The position numbers and the translations under genes were made by a program. A stretch of 64,000 bases of DNA from Morchella semilibera (lineage: Eukaryota > Ascomycota > Pezizomycetes > Pezizales > Morchellaceae). The notes beneath the pieces were generated by a model, which worked only from the letters and a program-made list of their open reading frames with translations, was not told where the DNA came from and ran no database searches. The DNA lies in the NCBI GenBank assembly GCA_009192285.1, contig CM018607.1:558001-622000 (forward strand), written 5' to 3'. Below are positions 1 through 64,000 of the stretch, one piece after another; position 1 is the stretch's first letter; every line of letters begins with the position of its first letter.

Positions 1-1838
1 TCCTCTACAGTCATAGCCCACCTTTTGCTGTTCACGTGGCATTCTCATGATAGCGGGGAGATCCGAAAATGTAGCTAGCCAATGCAAACATATATGCACT
101 ATGTAAAGTACTTATCTGGTGCGCGTGCGGCTTATAATCAGCTGTGAATGCAATGCATGATTACAACGACCCCTCACTCTTTATCCCGCAGCTTGGAATT
201 GCGACTCATTTATAATTATATAATTAATTACATGTATATCAAAACAGACTTAGAAGGATTACCAAAATGGGCTTTTGCATTTTCCTGGAGTTAGCGATTC
301 AGGGGATCGGCCAGTAATAAATAGTACTTGGTGTTTAAGATATATTTGTATTGATTGATCTTTCGCTGAACCTGGGGCCAGAGCCTAGCTAGGGTAATAA
401 AAAACCGGCAAAACACAATGCTACGAGTAGCCAAAGCGAGACTTGGGGCCTTCTACTACGTAAAAACTAACCGCCAAACCTGCAGCCAAGGAATATTTGT
501 ATGTGAAGCCTCGATCAACAGGGAACCCGCTGAGCAGGGAAACGGAGTATGCCCGCAGAATTTTAGTATCTGCCTACAGTACATACACATGCACAGGGAA
601 TAGAAAGCTTGTTCCTGCTAACCTTTCCTCCGCTTGAAAGACCCCACTACACTGAAGCTGGTTAGCATATGTTAAAGAAAAGCTTACGCGTGTACCATGT
701 TTCATAGAACAACGGTTACACCTACCGCCGGGAAAATGTTAGATACATGTACTCGTAAGTATTGATTGACTGATTGTTACTTGGTTAGGTAGGTAGATTT
801 TGTGATAAAACTTGCCAGAGCCCCTGACCAAACTGCGGGGGTTAGACGTACTACATGTATGCCTAAATCAGTCTATTCAAAGGTGGTAGGTGCCGAATTA
901 CAACCCTAACCCTGAGTTTCTATTGAGTAGTATGTATGTACTATATATATACCTACATAAATGTTAATCCCCCACAATCTCACGGCCAAGAAGCGGCAGC
1001 CCCGACATAGAACGAACGGGAAACGGGCTCAGGAGACGCCTCCCTAGTGTAAATATGCAAACCTACATGCACCATACGCTACCCCCTAAAACTACACTTC
1101 CAATTCCCATATGCTAAGGAAAGTTCCGTAATTGGAAGTATTTAGAACCAAGCAATAACCCTAAATTCCGAATCCCAGTGACATGAAGAAGGAAGCAAAG
1201 ACCTAAGCTAGAGTCCCCTTCCTTTGTGACCTACGTGTCATACTTTGATAAACAAATTAATACTATAGTTAACTGCCTCGGGAGCAATGGCGAGTCGCAA
1301 AAAACGACGAAACTGTAGATTTCAGCCAATCATGACACTTGATATTTTGCTGGGCACCACTATATAATTATTTCAATGTCCTAGACACCCTTCTTGTCGC
1401 TCAACCGGTCTCGTCGTTGCTCCAAAGCTGACTATAGTCCTAAGCAAGACATCATATTAATACTATGATTAGCCCCCCTATAACACGCCGGCAAAAACAT
1501 CGCAACCTACTAAAACACATTACCTGGAGCCTATGCGGCTACCTTATATGTGTTATTACATGGGAACGTGTTTTCGACTCTGTCTTGAACTGACATTTAA
1601 TATTTGTTAAGCTACGTGTCTGGCTATGAACCTGTGCCTGGGATTTCGTTCCGATCATTCATTCCAGGTACTCCACACCACCTCCATGTTTATTTCTAAT
1701 ATAGATGATAATATACTTCCCAATTAAAATATCACTCCTAGATCTCCTGGGGTCTCGATTTACCATGCATTCGATTTCGGTCTACTTTCAGATAAGAGCA
1801 AGATAAGCTATCAACCGGTAATATAATTTGAACTCGTG
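1..1838. other. Gene-free AT-rich intergenic DNA
   Basis: No open frame here has coding character or a recognisable domain; the only ORF of about 60 codons (418-603) looks random. The palindrome TACATGTA occurs at 229, 744 and 852. I see no tRNA, transposon end or other element. Confidence 0.6.
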
Positions 1839-1905
1839 ACCGGAAACCGATCGCCAAGAACTAAAAATTTAGACTCAGAAGTTGGTTGCCAAAACGCTCT
1901 ATTAA
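1839..1905 (-). repeat. Solo arm of a palindromic repeat also present at 57,379-57,440
   Basis: About 60 bp match, with roughly five mismatches, the reverse complement of 57,379-57,440. Both contain CGCCAAGRACTAAAAATTTA. The copy near 57 kb is one arm of a 367-bp inverted-repeat element, so this is an isolated arm or the relic of a deleted copy. Confidence 0.7.
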
Positions 1906-1948
1906 ATCATTAAATCGAGCCGGCATTGTTTGTTTTTACGTTTCTTGG

Positions 1949-2110
1949 TACAGCCATACCTCGCTATAAGAAACCTCGCTACAAGAAAAACCCCCCTATA
2001 AGAAACAACACACAGGGTACACGCTAAGGATTCTGCACTAAAATCTCACTTGCTATAAGAAACAAAAACCGCCGTAAACTTGGCGTTTCTTATAGCGAGG
2101 TGTCGCTGTA
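1949..2110. mobile_element. MITE with pogo/Tc1-type inverted ends and TA duplication
   Basis: The 158-bp body (1951-2108) is flanked by TA on both sides. The two ends match over 26 bases counted from the TA (TACAGCCATACCTCGCTATA against TACAGCGACACCTCGCTATA, then AGAAAC in both), with two mismatches. Further CTATAAGAAAC copies lie inside. TA duplication and ends of this style are typical of pogo/Fot-type elements. The ends do not match the intact pogo element at 57.8 kb, so a different transposase must have moved it. It has no coding capacity. Confidence 0.85.
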
Positions 2111-5100
2111 ATGATACTATAGGTACTTAGTTTAGTTCTGGAGACTTTCCCCTAACCCCGTAGTACTCGTTTACGAAAAGAACCAGTTGCTCAGGGCATT
2201 TGTATGGACTAGCGATGATCTCTGTTCCAGTCATTTGCATTTTCTGGTGGTAAACGAGTATGAAGACTGGAAGTAGAGATCTAAAAACAAAGTTTAGGTG
2301 GCTTTTCCAGCCAATAGGACAATTTTACCAATAGGTATCCATGTACTCGGGTCAGGCAAATAGAACCTGAACATAAAAACGCGCTAGCAGGGTCAAAGTG
2401 ATGGCTACCAGAAAACCGATGTTCAGGTTCTTCTTGCCTACCCCCAGTACTTGGGTGTAGCGAAAGATGATCAGAACCTGATAAGATAGGATGCCCACAC
2501 ACCCGAGTACCTACACTCCGACCGATCGACCACTGGTGCAAAATAAAAACTTCAATCCCGATTCGACGCCGCGTGGGGCAGTTACCTCAAATGGCGTTAA
2601 CTCTCACATCCGGGGCCGGGGCCGTGTTCAATTCGGAGGCTCACCGAAGAGGGTATTTTTTTCAGTTACATTAGAAATCATACTACGTACCATATAACTC
2701 GCCCGCAATATTAAGAACGGCCGTTGATATTTTTCACTTGAACCATCAACAGACTTCACTTTTTGTGGAGAGGAATATGGTAATCCGGAGGAGCTTAGAG
2801 CAGTATCTACATGGAATTTTATAGTGGCTCCTCGCCGCTATTCATCCAGTCTCTAGTTTATTATAGGCTGAGCTCTGTATATTTCGACTGTAAGAGGTAC
2901 GGCTATCCTGTTGGAGTTTTTACATACGGTACTATGACTTGTTAATTAAACAGACGCTTAGTGTAAGTATACAGGAGGGTAAAAACTAGGACCCGAGGCG
3001 GTCTACAGGAAGAAATATAAGCTTTTACCATAAAATTCTGTAGTTTATGTTTATGTAGACAGATATATATGTACAGGACGCGGCGCTGATACCGAGAGAG
3101 CCTTAAGTGTACTGGTTAAAGTAAGATATAGCTAAGCCAAATGAGTGATCCCCCATGATGTTCGCTCTGACTGACCGTGTGGCCTACAGCTACAAGCCTC
3201 TGTATGGCCTGTATTTCAGCCATTGGACAATTAAGTAAGTATTCAGGACCGCTTTTTGCACCCGTATGGGTCTTAGTGGACCAAATATAAGAAAGATACA
3301 GAATGATCATTATTTTGGACTACCCCTCTATATAATCTACTATGATAGCTAGCTTCACACAGATACAGAATTAATCCGGCCTAAGCACGCATCATAGCTT
3401 CAAACCCTTGTGTACACCAATTCGCAGACTTTGCGCAACTACCTAGCTACTATACTGGAGTTTAATATCCTCTGGTGCATTTACTATGGCCCACAACTAG
3501 CTCGTGGCTATACCATCACTCAGACATGCATTTAGTTAGCCCATAGGCCATAGTCGGAGTACCTTTGTCATTTATTATCTATACTCCACATGCACACGGT
3601 ATGCAACCCGAGGTTATGGCCAAATCTCAGTACCAACTGTACCTGAGACGAGCAAACCCAGTAAATAAATAAAAACGAAAACAAACGAAAGAAAAGAAAA
3701 GAAAAGAAAAAGCCCTGCAACCCTAACCAACTTGGTGCGCTCGCTATCTCGAGCCTAGCTCATCATTCATCAACCAAGAAATTTTCTCCCAAACGTAAGA
3801 GGTAAGGAAAGGTGAACAAAACAAATGTCGCTAACCAATTTCGAATACGGCTGTCTCTCCCACCCCCCTTCTTGCATTTTCACAGTCCTAACACCATCTA
3901 GATAATGTAGGTCCTAATGAACCAAACCCTAAAAAATGAGTCAATACTGAGATATACAAATTTTGCTGGAGCTATCCCTAGTGTTAACTGTTCCGGCTTT
4001 GTTTTTACGTACCCTTCATTATATTTCATGCGTTAAGGCACGTAACAATATACCAACGGAGCAGTCTATGCATTTAGTTCTAAGAATATAGGTCCTACTC
4101 CATCTGCCTGTTTTCACCAGGGTCCCCGTCTCGCTTTCTAGTGCCGTGTCCGGTCGCTCATAACCCCACGCACCATGAACCGACACCTAGTTCACAAGAA
4201 ACTATAATATGCGGGGCATTGTGTAGTGATAAAGTTGTCCTGGAAATTCTTGGCAGTAGGAGGAAGGGGCTACTGTTAACCACTACCCCTAGGAGAAGCC
4301 TAATTAAGTATATACACACTAGATGGGCTCCTATGAGAATAACGCACCTAAGGAGAAACGGAGCTAGTAAATAGGGCCATGGTATAGCCCCCAAATACGC
4401 ACATCCCCCATGCGGAGGATATCGGATCGGGTTGAACGGATCGGGTTGAAATACAACAGACACAGGTGCTTCTCGCTTTCTCGGGGCTGAAGGTGCATGG
4501 CTATGATGAACGATATGTTCTGTATCGATATAGGCTCTTGGCGCTGTCTTTGAGTTTCGAACTATATGGATACGAAACGAGGCAAGAAGGTTATTCAAAA
4601 AGAAGATATATAGATTGTGAGGGAGTAAGGAGATCTTGAGTATTTTCTAGATACCTTTGCCCTAATACTTGCACTCCTTTGTTTTAGATTCCCCAATTGC
4701 AAGGCCCCATCGATCTATATGTCCAAGATCTTTCAAAGTCCTTGTCGAGGGAAGAGGCCTTAGAGTTGTGTCCATCGCGAGTTTCTAACGTCATTATGTC
4801 GTCAGTATTATCCTTACACGTACTTAATTCAGTTTCTTAGGAGATACATGTGCTGATAGAATTCGTGTTTGGCTGAAGGAAATAAGGTGATTCTACATGT
4901 GTTACATGCTCTCCTTGTGTATCCCACACCGAACACGGGGAATCTATATACAGTAAAGACGGGGTAAAGAAAACCATGCTTGATGCTCTCTATATTCGTA
5001 GCCGTCTGAGGGGGTGTAGTGGAGTGTAGAAGGCCTAGGGCTTTCGCTAGGGGGCGCGTGTGGGGGGTTTCTTTTTGTTTATTTAGAGTAGGTTGAGTAT

Positions 5101-5362
5101 AGTGACACTTTTTTGAGGCGGTAGATGCCTTAAAAATGGAAAGATAGGGAGATCGATCGCGAGAGCATGAGCATGTTATAGTATAAGACACAGTGTAAAT
5201 TGGACAGCGTCCGACCCGAAACCTAAGCCAAGTATGGTCTGCGCCCACGGCCAGATCAATATATGCACCCCAATAAGAGCCACCGATTTCGCCTACAACT
5301 GCCCCATACTTACATCGGGACTAACTAATTAGCTAAGTTGTATTTATCAACCCCTATAGTAG
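2111..5362. other. Gene-free intergenic DNA with minor repeats
   Basis: No convincing gene. ORFs of up to 146 codons (4158-4598 and 4829-5248, minus) lack domains and coding bias. 2134-2169 is a dispersed fragment related to 49,439-49,470 (shared AGTTCTGGAGA and TTCCCCTA). 3680-3712 is an A-rich AAAAG/AAAAC microsatellite. A short direct repeat GGATCGGGTTGAA occurs twice near 4425-4452. Confidence 0.55.
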
Positions 5363-5371
5363 GCTACACGC
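5363..5371. repeat. Left 9-bp target-site duplication of the large composite transposon
   Basis: GCTACACGC at 5363-5371 is repeated exactly at 21,630-21,638, directly outside the inverted ends TAGTCTCGT and ACGAGACTA. A perfect 9-bp match placed exactly at both ends 16 kb apart defines the element's limits. Confidence 0.85.
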
Positions 5372-5450
5372 TAGTCTCGTGCCCATCCCCTATTTTGGTG
5401 TGGTTGGAGATGTAGTATTTTTTTATGTATCCACACCAGTAGGGTCTGGA
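5372..5450 (+). repeat. Left terminal region of the composite transposon
   Basis: Starts TAGTCTCGTGCCCA and continues through CTATTTTGGTGTGG to CCACACC, a small internal hairpin. It matches, as reverse complement, the right part of the 100-bp derivative at 26,386-26,485 over about 65 bp, which confirms it as a mobile end rather than chance similarity. Confidence 0.75.
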
Positions 5451-5589
5451 GCAATAACTTTCCGGAATTACCCGGGAAAAGTCCGAAAGTTTAAATTTCC
5501 GTGATGACTAAGCACGGTTCTCCGCTTGGGTGCCCGCCGTCTCTATGACAACCGAGCACCTAGGCCGCACTAATAACATTCGCCGCCCT

Positions 5590-5694
5590 CGGTGCCATTT
5601 CTGTGTCCGCCGGTATCATTTCTGTGTCCGCCGGTGCCACTTCTGTGTCCGCCGGTGCCATTTCTGTGTCCGCCAGTGCCATTTCTGTACCCTA
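5590..5694 (+). repeat. 21-bp coding minisatellite, five units
   Basis: Units begin at 5590, 5611, 5632, 5653 and 5674 with consensus CGGTGCCATTTCTGTGTCCG plus C. The period is exactly seven codons, so expansion keeps the DUF6589 frame and yields repeated Arg-Cys-His-Phe-Cys-Val-Arg blocks. Units differ by only one to three bases, which suggests recent slippage. Confidence 0.9.
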
Positions 5695-7907
5695 TTAGTG
5701 ATGAATCGTACGTTTGATATCCCTTTGGCAGGGAGCTCTCCCGATGTTAGAATCATTGCAATACTCGGGTTCATTCGCCGAGAGTGCGAGTTTCGTTCTA
5801 TCAACCATTTTCTTCTCGAGTTGTTCGACTCGCAAGTCCCAGAAGTGAAGCGGAGGGTAGCTCCCGTGTGTGCTGCAAGGCGGGATGGCTTTGATGAAGT
5901 GATATCAACCTGGATTAAAGACCCTCGCACTGCGGAGCATGTTGAGAGAGCTACACCCGGTAGATTGATTGACCCTCCCCCCAAACCGAGAATCTATTAG
6001 ACTAACGATATAGTAGAATTCAGTTCTCGTGCTCGGAAAGAGCTCTTCCAGCAGCTCGCCGCCGAGCTTACTCTTCTCGGGGCTGATGATAGTCCCTTGA
6101 GATTACCATCAACTGCCTTCTCAATATACAACTGGGAGAGCTTTGACTACGTTCAATTAGCGGAGAAATATTCGATCAAATCTCCAACGGTATTCCAACT
6201 TGTCAAGTTTCTTTCAGGGCTTTCGGGACCCGATGATACCGTGCAGCAGCAGATTGATGATGATGTGGACGATAATGATCCTTTGATCCAAGAACAAAGA
6301 AACAAGGTCCTGGAAGCAGGAATACCTCCGGAGACGCCCGAAGCTCGGAGGCAAAGGAAAGGCCGGGACAGACTGCGGATAGCCACAACCGCAATGGGCA
6401 TCATTACCTTCTCCCGCTCTAGGAGAGCAAATATTCTTCAGACCACTTTGGGCTTTTTTGCGTATGCATCACGGACCCCTAAGAGAGTTATAAGTGTTTT
6501 AAATCGTTTCGGAATCACCTGTTCATATGAAACTATACTGGAATCCCTCCGTTCTAGCGCTACCGGTACTAGAGCAGCTATCAAAAAGCAGTGACAGGAC
6601 CGACCGTTTCTACTAACATACGATAATTGGGACCCTTATGTAAAGGTTATTGATGAACGTCTACATAACAAGAACATCCTGCATCATGCTACTCTTGGGG
6701 CTGTAATATACCTCTGGCAGAAAGACGGCACCACCTGGACTACTCGCTCGGAGTTTGATAACCCCGCAGCGGAAAGGCCCCCGGGATCAAGCCCGCTGTG
6801 TTCTATACCAAGCCAGTCCTGGGTACGCTCAGAGCTCATGATCAACTTCAACGCTCAAGATCTATTGGTACCAATCTGGGAAACTCTGAATAATCATTGG
6901 CCCATTGTCGGGGAATATCACATCTCCGAGATCCTCTGGAAGTACGCCGGAGAAGAAATGATAAAATCAGCCCACAAGTCTCGTCTTCAAATTCCTGAGA
7001 TTCACAAGTTGGCCCCGACCAAGGCGGATACATTCACTTTACTGGCAATTGATCAGAATGAGGGAACCTTGGAGGGAAACGCCGCAATATTTGATATTTT
7101 ATTAGAGGAATTATCGATAGACAAAGAAAAGGCTAATACGGATTGGTTAATACCCATATCTGGAGACCAGTTAATTGTATCCCGCCTCCAAACACTCCAA
7201 TTTCTCCGAGAACATGATATTGGTGTACACCATCTTACTTGGGTTCATCCAATAGCGGGCCTGTTTCATGTCCGGATGGCAACACTTCGAATGATATTTG
7301 ACGCGCATGAGGGTTCCGAAGATGGCCGGGACCCCATCTCCCTCCAGCGATTTGCGCTATTATTAGGTCGGACAGGGATATATGTAGGAGATGAAACAGC
7401 AGTAGACTTCCATAAAACACAATCCTTGCTAAACCAGGTTATCGATGCTCTGTTCCTTTGTTGCGCAATGACGAAACTACAGGTTACGGACATAAAAGCC
7501 TTCCGGGAAAAGTTGATTCTTGTCGATTGGCCTGAAATGGTTCAAGGGATTACCAGGGAGTAAGCCCGCCCCTCTCCGCCGTTATTGATAAGGACTGCCT
7601 CTCATCTCCAAATAGGATTCTCAACCCGCAAAAAGTCGCCTATCTTAGGACTGAGGATACAGCCAGCCGTGATATGGTGCATGAAAATGCTATTCTTTTA
7701 CTCCAGCATGGTATAGTAGCAAGAGAGTTGGTCCGGGCGATTAAAGATGGGGATACCGGCCGGGCTTCTATCATGCTCCAATACTTATCCTTGATGTTCC
7801 AAGGAAGCCGGCAATCAAAATACGCAATTGAGATGCTGGAATGGTCTGCCGGAATGCTCCGGACTTGGTCTAAAGACATGAAACTGTAACCCCCCCCCCT
7901 TCCGCCC

Positions 7908-8539
7908 TGTGACGGAGTAACCCGACGCAAAGAAGATAATAACAATGATGACGCAGATAGGCTCGAGGAGCACAGTCTACGTAACGAGGAGACTGACGAA
8001 GACAGAGGCAACACCAGCCAGGCACAAGCACAGGTACAGGCGAAGGCAAAGGTAAGGGCAAGGGCACAAGAGCGCAGAGCAGGGAGAGTGAGAACCGAAT
8101 GGATCTCAACGGGGACGATGAGGAGTACTATGAGTTCCTCTTGTCAGAGGAGCGAATCTGGGGTGCAAGAGGCTATGGCTTAGAAATAGGAGTAGATTCC
8201 TATGTACCAAGATAACAGGAAGACGAGACAGAGAGAAAAGAAAGAAAGAACTAAGAAAAACATCCATCCCCGCTATTTAACATACCTCCTCCACCAGTCC
8301 GCCAAGACTACATATCGTCATTCACAGAATCCCATAGAAACCCATCGCTACCACACCTCACAATCCTCCCCACCATCTCCGCTATTTACATTATCAATTC
8401 ATCACGCCATCGAACCTCCTAGAAATCCATGACGACACCCTCCACCTCGCATTCCCTGCTCTCGCTTAACATTTCCCCAACCACCACAACCGTGCATTGC
8501 CCACCGAACTGTCGGGACAGGTGCCAAGACGCCGGGACA
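7908..8539 (-). mobile_element. Solo LTR of the chromovirus-2 family, inside an intron
   Basis: 632 bp from TGTGACGGAG to GCCGGGACA, flanked by a perfect 5-bp duplication CGCCC (7903-7907 and 8540-8544). It matches the LTRs of the complete element at 41,208-47,560 along its length with scattered differences, so it is older. No internal region remains, as expected after LTR-LTR recombination. It lies wholly within intron 2 of the DUF6589 gene. Confidence 0.93.
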
Positions 8540-9108
8540 CGCCCCTATCCCTCTGTGGTTTTATTAATATTGAGTTAGGCTTTGGTTAAATCACTGCGTA
8601 GTAAATCTGAGCGGCAGAGAAAGTAAATTTATACCAGTAGACCAGTACAATGAATATATCGTCCGAGAGGTTTCCGATAGTCATAATCCTAGGAGTACTG
8701 GTGCGACTGATAACTTTTTACGCACTGTGATCGCCTCGAACATTATCAACTTTAGTAACGTCAAGAGAAGAGTCGCAAAAGTAGCAGGTGCTATTAATTA
8801 CGGGTCTAAACATAGCGCCATATCGGAGACTGTGGACGTTGAACGATTGGTGGCCGACTTAATTAATAGGAATGTTTTCATATTCACCCCCGGCCGGGAC
8901 CATATTGGTTCCGTAAAAATAACAGAGGCTACTGATTTGTGGAGTAAGGGATGGGGGAAGCTGCGATCTGGCCTCCCCATTGCTGAATTGATGGAAAGAA
9001 AAAATCACCGGCTTGGCGATTCTGGAGAAGATTTGGCTGATGAGCTTGGTGTGAGTGTAACTGTTGATAATGATGAAGAATAGGATCAAAAAATATATTA
9101 TTAGAACT

Positions 9109-9495
9109 CTATTTAGCTGGCCCAGTATGGTTGCCGGGGGCGCTGGACTCCGCCGGAGTTTTCTCGCGCCTTCGCCTCTTAGCTACGGGGCCCTCCGGAG
9201 CTTCCGCCCCCTTTTTCTTCTTGTTGCGGGATCCCAAGGGCCTGCCCACATTAGTCCTTTTTGTAGCAGTTGTATTTGTGATATTTTCAAGAGCTTCTCT
9301 TTGTGAAGGTTCTCCGTTATCCTGGGGCAGGGGTTCTTTTCTTCTCCGCATGTTCCAAGCGCTACGTATTTCCTGTGCCATAGCGGGTATAGCGACCACT
9401 GCCTCAGAAACTTCGGCAAAAACAGGGTCATTCCTACCACGAGGTTGTGGTAGTTGGAGACCTGGCGTGCTAAGGTATGCATCCGCCTCTAACAC
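9109..9495 (-). pseudogene. Basic, AT-hook-like C-terminal tail, probably part of the RecQ-like protein
   Basis: Encodes about 128 residues ending in a strongly basic stretch: GRPLGSRNKKKK, which resembles an AT-hook, followed by KRRRREK, a likely nuclear signal. It lies directly downstream of the helicase reading frame but one frame away. It is either the helicase C-terminus displaced by a frameshift or unseen intron, or a separate small protein. DNA-binding is inferred from composition only. The facing DUF6589 gene ends 25 bp away, so the two genes converge. Confidence 0.5.
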
Positions 9496-9591
9496 ATAAC
9501 GTTGGCTCGGGGTTGCAGGGAGTAGCGGAGGGGGGTTGGTGGCCGACTACGGACATATCTTTGGATCCCGCTCACAAGCCTCTCGGCTCCA

Positions 9592-9728
9592 CATCAGCAA
9601 GACTTTATTTGTCTCCTGATGTCTCCTGAGCCTCAGGAGACTCAAAGAATATCTAGGAGTCTCGGGAGACTCTCAGGAGACCCGGGAGACTGCTGGGAGA
9701 CTCCAGTCACAAGTTGAGTTTGCTGATG
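9592..9728 (+). mobile_element. 137-bp MITE, copy A (CA duplication)
   Basis: Ends CATCAGCAAG and TTTGCTGATG; flanking dinucleotide CA on both sides. It contains the perfect hairpin GTCTCCTGAG-C-CTCAGGAGAC and repeated GGAGAC motifs. Copies B, C and D have the same length. It interrupts the C-terminal part of the helicase gene. Confidence 0.9.
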
Positions 9729-11732
9729 CAGCCTCGAGCGGGGAAAAATCCAAGTTATATTCGGGAAGCAATACAGCCTCTAGTTCCTTGACAGATTTGA
9801 TTTCATTTGCATATGTTGCTATCCTCAGGATCTCATTAGGCCCCATTAGCCAATTATCAGGCAAAACAGGGAAGAATTGGGGCTGGCCCGGAGAGACAAA
9901 TAATTCCGCAAATCATCAGCGATTCCATCTATGCAATTCCGTACTAATATGTGCTATTTGGTTGGGCGTCGCGGGCGACACCAGGCCATGTGATCTCTTT
10001 TTGATTGCGAGGGAATTAATGGCGAATGGTGAAAACAACTCTAATGGTATTTGATCTCGCACTGTGATATTGAGATCCGGGTTCAATGTCAAAACATGGG
10101 AGAGGCAATTATCGCAGTTTTGGCATCCAATACCTTGAACGGGGAAGCCTCTGGGCTCTCCTGCAACCTCGAGGCGATTAAAGCTTTGACCGGAACCCTT
10201 GTCGTCCATCAAATATAGTGATAATTGCCGGCGACATCCTGTGGTAGATATCCACCAAAGTAGTTGGGTGTCGACAGACTTGAGCCTCTTAATCTCGGCG
10301 ACTGTTACGGATCCCCGGACCCCATTTAACGGAATAGCTATTTGTTCCGCATATATTCCTTTCAAGAACTCTTCGCAACCGGGTTTAGCTGATTGGCGGA
10401 AACGTATAAAGGGATGCCCGTCTTCGCGGCTGATAGACTTGTCCTTCTCATAGAAAAGACAGACTGTGCCCCTAAGCTTTGGGTCTCGTGCACATCGCCC
10501 GAATCACTGCCACAGAGTGTCAAATGCACCAATGGGTATTTTGTATTGTATGACTCTCACAACATTGCGGACATTAACACCCATCCCAGCATATCTGTGC
10601 ATATGAGAATACGGATCCCCCCATCGATAAATAGCTTCATATTCGCCTTATTAGCCGCATCGGAGATTATTGACGAGTAAGCCCGTACAATCGGAAGATT
10701 TCTCCAGCATCGGGGCAACTTGTTTATTAGTCTTCGGACAACTGCTTGTGCCCCAACCCTGTTATCGATAAACACCATAGTCTTCGGAATATCTTCCCAA
10801 AACCACTCTGGTACCAAACTTCCTGGTGGAGAGTCCAGCAGAAGCATATCCAGATCGGCATATGTATCAACCGGGTTTCTAATCGGTGCGCATGCTAGAA
10901 ACAAGTTTGGTCGGTCTACCGATTCCCATATCAAGATGGTATCATGAGTCAAATGTAGGCTTCTATGCGTAAAATTAAGGGCAGATATATATAGTGTTGT
11001 TGACAGCGCCATAAACGGGGTCTGCGGGAAAAATGCGCGTAAAGACCCAATGTTGGAGTACTCGGGTCTAAATGCCGGCCCGGAGCCTGAGGCGCCCCAT
11101 TTGAAGATGCAATGAGCTTCATCCACCACTACAGCGATCAAACGTTCCCGAAAAGTGGAAGTCTGGCAGTTGACTACTTTCCAGAATTCCAAATTGTCTG
11201 GTCTGGTCATTTTGGGAAAGGCATACACAATCTGAAACCGTCCATCTCGGACCCTTTTTATGAGATCCGGATCAGATTGTAAGGATTCTTGGGATAAGTA
11301 ACAAGCTCGTATGCCCTGCACTTGCAAGCCTTGAACCTAGCTGCTATATCAGAGAAGTCGAATCGGATATGTACCATCAACTTACCTGATCTTTCATCAA
11401 GCTGGTGATAGGGACGATAACCAGTATCAATTTCGACGGCTGGTTAGCAATGAGCGCCTGGAAGGCTATACTTTTTCCTCCGCCAGTGGGCGCAATTACC
11501 ACAACATCCTGGCCCGAGGTGACCAGAAAGCCCGATTGGGCTTGCCAGTCGTGAAGTTCGAAACCAAGCTTGCGGGAAACCTTCCGAGAGTAAGAATCCA
11601 GGGCATTTTTCTCCTGTCGGGTGTATATTATCTCTTCCACAGGCAAAAACTGGGCAGGAAGGTGGACAACGCGATCCAAAGGGGCCGGAGAAATAGGTGT
11701 GTCTCTCTCTGCCGCTCTCTGAGCATCACCAA

Positions 11733-11869
11733 CATCAGCAAGACTTCATTTGTCTCCTGATGTCTCCTGAGCCTCAGGAGACTCAAAAAATATCCGAGGG
11801 TCTCAGGAGACTCTCAGGAGACCCGGGAGACTGTTGGGAGACTCCAGTCACAAGTTGAGTTTGCTGATG
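11733..11869 (+). mobile_element. 137-bp MITE, copy B (AA duplication)
   Basis: Same ends and length as copy A, flanked by AA. It splits the first exon of the helicase gene; deleting the element and one AA joins the two coding halves in frame. This is strong internal evidence that the duplication is exactly 2 bp. Confidence 0.93.
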
Positions 11870-11971
11870 AATGGTATCTGGATCGACGTATCCATCACGA
11901 GCGGCGTATTCACTAAGAGCTGTCAGTCTCTGACGAAACGACAAGGCTGTCGTTGCCCTCTTGGGGGGCAT

Positions 11972-12541
11972 CTTGAACTCACAAGCTGCTCAGAGTACCA
12001 GAGCAGGAGCGCGACAATGTGCGCGAAGAGGAGCGCGATCTCGTGAGATTATGGGCGGCATCATGGGGGCTCCAGAAAAGTCTATTTTGCATGAGACCGG
12101 GGTTCTATTGCTGGACGCGGATTTTTTTTGGCAGGGGTACCGGGGTTTCCCCGCACAAAAACTGAACAAAGAAACCCACCGCCAAAGTTCCGGCGGAAGA
12201 AAAGACTGCGAATAAAGTAACCCGGATGTAATTTTAACACTACCTTAACTGTAATTAACAATAATAACCCGGAAATTGAGACTGTCAGATAAAACTATGT
12301 GAAGAATGATGAAACCCAAACCGATATAAATGCCCTAAATCCCATAGTAAACACTCTAATAATAGTAAAAAAAAAAAAAAAATATACCCCGAAGTAGACG
12401 TAAGAATGCACAGAACGACCATAATATATAATATATACTTCCCGAAAACTAAATTAAGAATGTTGGAACTCGACGAAAAACCTTGGAGGACCTGATATGG
12501 ATTAAGTTAAACCCGAAGATCCTGGAGGGGGGGTCGACCTA
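11972..12541. other. Spacer between helicase start and the upstream unknown gene
   Basis: No coding frame. It contains a run of 17 A near 12,367 and AT-rich sequence. It lies upstream of the helicase ATG (minus strand) and may hold its promoter; no defined motif is visible. Confidence 0.5.
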
Positions 12542-13956
12542 TTAGAGCGAGGCTCCCTTCATATGGCTCATGTTAAGAGCCGGGTCTAGGAGGCCCTCCG
12601 AGTTTACCGAGAACTGGTCTTGGGTGTAGATATCGGGGATGCTACTGTTAGTTGTACCCCCGCGATACTGTTGATAAGGTATAGGCTTTGCATGGTGACT
12701 GCTGTACTTCTGCAATGATGAGCCGTCAACCCCCGGGCCAGACTCGGAACCAAATCGCCGACTAGTGGGTGGGGTTACAGCATTATGACCATGCTTTGAG
12801 CTCCCTTCTCCACTCCCATAGAAAAGTGGGGATTGGAATGTGGTACTCAAGCGACGATGGGCCTCCGAGGGGGTTCAATCCCCGACTGGTCGTCGTGATT
12901 CAACTGTTTGAGCATCATACCTAGGGAGCCTGGACAACGCTGAAAACTACCTACAGCAGCTTCAGCTTTGTTATATAGGGCCTGATCCTTGGAGACAACC
13001 GCCCGCCTCTCTTTGACCTGCGTTTCCACCTCGAAAGCCTTTCCAATAATCTACTGATACTTTGCCATCATCACCTTCATTCTCTGCTCGGAAGATTCCA
13101 CCGCTCTTGGAGCATGCTCGCCCTCCTCCAGACGATTACTCGCAACGACAACATAATGTTTCAAAATGTTCATTCGGCTGCGGAGGCGTTGGATGGTATA
13201 CATCACGAGCCCAGAGATATTGAGTTGCGCAATCATATCAGACTCCTCATTACGATAGGCAGTGTCCACTGAAAGTCCGACCTCAATACCCGGGGCATCA
13301 AACAAATCTGAACATAATTTCAGCGCATCCTCCTCATCACAAGCTTGCGCGACCCATACATTAGAAAGATCCTCATCATCGAGATCTTCTTCTTGGATAT
13401 CCAAAACGTGGCTATGGTGCCCATTGGACGAAGTAATACTGATAGGGGCTTCTTTACCGGCAGGATTGAGATATGAGCCCTTCTTTCGAGGCCATTCCTC
13501 ATGAGCGAGTCCCCAACGGATCGGAAGATTGTTTACAAGGAAAGGTAAGTTGTAAGGTGGCCAGCCCGCAACATCCATACGAGTGCCGAACTCGAAGTCG
13601 ACCATAATGGCGTTAATACTGTAGTTGCGGGTGGTGATAACAACCCCGCTGGCGATACGGCTAACGGTCCTATAAGTGCTTTCCTCGAGGATATCCAGCC
13701 AATTGACTTTGTATCTGTCCGGATTATCGAGGCAGGATTCGTCGACGAAGGACAAGATAGGCGACCAAATAAAGGCAATATCTGAGGGTTTGAGCTTGAG
13801 ATACTCTTTACTCAACTCGATGTTCTCAAAGGGCCTCGGCTTTCTACCCTTCTTCTTCCGGGCTTCTTCAACTGCGGACCAGGCCATTTGAACGTTACTG
13901 TCACCAAATCTCTCGACGAGAGTGTCCGCGTAGGTCCGGAGGTTGCCTATGATGAC

Positions 13957-14589
13957 TGTGACGGAGTAACCCGACGCAAAGAAGAAGATGACAATGATGA
14001 CACAGAAGGACCCGAGGAGCACAGTCTATGTGACGAGGGGACTAATGAAGACAGAGGCGACACCGGCCAGGCACAAGCACAGGCACAGGCGAGGGCAAAG
14101 GCAAGGGCAAGGGCACAAGAGCACGGAGCGGGGAAGGTGAGGACCGAATGGACCTCAACGAGAACGATGATAGGTACTATGGGTTTCCTCTTGTGAGAGG
14201 ACTGAGACTTTGGTACGAGAGGCTATGACTTAGAAATAGGAGTAGATTCCTATGTACTGAGAGAACAGGAAGACGAGACAGAGAGAAAAGAAAGAAAGAA
14301 CTAAGGAAAACATCTATCCCCGCTATTTAACACGCCTCCTCCACTGGTCCGCTATGACTCACTCTTTCGCTCATAGAACCCCATAGAAACCTGTCGCTAC
14401 CCCACCTCGTAATCTTCCCCACCATCTTCGCTATTCTGCATTACCAATCCATCACGCCATCGAACCTCCTAGAACCTAATGACGACAACCTCCCACTCGC
14501 ATTCCCCGCTCTCGCTTAACATTACCACAACCATCATAACCATGCATTATCTACCGGACTGTCGGAACAGATGCCAAGACACCGGGACA
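13957..14589 (-). mobile_element. Solo LTR of the chromovirus-2 family (ATGAC duplication)
   Basis: 633 bp from TGTGACGGAG to ACCGGGACA with a perfect 5-bp duplication ATGAC at 13,952-13,956 and 14,590-14,594. It is related to, but diverged from, the LTRs at 41-47 kb. It sits in an exon of the unknown third gene. Confidence 0.93.
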
Positions 14590-15072
14590 ATGACCCTGCT
14601 CAAGTCCGAATTGAGTGCTTTGAGCTCCGAAACCATCTCAGGGGATAGGTGTTGCATTCTGACCGGCAGTGTATGCAGAATGAGGACCTCGAACCAATGG
14701 GCTGGAATAGGCCAAGCTTTGAAGTAGATGATTGCCAAAAGAAAGCGAAGGAGTTTTCGGTATTCTTCGGCAGACTTGAAATCGCATTATTAGTAGGGAA
14801 TCAACTTTAACGGACTTGATTGAACCTACGTCGGACAATTTCATCCTTGCAAGAATACTATTCTGGGAGCCAAGTCTTCATATTTGGCGGGGGAACGGGA
14901 TCCTTTTTCTTGGAGATTGGAGTTACTGGTACCGGCGCTTCAGGTTCCCCCACTCTCGCCTTCTTTGGGCCTGGAGTAAGTACAGCTTTCGAGGAGGGTG
15001 AAGATCTCCGACCCCGTTTACGCGTAGCTCCCGGGTCAGTGGGCGTCTCGCTTACGGCTTTGCCCTTGTTCA

Positions 15073-15657
15073 TGTTACGGAGCAACACGGAGACAACGGA
15101 CAAGAGAGCCGAGGTACACAACCGAGGCGAAGACGAGGACGGAGACGAGGAGCGACGGCGGAGGAACCTAACCGAGGAGCAGGGTTGTAGGGCAGAGGGT
15201 CCAGATGGCCTCTCTGACGAAGACGTGGAGACGCAGATACCAGTAGACGACACGGACTACGGTCATGGGCTATGGGCGAGGCGAGACTAAACGAAGCGAG
15301 ACGAGACGAGGCGAGGCGAGGCGAGGCGAGATACTATGGAAGACTCCCTAGGGTCTTGGCGATGACTATGGTTATGACGTAATATATTTTGGAACTAAAG
15401 ACACGAGACGGAACGAAACTAAACCGTAGGGTTGACAACAGGAAGAACACGTAGGAAAAGAAAGAGAAAGAAAAGAACAAAGGAAAGATCCGTAGCAACG
15501 TATATATACCCCTCCTAATCCCTGTACAATCATGACTCATAACATCGTGTAACGGAAACCCATAGAAACTCCAAGAACCCAAAAGAAAACCTTGCCACTA
15601 ACAAACCCCATTCTCGAATATCCTCCCCTCCCGCGAAGTCCATGGTACGCCGTGATA
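15073..15657 (-). repeat. 3' LTR of chromovirus 1
   Basis: 585 bp, by eye identical to 20,367-20,951. It contains a GAGGC pentamer run near 15,307-15,331. Confidence 0.95.
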
Positions 15658-15677
15658 GATTAGGCCCTCCTTCAGGC

Positions 15678-18600
15678 CTAACTCCTGGTAGGCCTAGGTT
15701 TACGTAGATATCGATCGTGAAATTCCCTAAGAAGATCGGGAGAGTGCTCTAAGTCCTGGGGGGGTTGCCATGAGGGCTCGTCGTAACCAAGATACCGAAC
15801 CAAATACTCCAACCTTCCATACCGCCTGCGAGAGTCTAAAACTTGTTCCACTTCCCACTCTTGTTCACCTTCGATTTCTATTGCTGGGGGCGGGGACTGT
15901 AGCTGGCCGGGGACGGGGTTGCATGCTGCAAGAGACAAAAGCGACACGTGAAAAACGGGGTGAATTTTCATCGAAGCCGGAAGATCAAGTTCATAAGCAT
16001 AGGGACTAACCATCCGCTTAATCGTATAAGGGCCAATACGTTTCCAATCGAGTTTCTTTGAGGGTCGTTTGGTCTCAATATTCCGAGTTGAAAGAAAAAC
16101 TTCATCTCCAATAGCATACCTGGGGGCAGGAATTCTGTTCCGATTTGCTGCATCCTCATAAATCTTCTGAGCCCGAGCCATTTCATCACGAAGGAACTCA
16201 TAAACCTGTGCCATAGTCCTAGCCATACCATTCGCCTGGTCCTCATTGGTTGTCTTTCCATGCTGTAGCGGGGCGAAGGACATACGGGGACTCCTTCCAT
16301 AATTGGCTTGGAACGGGGACATCTTGGTGGTCTCGGAGACATGGTTATTAGTCGCAAACTCCGCCATTGAAAGGTACTGGGTCCAATCGTCCTGTTGGTA
16401 CGAAACATAGGCTCGAAGATATTGCTCCATAATGGCATTAATCCTTTCGGTCTGCCCGTCTGTCTGTGGATGAAACGCGGTACTATAGCGAGGGGCGATC
16501 TCAAGACGGGAGCATAAAACTTTCCAAAATTCGGCCGTAAACTGTGTGCCCCGGTCCGAGACAATAGTTTCTGGGAGTCCATGAAGTTTCCAGACCGAAT
16601 CGAGGTACATGCTAGCAACGTCCCTGGCATTCGCTTCTTCGGTACAGGGTATAAAGTGACGCATCTTCGTTAGACGGTCAACCACCACCAGGATTGCATT
16701 AAAACCATTACTTTCCGGAAGTCCTGTAACAAAATCCATCGATACCTCAGTCCATGGGCCCTTAGGTACAGCAAGAGGTCGAAGAACACCTTGGAGGGCA
16801 TTGCGGGAAGCTTTACTGCGGGAACACACCCTACAATTCAAAACATAGCGATCGACGTACTTCCTCATATTGGGCCAGTAATAGTTCCGGCTAAGAAGTT
16901 CGAGGGTCTTAGCACGACCTGGGTGTCCGGCGGAGGGCTTATCATGATGGTCCTGTAAAAGACGAAGCTGAAGATCATTAAACTCTGGAACATAAATCGC
17001 CTGGCGATACAGAAGAAACCCATCCTCTGTTTCCATACATTCGGCAAGAGAAATCTTCTTCGATTGTTTGATGCCATTGCGGAGCATAGTAAGAACTTGA
17101 TCAGGAAAACTATCTTCTTGGTAAGCTTGGATCAACAACTCCTTCACGGTGGGCATTCCTTCAGCGGGTTCATTTGTCAAAGAACCCGTCAACAAACTTA
17201 GCTTAATTCCTGCTTCCAGATTCTCCTGCTTCAATATCACTTGCGACTAATGCATCAACCGTTCGTCCCCTTCCTTTGGTAAATCTCTTGACCTCCTGGT
17301 AAGTGCATCCGGCTTTCCCCCTTGTTTCCCGGGTCTAAACTGAATAACGAAATTAAATCGAGACAAAAATTCAGCCCATCGTGTTTGGCGGCGGTTCAAC
17401 AACTTAGTAGACATGAAGTATTCCAGATTCCTATGGTCACTTAATACCTTAACAGGGTACCGAGATCCCACCAAATGTGGACGCCATTCTTCGAAGCTCC
17501 TAATCACTGCCAACAGTTCCTTGTCATAAATCTCATAGTTGCATTCGGCTGGAGAATGTTTCTTGGAAAAGAATGCCACTGGGTGCAAGATTCCATCGTC
17601 ACCGTACTGGGACATAATGCCCGCAGAGACGTAGTCGGAGGCGTCAGTTTCCACAATAACTTCTTTTTCAAAATCAAAGTGGGCCAGGATCGGGGCCGAG
17701 GTAAATGCATCCTTGAGCTTCTGAAACGCTGCTTCTGCCCTTGGAGACCATTCAAACTTTACGTTTTTCTTGGTCAAAGCGGTAAGCGGGGGCAACAACT
17801 CGAGAGTACGCATAGATAAATCGCCGATAGAAATTTGCAAAGCCTAGAAATTCCTGGACTTCCTGGAGTTTGGTGGGAGTTTCCCAATCCTTGATTGTTG
17901 ATACCTTATTCGGATCCATCTGAATGCCTTCGGGGGTGATAATCAATCCGAGGTACTTGGTCTGTTGCACATAGAACTCGCATTTCTCAGGCTTGAGGTG
18001 AACACCATGAATTTGGAACACCTTCAGAACTTCCTGAACGTGTTGCTTATGCTCTTCCAAGGTCTCCGAGTAAATCAATACATCATCGAGATAGGCCGTA
18101 GCGAAATCATCCAAGAAGGGGCGCAGGAGATCATTAATCCAGTGTTGAAACGCGGCGGGAGCATTAGTCAATCCAAACGGCATAACGTTATACTCGAAAT
18201 GGCCATAACGGGTCCGGAACGCAGTTTTCCACTCATCGCCTTCTTGTATCCTAATCTGGTGATATCCCCAACGAAAGTCCAGCTTGGTGTAATATTTTGC
18301 TTTGGACAGGCGCGACAGAGTCTCAGGAATTAAGGGCAGCGGATGTTGATTTTTAACTGTAATCTCGTTGAGCTTTCGATAATCAACGCACAACCGAAGG
18401 GAGCCATCGGATTTCTTAACAAACAGAACTGGGGCGCCAGCAGGAGATTCAGAATAGCGAATAAAGCCCTTCGAGAGATTCTCCGTAATATAATCCCTCA
18501 GAGCCTGGAGTTCCAACCGAGACATGCCATAGAGGGGACCGAACGGGGGTATCTTGCCATCCTGTAGGACTATTTTCAAATCATGAGGACGGTGTGGAGG

Positions 18601-19332
18601 CAAAGCGGCGGCATCAGATTCTTTAAACAAGGATATAAATTCCCGAAGTTCCATAGGTACATGAGCCAGGGGGTTGAGGACTTGTTTTCCAGCAAGAGCC
18701 TCATCAATAGCCCGGATCGACGCACAGAAGAGTTTATTCTGCTGGCGCCGAGCAAGTCCTAAAAAGGGAACCGCTCCGATGGCCGCAATCTGAATGGCCG
18801 GGGCATCGGGGAACGAAACCGAGATTCCTTTTGCCGTAACTGGAGCATGGGAGCAAGAGCAGTTTTGAACGCAGAAGTCAGAATCAAAGATAATCTTATT
18901 CGTCTTTGGTCTGATAGCCAGATCGTGGTGCCTCATCCAAGGGATACCCATTACTAGTGGGTAGTGTCCTAACTTCGTAACGAAAAACAGAGCCAGTTCC
19001 TGGTGTCCATTAATATCCAGGGAGAGCTTAACCATATGCGTAATTTTTCCTGATTCCACCAGCCTGCCGTCGATTACCTCGAGCAAGCGTGATGTCTTCA
19101 GGGGAACCGGAACAAGACCATGTTGCAAGACAAACCCTTGGTCAACAAAAGCATAGCCCGAAGCGCCTGTGTCTATCAGGGCGTGGGTAGCAATGGGGGC
19201 GACGGCGTCTTGAGCAACCGAGCAGGAAACAACAAGAGACTCCTCAGACATCCTATCTTCGGAGACAGCGGCGGCGGAGAGAACAAAAATAGGTGGCGGG
19301 ACTAGCCCCTTTGGTGTGCCAATTTTTACCAA
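15678..19332 (-). pseudogene. Pol polyprotein of chromovirus 1 (one frameshift, one stop)
   Basis: Domains in order: aspartic protease (DTGASGY), reverse transcriptase (VDYRKLNEITV, MPFGLTNAPAAF, YLDD), RNase H (VETDASDY), integrase (CRVCSRSKASRN zinc end, [30 protein letters not shown]) and a C-terminal chromodomain (WEVEQVLDSRR, YLVRYLGYDEPSW). The frame overlaps gag in the -1 frame, as is common in this group. Lesions: one extra C in a C5 run near 17,788 after YAYSRVVAP, and TAG at 17,247-17,249 where the sister element reads Gln. Without these two changes the frame would be complete. The chromodomain probably targets integration to marked chromatin (family knowledge). Confidence 0.9.
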
Positions 19333-20304
19333 AGGGGCTGACCTTTTAACGCCGGCTTCTGAATTACTGGTTCAACTGGTGCTTTACGCCAGTTGTCGGG
19401 GGTGCGGGAATCCTGGGAGCGAGGGGCGAGATAGCGGGGCTTTGGGGTTGGGGCAGAGGTGCGGGCTGGGTTTCGAACGGCAGGAGCAAGGCGGCGGCGA
19501 AGGTTGGCGATAGTACCATCGGCGTCAGCAAGGGCTTCTTGGTGTAGAGCCAGGCGGTAACGGAACCCCTCCTTCTCAGCAGTGAGAAGAGCCACTTTTT
19601 CTTGAAGATTCTCGATAGCCTCCACTGATTTCTCCTGGGCCTCGCACAAGCAGGACCAGAGGTCAGCAGCTTTTTCTTCAGCCGCGTCGAGTTCGGACTC
19701 GAGGTTCTTGATCACCTCGTCGTGGGCCGTGCATACGGCCAAGTCTCCAGGAACCCCAGCGGGGACATCGGGGGGGGCGACCAAAGCGGCAAGGGCCTCC
19801 GCAATCAGGGTATGGGCCTGGGTAAGCTCATATCCGAAGTCCTCCTCAATAGGACCAAAATTTTCCAAGAACTCCGCGAGTCTCTCGGTTAGGGTAGGGG
19901 AGGCGGGGGCGACAGGGGTTTCCAGGGGGCGGCCAATAGTATGTTGGGCGAGGGCGGAGTCCCTAAGGCCACGAATAATGGCTTCGGAGTCGTGGGCGGG
20001 GCAGGAGTCATCGATGGTGGGGGGCTCCAATATGGAGCTTGCCCGGAGCAGGTTGGGTAAAGGTGGCCTTAGCCCAGTGGGCGTCGGCGCGCTTAAAGAC
20101 CGTGGGAAATGGCGTATTGACGGAGGCGGTGGACATGGGGTCAGAGCCGAGGCGATTGCCGAGGTCGAACCAGTAGGAGCGGGGGACAAGAGCGAGGTGG
20201 CAGTACCCCTTCCTTTCTGGGAAGAAGCACTCGAGGGGACCAGGGGAGAAGAAGACAGGGTTGGGGCAGTCCCCCATAGGGACATCCCAACTGAGGTCGG
20301 TCAT
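19326..20304 (-). CDS. Gag-like protein of chromovirus 1 (frame uncertain at the N-terminus)
   Basis: The C-terminal two thirds (below about 20,040) is a clear frame with acidic coiled-coil character (LESELDAAEEKAADL and a following helix). It ends at TAA 19,326, overlapping pol in the -1 frame. The N-terminus could start at ATG 20,304 in the neighbouring frame (MTDLSWDVPMGD, aromatic-rich and protein-like), which would need a one-base shift near 20,030, or at 20,285 in the same frame. No CCHC zinc knuckle is visible, unlike gag of chromovirus 2. It would form the particle that packages element RNA. Confidence 0.6.
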
Positions 20305-20366
20305 TATGACCGGGGCAATGCAAGACGGGGGCGTTGTGTAGGTCGGCGGAGGGGACGTGTTCTTAG

Positions 20367-20951
20367 TGTTACGGAGCAACACGGAGACAACGGACAAGAG
20401 AGCCGAGGTACACAACCGAGGCGAAGACGAGGACGGAGACGAGGAGCGACGGCGGAGGAACCTAACCGAGGAGCAGGGTTGTAGGGCAGAGGGTCCAGAT
20501 GGCCTCTCTGACGAAGACGTGGAGACGCAGATACCAGTAGACGACACGGACTACGGTCATGGGCTATGGGCGAGGCGAGACTAAACGAAGCGAGACGAGA
20601 CGAGGCGAGGCGAGGCGAGGCGAGATACTATGGAAGACTCCCTAGGGTCTTGGCGATGACTATGGTTATGACGTAATATATTTTGGAACTAAAGACACGA
20701 GACGGAACGAAACTAAACCGTAGGGTTGACAACAGGAAGAACACGTAGGAAAAGAAAGAGAAAGAAAAGAACAAAGGAAAGATCCGTAGCAACGTATATA
20801 TACCCCTCCTAATCCCTGTACAATCATGACTCATAACATCGTGTAACGGAAACCCATAGAAACTCCAAGAACCCAAAAGAAAACCTTGCCACTAACAAAC
20901 CCCATTCTCGAATATCCTCCCCTCCCGCGAAGTCCATGGTACGCCGTGATA
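20367..20951 (-). repeat. 5' LTR of chromovirus 1
   Basis: 585 bp, identical to the 3' LTR. The internal side begins CTAAGA in sense orientation rather than the usual TGG of a tRNA primer site; chromovirus 2 shows the same. Confidence 0.95.
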
Positions 20952-20954
20952 GTT

Positions 20955-21091
20955 CATCAGCAAGACTTCATTTATCTCCTGATGTTTCCTGAGCCTCAGG
21001 AGACTCAAAAAATATCCAAGAGTCTCAGGAGACTCTCAAGAGACCCGGGAGATTGTTGGGAGACTCCGATCACAAGTTGAGTTTGTTGATG
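20955..21091 (+). mobile_element. 137-bp MITE, copy C (TT duplication)
   Basis: Same ends as copies A and B, with the right end mutated to TTGTTGATG. The duplication TT is at 20,953-20,954 and 21,092-21,093. The chromovirus target duplication GTTCA overlaps its first two bases, so the MITE was there first. Confidence 0.9.
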
Positions 21092-21102
21092 TTACCGGCC
21101 AT

Positions 21103-21551
21103 CAGTGCTGAAGTTTTGAGTGTTCAGAAAGTTTGGGAGAAGACCGGTGTATAGGGGAAGTGGGGGTGATGAATGGGGATACGCGATGTTTGGTGTTTGA
21201 ACGCGGGGTATTTGGCTTGGCTTAGCTCACGTTGATTCACAGGGTTTCTTTCATCACCAAGTGGGTAATTTTCATCACCGATCAGAGCTACTATGCACTT
21301 TTTTCCTCTGTCCCTATGTACACAAGATAGAGCTCGTTAAATACTGTCGGAGCCACTTTCAACTCCGACGGTCTTATATCACTTCCCTAAACGATCCTAT
21401 TCTATCAGGCGGGCTTCTTTCACCGCCCGCGCGGCCTTCTTTCACTGCCCGGATGACTAATCAAAATCCCGGAGACGCTAACTTTCCCGAAACGGCGCTA
21501 ACAGCCCCGAAGTGGCGCTAGTATTCCCGAAAAAAGGACTGGTACAAGCTT
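21103..21551. other. 5' region of the third gene and subterminal repeats of the composite transposon
   Basis: Non-coding. A doublet of CTTCTTTCAC plus GCCCG-type sequence lies at 21,409-21,452. Three 20-bp-spaced repeats of CCCGAARYGGCGCTARY begin near 21,486, 21,506 and 21,526, the last truncated, with a looser copy at 21,468. Such clusters next to an end often serve as transposase sites; that role is inferred. Confidence 0.6.
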
Positions 21552-21629
21552 TTTGAGTAAGCACACCAGACCCTTCCGGTATTGCACACCACAATAAAAA
21601 AATACCGATTGGGTCTGGGAACGAGACTA
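21552..21629 (-). repeat. Right terminal region of the composite transposon
   Basis: Read inward on the minus strand it begins TAGTCTCGTTCCCAGACCCA and continues AATCGGTATTTTTTTATTG. It matches the left end of the derivative at 26,386 over about 50 bp with small indels. The 9-bp duplication GCTACACGC follows at 21,630-21,638. Confidence 0.8.
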
Positions 21630-21638
21630 GCTACACGC

Positions 21639-24600
21639 GACAGGTAACAAGTACCCGAAAATGCAGCTGCACTGAATTGGTGTATTTCCCTCTTTTAATC
21701 CAATAAGAATTACATCTCAGGACTTGCATATTCGGGTACCTCTTACCTGCCGCGATTATAACGCCAGTGTACTATCAAACAAAACATATTCAGTTTTCAC
21801 CAGTAGAAATACTTCATCCCCCCCCCCCACCTTTGTCATCTTCGGCACTTTCTTCGGTACTTGTTTCCCGATCACTAGAAGTACAGCGAGTGGTAAAATT
21901 ATCGTACTCGTCTACCAGGTAGAATTATGGGAAGAGTCTATTGGCCAAGTTAGCCATATGCATTCAAAGCCTAATAATTCGATCTCTCGCTGTATTTAAA
22001 ATCGATCCTCAATTTAACATCCCCTGGTAGGAGTGGTATGCACATTGCACCCATTGATCCAACCACGCGACACTAGCTTAGGAAGCAAGTTGATCTAAGT
22101 TTGTAAAGTTATAGTATGTATATGAAATTATGTGGTACATTAAGTTCGTCCAGGCCTAGGATCGATTAGTAAGAAACGTTTGGAGCTTATTGTCCCTAAA
22201 GTAGTGGTTTTTTTCTTAAAGTACATACATGTAGGTAACATCATCAGGATGTGGGCTATATTCTATTCTATTCGGTCCACAGGCAACTCAATTACATATA
22301 TATATGTAAGTTTATTAAGATAAATCTCTCACAGGCCTAGCTGCGTCTCCCTGCAAAAATCTCCGGAGTATACAGTACCAAAAATGAGGGGTGGGACCAC
22401 TATGTTATTCCCGTCAATAAGCTATAGCTAGTAATGCGATAAGAGTACAATGCTCTTCCTTCGATGCCGGTTTAATTCGGTATTTGTCACTAAATTTCGT
22501 AGCCCTATGACAGTGATTTCACACCGTTTTTTCATACTGCAAGAACTGCATGGATGGGCTATTGGAATTCGTAGAAGTATCTCCTCTATCAACAAGAAAT
22601 ACCAAAAATACATGTAGATACCTATAATATATCCCCATGCCTTGTTGCGCGGTGTGCATAGATATTTCCTGAAAATGAAAAGAATGTATCCAGATTTTGA
22701 CATAAATATGTGAATATTGCATGATGTCCGATATAATAAAGATTCTATGACCAACAAGTAATACAGACAAGGTCCGCCACAAACCGTTCGTTCAGAGACC
22801 CCATCCCCCCCCCCCTCTTTCTTTGCCGCCTCATTTAAGTGTCCGCCTGCGCAGACCGCCCCTACGAACTCAGAACCAGCCTTTGAGGATTGTCTAGGTA
22901 AGCACCTTCGACGTTTAGGCGCATGAAGAATATTAGGAACATCTAAGGGCCTTAACCCCGAAAGTTGAAAATTCCGGAAGAGTAGGCGATCACACCATTG
23001 GTACTAGTACTGCAGCAAATCGTGGCTTCGCACGACACCCGGTTGACCCGTTCGAGCACTTGGCATGGATACTGGTAGAACCCATCATAGCCAGTATTCG
23101 CCGTACAGCAAAAGTAATTTAAAAAAAAAGTGTGCAGTGAATAAAGAACTATATGTATAATCATAGTAAAGTCAGTACAGATAATCCCAGACCAAGCTCA
23201 AACACTTAATAACACAATATCAGCCCTAAGTGGGTAAATTTCATACTTACACAGATATCTACGAGTTCGAATTCATGAACAAAGTAGCTGTTCGTTCGAC
23301 CCCTTTTTCTGGGGAGAAGGTAGGGGCGCGGAAGGTGAGCTACTCCTGATAACAGAGCGGTTGTGAATATCTGATGTGGTACCACCCGCCGGGGTGGATT
23401 GCGAGTCTGTGGCGCCGCCGGCCTCTGGATCTGTACGTGCGACCGGACCCGGAGTTGACTATTCATAGAACCAGATAATTAGTACCGCAAGAAAATTGCA
23501 CCCCGAATGCTGTGGTCGTGGTCAAATGCTCCAGGTAATTAACAAGGATGCTAAAGAGGAATGTAAATTTGTACATACACTAGTGTTGTAGCGCTTCCGA
23601 AACTGGATAACCCCTATAATTCCCACAATAACTCCGAAAATACTGATAATAATTCCGACAAGGGCGAAGGTGTCACTCCTATTCAATGTTGATACACCCA
23701 TCTGGAAATTCTGACAGAATTTAGCTGTGAAGTTCGTGTTGGACGATACAAATGGTTGATAGTGTGTTTGCTTGTTTCTCTAGATCTAGAAACTATGGTG
23801 GCGAAGGCTGTTGATAGCTAGCTCCGGGTCGACGTTAATCAGTTGATCGCGTGCGAAAAATTGATGCAGGGAGGGAACGATATATTAATTATTTGCGTTC
23901 AATTGCGCATTAGATGTAGATCATTTTATGGGGTACCCCTCTTCCCAAAAACCTCCGCCAGCGGAGGACTCGACAGGACTCCACTAACCAAGCTGACGCG
24001 GCTGAGCTCTGCACAATAACAGCCTTGTGAGAGTCGTTTGCTTACAATCTAAGGGTATTATACCAGATATTCCATCTATCCATGCACACGATGTGCCAAT
24101 TAATGTCCTTTCTTCGACTGACGATAGTATGTATGTGGTGTATTGTGAGGTCTTCAGTCACTCACCCACTCACTACCAACGTACACAAGAGCCACTCTAG
24201 ATATAACTTTGAAAGTAGAATAAGTCGAAGCTTTTGATCTAATGTACCCAATCTCTACGCACAAATCCCTATCAATATATAGTACGTAACTTAATTGAAT
24301 GATCCTATACTCTGACCCCCTAAAACATATATCTTTAACTACTGGATGAGTGACTGGAACGTAAAGCAGTCTTGAGTTACCTATATCTAGCCTACTATCC
24401 CTCACCTGGCGCCGTCAACTACAAGCCCATTAGCTTTAGTGACGGCCGGCTGACTTTGGTTATAATCGTGATGACCTGTCCCCTCTGTCGATCGTTATCT
24501 TCCATCGCTCCTATAAACCAAAGAGAGAGGGAACATGCGCAGTGTGTCGAATTATAGAACCTTTACGGATTTGGGCCCGATCGGTCGCATAAAAAAACTA

Positions 24601-26385
24601 CCTAGTCCCTACGGCTACCATACGCCACCCGCCGTGCTAGGACAATTAGATTGGTGACCCCAAATACACGGTCTGGAATGGAATCTGAGGTTAAGGCTTC
24701 ACCCCCAGGTCCTTTGTGCTCGCTAAAATGTTTACCCTCCATTAGACCTCCCAGCAACTACACTACCCAATTTTGAGATCACGTGTAATATATATGAGAT
24801 CGTTAATTTGTACCTGCTGGCGGTGCGCCGAGCGTTAGTGACATATGCATACACTGCGCTGTCCAGCAGCAATTACCTGAGTGAAGAATACTATGTGTAT
24901 TTTGGTGTAGGTCGTGCATAAATCTATATTAAATGTGTACCTTTTACCCTCAACCAATAACCTTCTGAAAAGTATGTATATATAAAGTACTTACTCCATT
25001 GAAGATGGTAGATGACAAGAGTAGAGGTGAATCCGCAGCCTGGACAAATGGCACACATGAGATGAGCCAGCACAGCCTTTTTGCACCACGTGGGCTTTAT
25101 CTTCTTTTTCTGGCTTCTCTACCGCAGCGAATGTCTGTCTCTTTATCAGCACAGGATCGTGCCATGCGCCAAAGCCACAAGATCTGAAAATTGCCTTGAT
25201 GTGGGAGTAACAGCACGCAATCTTCCATCCTTGGGGACGCACCTTGTTGTGCCATATTGTTTTCTGTTAACTCATTAATTTCTTAATTCATTAATTGCGT
25301 GTAGCCTTTCTGCTATGGCAATCTGTTGTACCATAAATCAGAGGTAGCACACATACACACGCAGATATGTTTTATGAACCTCGTATTCTAATGTTATAAT
25401 TATCGTGCATGCGCATTTTTATTTTACTCCTATATTACTGCGCCGATAGTTAGTTTCTACACAATCTTTCATGGCTTAGCACTGATCAATGTGGGTGAAA
25501 GATTTGAGAATTACGCAAGTAGTCAACTGCTACCGGTGGATATATATAGCATAATGACGAGCTCAACGGCTGATTCCTCGGAGATGAGAACTAGAGGAGG
25601 AACTCGACGAAAGTAACATGAATTACCGTATGAAGGTTGAGGAGGGTGTAGATGTTCTATCAGAGTCTTCTGTTGGCTTGTTATCACAGCCAACCAACTT
25701 ATATTTCACTCCTCCTTCCTGCCCGTTCACTCTCTGTGGCCCGCATCCCACGACACCTAGTTGACAAGGGCAGTGATCGGCTGTCTTGTAGCTATGTTAT
25801 TCCCAGAACATGCACCGCCTTCCTACACACAGTACCCACGAAGAGTGCATGTGCTGCATGTAAGAACGGTATGAGATCAATAAGCTTTGGATGTATCGGT
25901 CTGTGGGCAAGATGATGTACTGACTAACACTGACCTTAATCCTATAACGCCCTTCGGTATCTCTTGCTCTTAACATTTTGTTTAGATATTAAATGGTGGG
26001 ATTGGAACCTTTTACCTAGCATGATCAGAGAGTGTAAACCCAATTGTTTCACACCAAGGGAACCCGATCTGCATGATGCTCGGTAAACCCAAAGGTTTTG
26101 GCGCCGTACGAGGCGCACACGGCTGAACTTCTCCGGTGATCAAAGCCTAGTAGCCGGTTATACGGCTCAGGGTGAATCAGCAAACTTTGCTCATGATCAC
26201 TAGGTAGAGATAAACGTACTCCGATTATCCTTCCAGTGTTGAGGAGTGATGTATCTTGGGGTGAGTAGATGCGATGCAAGTGAAAAGACTAGCATGAAGT
26301 GATGTTGATCAGGAGTCTACCACTAAAGGAGATACACATGAAGCTAGTCTCTTGGCACCATATATTAAACTGTCAACGCCGATCC
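21639..26385. other. Gene-free intergenic DNA
   Basis: No ORF over about 110 codons and none with coding character. TACATGTA occurs at 22,226 and 22,609. A short perfect hairpin CCTCCGC-CA-GCGGAGG lies near 23,965. Poly-C tracts lie near 21,820 and 22,806. I recognise no gene or element. Confidence 0.55.
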
Positions 26386-26485
26386 TAGTCTCGTTCCCGG
26401 ACCCAATATTAATCGGTGTTCCTTTTTGTGGTGGTGTGGACTAATATAAAACACCAATCACACCAAAATAGGGGGCACGAGAATA
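26386..26485 (-). mobile_element. 100-bp deletion derivative (MITE) of the DUF6589/RecQ transposon
   Basis: Starts TAGTCTCGTTCCCGGACCCA like the right end of the large element. It ends, read inward on the minus strand, TATTCTCGTGCCCCCTATTT followed by TGGTGTG, like the left end. So it holds both ends and nothing else, in inverse orientation. The flanks GCCGATCC (26,378-26,385) and GCCGACCC (26,491-26,498) could be an imperfect duplication, with TA slippage at the right edge. Confidence 0.8.
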
Positions 26486-26736
26486 TATATGCCGACCCTA
26501 TAACAGAGGGTCGGGATTTGTATGGGGGATCTTTTTTTTTTTTTTTTTGAATCAATTGTATTTGTTTAAGGTACAAAACATTGCATAAAGTTAAAACTAT
26601 GGCATAAAAAACCTCTGTGCCTCCGCAACTCGACTATCCCCTTAAAGAAACTAAATCAAAACCAACTCCTACAAATGAAATTAAACATAGGAAAATACAA
26701 TATTTGGCCTGAGGCCGGTGCCTTCAGTAGGACTTT

Positions 26737-29700
26737 TTAAGACGCGTATATTGGGTTGAATGGAAGTCCCAGTATTTGTGATTCGGTTGTGGACATTGTG
26801 GTCAAAGTGGAGATCGATGTCCCTGAGTGTGGGGATGAGATTTCGTGTGGTATTGGATAATTAATCCTCGCGGCCACTATGAAGCCGCTGAGAATTGTGG
26901 AGAGGTGTGGATTTGTCCAAATCTCTGAAAGAGAGGTGGCGGAGGCGATTTCTGATGGTCTGAGGTTTTCGATGTTTGGACATCTCAGAATGATGTGCGA
27001 GGGTGTCTCGTCTTCCAAATTGCATCTGGTGCATAAAGAGGAGAGATGAATATTAATCCATGATTTTTGTCCGCGTAGATAACTCTTGCCTGCTCTCATT
27101 TGATGTATGCGAGATGCAACGAATTTATGTAAATTGGTAAAGAAAGGCGGTGTAGTTGTTAGGGGATAGGGATAGTAAACTGGTGGTGGGTAGTGATAAT
27201 TCCAATTTGCTATGAGTTGGGACTTTGCTCTAGCGGCCATCTTATTAGGGGGGACGCCCTCTTCGATAAGTGGTCTGATGATTGAGCAGAGGTGTTCGAT
27301 TGGGAGATGATTAACTCCTTTAATTGCGTTGGAGTTCCATTTCTTGGGGGGGTTGGGTAGTGCCTTTAGTAAGAGTGCATGGGTATAGAATCTATCAGAT
27401 GTTGTGGTGGGGAAGGATTGCGAAGTCCTGCCCGTGACCGGATTGGCCATGGGGGGGGCTTGTAGAATTCTAATAGCGTATTTGCATTTTAGGAAGTGTA
27501 GATAAAGGTCTAGAGGAGGTGAGCCGGCTTCTGCCCATAGTGCGCGTTGGTTCGTAGATCTAAAGCACCCTGTGGTCCATCGGAGAACTGAATTCCAAAA
27601 TGTATTCATTTCTTTAATTGCTGATGTTGGAGTGAGGACTGCACCTCCATATGTAAGCATGGGTCTTATCGCCATAAGGGCGATTTTCCTGCAGTTCTGT
27701 GACGACAGTCCTTTTCCTGCAGAGGAGAAGCGTTGAATTATGCCGAAGGCGGCCCTTGCTGCGGCAAGTCTTCGTTTGTAGTGTTCATTGGGGTTGAGTG
27801 AGGGAGAAAGCCAGAAACCTATCCATTTTACCTAGCTTGAGGGTTGGATTATTTGACCCTCTAGGCTGATTGGTAAATAGCACACCTGGGAGCGGTCCCT
27901 GGGGGTTCTCCAGTGGATTAAATCGGTTTTTGTGACTGAGAAGAAGATATTGTGGGGGTGTGCTAATTGAGTTAGCTTGTTGTAGTGTTGGGTCAAGATC
28001 GTAATATTTTGTTGGTAGGATTGCGATCCTACAGTTATCGCTAGATCATCGACGTAGGAGAGTGATATGCCTGGGTGTGGATCATAGTTGTGTAAAAAAC
28101 TAATATATATCAGGAAGAGAAGTGGGGAAATCGGTGATCCTTGCGGGACGCCGACTTGTATGGGGCAGGCCACCTTTGGGGACCCTTTGTAGAGAAGTGT
28201 AATATATCTGTCAGACATGAAGGATAAGACCCAGTTGACGATATATTTTGGGACGTGTGCTTTTTCCATAATGTCTTTAAGTGAGGTTTTGAGGACATGG
28301 TTGAAGCCTCCTTTGACATCTAGGAAGAGTGTTGTGACTTTGAGCTTTGCTGTCTGCATGGCTCGGGTTTCGTTTATAAGGCAGGTAGCAGCGTCTGCCG
28401 TAGAAAGACCTGCTACCGACCCGCATTGATTTGGATGGAGAATACCGACCGCTTTTGCAATATTGGCCAGTCTTGTAGTTACAATCTTTTCTAGGATCTT
28501 GGAAAAGGTTTGTAGTAGGACTATCACTCTGTAGGATGAGGGTAGTGTGTAGTCTGTTTTATTGGGTTTTGCTAGTATCAGTCCGTTGGCTTTTTTCAGG
28601 GCCAGTGGGTGATAACCGTGTATTAAGAGTTGATTCAGGAGTGTGGTAATGATAAGAGGGTTTGCCCTATGGATACTTTTCCATACTGGGTATGGGATAG
28701 TATCTGGGCCTGGGGCAGAAAGATTTGATGTAGGGCCCAGCGCATTGCATATTTCTTGAGGTGTAATGACTGGAGCATTGGGATCCAATATGGGGAAGGG
28801 GTTGATTAGATCTGGTTTAGGAGGAAAAAACGCATTCACCAAGTTCTGATTAAAAAGCATAGGGGTTGGTGAATTCGGAAGCGATGGGATTTTGTCTTCT
28901 GATCCAGAGGCCATTTTCTTGATCCTCCAGACGTCTTTCGTTTGGGCGTTCGATATGTAGCTATTCCAGTGGTCTGATTTTGCCTTTTTAATGGCGTTAA
29001 AATAGGCGTTTCTGGCCGCTTTCATTTCGAATGGTGGGGCGTTTCCTTTGCGGTAGGCTCTGTGAACTGAGTGGTAAATTTTTCTGAGTTGGCTGATGTT
29101 TGGGTTCCACCATGCCTTGGACCATTTAGATATGGTTTTGAGAGGAGTAGCGGTTTTGATTGTATCGACGAGTGTATTGAAATTTTTCTCGAACCAATCG
29201 TCGATTGCATTGGGCATTGGACAGGGAGGAATTTCGAAATTTTGAAGCTTTGGGTTCAGCAGATTCCAGTCCGTAAGCTTCCAGTTGTGAACTTGGAAGG
29301 GTTCGAAGTCTGCTGTGGGAATTTGTAAGGAAAGAGCCAGGGCTTTATGATCCGACCCTGTTGCTTGTGAAATAGGAAGCCATTTTCTAATGAATTTGGC
29401 TGCTTGCGTATTGGCGAATGCCAGGTCTATAACTCCGTGCCTTTTCTTCTGATCTGGAGATAGTCTGGTGTAGGTACCGGGGCTATTAATGAGCGTGTAA
29501 CCACGGTGGGTTGCCGTATTAAAATATGGATTAGATAAGTTTAATTCCCTTTGGTTAAAGGAGCGAAGTGGATCTGCATTTGGATGATGAATATTAAAGT
29601 CCCCTAGTATTATAGCAGGAGTACTGGTACGAATAAACAAATCCTGAGGGTTGTGTGAACGAATGTTGGGTTTTAATTGACGATTATAAATGCAATAAAT

Positions 29701-30048
29701 ACTGAGTGAAGTAAAAGTATTATTGCTTGTTTTGCATTCGAGGTTGATATTTGTAATATCACCTCTGTGTGAAGGAGTAGTAAGGAAAGAATTTTTATCG
29801 AGTAGAGCATTATTTAGATAAATGCATGTGGATATTTTATCTTCTTTTTGAGTAGGTGTTGGGGAAATAAGCGTAAAGGTAGGGACTGTGAGTGGTATTT
29901 CATTTTTAAGAGGAGGTTCTTGAACTGCTATAATATGGGCTTCTTGCACCATTTTAAGCGAAAAGAGTGAAATAAGAACATTATTGCTGCTGGCACAATT
30001 GTGCTGTATTATGCGTAGAAAGGAGTGTGTTTTGGTTGTAGTACTCAT
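26737..30048 (-). pseudogene. LINE ORF2: endonuclease and reverse transcriptase, one in-frame stop
   Basis: An N-terminal AP-type endonuclease/exonuclease/phosphatase domain (QHNCASS, VQEPP, GDFNIHH, SDHKAL; about residues 10-240) is followed by reverse transcriptase: FLDVKGGFNHV (motif A), PQGSPISPLL (motif B), YVDD (catalytic), about residues 470-720. A C-terminal zinc segment CTRCNLEDETPSHIILRC lies near 27,000. No RNase H is evident. TAG at 27,832-27,834, after the reverse transcriptase, interrupts an otherwise open frame of about 1100 codons and fits CAG to TAG. The C-terminal part would be lost unless the stop is read through. Confidence 0.9.
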
Positions 30049-30051
30049 TGT

Positions 30052-31554
30052 TTACAATTGTGTGATGGGATTTGATTGTTCCTGGGGGGCATCTGTCATA
30101 GTTGCTTCCATGGGGGTAATTGGGGTGGTCTTTTCCGTTTTCTTTTGGTTGGCTTCGATAATGGCGAGAAGAGCCGCGCAGTTGCGGGAGGTTGCTTGAT
30201 GGCCTCCGTTGCAATTAGTGCATTTCGCTTTCGTAACGTCGCAGCATCCCAAGGCTTCGAACCATCTTCCTTTGCAGCTTGGGATTGGGCATGAGTGTTG
30301 TGCTCTGGTGTGTTCTTTGGCGCAGACGGGGCAGGTTGGTTTTGCTTGTTTGCATCCTTGGGTGGCGTGTCCAAAGGCATAGCAGTTGCGGCATTGGGTA
30401 GAGGGGGTAGCGGACCACATAATTTGGCATTTTCTGGGTCTGGAGAAAAGTCTGATAGAGGAGCCAATAACAGTGGATTCTTCTGATGTAACTGTAATAA
30501 TTATTGAGGAGGTGGCCTTGAGGTTGCGGAGATCGTCGTCCTTGTTGAGGAATCGGCAGGCGAAGGGTGTAATTCCTGTTGCCAGGCGTACGATTTCCGG
30601 GAAGCTGTCGTTGGGTATCTCTTTATTTTTGAGATTGTATAGAGGGACGCCATGGATGGCAATATCGACATTAGTCGGGGCGGGGCGGAAGCATGTGTAA
30701 GGGTTCTCAGTGCTGCCGATTTTCTGGTTTACAATCGCGGTCATCGCTTCGTACCAAAGGGCATAGGTGGCGGATGAGACTGTGTGGTGTGGGAGAATTG
30801 ACACGGAACCTTTGGCGTTAATGTTAACGGAGAGGGCTGTGACTGGGTGGACTTGTTTATTCCTGGCTAGCATTTGTGCAAGGGCTACTGAGAGTTCGGC
30901 AGCGACACGGTCGCTTTCTGGTACGGGTTGTGGGGAGGTCCTGGTTGTGAAGAAGCGACGTTGGGCGGCAGGAAGGGCCTTTGCTTGCTCTGTAGCAGGG
31001 GTGGTCTTCTTGTTCTGACGTTTTTTCTTCGGTGATGCTGTTTCCCAAGTATTAAGATTCTCTTGGGCTGCTTGAAGATAGGACTTTCTCTCAGTAACTG
31101 CGGGGGGGGGTCTGGTTTGGCGTTGTTGTTGTGGTTGGGGTAATTGCTGTTGTTGTTTGTGTTGTTTTGTTTGGGTTTGTGGTGGTGGTGGCTGTTGGAG
31201 AATGGGTGTTTTTTGAGTATTGGCTTCCTGGAGGAGAGTTTCGACCCTGTCGAAACGATTATTGATTTCCGGGGTTGCCCGTTGTTCCTTGAGTTTATGA
31301 ATATCCTCGGTTAGGATATCGATGGATTGTGTTTGGCTGGCCACTTCACCGGTTAGGATGGTGGTCTGTTTGACTACGCCCAGAATGAGCGTGAGGAGAA
31401 GCCTGACATCGTCAGAGGTGTTAGAATCGTCGAAGATTATCATGGCGAGGTCGCCGATGGGGTTAGTGAATGTGTTATCAGTGATCTCGCCGTCGACTAG
31501 GCCCACTTGCATGGAGTCGAAGGCTTTCTGCATTGCTTGGGAGGGTGGGGGCAT
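30052..31554 (-). CDS. LINE ORF1: RNA-binding zinc-knuckle protein
   Basis: 500 residues, uninterrupted. The N-terminal half is acidic and then very Gln/Pro-rich. The C-terminal third has three Cys/His clusters: CRNCYAFGHATQGC (CX2CX4HX4C), CPVCAKEHTRAQHSC and CTNCNGGHQATSRNC. This arrangement is typical of ORF1 nucleocapsid-like proteins that bind element RNA. It ends three bases before the ORF2 start, so ORF2 may be translated by reinitiation. The start at 31,554 is the first ATG of the frame. Confidence 0.9.
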   Translation of the reverse strand: MPPPSQAMQKAFDSMQVGLVDGEITDNTFTNPIGDLAMIIFDDSNTSDDVRLLLTLILGVVKQTTILTGEVASQTQSIDILTEDIHKLKEQRATPEINNRFDRVETLLQEANTQKTPILQQPPPPQTQTKQHKQQQQLPQPQQQRQTRPPPAVTERKSYLQAAQENLNTWETASPKKKRQNKKTTPATEQAKALPAAQRRFFTTRTSPQPVPESDRVAAELSVALAQMLARNKQVHPVTALSVNINAKGSVSILPHHTVSSATYALWYEAMTAIVNQKIGSTENPYTCFRPAPTNVDIAIHGVPLYNLKNKEIPNDSFPEIVRLATGITPFACRFLNKDDDLRNLKATSSIIITVTSEESTVIGSSIRLFSRPRKCQIMWSATPSTQCRNCYAFGHATQGCKQAKPTCPVCAKEHTRAQHSCPIPSCKGRWFEALGCCDVTKAKCTNCNGGHQATSRNCAALLAIIEANQKKTEKTTPITPMEATMTDAPQEQSNPITQL

Positions 31555-31696
31555 GGTTGCAGGGGGGGTTGGTAATGCTTGAAGTCTAAGTTCTAAAGAC
31601 TTTTGTGCTTGTGTAACGCGGTTGCTTCACAGATTTTGGTGGTTAATTTCAAAAATTGGTAGAATAGCGGGAAAGGAGCTGTTTGTATGGGGGATC

Positions 31697-34600
31697 ATGA
31701 TATGATCAATTATATTACTAGTTTGCTTTTTCCTGGGGTCAGCATTTTGCTGACAGGTTCAAGGATAGCATTGATCGACCCGTGGTTGGTGTCTCTTGGC
31801 AGGGCCGTTTAAGAATCTTATCTCTAGCATATATATTGCCCCTGATATCGATCTCCATATGATCTACCCATAATCCTATGCCACAAGGGGTCGATCGTGA
31901 CGCCCGTTAGGTAAACTAAACAGCAGTTCACGATAAGTAATTAATTAAGGATATATTTAAATTATATAATACCGCATATACACCGGTAGGCGAGGCTACA
32001 GGCCGCGGATAGACGAGCTCTCAATGCATGAATTCTCCTAACTCTGTTTAATCTTAAGCCCTGACCACGCCACTGCTCCCATTGTGTGGAATTTTACCCC
32101 TATTCCGAATGACTTTTATGACTCCTTCATGCATAGCCTACTGATGAGCGTTATCATGAGTACATAAGTGTAGTCAGTGATAACATTTAATACTGGAGTG
32201 CGCTGATTTTGCCGTCATTAATGAGTACGCTACGACAGCTGCAACGCCTGCAGGCTTTGTTCCTATGGGAAATTTGCCGCGTTCCCTGTTGTATATATAT
32301 ATCTTAGAGGTTGATGGCAGATATAATTAAATTAGTGCGGATATCATGACGATATGAACAAAAAGCTACTAACTGTACCGGCATTCTCACAAGCCACTAT
32401 GGCCATACATTTACCGCCCATATTTTCTGCCCCATACTAAACTTTCTCACCCCACAGAAATAACCCAATCATATGAATTAAAGCTAGGTGATCATCTCCA
32501 CCCATGTGCGTTCGCATTTTATTTGTCTTAGGGCTCGAGTTGCTATGACGACAGCTAAGTGAAGCTTTTTTTCTTCACCCCCGATCCCCCGAATAAACTA
32601 TATCAGTATTAATACAGTTATTCGAATTGATATTCATGCTTTTCTTCTTATTTCAGATCCCCCCAGTTGCAGTCCAGAAAACTACATGAACTCAAGTGTA
32701 TATTGGCACATGCACACTAGGATATACTGTACTCTTAACAAGTGATTCTCATGCAGAAAATCGTACAGAGCTAGTGGTCATCAAGTCTCGCCACCGAAAT
32801 TTGTCAAGCTTATGATTTGAAATGTAATTATAATTATGTAGTTATCGATCGATATATCGTATTAATTCACTTCGGCGGTCAGCCCGAGAGGTTGATATTG
32901 ACTATTACAGATGTGTCAAAAGAGTACTAGTACCAAGGCCAGCTTCGCAGCGCCCGAGTGTCATGAGTTGTGATGACCTAGTATACTTGTATATAGCTAC
33001 ATGTATATACGTTATATACGCAGGCAAGCCAGTACACAATACATATGTGGCCCACCTGTCTAAGTGTGGCCGACTCCGGCGAGATCCGGCCACTAACATA
33101 TCTAGCTGCTGAGGCAGACAGCTGCACCAAGATGATCAATCAAACGTATTATAATTACACTAGTAGGTGGTTGCATTGTATGGAGGGGCGAATATATATG
33201 TCAGCGGTAATCTTACCAACAGTGGTGAAAATAATATAATACCACCGAATCTATATAGTACTACAATACCATATGTCTCAAATTTAAATTGAATATTAGG
33301 AAAGAGTAAATTGGCTGGGGAGGTGAATCCCCCAAAACTGGGACTGATCGAAGCACTCTGCTGTTCCCTCTAGCCTGTCGCTGTCCCCAGTAGCCTAAGC
33401 TATCGCTATTCCCTCAACCTATCGCTATCCCCTATACCCTACCGCTATTCCCTCAATTGAAAGGGTGGGAATAATATATTATTGGACCAACTTGCGGTCG
33501 CGAGCTGGCCACTGCTAGTAATTTGTACTCTATAATGTCACTTTTATGGTAAAAGCACAGATCTTTTGGCTGAAAGGGGCTATATAATGCCAATAATTAT
33601 ATAAATGAGCCCTATTGTCTGCCGGCCGCGGCCGGTAGGGAACCTAGCTCACCACTGCCAACAGGAACCTCCACCACTGGTGGCAGGTTATATCACTGGT
33701 GCGCCGCGTACCGGCTTGGTGAGTACTTCACCACCGGTAGAGGGCTTTCACAAGTGTTAATCGGGATTCATGATAGCACAGCATAAAGACTATAACTCAG
33801 TACAGTGCCTTTGCCGGAACCAGAACTGAAATCCAGTGCCTATACCACCGTTGGTAAAATGACACATTTGCCGCGCGCGCCCCATATAGATATATTAGGT
33901 CGCACGTTATACCCAATTGCACCTCCCACTTCTAACCAAGAATTCTGTTTTTTGGAAAAAAAGGAACAAGAAAAGAAACGAGAGCCCAGTACAAACATCA
34001 ATCGACCGCAGAAAGGCTTTAAGGTCCATTATCTGAACTATCCTGTAACTACGTGTACATGTCATGTCATCTTGTAGACTCACGTGTGTGATTCTCCACG
34101 ATCTAACTACATGTAGATACACTTCTGGGTAAAGTACGTACGTACCCAAATCATCAACGCCTGATCCTCCCTACAGAAAAAAAAGAGAAGAAAAAAAAGG
34201 AAGAAAAAAACTCATATATGCACCATCCGGGGAATTCAGATCTATGGCATGTAACTGGATGTCAAACCGAACCAACTCATTTCAAACTGCAGCTTGCGTG
34301 CGTTATATCATGCATGCACGTCAGATCATCTCTATCGCGCGCCCTAATCAAAACATATGCGTCTAATGCACCTGTCAAGATACCCAACTCTGCAGGGCTT
34401 CATGCAATCTACCACCTCACACCCTTATCAATAAACCATACCTCGTCACGATTACACCGTTGGGTTACTTCGTGATGCAGAGTATGTGGTATACATCAAG
34501 ATACTTTGTCCCCTACGTATAAGGACGCAGCTAGCTAGCTGGTCAGGCTACGTCTTCACGACAGGAATTTCAGTCAACACCTCATAACCAACACCGCATC

Positions 34601-36668
34601 AAAAGGCAGTTTTGATCGCATACAGGGCGAAAAACAGGGCGAAATCACTACGGAATCCAGCGAGGAATACCAAATTGAACCGGCACTAGGGGGTGGGGGT
34701 CCGAGGGTGCCGTACCAATACCTTATTTTTAATTACGGTATACCATCGACCACCAACCAGCTAGTGTATCGACGGGCACACCGTAGTGATCCCACCCCCC
34801 TCCCCGCCCCCACGCTTTCCTTTTGTTACTGTATTTGACTGAGGCATAGAAACCATTTGGCAGACTGTCTCCGCCGGGCCCTAGTGTCGATATATGTAAA
34901 TACCGCAATCCCTAGCTAGACCTGTCAAAAGCTAGCGCCGGATCAAGCTGGAGAGCTACATAGCTTTCATTCTGCAGATTCACAAGATGATATGTCATAG
35001 CACTAGTATACTGTGCACGCACGGCTTGCCGTCCGTTTCCCTCCCTCCCCCACCCCCGGGGGAATATGTACCTTATCTGCTCTAATCATGAGACACCCAG
35101 CAGCAGTGATGTCGATTATGAACTGTGTTGACACATGAAACTTCTGAATGGTCTCAATTACCCGTGTCAATAAGAGAAAGGTAGGTATGGAAACCAAGCT
35201 AGCATACGTATACTAATTTTGAAACTACACTTTGCGGAGCCAGGGCGGCCCATCCAGCCAAAACATCGGTCAGTTGAGACCCCGTTTCACCTCTTTCCCT
35301 TCCCCTACGAAGGCATACATACACCCTAACTGCCAGGGGAGTCAACGCAACCACGTGGAACCAACACAGTGGGCACCTGGGCCCATTATCCCAACATTGG
35401 GGCTGCCCCGCCTCGCCGCATAATAAACTATTATTGTCAGCCCTGCTCCGGATTATAGAGGGCTTAGGAAGCTGCTTAATCGTAACGCTATCGGCAAAAT
35501 AAGATAGATACTTATGAGACCGACGTGGTGCAATCAAAATAATCATATACTATTGCGCCCGAAGACCAGCTAGTGCTGGGGCCCATGTTTGCCTATTCTT
35601 CCATCGTTAGTTAAGGGCTGGCCTACGAAAAATAGTTAAGTACATGTACATGTAGCTGCACTAATACAGACGATACCTAGTGCCAGCAATTTCGAGCTCT
35701 CTGGCTCAGGCAACATTGCCACCGCCCTGGTCTGTCCTTGTGGCAGCGGTCCTGTGGTCCCATTACATTAATGACGGGGGTGGTGAGCTAGAAACGTGAC
35801 ATAGGACAGCTGCACTTGTGGTAGGGGCTGCAGATTCAGGGTTACTGGTAAGAGCTGGCACAAGGAAAGGAAGTCCCCCATGCACAGTTTTACTTTACAC
35901 TTTCAAAGTGCACATTCGGAGCTAGCCGGCGTCTCAACCCCGCCAAGCCATAGAGGACGGTATCCAGGGATCCGGAGCCCAGTAAAAACCTACCTGGATA
36001 CCGAAAGAGCCGGTACTCGACCTCTATATACCCGGTTCCCCGGTTTGGGCACTCACGGCATTACAAGCTGGCCAATCGGAGGCCCCCGGCCGGCCCCATA
36101 GAAGGTCAATTAACTGTGCCCTGCGCTGGATGCCTTAACATCAGACAAAGGGCCTCTCTATCGATCGATTGCAATTCGGTGTGTATAGAGACCATCATGA
36201 CGGGCCCACCCAGAGCAATGGTAAGCCAAGGTGGAGGTTTTCAGGAAAAGCCTCAGCCCACCACACCACCAACACCGCCCCCACGAAGCAACCCACCGAG
36301 TGCGAGCCAGACGTCAGAATAAGCTTTTCGCACGTTGCACATCCCCCCATTCTGTGGCGTGCCTATCACCTGCGGTAGCGAACGAATTGGAATTCAATGG
36401 CAAGATAGATTGCACTGCGTATACCTGAGAAAATTGACCTATCACACTGCAAGCTACGAGGGCTAGGTTTCTCTTGCAATCGCCCTCTCTAATGGAGTGC
36501 AATTAATTATGTAAATCTACAACTACCGTCCGTCTCAAGTAGGATACTCGGAGTCACTGTGTGACTGAAACAAACAAAAAACAAAACAAAACACCATCAC
36601 CACCCCAATTAACCCAAGCCTATACTCCCGCCAAGATAACAAACCCCAAAACTACATCATACACACGC
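31697..36668. other. Gene-free intergenic DNA
   Basis: No coding frame that I can support. TACATGTA occurs at 32,998, 34,108, 35,641 and, overlapping, 35,647. An A-rich purine tract (AAAAAGAGAAG type) lies at 34,177-34,211. The 33,360-33,452 minisatellite is listed separately. Confidence 0.55.
33360..33452 (+). repeat. Degenerate minisatellite of CTATCGCTATTCCCTCAA-type units
   Basis: Four to five imperfect units of about 18-22 bp, each with the core YCGCTRTYCCC (CTGTCGCTGTCCCC, CTATCGCTATTCCC, CTATCGCTATCCCC, CTACCGCTATTCCC). No coding frame. Confidence 0.7.
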
Positions 36669-37490
36669 CTACAGGTCATGGTCGACATCGAATGTGATGA
36701 GCGGCGGCGCGGTTATGGGCGCCATGGGCACCCGCGAGATGGCGCGTGTCACCTCGAGCAGGTTCAGAAACTCTGGTTTGACGTGTACCTCCTCGGCCGT
36801 TGTTGCCACGACGCGGAAGCCCGCGAACCTGCATGATGTCGTTAGTGGGATTCTAGGTATAAGGTGGGGGGGGGGGGGATACGGAAACTGGGTGCAGTCC
36901 CACTCGAGCTGTCGAGCGGCGGGCGCCTGTGCCCCGTCTGGACACTCATGGCGCTCTTTAACCCTGCAATTAGTCACACCGTCAGTCATCCAGCTGTTGT
37001 TTCGTATTGGGGGGGGGGGGGGGGGGAGGGAGGGAGGTACGAACAGCCCGTCCAGCGCCTGCATGAGATCCCACACGGTGACGCCATCCTCGCGCACGAC
37101 CACCGTCTGTCCGCCACACAGCGTGACGCGGATCCTTCGGGCTGCGGGCGCGGTGGCGAAGCTGTCGGCCGCGCGCGAGTCGTGGAAGGTGTGGTTGTTG
37201 AGGCGGAAGGCGATGCGGTGCTTTAGTGGGCCGGTGTGAGGGCTGCGCACGGCGAGGTGCGCGTGAAGGTGGTAGTCGATCATGCGGAAGACGGGGTGGA
37301 GGTCGCAGGTGCTAGTCTTGGTGGCGCATGTGGGGTGCGCGGTGAAAAGGCGCAGACGCAGCGGGCGAGAGGTGTCTATGGTGTGGGTCCAGAGGCGTGA
37401 GACGGAGCGAGCGGTGAGCAGGTCGTGGAGGGGGAGATGCACGAGGATGTCGGTGAGGAGGAAGGGGGGGATTGGGCACGGTGGGAGAGG
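36669..37490 (-). CDS. F-box-like protein (tentative, exon borders unsure)
   Basis: The N-terminal segment around 37,380-37,470 (TDILVHLPLHDLLTARSVSRLW) has the spacing and hydrophobic pattern of fungal F-box domains, which link substrates to SCF ubiquitin ligases. A middle segment resembles the variable substrate region. Two introns look likely: one containing a run of about 17 G on the plus strand near 37,010 and ending TTGCAG, and a second (GTATCC...CATGCAG at about 36,829-36,887) that joins in phase to the last exon ending at 36,669. The start is unresolved because a C7 run shifts the frame upstream of the F-box. It could be a decaying pseudogene. Confidence 0.45.
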   Translation of the reverse strand, partial: PLPPCPIPPFLLTDILVHLPLHDLLTARSVSRLWTHTIDTSRPLRLRLFTAHPTCATKTSTCDLHPVFRMIDYHLHAHLAVRSPHTGPLKHRIAFRLNNHTFHDSRAADSFATAPAARRIRVTLCGGQTVVVREDGVTVWDLMQALDGLFVPPSLPPPPPPIRNNSWMTDGVTNCRVKERHECPDGAQAPAARQLEWDCTQFPYPPPPHLIPRIPLTTSCRFAGFRVVATTAEEVHVKPEFLNLLEVTRAISRVPMAPITAPPLITFDVDHDL

Positions 37491-38239
37491 GGGCCGATGA
37501 ATGGGGCCATTGGGACGTGAGGGGTTGACGGTGGGGGGAGGGATATGTGGGATTTGGGACCTGAGGCGCCGGCGGTGGTCTGGGGGTGGTAGATATATTT
37601 TTATGGGGGTACCTGGTTGGTTAAATATAAATCGTTGTATCCATCAAGGTGTTCATAACGCCATTCCATGATCTCCAGACCCTTGGCCCCGGGCCCCTGC
37701 GTGCAATGTCTCAGATAAGATTTTAGCTAAAAAGATAAGGACCCTGGCCTTGATCATATGAACTGAGCGAGGAGATATATATTGGAGTGACTTACTTTCT
37801 GGTGGTATCTCAGGGTGTGAAAAAGATTGGGCTGTTGTTGGGTGGATCCAGGCCATGGGAGGAGCATGTGTGTCTATATTGTCTAAATTTATATTGTACT
37901 GAATTAACTACATATGTAGATTCCCGTGTACCTGTCCGAAGATTCCCCTCCTAGCTAGCTGTTATCAATGCCTGGGCCTTGTATAACTGCAGGTGTTCTA
38001 ACGAGAGATAAGTGTAGGAACAATAAGATGTATATGTCTGCTAAGAAAACACCTACCTAATCCCAAACACAGAGCAGACAGCCAGCTATCCAGCTAGCCG
38101 ATGTGGCCATTCCAAAGGCCAGATCTGCCCGAGGCCACAATAGCTTCATAGCTGCGCGCCAACGGGTATAGAAACCTCCCTCCCCCGCCCTATTCTATCA
38201 TTTCATCTCTGCCCTATACCCACCTGCTATCTAGCTATC

Positions 38240-39357
38240 ATGACCTCCCCACCGCTGCCTAGCGACCCACCTATGCTCGACCTCCCCCACCCCGATTCGT
38301 CCGACTCCTACCACCTGCCCATGCCCCCCGCATTAGAGGATGTAGAATCGGCGCACAGGAGTCCTCCGCCGCTTGATATAGCCCCAGTATGCCCCCCTGT
38401 CAGGAGGGGAGTTGGTGATTATTCCTTGCTGACACAGGCACAGGCGGTGGGCTCCAGACGGAACCGGTCCTGCGTCCTGCGTGCGATGGTGAAGCGGGCG
38501 GAAACAAAGGTCCTGGGGCTCGAATACACGGTTGTGACCGTGGACGGATACATCCAGGCGAGCGTCTATGAGCTAACCAACATGTACTTCACCACTGACG
38601 ATAAACGTATCAGAACTTCCGTGGCACGCTGATGCCGCCAACGGACGGGTCCGGAGGAGGAGGACCCGTACTGGCCGTACGCGGCAAGGTCAACGTCGCG
38701 CGGAATAGGTCGCCGCGGGAGTTGTGCACGGAGCAGGTGCTCCGCATAGAGAACGACGAGGACGTGGAGGCCCTCGAGGAGGTGGTGGAGGACTTGCGTG
38801 TCTATGAGAAGGTCGAGAAGGACCTTAAGGCGCTTGAGGAGGCGCATAACGAAGCTGTTCGGTTGGCGGCGCTAGGGAAGTCGTCCCCGCCGCTGGTACT
38901 ACTACTATCTGCTGAGAAGTGGGGGTTGGACACCCGCGGAACGGGTGGGCAGGTTGACGGGAGTGATGATAACCCAGAGCCTATCACGAAGAGGGCTGGA
39001 AGTCAGGTGATGGTGGGTGGCGGGGAAAGGGACGGAGGTGGAGGGAGTGCATTTGTCGACCGGAGTGTGAACGGGGCAGGGACGTTGGGGGTGGCACGGC
39101 CCCAGACAGCAGCCAGCGGGGAAGGGGGATACAACCGTAGCACCCGGGGTGGAGATCCCCCGGAGGCTACCAACAGAAATAATGATGGTGGGACGGCTGC
39201 AGCCGGCGCTGGACACCAGCACGCCGAGAAGCCGCCTCCGCCACAGCAGCAGCAGCATGACGATACGAATGTTGGTGGTGGGCCAGTCGATAGGTGGGCT
39301 TATGAGGCGGGGGTGGGGCATTCTACGTTCTCGTCCATGAGGAGAGACGGGGCGTGA
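38240..39357 (+). CDS. Hypothetical protein, two exons
   Basis: Exon 1 is 38,240-38,606 and exon 2 runs from 38,657 to 39,357, with a 50-nt intron (GTATCA...GCTGATG...CCGGAG) that joins the frames; the acceptor three bases downstream would also work. About 355 residues. The N-terminus is Pro-rich. The middle is charged and helical (EALEEVVEDLRVYEKVEKDL), probably coiled coil. The C-terminus is a low-complexity Gly/Asn/Gln region. GC content and codon use differ from the AT-rich surroundings, which supports coding. I recognise no family. The N-terminal segment RRNRSCVLRAMVKRAETK is basic. Confidence 0.5.
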
Positions 39358-41134
39358 ACTCCCGGTAACTGTACTTTATTAAGAATGAGTAGCTGCGCTC
39401 TGGGCGCTGATTAGTGAAATCAGCTGTTTCCTAGTTGTATTTCGAGATGAGAGATTTCTGTGCGTGATGTCTGACCTCCGCACCCCCCCCCCCGCATATA
39501 CAGGCACCCATGATTGATTGACCAGCTATTGATTTTTCCACCGTAGTAACTCCCAACACCCCAAGAGCTGCATGTACGAGGTATCAATCAATCAATCAAA
39601 CACCCAAGAACTGGTAAATATATGCCGAGTGATATTCCATGAATGCACCTACGAAAGAACGGTATGTCTAAGACGCGCTGAGGCCCCAGGGAATGGGTAT
39701 GGTAGACTGGTGTAGATTAGGTCCAGAGAGACCACTATAATAGTCCGTTACATGCGCGCACGGTGTAGGTGCTAGCCAGGGATTGGTGGAAGTGGTGGTC
39801 AGACCTGGGGATGGACTCACTGGCTATACTTGCGGGCATGCAGCGTCAATGAAGGTAGACAGTGTGTTTATGGCCAGTAAGCACAAATAAACTGAGCTTG
39901 GCTTCCCCCTGCTTGGTTGCGGGACTGCGGAAGTCCCACGGCCCTGGGTGAGGTTAGGGTTAGGGTATATTTGGCCGAGACATCCCGAATAGGTACTATA
40001 TCGCCCGCTACTCTGAGCAGAGAGGCTCTCTCTGTACCGTCATGGAGGAGGTAACCTGCACCACTATAACAGGGGGTGAAGTTCCATGCATGAAGTTATG
40101 GTACTGGAGACTCGGACTTCGTGATGGGTTTTGGGCGACATTGTGGATGGATATCGTGTATGGGGTCTTGGGCGGGGTAGTCCTCTTATTATTTTTATAA
40201 ACCATTATTAGTCAAAACGATTCAGAGACAAGAATAGAATGAGTTCTGATGTATCGAACTATACTTTACAATTACCCCCGGGGTATATGAGATCGGTAGT
40301 ATACCACACCACTAGCTTCGCAGGGTGACCCTAGGGTACATCGATTTGTATGGCGGCACGGTAATCTATCCTGGGTACGGGGATAAGAAATGATAATTCT
40401 GCATGTTTTAGGCTTAAAAAGTGAAGTTATCTTTCGTACTAGATATAGACCAATATATACCGTCCTATCAGGATATATACCGTCCTATCAGTATATATAC
40501 CGTCCTATCAGGATATGTTCCGGTGATATCCTCCTGTCAGGATATCTATCGACCTGTCAAGATACAAGTATATTTTGTCAGGGGTATGTACATGTATCCA
40601 TTCTGACAGGAGAATATTATTAATATATATCCTGACAGGATGATAGATATCTTGATAGAAGAATACTATCGGAATATATCCTGGCAGAATGATATATATC
40701 AATAAATACCGCAACAGGACAATATGTAGGCAGCGTCATGGCGCAAAATCGCTTCAGCCGCACCTAGTCACTCCCAATTGCCCCTTGCCGCGCTCTGCCG
40801 AGCCATCATGAACTTTTTCAGCTTCACCACCCGATCATCACGAAACTACTATATGCATCACCGCCCACATCAATAGCACCTTCAGATCATCTCTTCCATC
40901 ATTGGGCTTGCCAGAGTTGGGGAACACAATAACTACAAGAAGTATTTGCACATGAATCCAAGCAAAACAGGTTGGGGTTTATCTACTACTGTTCTAATGA
41001 TCTTGATAGTTGGCATTCATGATGGTGAAGATGAGAAGTTGATGGTGGTAGCGATGGCGATGATGATGGTGGTGTCAGTGGCACTGATAATGATGCTGGT
41101 GCTGCTGATGATGATGATGATATTAGTGGTTTAG
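39358..41134. other. Gene-free region with repeats
   Basis: No gene. An ATCA tetranucleotide run lies near 39,583. Two TTAGGG units lie at about 39,954-39,965, too short to be more than an interstitial telomere-like match. The 40,451-40,720 repeat is listed separately. 41,018-41,132 is a GAT/GGT-rich trinucleotide tract. Confidence 0.55.
40451..40720. repeat. Tandem 20-bp repeat followed by inverted variants
   Basis: Three near-identical units of ATATATACCGTCCTATCAGG start near 40,453, 40,473 and 40,493. They are followed by CCTGTCAGGATAT variants, and from about 40,610 by the inverted forms CTGACAGGA, CCTGACAGGATGATAGATAT and CCTGGCAG. The whole could fold into an imperfect cruciform. No coding frame, no flanking duplication seen. 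Confidence 0.75.
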
Positions 41135-41207
41135 CTTGCTGCCCTGCCATCCTGCCGCCCTGCCGTTCCGCGGCCCTGCTCCTGCCGTCCCCGCCACCCT
41201 GCCATCC
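41135..41207 (+). repeat. CCCTGCC-rich minisatellite, left part
   Basis: Repeats of CCCTGCCRTCC and CCCCGCCA. The same repeat continues at 47,561-47,655, so chromovirus 2 inserted into the middle of it. Confidence 0.8.
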
Positions 41208-41839
41208 TGTGACGGAGTAACCCGACGCAAAGAAGAAAATAACAATGATGACGCAGCTAGGCTCGAGGAGCACAGTCTACGCGACGAGGAGACTGACGAA
41301 GACAAAGACAACACCGGGCAGGCACAAGCACGGGCACCGGCGAAGGCAAAGGCAAGGGTAAAGGCACAAGGACACAGAGCAGGGAAAGCGAGGACCAGAT
41401 GGACCTCAACGGGGACGATGATAAGTACTATAAGATTCCCCTTTCGGAGGACAGAGTCTTTGATACGGGAGGCTATGGCTTAGAGATAGGAGTTGATTCC
41501 TATGTACCAGAATAACAGGAAGACGAGACAGAGAGAAAAGAGAAAAAGAACTAAGGAAAACATCTATCCCCGCTATTTAACACACCTCCTTCACTGGTCC
41601 GCTATGACTCACGCTTTCGCTCATAGAACCCCATAGAAACCCGTCGCTACCACACCTCGTAATCCTCCCCACCATCTCCGCTATTCTACATTACCAATCC
41701 ATCACGCCATCGAACCTCCTAGAACCTAATGACGACAACCTTCAACTCGCGTTCCCCGCTCTCGCTTAACATTACCACAACAATCATAACCATACATCAC
41801 CTACCGGACTGTCGGGACAGATGCCAAGACGCCGGGACA
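41208..41839 (-). repeat. 3' LTR of chromovirus 2
   Basis: 632 bp, TGTGACGG...CCGGGACA as read on the plus strand. It is next to a purine-rich tract (GGAGGGGACC, minus strand) that could be the polypurine primer. Confidence 0.95.
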
Positions 41840-41860
41840 GATCAGGTCCCCTCCAAGGGC

Positions 41861-44800
41861 CTAGCTCCTGATAGGCCGAGGTTTCGAAGGATATTGATTG
41901 TGAAATGCTTTTCTAAGATCGGGACTATGTTCCAAATCACTTGAAGGTTGCCAGAACGGTTCTTCGTATCCAACATATCTAACCAAGTACTCTACCCGTC
42001 GCCCCCTCTTCCGTGAATCCAATATCTCCGCTACCTCCCATTCAGTCTCTCCCTCAATCTCCACCGGTGGGGGTGGTTCAGCAATTTGTCCGGGAACAGG
42101 ATCTCCAACTGTCGGTGATAATAATGAGACATGGAATACCGGATGTATTTTCATAGACGCGGGCAATTCCAACTCGTAGGCATAAGGACTCACAATTCAT
42201 TTGACCGAATAGGGACCAATTTGTTTCCAGTCAAGTTTTTTCGAGGGTCGTTTGGTTTCAATATTTCTAGTCGAGAGCCAGACAAAGTCGCCAGCAGCAT
42301 AACGAGGTGCGGGGGTGCGATGTAAATTAGCCATCTCCTCCTGTATCTTCTGAGCCCTAAACATCTCGCTCTTCAAAAAATCAAACACCTGGGACATCTC
42401 CCGTGCCAACCCGTTAGCTTGGTCCTCATTTATCGTCTGCCCATGTTGCAACGGCCCGAATGTCATTCTCGGATGTCTTCCATAATTTGCTTGAAAAGGG
42501 GACATATTAGTAGTTTCGGAGATATGATTATTTGTAGCAAATTCAGCCAGAGGTAGAAAGTCCGCCCAGTTATCCTATTGATATGAGACATAACTGCGAA
42601 GATACTGCTCCATAATCGCATTGGTCCTTTCTGTTTGCCCATCGGTCTGCGGATGAAAGGCTGTGGAATAACGAGGGGCAATTTCCAACCGTTCGCAGAG
42701 AGCCTTCCAAAACTCAGCAGTAAACTGTGTACCTCGATCGGAAACGATAGTCTCCGGTAACCCATGTATCTTCCATACCTGCTCCAGGTATAGACGAGAC
42801 AGATCTCTGGCGTTAACATTTTCCGTCGTGGGAATCAAATGCTTCATTTTTGTCAACCGATCCACCACTACTAGAATGGCATTAAATCCATGACTCTCCG
42901 GGAGTCCTGTTACAAAGTCCATCGTTACATCCGTCCAGGGTCCTTTGGGCACCGATAATGGGCGTAGAACTCCTTGTAGAGGATTGTGGTTCGTCTTGCT
43001 TCGCCGACAGGTGTGACAGTTCTGGACATAGCGGTATGTATATTTCCGCATGGTCGGCCAATAATATTCCCGGCTAAGAAGTTCCAAAGTCTTTGATCGT
43101 CCAGGATGCCCAGCCGAAGGTTTATCGTGATACTCCCGCAGCAGATAGAGTTTGAGCTCGTCAAAGTCAGGGACATAAAGGGTATTCCGATACAACAGTA
43201 ACCCCTCCTCGCTTTCTTTGCACTCGCCCAACGAAATCTCTTTCGATTGTCGAATGCCGTCCCGAAGCATAGATAAAACTTTGTTCGGAAAACTATCATA
43301 CTGGTAAGCTTTGTTAAATAAATCAAGTACGGGAGACGATCCTTCAGCGGGTTCATTTGACAAAGAACCCGCTAACAAACTTATCTTTGTATCCAAATTC
43401 TCTTTCTTCAGAACTACTCGACTTTGCTGTTCCAATCTCTCGTCCCCTTCCTTGGGTAAATCTTTGGACCTTCTAGTCAGAATATCGACCTTCCTTCCCT
43501 GCTTCCCAGGCCTATATTGGATAACAAAATTGAATCGAGACAAAAACTCTGCCCAACGAGTTTGCCGCCGGTTCAGCAATTTAGTTGACATAAAGTACTC
43601 AAGGTTACGATGGTCTGTGAGCACTTTGACTTGAAATTGAGCTGTCTCCAAGTGAGGTCTCCATTCCTCAAAACAACGAATAATCGCCAACAATTCTTTA
43701 TCATAAATCTCATAGTTGCATTCCGCCGGCGAATGTGTCTTGGAGAAGAAGGCAATTGGATGAAGTATTCCTTCATCATCCCGTTGTGACAATATTCCTG
43801 CCGACACGTAGTCCGATGCATCTGTCTCCACAATGAATTCCTTCTCAGGATCCGGGTGCATCAGCACTGGAGCGGTGGTAAAGGCAGTTTTAAGTTTTTT
43901 AAAAGCTTGCTCGACCTTCTGAGTCCACTCAAATCGCACATGTTTTTTCGTCAGGGCAGTCAATGGCCGAGCCACTCGGGAATAAGCATAAATAAAGCGT
44001 CGATAAAAATTGGCAAACCCAAGAAACTCTTGAACCTCCTTCACTGTCTTCGGCGCCTCCCAGTCCACAATTGTCTGTACCTTCGCAGGATCCATCTTCA
44101 TTCCTCCAGGGGTCAAAATCATGCCCAAATATTTTGTTTCTTGTACGCTAAATTCGCATTTCTCCGGTTTCAGATGAACCTCATTGGCTTCCAAAGCTTC
44201 CAGTACCTGTCGCACGTCTTGTTGATGTTGCTCCAAGGTTTCCGAATAAATAAGAATATCCATCAGCAAACTCAACTTGTGACTGGAGTCTCCCAACAGT
44301 CTCCCAGGTCTCCTGAGAGTCTCCTGAGACCCCCGGATATCTTTTGAGTCTCCTGAGGCTCAGGAGACATCAGGAGACAAATGAAGTCTTGCTGATGTCA
44401 TCCAGATAAGCAGTAGCGCAATGGTCCAAGAAGGGTCGAAGGATATCATTAATCCAACGTTGAAAGGTAGCAGGAGCATTGGTTAGACCAAAAGGCATCA
44501 CCAAATATTCCCAATGTCCATAGCGCGTTCGAAAAGCCGTTTTCCACTCGTCCCCTTCTTTAATCCTAATCTGATTATAACCCCATCGTAGGTCTAGCTT
44601 GGTAAAATAATTGGCTCGGGCCAAGTTGGCCATTGTTTCTGGTGTAAGGGGAAGAGGGTATCGATCCTTGACCGTAATGGCATTTAGCTTTCGATAATCG
44701 ACACACAAGCGTAAGGAACTATCAGCCTTTTTAACAAACAGCACCGGGGCCCCAGCTGGAGAATTGCTAGATCTAAGAAATCCATTATCGGTCAAATAAT

Positions 44801-45587
44801 CCCTCAACGCCTTCAACTCTTCCCGTGACATACTATACATGGGACCAAAGGGTGGTGTTGTTCCTTCCTGAAGTTTGATCTCATGGTCATAGGGGCGATG
44901 CGGTGGTAATCGAGAGGCATTAGTCTCATCAAACAACTGTCGAAACCGCTGATAATCAATTGGAATCGTTCCATCAGGGTTGGCAGGCATTTCTAATATT
45001 TTATTGACAGCATAGAGGGTGGTCGAATAAATTTGCACAGTGGGGTCTTGCGAAAGTTTCTTAAACGATCGAGGAGTAATTGCCGAAATATTTGTAACAG
45101 GCCTTTCCGGCGGTGAAGTTGAAATTCCTCGAGCAACAATAGGTTTGTGGTTGGCTATGCAATGTTCAAGACACACTGATGATTGGAAGCGAATCTCATT
45201 CCTTCCACTATCAATCAAAACTCCATGTTTCCTTAGCCAAGGTATTCCCATCACGATCGGGTAATGTCCCAACTTTGTAACAAAGAAGGGACACTCCTCC
45301 ACATGTCCATTAATTTCCAACTCCAACGTCACCTTCCTGGTCACCTTCCCAGACTCAATAGGCCTTCCATCAATCACATCAATATCCCTTTCAGTTCTCA
45401 GATTTTTCATCTTTAATTCATGGCGGCGTACAAAGTCTTCATCGATAAATGCATATCCCGACGCTCCAGTATCAATCAAGGCATAGGTGGGTACAATAGA
45501 TTTTTTATTTTGTGAAATAGAACATACTACAATCAGTTGATTGCCATCCATCTCCCCTTCTGATACTGAAAACGTTGAAATAGACAC
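41861..45587 (-). pseudogene. Pol polyprotein of chromovirus 2, split by a MITE and two stops
   Basis: Protease (DTGASGYAF), reverse transcriptase (VDYRKLNAITV, MPFGLTNAPATF, catalytic AYLDD), RNase H (VETDASDY), integrase ([42 protein letters not shown]) and C-terminal chromodomain (WEVAEILDSRKRG, YLVRYVGYEEPFW). MITE copy D (44,261-44,397) sits directly after the catalytic YLDD; removing it and one 2-bp duplication restores the frame. TAG at 42,575 and TGA at 42,197 stand where the sister element has Gln and Arg codons. The frame is open upstream of 45,587 and overlaps gag in the -1 frame. Confidence 0.92.
44261..44397 (-). mobile_element. 137-bp MITE, copy D (TC duplication), inside reverse transcriptase
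   Basis: Same ends as the other copies, opposite orientation, flanked by TC (44,259-44,260 and 44,398-44,399). It was inserted after chromovirus 2, whose LTRs are about 99.5% identical, so the MITE family moved recently. Confidence 0.95.
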
Positions 45588-45625
45588 CTGAGAGAAAACC
45601 CTTGGAGGTCCCTGGGCTAAGCCGC

Positions 45626-46867
45626 CTAGGCCAGGGACGAATCTTTTAACTCCTCCTCATCCGACGACAAATCCTCCTCCTTTTCCTTCTTTTCCTTCTT
45701 CGCTTCCAACAATGCTCCCCTCATCCTTGGTGCTGCCTTTCCCGAAGGCGAAAGTTTACAGTCCCTAACCAAATGCCCAACTCCCCCGCAAAAGTAACAA
45801 CGATTCTCCACGCGCCGTGCCTCCCTTTCTCTGGGATCCGGGCGACGATAACTGTTAGACAAATCCATAGGGACAGCTCCCCCAGGAGTATAGGAAGGGT
45901 GGGCCGCTGGCGCAGCACTCTTCGGTGGTGGTTGGGGTGGTCCTCGTACGACTGGGGATGTTGCTGGTGCAACGGGGGGACGAGGGACAAAGGGTCGCGG
46001 AGCAGGGGCACTTGGAATCTGAAAACGAAACCTCCCCATCCTGGCCTGTAGCGCCCGTTGCTTATTATCAAGACGTTGAAGGAGCAGCCCGCAGTCCTTA
46101 ATCGTGGTTGGTGTTTCATTCTGAATCATCAGGGCCATTAGGTCCTGATTAAGCCCTTCCAGAAGACATTCAATTTTGGCCGCCTCGTTGAACTCAGAGT
46201 CGGCAGCATGGCGCTGGAACTCTGCAAAATATTCCGAAAAGGTACGTTGGCGTTGCCTGATCTCCCTCAAATTGCGGGCAGCGGTGGCAGCGCGATCCGG
46301 ATCCCCAAAAGCATTATTCAAAATTTCAAGGAACTCCGCCATGGAATCGAGAGCGATTCCTTCATCCGTAATATAAACGAGAAACTGATCCGCCCCTGGT
46401 CCTTCCAAGCGAGAAATAGAATACGCAAGTTGCTGAGCCGAGGTAGGGAATCGATCGAGATTAGCCGTGAGTTTGATCTGAAGTTGTCTTTGGAAGGTCC
46501 TGAGATTCTTACGATCGCCCCGGTATTTCTCTGGGTCGGGTAGCTTCTCAGATTTGGATGGCTTGGTTAAGTCGTCGTGGAGCTCCTCTAAACCTCCTTT
46601 GACTCCCTCTTGCAACTTCTTAATCTTGGCCCGTAGTCCCTGGATTTCTTTATGGAACTCGGCCCGGCCTTGTTCTGTTTCGGAGTGATGAGTGGTGATA
46701 TCGACCGCATATTGCTGGACCCCTCCGTGCGCTCTTTGAAGGAGGGCATACGCTTGCTTCGCTTCTTCCGTTGCGGCGGGGTCCACTTCAGGGTGAGCAA
46801 CAAAGAACCCTTCGAGATCCGTATGGAGCTTTTGATAATCAAATGCATTGCTAGCTGGAGAGGTCAT
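45626..46867 (-). CDS. Gag of chromovirus 2
   Basis: 413 residues, uninterrupted. A coiled-coil N-terminal third (EIQGLRAKIKKLQEG) leads to the retrotransposon gag domain (KLPDPEKYRGDRKNLRTF, EFLEILNNAFGD, CLLEGLNQDLMALM). A Pro-rich linker follows, then a CCHC zinc knuckle CYFCGGVGHLVRDC, and an acidic Lys/Glu tail. It is the particle protein that packages element RNA. ATG 46,867 is the first in frame after the 5' LTR. Confidence 0.93.
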   Translation of the reverse strand: MTSPASNAFDYQKLHTDLEGFFVAHPEVDPAATEEAKQAYALLQRAHGGVQQYAVDITTHHSETEQGRAEFHKEIQGLRAKIKKLQEGVKGGLEELHDDLTKPSKSEKLPDPEKYRGDRKNLRTFQRQLQIKLTANLDRFPTSAQQLAYSISRLEGPGADQFLVYITDEGIALDSMAEFLEILNNAFGDPDRAATAARNLREIRQRQRTFSEYFAEFQRHAADSEFNEAAKIECLLEGLNQDLMALMIQNETPTTIKDCGLLLQRLDNKQRALQARMGRFRFQIPSAPAPRPFVPRPPVAPATSPVVRGPPQPPPKSAAPAAHPSYTPGGAVPMDLSNSYRRPDPREREARRVENRCYFCGGVGHLVRDCKLSPSGKAAPRMRGALLEAKKEKKEKEEDLSSDEEELKDSSLA

Positions 46868-46928
46868 GGTAGACTATGGTGCGAGGAACTCGGACTGTGC
46901 CAGTCGAGTGAGGGTGGTCTCGTCTTAG

Positions 46929-47560
46929 TGTGACGGAGTAACCCGACGCAAAGAAGAAGATAACAATGATGACGCAGCTAGGCTCGAGGAGCACAGTCTA
47001 CGCGACGAGGAGACTGACGAAGACAAAGACAACACCGGGCAGGCACAAGCACGGGCACCGGCAAAGGCAAAGGCAAGGGTAAAGGCACAAGGACACAGAG
47101 CAGGGAAAGCGAGGACCAGATGGACCTCAACGGGGACGATGATAAGTACTATAAGATTCCCCTTTCGGAGGACAGAGTCTTTGATACGGGAGGCTATGGC
47201 TTAGAGATAGGAGTTGATTCCTATGTACCAGAATAACAGGAAGACGAGACAGAGAGAAAAGAGAAAAAGAACTAAGGAAAACATCTATCCCCGCTATTTA
47301 ACACACCTCCTTCACTGGTCCGCTATGACTCACACTTTCGCTCATAGAACCCCATAGAAACCCGTCGCTACCACACCTCGTAATCCTCCCCACCATCTCC
47401 GCTATTCTACATTACCAATCCATCACGCCATCGAACCTCCTAGAACCTAATGACGACAACCTTCAACTCGCGTTCCCCGCTCTCGCTTAACATTACCACA
47501 ACAATCATAACCATACATCACCTACCGGACTGTCGGGACAGATGCCAAGACGCCGGGACA
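46929..47560 (-). repeat. 5' LTR of chromovirus 2
   Basis: 632 bp, nearly identical to the 3' LTR. Differences noted by eye: A/G near 41,238, G/A near 41,340 and G/A near 41,613 (3'-LTR coordinates). Confidence 0.95.
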
Positions 47561-47655
47561 CATCCCCACCACCATGCCGCTCCCACCACCCTGCCACCCT
47601 GCCGTCCCCACCAACCTGCCGTCCCCGCCACCCTGCCGCACTGCCGCCTGCATGA
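47561..47655 (+). repeat. CCCTGCC-rich minisatellite, right part
   Basis: Continuation of the repeat at 41,135-41,207, with CCCTGCCGTCCCC and CCACCCTGCC units, beginning with the CATCC target duplication of chromovirus 2. Confidence 0.8.
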
Positions 47656-48195
47656 TAGCTTATACCCCCCTATATGATAGCTTACCATACAGCGATAAGA
47701 TCTTATCGGGGAGTGGAGATATGTCTATCCCAAAAACTCGTGAAAGTGCACGAGTTACGCAACTGGAGGTATAAAGCACCCTTGGTTTTAGGATACATTA
47801 GTATGGGAGATTTTCATCCGCTATAGACAATAAGTTATCTTTTCGACTCGTGTACCACAGGGGTGAGTTCAAAACGCGGGGTCTAGATCCAAGGGAGACG
47901 AGGGGCCCAAAAAAGAAAAATTCGCCACAAGATATAACAAAGCTCTCAATATTGTAGTTTCTAGGATACAAGAATATCGCATGCAGGGAGACCTTATGGC
48001 ATGAACAAAACCCCATCCCCTCAAAAAGGAAACGATTACTGCTAAGGCAATAAATAAAAGACAAAAGAAAATCGTAAATGAAACCCTCAGGGGGGGTCCG
48101 AAAAGATGATCTGTCACTACCAAACAATACCAGAGCGGAGTCAGAGGTTGGGTGTGACTGTAACGGGGTTACATACACCTAGTTCACGGAAATTC

Positions 48196-48322
48196 CATCA
48201 GCAAGACTTCATTTGTCTCCTGATGTCTCCTGGGCCTCGGGAGACTCAAAAAATATCCAGGAGACTCTCAGGAGACCCGGGAGACTGTTGGGAGACTCTA
48301 GTCACAAGTTGAGTTTGCTGAT
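48196..48322 (+). mobile_element. MITE, copy E (internally deleted, 127 bp)
   Basis: Left end CATCAGCAAG; right end TTTGCTGAT then C instead of G. About 10 bp of the GTCTCAGGAG block is missing. If the last two bases are lost, TC flanks both sides; otherwise no exact duplication is visible. Confidence 0.85.
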
Positions 48323-49381
48323 CGGCGGCAGAGCTCTGTCTTTCCTTTGTCTTCGCCTCTCTAGGCAACGTTAGCAATCTATATCTTTGGCTCCGACCCT
48401 CTGTCTCGCCTAGTTCCTGAACCTAAACCTAAATCCGCTCCAACTCTAATATATCCTAAGCCAAACCAGTCCCCATCCTTGCTCCGGCTCCCTCCTAATC
48501 CTCGCCCCCGAACCCGACCCCGTCCGGTTAGATCTCGGCTATATGGGTGTGTAAGCTGTAGGTGTTTCTGTTGGGTTCTATTATACAAAGTATGAATCAT
48601 ACCGCACCGGAGGTAGATGGCTATAAATATGGAGCTCGGAGGTTTTTTGGTCTCCTTCATTTCTTTGTTACTAAAACTACATAAGGGTAGAGATTCAAAC
48701 GAAAATTATGATAATAATATAAGATAGATCGAGGGGTACAGTCACTGTCAAAATGAACAGAAAGACAGTGAAGACCAACAGAGTAGGGAAAGCAAGAATC
48801 AGGTAATATGTAATGATCCACTTCCTATTTTTTAGGTGGGGTAATCTACAAGCCATTAATTGTAGTTGGTCTGCTCGCAGGCTGCAGGCAGGGTAACCTG
48901 CCAATGTCGCGGGATTATATTGACTCTCGGGGCCGGTCATTATCTTTTGATGTTGGCAGGGATAGACGTTGGCCCGGCATTGTACAGTTAACTTTGGGGC
49001 AATGACGAACCTGGGACAACAGATAACAGTCAACCGAGTGGTTGCATACCAGCCTGGGCACTACTGTCTCGACTGACAAACACCCCTGTTCGCCGTTCGA
49101 CCAGTTTCGTCGTGCGACTGTAGGTATGATCTGCTAACTAGCGGGATCTACCCTACCCCAATCAGAGAATTAAACCTTGCCGACCATGATCCCGGGCGGG
49201 GGTCCCAATTGGACCAAAGCCTGGAGGGACTATTATTTTGTCCGAGTTGCGGGGTTGATTGGGGCCCCGTATCAGGTCGGGTCGTTACCGGGTGTCTTTT
49301 CGTCTCTTTAATTTATACGCGACAGCAAAGGAATTTTTCGCAAGGGGTGAGAGCTACAGACCATAAAGTTTAACCCCACAA

Positions 49382-49543
49382 CTACTACGGATGTAGGGGT
49401 AAGTCTCCAGAACTATGTCCTGTTGCAACCATGGCCGCAGTTCTGGAGACCTTCCCCTACCACGAGTGTAGGGTAAGTCTGGCGGCCCGTGGTTGCAGCA
49501 GCCCGGACCACTGTCGCCAGACTTACCCTCACAGCCGTAGTAG
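49382..49543. repeat. 162-bp double-hairpin element
   Basis: Outer 9-bp arms CTACTACGG and CCGTAGTAG enclose two hairpins: TAGGGGTAAGTCTCCAGAAC pairs with 49,439-49,459 (two mismatches), and GTAGGGTAAGTCTGGCG pairs with CGCCAGACTTACCCTCAC. Both share the GGTAAGTCT core. A fragment related to one arm occurs at 2134-2169. It could be a MITE or a structured RNA; no flanking duplication is obvious. Confidence 0.65.
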
Positions 49544-50437
49544 GACTACATGTAGTAAGACCACCGGTGGGCGGGTAACTCCAAGTAAGCGATTAACCCT
49601 GGGCAGGTCCGAAACCTTATTTTGTAGCTGCAGCACTTGGACCCCAGGGAAACCGAAAGTGGCTTTCCTTACTGACCTTTGGGAGGCTGGCTGTAGAACC
49701 TGGTCTTTGGGTTGTATTAATGGGGGGCTCGATTCTGACAGGTTCGAAACATCTAGAGAGAGAACCCAACGTGGTAATAATCCAGAACGTACAACTGATG
49801 CAGGTATTGTTTTGAATAATAATCCAGAATGCCACTCTACCCGTTTTGAGACACCACAAGTTTATTAACCGTGATACATGCATTCGTTTGGTCCACACCC
49901 TCCCTCCGCCCCTCCACCGCAATGTATCCGCTCCCTCGGTAACCTCTCGGGAGGCGCATCGATGCGGGTGGGTTACGTACGTACATAGAGGGTACTTATT
50001 CCTCCGTAAATACCGGTATGGCCTCCCGCTGCGGTTGCTGACTCACAGGTTGGCTTAGTGTCTTTGTTTCTGTCTGAAACTCTCCTTCTCTCCTCCCCCC
50101 CTCCTCCCCCAAGAAATTTATTATTATTTTTATTATTTTACTTTTACTTTGCCCACTCTTCTTCATTTCCACATTTTCACATCTCTCCCACCCCCCCAAT
50201 CCCCATCTCCATCTCCATCCCCATCACATCACATCACATCTTATCCCCATCACATCACATCTTATCCCCATCACATCTGGACATCGTCATCACACTGGTT
50301 GCAACAAGTGAAGGAGCAGAAAAAAGAAAGCAAAACAACCATTACAAAGAACGCCACGAACCAGGGTTTAATAACCAACCAACCACCCCCCCCCCACTTC
50401 CTCCGTCCGAACATTCCCACCCCCCCACATACACACC

Positions 50438-52787
50438 ATGACACCAACAAGCTCAGCAAGCGAGGATCGTATCGTTCGAGTCAGGGCCATCAGGGCCTGC
50501 ATCTCATGTCGTAGTCGCAAAATCCGTTGCGACCAAGTTCGCCCCTCATGCGGCTCCTGCACGCGCGGCAACATCATCTGCGAGTTCCCCAGTCAGGCGC
50601 GACGACCGCCGAGGCCGCGACAGCCCGATGCGGTGCTGGTGCAGAGGCTGGCCAGGCTGGAGAGCGTCATCGAGCAGTTGAGCTCGGGGAGGAGCCACTC
50701 GGAGGAGAGGGAGGAGACCGTATCGCCGGGAGGGAAGTCCTGTAGGAGCGACAGTGTAGGTAACGGGGGCAGCGGCGTAAAGACCCCGACGGCTTTGGAC
50801 GATATAGAGGCTGGAATGGGGAGGCTTTTGGTTAGCGATGGGAAGAGTCGGTATATTGGACCGAATTTCTGGGCGTCGCTATCTGAGGAGGTGCGTTTTT
50901 TCCTTCTTTATCCCGGTTCGGGGTTGGTTGGTTGGATTGTGGTTATTGATGTGACGTGACGGAATAGCTGATGGGTAGTAACGATGAAAAAAAAAAAACA
51001 CAGGCTGCAGATCTCAATTCACTCCTTCACGAGACACAGGAGGATGAGCCCGAACCGCCATCTCCCAGTTTCGGGGGGCCCCCTTCTTTCTTCTCCCGCA
51101 TCTACTCAACCGACCTGTCAATGTTCCACCTGCCGGTGGAGGTCTCGCAGCACCTCTATGACACGTACGTGCAGGCTGTCGACCCGCTCGTCCGGATCCT
51201 GCACAAACCGACCCTTGCGCGGCAACTAGCTAGGTTCCATGCTGTTGGTTCCGAATCATCGGGGAGCGGGGGCTTCGAGGCGCTGCTGTTTGCAGTCTAC
51301 TTTGCGGCCATCACATCCATGCTGCCGGCGAGGGTGGTGGAGGTCTTTGGGTGCGACAAGAAGGCCATGTTGACGCGGTACCAGGTGGCGGTGGAGCAGG
51401 CGCTCTCGAATGCAAAGTTCTTGCAGAGCGAGGAGTTGATGCCGTTGCAGGCGTTTGTGCTATTTAACGTGAGTGTCCTTTCCCCCCATTGTTTGCGTTT
51501 CTTTCTTTCTTTCTTTTTTAGCTGCTAATATGATTGTTGGCAGGCATGTTTGCGTGGCGGGGAGGATACCCGGACCTCGTGGACCCTTGTTGGGCTTGCA
51601 GTTAGGATAGCACAGTCGCTCGGTCTCCACCGCGATGGCTCCCACTTTCCCATCACCGCCTTCGAAACAGAGATCCGTCGACGTCTCTGGTACGAGATCT
51701 GCATCCTCGACTTCCGCACAGCGGAAGACCACGGCTGCGACCCGGGCGTGCTTTCCATCTCGTACGACACAAAGATGCCCCTCAACATCAACGACGACGA
51801 CCTGACCATGGACGGCGTGCCGGTCTCGCGCAAGGGGCACACGGAGATGACCTTTTGCCTGCTGCGGTTCGAGGTGCTGGGGTGCTATGGGTTCTTGTTT
51901 AGGAGCCCTGGCGATGTGTCGCTGGCCGAGAGGGAGAAGAAGATAGAGGATACGAGGCTGATGATGTTTGACAAGTATCTGAGGGAGGTGGATCATACGG
52001 ATCCGTTGCAGAAGGTGACGTACACGGTGTGGAAATTGATGATGGGGAAGGCGTTGTTGAGCCTATATCACCCATTGAGACACTTTAAGGATGGAGAGTT
52101 TCTATCGACGGATCTGAAGGAGAGGTAACTCCCCCTTTGAGGGAAAAAGAGTCATGAGTGGGTAATTGACAAACCCCCCCTCCTAGACTGTTTATCGCCG
52201 CCCTGGAGACGCTCGAATACGGCGCTGCCTTTGCCGTCAACTCGCGCTCCCACGGGTACGCGCAGTGGAACTGGTTCTTTCAAAAGCACGGGCACCCGCA
52301 CTCACTCGCACTCGTTCTGCTGGAACTCAACGAGCGCCCTGTCTTTGACGCCAACGGGCTGTACGACCGGGCGTGGCGCGCCGTCGACGGATACTTCAAC
52401 ATTGACCTGTGGTCCATGGGCAAGCCCGTGCTGTCGGAGAAGGTTTGTCTGTGGAAGCCGCTGGGCCGGCTGCGCGACAAGGCACTGAAGCGCAAAGCGA
52501 AGATCATGGCGGAGGCGGGAATGGTGGCGGCGGCGGAGGCGGAGGCGGCCAAGATCGATGCTGATGCGGGAGTGGTGGGGTTTCTGGGCGAGCTGGTGGG
52601 TGCCGAGGAGTGGGGCGCGATGGAGGACTCGCCGCCGATAGATTGGGTGGGTTTGTTCTTTTGACTTGAGCTTTTTGAAGATGCGGTGGGTTGCTGACGG
52701 ATCGGCGCGGGTGGCGGCGGGGGTGAGTGTGGATTGTAGAATGCGTGGGACGATATGTTTACGACCACAACGATGGAGTTTGAGTAG
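50438..52787 (+). CDS. Zn2Cys6 fungal transcription factor
   Basis: Five exons: 50,438-50,890, 50,968-51,468, 51,544-52,124, 52,187-52,646 and 52,740-52,787. All introns are GT-AG and the frame closes at every junction; about 680 residues. Residues 21-48 form the binuclear zinc cluster CISCRSRKIRC...CGSCTRGNIIC (CX2CX6CX6CX2CX6C), which binds CGG-type sites in the nucleus. A short Arg-rich linker and coiled coil (RLARLESVIEQL) follow, then the fungal-specific middle homology region with its typical core (GLAVRIAQSLGLHRDGSHF, RRRLWYEICILD). The last exon adds NAWDDMFTTTT, a plausible acidic activation end; without splicing the frame would stop at 52,664. Its target is not known. The downstream neighbour, in the same direction, is a sulfur-compound transporter. 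Confidence 0.92.
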
Positions 52788-53750
52788 GGGGGGGGGCATG
52801 ACTTGGGGAGGGGGAGCGATGGAAGGTGCTGTTTGAGTATGTGTATGGAGTGTATGTGTGGGGGACCGGTGTTTTGTGCGATTTGGCAATTGGTTGAAAC
52901 ATAACGGTACGGTGTTTTCGGTGCAATGCTTTCACAGTTTTTTGACTTTTTTTTTTATTATTATTATTTTCTCCTTGTTTGTATTTTTTTTTTTACTCTA
53001 CTCTACCTTGCTTCGCTTCTTTTCCGATGGGCCGACTATGGGGTGTGTGTACCAACCCACCAGAAAAAAGAAAAAAGGAAAATTCTTTGAACCAATCCCC
53101 CCTCCCCCCCTCTCCCCTGAGTAGAGTAGAGTAGAGTGCAAGTGTTATTTCTGATTACCGTACCTCATGTACCTACATAAAGTCCTACCTCGCCGACAAC
53201 AACAACAGCAACTCCCCGGACCCACTCGATCCCACACCCCGGTCCGTGCATGCATCCCCAAGGCCAACCGACAACCGTTAAACCCAACCCAACCCCCCAA
53301 TCCCAGTTGGCTTCCCGCCCGTTTCCCCCGACCCGTTGCAGTCTTTCGGCGACCACAACTCGCCAAGGCCCCACGGGGAATAACTTTTGCTGTAGCTAAC
53401 TAGCTGTACATAGCATGCTATTGGTGGTAATTACTATTACTATTACAGTGGGCCTATGTCGGCGATGTAGCAGAGAAATAAATACTATAGCTACATGTAC
53501 TTGCGCCTCGGGGACCAAGCAGAGAGAGCCAATCATAGACTCGGCTTGATCTGTACCTGCCATACTTACTTGTCGCCGACCTTAAGGACGAGACGGGACG
53601 GGACGGGGAGTAAACTGTCAATGGCAATGTATGGCTTCACGGGGGGGAGAGGAGTAACAACGGCCGAGGGGAGTGAGAGAAGGAGGAAATATAAAGCCCA
53701 CAGTCCAGAACTCGGCCAGATCGACTGCAATTCCACAACCATCTACAAAC

Positions 53751-54695
53751 ATGACCTTCACCCCGCTGCAAACCCTCCTCGGCTCCCTCCTCCTCCTCCA
53801 ATCCACCACCACCCTCCTCCTCAGCACCGGCCGCGCCCTCGGCGCCTCCTCCCTCCTCGGCACCCTCCCCAGCGGCCCAACGCTCTCCAACGCCCCCATA
53901 ATAGCAGGCATGCTACTGTCCACCCGCCTCGCAGCGCGCTGGGCGCCGTGGGCCCTCCCCGACACGGCCCCCGCCGTCCCAACACACATGTACCTCCTCG
54001 GCGCAGCGCTCGTGGGCGCCGGCACCCGCGCCGCAAACGGCTGCGCCTCCGGCCACCTCCTGTGCGGGGTCCCGCGCGGCTCCCCGCGCTCGCTGGTATC
54101 CACATGCGTCTTCTTCTGCGCCGCCGCCGCCACGGCCACCCTGCTGCGCGCCCCTGTCCCCGCCCCCGCCCCCGCCCCGGCGGGGTGTGTAGCGCTAGGC
54201 GCTGTTCTCGGGCTGCTGGCGGCGACCACGGTCGGCTGCGTTGCGGTCCTGGCGGCGCTCCCGGCGGGGGAGCTGTCGCGCGCGGTGGCGGGGGTCTGGT
54301 GCGGCGGCGTGTTCGCGCTGGGACTATGCGTGAGCGGGATGGCGGGGGGCGCGAAGCCGCTGGGGTTCCTGACGATGCGCGCGGGGGCGTGGGACCCGAG
54401 TCTTGCGATGGTGGTCGCGGGTGCTGTTGCGCCGGCGGCGGCGGGGCTGTGGCGCTGCGGGATGCGCGTGTGTCGGCGGCCCGTGTTGGGGGGCGTGTGG
54501 GGCGCTGGCGGCGAGGGAGGGCGCGTCGATGCTAGGCTGGTCGGCGGGAGTGTGGTGTTTGGGGTGGGGTGGGGGCTGGCCGGCGTTTGTCCGGGGACGG
54601 CGGTTGTGGCGTTGGCGGTGCGGGGGGGCGGCGTGGCGGCGGCGTGGGTGGTGGTGTTTTGGGCGGGGTGGTGGGGGGTTGGTGTGGTGTTGTAG
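53751..54695 (+). CDS. YeeE/YedE-family (DUF395) membrane protein, sulfur-compound transporter
   Basis: 314 residues, single exon, very GC-rich, about nine hydrophobic segments. Family signatures: GRALGASS near residue 27, the cysteine motif NGCASGH at 96-102 followed by GSPRSL, SGM...PLGFL near 205-220 with WDPSLA, and GWGLAGVCPG near 284-293 with the second conserved Cys. Bacterial relatives move thiosulfate or related sulfur across the membrane through such cysteines; fungal members are taken to do likewise. The length fits the duplicated two-half fold. ATG 53,751 is preferred because the hydrophobic N-terminus starts there. Overlapping long frames on either strand are by-products of the GC bias. 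Confidence 0.88.
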   Translation: MTFTPLQTLLGSLLLLQSTTTLLLSTGRALGASSLLGTLPSGPTLSNAPIIAGMLLSTRLAARWAPWALPDTAPAVPTHMYLLGAALVGAGTRAANGCASGHLLCGVPRGSPRSLVSTCVFFCAAAATATLLRAPVPAPAPAPAGCVALGAVLGLLAATTVGCVAVLAALPAGELSRAVAGVWCGGVFALGLCVSGMAGGAKPLGFLTMRAGAWDPSLAMVVAGAVAPAAAGLWRCGMRVCRRPVLGGVWGAGGEGGRVDARLVGGSVVFGVGWGLAGVCPGTAVVALAVRGGGVAAAWVVVFWAGWWGVGVVL

Positions 54696-56077
54696 TGGCG
54701 TTGGGGGGTTCCTTTGTGGTTTGGAGTAGGAGACTAGATTGTTTCTTTGTGTAGAGGAATTGTGTAGATGAGAATTTAAATTGATTTAGATATTCTACAT
54801 ACCTTCAATTCCAGGGAGGCGGTATAATTAACATTGTGAGAGTATTCCGTAAACACCACTTCGGGAATGAGCGGCTTCGCCATAACCCCAGAGACCGACA
54901 GAGAAAGAGAAAGCCACCGCCCCTCGAGCCGGGTGTCCGCAGTCGGGCCAATGACCAGGACTACATGTATCGCACCCACAACCAAACCTAACCCACGCCA
55001 AGCCCCTCCCTTCTCCCTAACCTGGCGCCATAGACTCGGCCATCGGGTGACGTCATGCGTGACGTCACTGCGGAAACCTTATTTCGACCGCCGTGGTTAC
55101 ACGGGGGGTGGTGCTGGAGGGTTGTGGCGTGTGGCGTCACTCGGCTGGCGCGTACTGGCTGGCCAAGAGGGGATGGCGGCGTGGTATTTTATTTTCTCCT
55201 TTTTTTGCTTTGCGTTAGAGACTTGCTTAATAAACAGCCAAGTATACGTACACACATGTACCCCAGTGCACAAGTGTGGTAGTCTACTTTACGATACCAC
55301 TAAAGATGTATTAATTAGCAGGGAGCACTAAAAGGGATAAGAGATAGGTGGCAAAGGATAGTTGGCTACTAAGAAAGAACTGTACTTATATCGAGAGAGA
55401 CAGGTTAAAACCTTCTCTCTCTCTATCAACAATACAAGTAACTATTCTCAACCTTACGTATTACTTCAACAACCCCCGACGGGCGCGTCGGTCAGGGTTA
55501 GAAAATAATCTTGGTGGGGGTTTTGATTGTTTTGTTTTATCCTTTTTTCCTTCATTACCGGGGAGGAAGATCTACTTACAATGCTGTACGTCACTCCATA
55601 CATGTAAGCGGTCGGTATAGGGATGGGGGCGACTATCGTGACCTACGTGCGGGCTGCATGCATGTTGAGGTATAACTACATGTATGTAGATAAATAAATA
55701 TATGTAGTTACAATCTCGAAATGGGGTATTGAGTCAAGGATACCGGTTTAAACCAGCATCGTAAGTAGAATACAATATCGATACCGCGCCAATAGCGTAT
55801 TCTTACAGAATCACTAGCGTAGTGACTGGAATACGGTGGTCAATTTCTGCCCATTTCCGATACTGTAGTACTTACATACCTGGTGTATAAGCTGGCAGGT
55901 GGGCGAGACTGGTGTATGTTTGTTGCACCTGGCCTTGTATAGTCTTATATATATACACGCTCCCTCACCAGCAGAATGCACTGCGCCGTGGAGATCCGGG
56001 AACGAGTGACACACCATGACTCCAAGTTTCTAGACAGCAGTGGGTCGGGTGGATACATTATTCATCTTAAAAAAGTA
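54696..56077. other. Intergenic DNA without a supported gene
   Basis: An ORF at 54,867-55,331 lacks domain or codon bias. TACATGTA occurs at 54,962, 55,599 and 55,677. Nothing else recognised. Confidence 0.55.
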
Positions 56078-56174
56078 TGCCACCAGTGCGGTTCGAACGC
56101 ACGCATCTTTCGATAACGCAGACTTGTGTCAAGACACTTAAATGCGCCGCCTTAGACCACTCGGCCATAGTGGC
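56078..56174 (-). tRNA. tRNA-Leu(UAA) with a 15-nt intron
   Basis: Minus strand, 97 nt. Acceptor arms GCCACTA and TGGTGGC pair over seven bases, with discriminator A at 56,078. The D arm is GCCGAGTGGTCTAAGGC. Anticodon stems GCGCA and TGCGT enclose TTTAAG, giving anticodon UAA. A 15-nt intron follows base 37. The long variable arm ATC-GAAA-GAT is typical of Leu/Ser tRNAs; the T arm is GTGCG-TTCGAAC-CGCAC. There is no encoded CCA. Confidence 0.9.
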
Positions 56175-56429
56175 TTGAAAATAGGACACAAAAATTCCTT
56201 TCTAGAGCGGCGTTATTTATTTATACTTGCGCTGATAACGTGCATGTATAAAGTACATGTAGACTTTCCATCTTCGGGTCTCCTACATGCTAGGCAGAAA
56301 AAAAGCAACGATGTAAAAATGGTATGAGATACTAGTATCTCCCCTTCTTAATCCTCCGAGATGTGAAGTATGAAATACCAGTATCTCCCCTTTCCAAAGC
56401 CCCTAATCATCCAAGATGCGGCCGCTAGC

Positions 56430-56801
56430 TTAGCTATTTTCCTCCGAGCTAGTCTTCCCTACAAGCCCTTTCCTTTCAACAATTGTCTCCAGAGAATCAA
56501 GGACCAAGTCGCATATCGTATAAAACCCGCGCAAATCCAAGTCATCATCCCCGTCGTCATGATTGTATTCGAATACATCGATCATATCGTACACGGCTGC
56601 ATGATATCCTGCATGGTAGGATGGGCGGTGGTTGATTCTATCGGGGATGTTTTGAAACAGAATTAGTAAGGCGCCGGAATAGCGTCGGGCCTGCCGGGAG
56701 AGGGCCTCGGATAAGATTGTTTTAAAAGTTTTCAAGGCTGGCATCGGAGGCGACCCTGCCATCGGGATGGGGGTTGAAGATGATGTGGAAGAGGAGTTCA
56801 T
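56430..56801 (-). CDS. Small hypothetical protein
   Basis: 123 residues, intronless, starting MNSSSTSSSTPIPMAG. Ser/Pro-rich N-terminus, then an apparently helical body (ALKTFKTILSEALSRQARRY) with an acidic patch (NHDDGDDDLDL). Third-position C bias suggests real coding, better than neighbouring random frames. A plus-strand frame (56,370-56,666) overlaps it and is less convincing. No family recognised. Confidence 0.4.
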   Translation of the reverse strand: MNSSSTSSSTPIPMAGSPPMPALKTFKTILSEALSRQARRYSGALLILFQNIPDRINHRPSYHAGYHAAVYDMIDVFEYNHDDGDDDLDLRGFYTICDLVLDSLETIVERKGLVGKTSSEENS

Positions 56802-57255
56802 TGAGGGCTTTGTTTTGGTTGGTCTTTTAGTTTGTCACGGGTGTGGATATCTCACGGGTCAATATCGAGGGGTAGGGGGGTTTATATCAACCAAGCAGTA
56901 TATGTGAATAGTTCCCTGCTTGCACGGTCGTGTACTAGCCTTAGGGTGGCTGTTCACATACTTGCGTGTGGGTCGATTGTGGTTGCGCAAACTCAGGTTA
57001 ATCTTCCATCACAATACCAAATCAACACATCAGCTGATCAGGATAGCTATAATGAATATCTCCTCGTGGGGGAGATATCAAGGAGCTCAATTAAGATCAT
57101 AGGTCATCACTCGTTAATGACTCAATCATATGCTATCACTCTCAAGTTAGCTTTACCGCACTTTCTGGGTCGGTGACGAAATTGGGTAAATGGCGGGTGG
57201 CGAGCTCTCAGCCAACCAGAGGGTTGGAGGTAAAGGGGTTGGTGCGTTTTTCGTC

Positions 57256-57381
57256 ATTAGAGACTTTGCACAAATGGAGCCAGCTCTATATTCCAGTTAT
57301 CTGATTGGCAGGCTATGGGATCGGCATCGATCAGGTTACCGGAGAATAGAGCTGGCTCCATTTGCGCAAAGTGTCTATTAG
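57256..57381. mobile_element. 126-bp inverted-repeat element (MITE-like)
   Basis: Arms of about 38 bp: ATTAGAGACTTTGCACAAAT (continuing GGAGCCAGCTCTAT) and, at 57,341-57,381, its complement with about five differences. The loop is 45 bp. It abuts the palindromic element at 57,379. No clear target duplication. Confidence 0.7.
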
Positions 57382-57745
57382 AGCGTTTTGGCAACCAGCT
57401 TCTGAGTCTAAATTTTTAGTCCTTGGCGACCGGTTTTTGGTGTGGATAGCCCGGCGCCAAGAGCTCAAAATTTGAGAAAATATGGGTGTGAACGTCATTG
57501 ATTGATTGGCTGGTTGGTTGATTGATTAGTAACCCATCATTAAGATCCCAGGCCTTATCATATTACTTGGTGGGTCGCCCTCCCAGTGTTGATATCATTT
57601 TGTTTGAGCGGTAGGGCGTTTACGTTTCCTGTATGCCTGTAATCCTGCCTGTTCTTTTTCAGATTTTGAGCTCTTGGCGGGGCCTCAATACCACAAACTG
57701 TCGCCAAGAACTAAATACTTAGATTCGGAGGATGTTGGCGTTCTA
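57379..57745. repeat. 367-bp palindromic element with two nested inverted repeats
   Basis: Outer arms 57,379-57,440 and 57,690-57,745 (about 75% similar), inner arms 57,449-57,480 and 57,654-57,685 (CGCCAAGAGCTCAAAAT and complement). Both pairs carry a CGCCAAGARCTMAA core, so one arm may derive from the other. A single outer arm also occurs at 1839-1905. Confidence 0.75.
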
Positions 57746-57766
57746 TGTAGCCCGACCTTTAACGTA

Positions 57767-59655
57767 CCGCAGGCACTCGATAAATTCGCTATCGTTGGGT
57801 AGGGGTTCAGTTGGGGTGTGTGCTGTGGTTCACCTGTAGGGCGCGTCCCAATTAGGTGTTGTTGTGAAAGTGACCGCGACAAAACCTCATGTAGAGTGAG
57901 TAGACCATGACTAGAGAACATTGTGACTGTCAGTTTGAGAATGCCGGTACCAACAAAGGATATTCTTCATCGGCTTACTAGCAGTGCTAAAAATACTCGG
58001 CACTATGGACCAAAACCCAAAGCTATCAAAGACCGTGTCCTGAAGCCCAAAGATATGCAACCTATACGAAGGCAGGAACGCTCCTGGAGTCAGAATCAAA
58101 AAGGCCGGGTTCTAGTCTTCCTTCAACACCATCGCATACCAGTTGAATCAGATCGGCGGCCAGGTGGTTGTTCTTACAGATGTCCTTCCCAAAGGGAGGC
58201 TGCCGAGATTTTTGGGGTTCTGCAAAGGACAATTAGTGAATGGGTGAAGAACCAAAACAAGATTGAGACGCTGGGAAGTGCGAGTACAACCAGGAGTGCA
58301 CGCACAGTAATAATATGCAAATGGCCAGAACTGGAAACCTCTTTGTACTCTTTATTCTTGACACGCAGGGAAAAAGGACAAACTGTCCGTAGGGGATGGT
58401 TTAGAATGCATGCACAGCTACTCTTTAAAGAGTTGTTTCCGGGTATCAACAACGAGACTGCGCAGTGTGTTTTTCGATTTTCCAACGGTTGGTTTTCAGC
58501 ATTCCTGGTTCGGTTCCGAATTTCTTTACGGTGTATCACCAAAAAGGCACAAAAAATCCCTGAAGATTATCGACTCCTAGTCATTAACTGGCTGAGATAC
58601 AACCGACGCAACTCACAGTCTCCCGTTGGCAACTGGATGGAAACCGTACTCAATAAATCGATTAACAAATACTTGTTAAGCAATATATGCAATCTTGACG
58701 AAACACCATTACCATTTGAATACCTGATGGGTCGTACTTATGATTTGATAGGAATGAAAACAATATGGGTTAAAGAAACGAGAAGCGGATGGGATAAGAG
58801 ACAAGTAAGCTTGGTGTTATGTGTATTTGCAGATGGTGTGAATCGGGTACCTCCTATGATTATATTTCATGGTAGAGGTACAGTTTTGGCCAGAGAGTTA
58901 CCGGAATACCACCCAGGTGTCATTGTTGAATTCAATGACACAGCCTATATGAACGATAATCTTTTTCTCAAATATATCGAGCTTCATTTACTTCCTGCTT
59001 TGGGAAACCGGCCTACCCTATTTGCCCTTGACAAATGCACCTCGCACTATACACCTACTGTCATGGAATGCTTCCGACAAAATCATATTTTACCCAGTTT
59101 AATACCCGCAGGATGTACAAGCCTGATACAACCTCTTGACATCTCTATCAACAAACCTATCAAGGACCGGATTAGAGAGTTGACTGATGAGGCAATTATT
59201 AATTGCGAGGATATTGATGAATTTGATAAATGGACTATTGGAAAGAGAAGGATCTTAACTACTTGGTCAGTTGGCGATGCTTGGTATCAATTTTGTATAG
59301 AGAAGCCCGAAGTTATCAGGAACTCGTTCAGAAATGTAGGATTATCATTACCTGTGGATGGCAGCGAAGATTACACTCTCAATATCAAAGGGTTCGAGGG
59401 CATTGAGATTGGGGACTGGAGGTGGCAACCTGTACCCTTAGTTGCAGATCACGCATTTGCTGATGTTGAGGTAGCGCATGATTTTGATGATATGGAATTT
59501 GTAGCTCACGGAGAATAAAGTCTCTTCAATTTCTAGAGTACACCCTGCCTTGGCTTACAGGTGAACCCCTACACCCACAGGTGAACCCCTACACCCACAG
59601 GCAAACCAAAGCCGAACCCCTACTCAATGATAGCGAATTTATCGAGTGCCTGCGG
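57767..59655 (+). mobile_element. Intact pogo/Fot-type DNA transposon
   Basis: 1889 bp flanked by TA (57,765-57,766 and 59,656-59,657). Inverted ends match over 42 bp with two differences, starting CCGCAGGCACTCGATAAATT. CAGGTGAACCCCTACACCCA is tandemly repeated near the 3' end (59,559-59,598) and resembles subterminal sequence at the 5' side. It carries one complete transposase ORF. No lesion seen in ends or ORF, so it may be active. Confidence 0.93.
57923..59518 (+). CDS. Pogo-type transposase, DDE_1 superfamily
   Basis: 531 residues, uninterrupted. A helix-turn-helix of CENP-B N-terminal type lies at about 88-111 (SQREAAEIFGVLQRTISEWV). A second DNA-binding segment of Tc5/CENP-B type lies at about 157-205 (GWFRMHAQLLF, SNGWFSAFLVRF). 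The DDE_1 catalytic core has D259 in NLDETPL, D370 in ALDKCTSHYTP and D406 in LIQPLDISINKPIK, a DD35D spacing with the usual pogo-type third Asp. It should bind the inverted ends and insert at TA. ATG 57,923 is used; Met7 is an alternative start. Unlike the other transposons in the window it has no C-to-T stop. Confidence 0.93.
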   Translation: MTVSLRMPVPTKDILHRLTSSAKNTRHYGPKPKAIKDRVLKPKDMQPIRRQERSWSQNQKGRVLVFLQHHRIPVESDRRPGGCSYRCPSQREAAEIFGVLQRTISEWVKNQNKIETLGSASTTRSARTVIICKWPELETSLYSLFLTRREKGQTVRRGWFRMHAQLLFKELFPGINNETAQCVFRFSNGWFSAFLVRFRISLRCITKKAQKIPEDYRLLVINWLRYNRRNSQSPVGNWMETVLNKSINKYLLSNICNLDETPLPFEYLMGRTYDLIGMKTIWVKETRSGWDKRQVSLVLCVFADGVNRVPPMIIFHGRGTVLARELPEYHPGVIVEFNDTAYMNDNLFLKYIELHLLPALGNRPTLFALDKCTSHYTPTVMECFRQNHILPSLIPAGCTSLIQPLDISINKPIKDRIRELTDEAIINCEDIDEFDKWTIGKRRILTTWSVGDAWYQFCIEKPEVIRNSFRNVGLSLPVDGSEDYTLNIKGFEGIEIGDWRWQPVPLVADHAFADVEVAHDFDDMEFVAHGE

Positions 59656-59896
59656 TATTAGAATTAGACTAGAAGAGTGCCGACCCCATACCAATCCCTG
59701 CCAATGGTACCCTTGTCCGTTGTTGCTTGTTGTCATCAAAATGCCAAGCCAAGCCCCGTGGTTCTGCTGACCTGTGTATTTACGTCATCCATAACCCTTC
59801 CAACCCCACATCTCAGCCTTGACCCAACACCAAAACTCTCTAATACTAACACACCATCCAGAAACCAAATACCCAGCTGCACACGGTACTTTAATC

Positions 59897-61156
59897 ATGA
59901 ATTTGATATACGCTTCAATCGCGACAACTCTCCTGGTGATACGCGCTTTCTCCAGGAAATCTTTAACAATAAGTGGGATTATTGCTGCAATCCTCACAGC
60001 CGTGATTCACGCGGTGCATCCATGGAATCTCCCCTTCACCCTCCTCCTCGCCTTCTATGGGCTCGGGACAGCGGCGACAAAAGTGAAGCACGACGTAAAA
60101 GCAAGGCTTACTCTCTCCAGCTCTGGTACCTCCGGGGGTGAAGGTGCCAGAAACCACATCCAGGCACGCACTTCCCTGTCCGTACACGAGTAACCAACCC
60201 TTACTAACTACCCAATAGGTCTTCGCAAACAGTATCGTCGCCTCCATTCTCATCCTTCTCCACACAGCACAACTCTACGACCTAAACCTCAACACTATCA
60301 CCTCCCGCACCACCCCTCCTCCCCCCTCTTCGAACCATCCCAGGGTGCCTGCTTCGACAACGCCTCTGACGACCTCCTCATCGTCGGTATTATTGCAAAC
60401 TACGCCGCAACCCTAGCCGACACGCTCTCCTCTGAGCTCGGCATCCTCTCATCCTCCCCGCCACGCCTTATCACCACCTGGAATGTCACACCCAAGGGTA
60501 CCAACGGCGGCATCACGCTTGCCGGCATTACCGCCGGTGCTATGGGAGCCTCAATCATTGGTGTTATCGCGTCATTCATGCTACCTGTCTGTGAAGGTGC
60601 TGAAGCTGCGTGGGGCGCCTGGGAGAAGATCTGGTTCGTTGCATTTGTGACGCTTATCGGTACTGCGGGATCGCTCTTGGACTCGCTTCTTGGCGCGCTG
60701 TTCCAGCAGTCGGTTCTTGACGTACGGAGCAAGAAGATCGTTGAGGCCCCAAATGGTGTCAAGGTTCTGGTGGAGCCAGCCACACATATCACTCCACAGG
60801 GGAAACTGCACTCGGCGCTTGGACAAGCGCCACAATCGGCTTCTGCGGCTGTACCCGAGCACGATACGGACGGATTAAGGAAGCGTGGTAGTGGAGATTC
60901 GGATACCATCGAGGTGGCAGGGAAGCCAAATAGTCGCCGGGTTATCACCGCACAGAAATGGGGTGTGCTCAGTAACAATCAAGTCAATCTGCTGATGGCC
61001 GCGATTATCAGTATTATGGCCATGGTTCTGTGGGGTGGGCTCGGAAGAGTTGGTGTTATTCTGGCGGAGCAGGCAAAGACAGTCGTTAGGACTGTTGTGA
61101 AGCAGGAGGTTATTAATGCTGTTGTGGGCGTGATTTTGGCACCGATCCTGGGGTAG
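59897..61156 (+). CDS. TMEM19/DUF92 family membrane protein (apparent one-base frameshift)
   Basis: Exon 1 59,897-60,163, exon 2 60,219-61,156, about 400 residues. The intron (60,164-60,218) has a GC donor (CAG-GCACGC), a TACTAAC-like branch site and CAATAG acceptor. Family motifs: NLIYASIATTLL, RKSLTISGIIAA, HPWNLPFTLLLAFYGLGT, ATKVKHDVKARLTLSSSGTS with GGEG, then ANYAATLADTLSSELGILS, TTWNVTPKGTNGGITLAG, and DSLLGALFQQSV. Several membrane helices; a conserved eukaryotic protein whose bacterial DUF92 relatives include phytol-phosphate kinase-like enzymes. The frame shifts by one base in a C-rich run near 60,311-60,330: one more C would keep the family sequence continuous. A sequencing or assembly indel is likely, as flanking coding is well kept. 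Confidence 0.85.
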
Positions 61157-64000
61157 TTAGTTGGTGGAGGCCGTATACCATGCTTGTGTTTTGCTGTTGG
61201 AGTTGAATCTGCTGTGTTTTTGTTTTCCCCCTGCTTGGACTATGTTGGCATTTATGATTGATGACGATCGAATTTCTTTAGCATGAAGTTGAGCTCGGGT
61301 GTCGGTGGAAGCGGGACAGGCTTGACACCCTCCAGTTATAGAGAATGTAATCGCCCCTCTATTAAGTAAAGTTTTTTTGAATTACGCAGAATACCATCTT
61401 GTTTAAAATGCTCCCTACAAGTACTTAGCTTCATCTTGATGTTCTTTCAAAAGACCAAATAATCTTAAACCATCCTACAGTCACTAGAATATATCCAAGA
61501 CGTGAAATGAACCGCAAAACCACAGGCGATAACTTTCTCTGATGTTAAAGACTGCATATCTCCACACGGGATGTTGGTCTAGATCTTGGCCAGAGGTAGG
61601 GATAGGCTGTATACGCCTAACAGCGCCTACAGACATGGCATTCCTCTCCTCCGAAAATTGTCTGGCAACCGCAGTTCGTAGGGAGCAAGCTTGAAAGCAG
61701 TCAGAAACGTACCAGTGAGAACAGAAAGATCTGAAAACGTTACAACTAGCCCGCCCCAAGGCCTCCTCCATGAGTGACTGTGAATAAATTCATAGTAGGG
61801 GTATGAATTAGGTGTCAAGTCTTGAGAGCAACTAGGCATTGCAGGGCTCGAAGCAGAATTCGCAACAGCCATAGCTTCCGCCTTTTAAATACTTCACATA
61901 CGTATACACATCCGGGGCTTTTATAAATAAGTTGATAATGTGGTGGCGGGAATATAGCACTGGTGTAGTATTCCTCTCCAAATGTACTCATACAGCGATT
62001 GTGTCATAACCTTCGGATCGTATAAATGTATAAAATATTAAATCAATTACCGTGATTGCCCTGGCGCAAAAATGAAGTAAACAAAAAAAAAGAAGCCCTG
62101 GCGCAAATCTTCCATTTTGTAGATGGCGAGTGATATTCCATGACCCGTCCTAGTGTACCCGTTCCTGATATTTTTAAGCCATTAATTGTATGCTCCATGA
62201 ATATGTCTTAAAAGGTTATTTTATGAGGGCCAATAACTCCCACCACCACCCTGTTTGATGTGACTGTAGGTCATCCATTAGTTCCATCACACATTGTTGG
62301 CTCTTATGACCTCCCATATTCTAAACCGTGCCTCTATCGCAGCTCTTGGTATCAAATTGAAAACTACATATCGTAAGTATAATCGGCAGGCTGGCCCAAT
62401 AGATTAAATATATTTGGTGGGTGAGAGGCTGTTGTATTCCTGACCTCTGCTCTAGTGTGCGCAAACACATAGCACCTATGTTTACTATCAAAGGCCCTAC
62501 TATACACCACTGATATTACTGCTCGAGTAAGCATATTCAAGCCCAAGATCAAGCACCGCCACGCGGGTGTGGAACCGACAATGCTTGAGACGTAGGTATT
62601 TGTTGATCGTAAAAATATCGAACTCCAAAAGTACGCATATCCACCCATTCCATGATTATGAATGTTGGCTTACTATATATAGGCTCTCCATACTCCTCCT
62701 CCGGCCGTACCTCGCCCCCATATCTCTCTACAGCTCCTTCTAGCCTTTCTATAATTTGCTGAATAGAAGGCCCACTAAACTACCAGCATGTACACATGAA
62801 GGTATGGTCAGAGGAAGAATCAGTAGGACAAACTTGTCAAGAATCTTCACTTATCTATGACTAAGCGAACTGGTGGAAGGATTGTGGGGGGAAATGATAG
62901 GATATGCATGTTTCCGTGTCACTTACGCCCATCAACAAGCGCCGCCCCTTTTATTCTGTACCTTCGTTTTTAAACCCAGGCCTTCAAAGCGGCGCTAACC
63001 ACAAACTCTAAGTACCGTATTGAGCATATGGAACCCGTACATAGACCATTCCCCTCCAAGAACGGATGTCTCGTCCCTAAATTTAAAGATTAATTACACC
63101 TTGCGGGCCTGTTTTTTTAACCCTTTGCTGTTGGGGCCTTGTTAATGTTCAAGCATAGTCTGAGGAATCCAATTATGGATCCTAAACTTGTCTAAAAATT
63201 GAGTTATATCGAGTAATTGTCGAGCTACTACCTACCCTGTATTTTGATTATTTTTAATTCTTGAGTCCGTCCGCTCAGGACGCGATGATAAATACTGGTA
63301 CTAATACTGGCCACTAAGTACTAGGTAGCAAAATGAGTAGATTCCTCGATCCTTTGCCCTCTGGTGTGTTTGTAGCGGAGGTGTTGGCTTCCGAAGGCCA
63401 TACCTAAACATAGACACCGTTCCGAGAGAGTGGGGGCATAAGAGGATGGAGGAGGTGGGGGCCCTTACGAAGCGAGGTAAGTGTAACTTATGTGTCCAAC
63501 CTTATGTGGCCGAATCACGTCATCCCGTTTGCAAGGAACGACCCGACAAGCCCTGCAACCTGATGACATGGGTGTTGAGCTTATTTCAACGTCGTTCCTG
63601 GCTATCATGTGATCTATCACTCGTGTTTTCTATACCGTACCACTCAACAGACGGCTCTCACAAACCACATTGATGAAAGGGACACTTCCTCCCACAAATA
63701 GTCAACATGGCGCTGAAATACATTACGGGCAACGAATGAGCCATCACCACATCCCTCTCTTCTGCACACCACAGACATAATGAGTAGGTACTCGTGATGA
63801 TGACATCTACACTACGTGCCGCTCAGACCTGAAACTGCTACTCTTGCTTACAGATGAGTGCTCCCCATTGATTTACCGACACGCCAAGTGCCAAGAGTGT
63901 ATTTAAATATTCCGCACAGATAATGAGAACTGCGATGATGTTCACCCCCGAGATTTGATGAGAGGATCAAAGAGTCTGCCACTATTAGTAAACTAATAAA
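61157..64000. other. Gene-free intergenic DNA
   Basis: ORFs of up to 95 codons only, none with a domain or coding bias (for example 61,484-61,771 minus and 63,446-63,673 plus). I see no transposon ends or tRNA. Confidence 0.55.

Follow-up and report, generated by a model that had tools for sequence, protein, structure and literature searches.

A broken DNA transposon, probably of AcademH type, encoding a DUF6589 protein, a RecQ-like helicase and a third protein in Morchella semilibera

Limits, native size and nested insertions

The window, by which we mean the whole analysed stretch of 64,000 nucleotides from Morchella semilibera (assembly GCA_009192285.1, contig CM018607.1, positions 558,001 to 622,000), contains three genes between inverted ends and a perfect 9-bp duplication, just as an earlier sequence-only reading had described. 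The entire insertion, nested inserts included, occupies 5372..21629 (16.3 kb); TAGTCTCGT begins at 5372 and ACGAGACTA finishes at 21629. Its left terminal inverted repeat, TAGTCTCGTGCCCATCCCCTAT, lies at 5372..5393 on the plus strand and its right counterpart, which reads inward as TAGTCTCGTTCCCAGACCCAAT, at 21608..21629 on the minus strand. The first 9 bp of these repeats are perfect, and 18 of 22 positions pair between left and right. Directly outside them, the left target-site duplication GCTACACGC (5363..5371) can be read directly and is matched perfectly over 9 bp by the right one (GCTACACGC, 21630..21638). The end motif TAGTCTCGT was counted 370 times per strand, versus 161 and 162 for the reversed control.

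A search for further copies with these ends recovered one at C11:935519-944323, which is 92-99% identical to the window copy by block. It shares both ends and has a different perfect 9-bp duplication of its own, which supports the claim that the element is a transposon; its limits are the same, and copies with other limits did not appear. Because the C11 copy has the same ends without any of the five nested insertions of the window copy, the native element is 8.8 kb and not 16.3 kb. The extent proposed from the sequence alone is thus correct in its limits and incorrect as a native size, later insertions accounting for about 7.5 kb of its length. Joined-flank searches found no unoccupied allele for either copy. 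In a comparison of the two copies, amino-acid-changing and silent differences stand in ratios of 0.85, 0.97 and 0.64, and therefore clear selection on the genes is not seen.

The later insertions lie at approximately 7908-8539, 9592-9729, 11733-11870, 13957-14590 and 15071-21089, and each of the three genes is disrupted in the window copy. The first, inside the third intron of the DUF6589 gene, is solo-LTR-like, with TG..CA ends and a 5-bp duplication (CGCCC); the fourth, also solo-LTR-like, is 85% identical to it and is flanked by a 5-bp duplication of its own (ATGAC). The second and third are repeats of about 138 bp with 94% identity to each other. The last is principally an LTR retrotransposon (15073..20952) whose two 586-bp LTRs are 100% identical and which we read as Ty3 type from its reverse transcriptase and integrase frames; a further short repeat adjoins it and reaches about 21089.

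The three genes

The DUF6589 gene lies on the plus strand at 5701..9083, with exons at 5701-5959, 6014-7559, 7616-7885 and 8579-9083 whose joins were set by hand and by alignment to a second family of elements described below. The window copy has one in-frame stop, and in the C11 copy the frame is open over 858 aa, its introns (59, 56 and 60 nt) all being of the GT..AG kind. Matches to PF20231 in the window copy (5e-38 and 1.1e-11) establish the DUF6589 identity, and the curated cut-off of the model is exceeded in all 13 matches found. The Pfam entry assigns no function to this domain. We consider the DUF6589 protein the probable cutting protein of the element, and its alignment suggests candidate acidic residues D, GD and E, the first of them proposed in a Y/F-D-N motif. 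The triad stays a candidate because that first residue is N in P0001, the one relative returned by a large protein search with the transposase (8000 candidates scored). Against solved structures, the transposase alignment gave only matches at E >= 0.67, leaving no structural relative by sequence, and the second-family transposase had no relative among viral contigs.

The RecQ-like helicase gene, broken in the window, is on the minus strand at 9109..11971, with approximate outer limits inferred from the C11 copy. Its window frames lie at 11377-11745 (the P-loop part), 10557-11336 and 9916-10503. The helicase identity proposed earlier is borne out: the broken window copy matches DEAD above its cut-off (1.6e-9), the C11 copy matches Helicase_C above its cut-off (7.4e-12) with DEAD and RecQ_Zn_bind under theirs, and the second-family protein matches TIGR00614 (recQ_fam) at 3.2e-25, under the model's cut-off, with RECQ5 as its best solved-structure match (2.5e-12). 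We make no claim that the C11 helicase is intact because its N-terminal part shifts frame relative to the window copy. Across the genome, DUF6589 and the helicase are not routinely found apart, since a helicase relative is present at 6 of 8 DUF6589 loci; the other two are a C20 locus that misses that half of the element and a lone gene at C11:1.92 Mb. One more helicase match, at C1:254425, is distant from all DUF6589 matches.

The third gene, a family without assignment, lies on the minus strand at approximately 12542..15075. Its longest window frame is 13051-14025, its start having been removed by the insertion at about 15071, and its main frame in the C11 copy is 553 aa. The sequence-only reading had called its product unknown, and profile scans of the window, C11 and second-family proteins likewise gave no family above cut-off. 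A large protein search returned nothing at E <= 0.001 (8000 and 7998 candidates scored), and an alignment of the protein gave only rows with E >= 0.67 against solved structures and no relative among viral contigs.

Position and orientation of the third gene recur in both families, and the two proteins may be weakly homologous. A profile comparison scores 6.1 bits at E 0.033, where the best of 200 shuffles reached 1.4, and pairwise BLASTP gave E 1e-4 and 0.02. With hhalign, 63 columns align at E 0.005 but with a probability of just 7%; an unrelated control protein gave E 0.17. This recurrence, though the similarity is weak, argues against an alternative in which the third gene was captured from the host and is no working part of the transposon. 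That alternative draws on a lone relative with 34% identity over about 400 aa, of which C21 and C22 each have a single copy at corresponding positions; neither DUF6589 nor helicase matches lie nearby, and the 3.9 kb read contains no matching ends. The host copy could instead be the derived one, and we regard capture as possible, if rather unlikely.

A second family and short derivatives

In the second family the ends (TAGCCTCG) are related to those of the window element, the duplications are again 9 bp long, and DUF6589, RecQ-like helicase and third gene are arranged in identical order. For example, the copy at C22:1841271-1850800 has an exact 9-bp duplication (acgcgccct) with gene order and orientation unchanged. 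Between families, identity is about 27% for the transposase and 29-45% by piece for the helicase.

Short end pairs of the form TAGTCTCGT-N80..110-ACGAGACTA occur at 42 places (among them two that overlap, three likely haplotype pairs and one of simple repeats), versus 0 in the reversed-pattern control. In a first set of loci, an exact 9-bp duplication flanks 9 of 10 end pairs, a favourable sample in that most were picked by similarity to the element end; the exception is a 43-bp pair. Among 29 further short copies, the duplication is exact in 15 and has one mismatch in five, two in three, and four or more in six, which brings the exact cases to 24 of the 39 short end pairs examined. Very short derivatives of the second family, with 10-40 bp between the ends, were found at 0 places, as in the control.

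Affiliation and proposed mechanism

AcademH, the Academ DNA transposons with a helicase, reportedly goes back to a founding paper by Kojima in 2020. As described in PMC10045372, AcademH elements encode a helicase and make duplications of 9 or 10 bp, and AcademX elements have a nuclease in place of the helicase and duplications of 3-4 bp; fungal AcademH elements are characterized, in PMC10799480, as low-copy elements of Basidiomycota, Ascomycota and Mucoromycota. On these accounts, the helicase-encoding Academ lineage suggested from the sequence alone is the best fit because the duplication length here falls within the reported range. The window copy and those at C11 and C22 each have an exact 9-bp duplication, a helicase is encoded inside the element in both families, and coding copies are few in the present genome, as reported for fungi. 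The earlier suggestion that the end structure might be new does not hold for the duplication length, since 9 bp is a length reported for AcademH. AcademX would share a superfamily with the window element if the latter is an Academ, and differs from it in both duplication length and nuclease.

We infer the Academ name from the helicase and the duplication length, kinship of the transposases being presumed, and we propose that the element is probably an AcademH-type DNA transposon, broken at the window site, with the DUF6589 protein as transposase and the helicase and third protein as accessories. The DUF6589 transposase would recognise the TAGTCTCG ends, cut, and join them to the target at positions staggered by 9 bp, which yields the 9-bp duplication, in cut-and-paste rather than copy-out movement. 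The RecQ-like helicase may unwind or remodel a transposition intermediate, and the third protein, encoded on the helicase side and strand, could be another accessory factor, possibly with a structural or DNA-binding role. Such elements may mobilise in trans the short copies that share their ends.

Alternatively, the elements could form a separate, undescribed three-gene group whose DUF6589 transposase gained a RecQ helicase independently and which resembles AcademH only in duplication length. The shared features are indeed confined to helicase and duplication length, the third gene lacks known relatives in the searches made, and DUF6589 was not met in the literature searched, where PF20231 appeared only in an unrelated context. 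Yet helicase and duplication length are the very features that separate AcademH from AcademX in PMC10045372. The silence on DUF6589 means little, the founding AcademH description lying outside that literature, and we consider a separate group unlikely.

Mutator-like elements often make 9-bp duplications, and one with extra genes is nonetheless highly improbable and was rejected: the Pfam scan of the proteins found no MULE transposase domain, and DUF6589 is the sole family in the transposase candidate. KolobokH, a Kolobok group reported from fungi only, with a RecQ helicase downstream of the transposase and TTAA-specific 4-bp duplications (PMC9587614), shares helicase and fungal host with the present element; it was rejected as scarcely credible, the duplications here being 9 bp and not TTAA and the helicase lying on the opposite strand.

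Under the AcademH-type reading, DUF6589, a domain of unknown function, gains a likely job as the transposase of helicase-carrying transposons, and a third element-encoded protein may need to be accounted for in models of their movement. More tentatively, and as a doubtful extension, the elements could represent a three-component lineage in which the RecQ-like helicase is a fixed partner of the DUF6589 transposase, the third protein is obligate, and lone DUF6589 and third-gene copies have turned into host genes. A single genome here contains full-length members of both families alongside dozens of short derivatives, a set that can be used for tests of end requirements.

Window copy and native size

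The window element begins with the left end TAGTCTCGT at 5372, closes with the right end ACGAGACTA up to 21629, and carries the perfect 9-bp repeat GCTACACGC on both sides. It encodes a DUF6589 protein (PF20231, the probable transposase) on the plus strand and a helicase and a third protein on the minus strand; the ends, duplication and three intervening genes reported by the sequence-only reading are all seen in the window. A genome search for further copies with these ends, using the left 2.5 kb as query, recovered a 98% identical copy on contig C11 (C11:935519) with the same limits. It spans 935519-944323 (8.8 kb), has the same ends and a separate perfect duplication of its own (ggttgcact), and matches the window copy at 92-99% identity per block. 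The ends and duplication first assigned to the element therefore stand, whereas 5372..21629 does not hold as its native size; the window copy has been enlarged by later insertions, and the native element is about half as large as first given.

These insertions, which distinguish the two copies in an alignment of the whole stretch, accompany interruptions of all three genes in the window copy. They include a solo-LTR-like repeat at 7908-8539, inside an intron of the DUF6589 gene; a second such repeat at 13957-14590, 85% identical to the first, each with a 5-bp duplication; and two short repeats of 94% mutual identity. An LTR retrotransposon at 15073-20952, followed by a further short repeat, interrupts the third gene near its start and must have inserted recently, since its two 586-bp LTRs are identical. 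The right flank of the element (21630-21740) is part of a dispersed repeat with at least 39 matches elsewhere. Because 30 of the 39 listed begin at the first base of the target duplication or no more than 2 bases from it, the element inserted at the edge of a repeat. No unoccupied allele was found for the window or C11 insertion. Finally, ratios of amino-acid-changing to silent differences between the two copies were 0.85 for the transposase (857 codons), 0.97 for part of the helicase (534 codons) and 0.64 for part of the third gene (469 codons, one end poorly aligned); these values fit decay after insertion and tell little of function.

Short derivatives and a second family

The pattern TAGTCTCGT-N80..110-ACGAGACTA occurs at 42 places and TAGTCTCGT-N270..300-ACGAGACTA at 5, against 0 for the reversed control in each case. 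An exact 9-bp duplication flanks 9 of 10 end pairs in a first set of loci (the exception is a 43-bp pair), a favourable sample in that end similarity had been the basis for retrieving most of them. In 29 further short copies the duplication is exact in 15, has one mismatch in 5 and two in 3, and differs at four or more positions in 6; together with the four of the ten pairs that fall among the 42 places, these cover 33 of the 42. In most N80..110 sequences the match to both ends of the full element extends past the nine bases, which is what derivatives mobilised in trans should show. The place at C2:3215784 is a simple repeat.

Copies on C20, C22, C3, C1 and C2 constitute one further family, with main blocks 92-99.97% identical. 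The C22 copy (1841271 to 1850800) has ends TAGCCTCGTGCCCAGGCTG and GAGCCTGGGACCGAGGCTA and the exact duplication acgcgccct; the C1 copy has left CAAGTAACT and right CATGTAACT, with one mismatch between them. Three copies (C2:2737399-2752567, C3:2129522 and C20:4678524) have flanks that match across contigs: the 9 bp left of C2 equal those right of C20 (GCATCTATC), and those left of C3 equal those right of C2 (GAATGTAAC), a pattern pointing to exchange among the copies or to joins made in assembly. Gene order is shared with the window element, with DUF6589 reading inward from one end and the third gene, then the helicase, from the other. Identity across families is about 27% for the transposase and 29-45%, by piece, for the helicase.

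Classification and proposed mechanism

KolobokH is ruled out, as its duplications are described as TTAA in PMC9587614 and those here are 9 bp. According to PMC10045372, AcademH duplications are 9 or 10 bp and those of AcademX 3 or 4, a difference that seems tied to helicase versus nuclease. Both features compared with that published description of AcademH, the 9-bp duplication and the helicase, are present here, and on these grounds we propose that the element is probably a new member of AcademH. The DUF6589 protein would bind the TAGYCTCG ends, cut, and insert with a 9-bp stagger; unwinding of the ends or of an intermediate would fall to the helicase; and the third protein, judging from its sequence, may be a structural partner.

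Proteins of the element and their lone relatives

The genome holds 13 DUF6589 matches over 8 places (the window, C11:0.94 Mb, C20, C22, C3, C1, C2 and a lone gene at C11:1.92 Mb), and the domain was absent from all 14 control genomes. In the C11 copy the gene is open for 858 aa and has three introns (59, 56 and 60 nt), all bordered by GT..AG, its exon joins set by hand and by alignment. Intron length, together with genome size and the literature, points to a fungal host. Three acidic residues stand out as candidates in the C11 and C22 alignment: the D of Y/F-D-N, that of G-D and the E of E-N. At the first of these positions N is present in P0001, the single relative among 8000 candidates scored in a large protein search. 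The lone gene (L018:937-3189, minus strand; C11:1923992-1926244) has a 751-aa frame in which the conserved GD is replaced by GN and the first candidate region does not align; from its sequence, it is possibly a non-cutting, host-adopted transposase. No helicase relative was found beside it; of the 8 places with DUF6589, 6 have one. The C11 helicase comprises a 671-aa frame (Helicase_C, 7.4e-12; DEAD and RecQ_Zn_bind below cut-off) and an upstream P-loop frame of 135 aa, and we do not claim it as intact because the reading frame shifts in its N-terminal part when it is compared with the window copy.

The third protein (main frame 553 aa in the C11 copy) matched no Pfam or NCBIfam family above cut-off and no solved structure below E 1. 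Across families, pairwise BLASTP gave E 1e-4 and 0.02, and hhalign aligned 63 columns at E 0.005 (probability only 7%; control protein, E 0.17). When scored with a profile built from the C11 protein and a lone relative at C22:0.61 Mb, the second-family protein reached 6.1 bits (E 0.033), exceeding 200 of 200 shuffles (best 1.4 bits). Similarity is weak and homology not proven, but the shared gene position makes it likely. The lone relative, 34% identical over about 400 aa with an open frame of 531 aa, is possibly a host gene; the 3.9 kb surveyed at its C22 locus contained no matching ends. It lies at matching places on two contigs (L050, C22:611856-613094; C21:610809-612047), which look like haplotypes.
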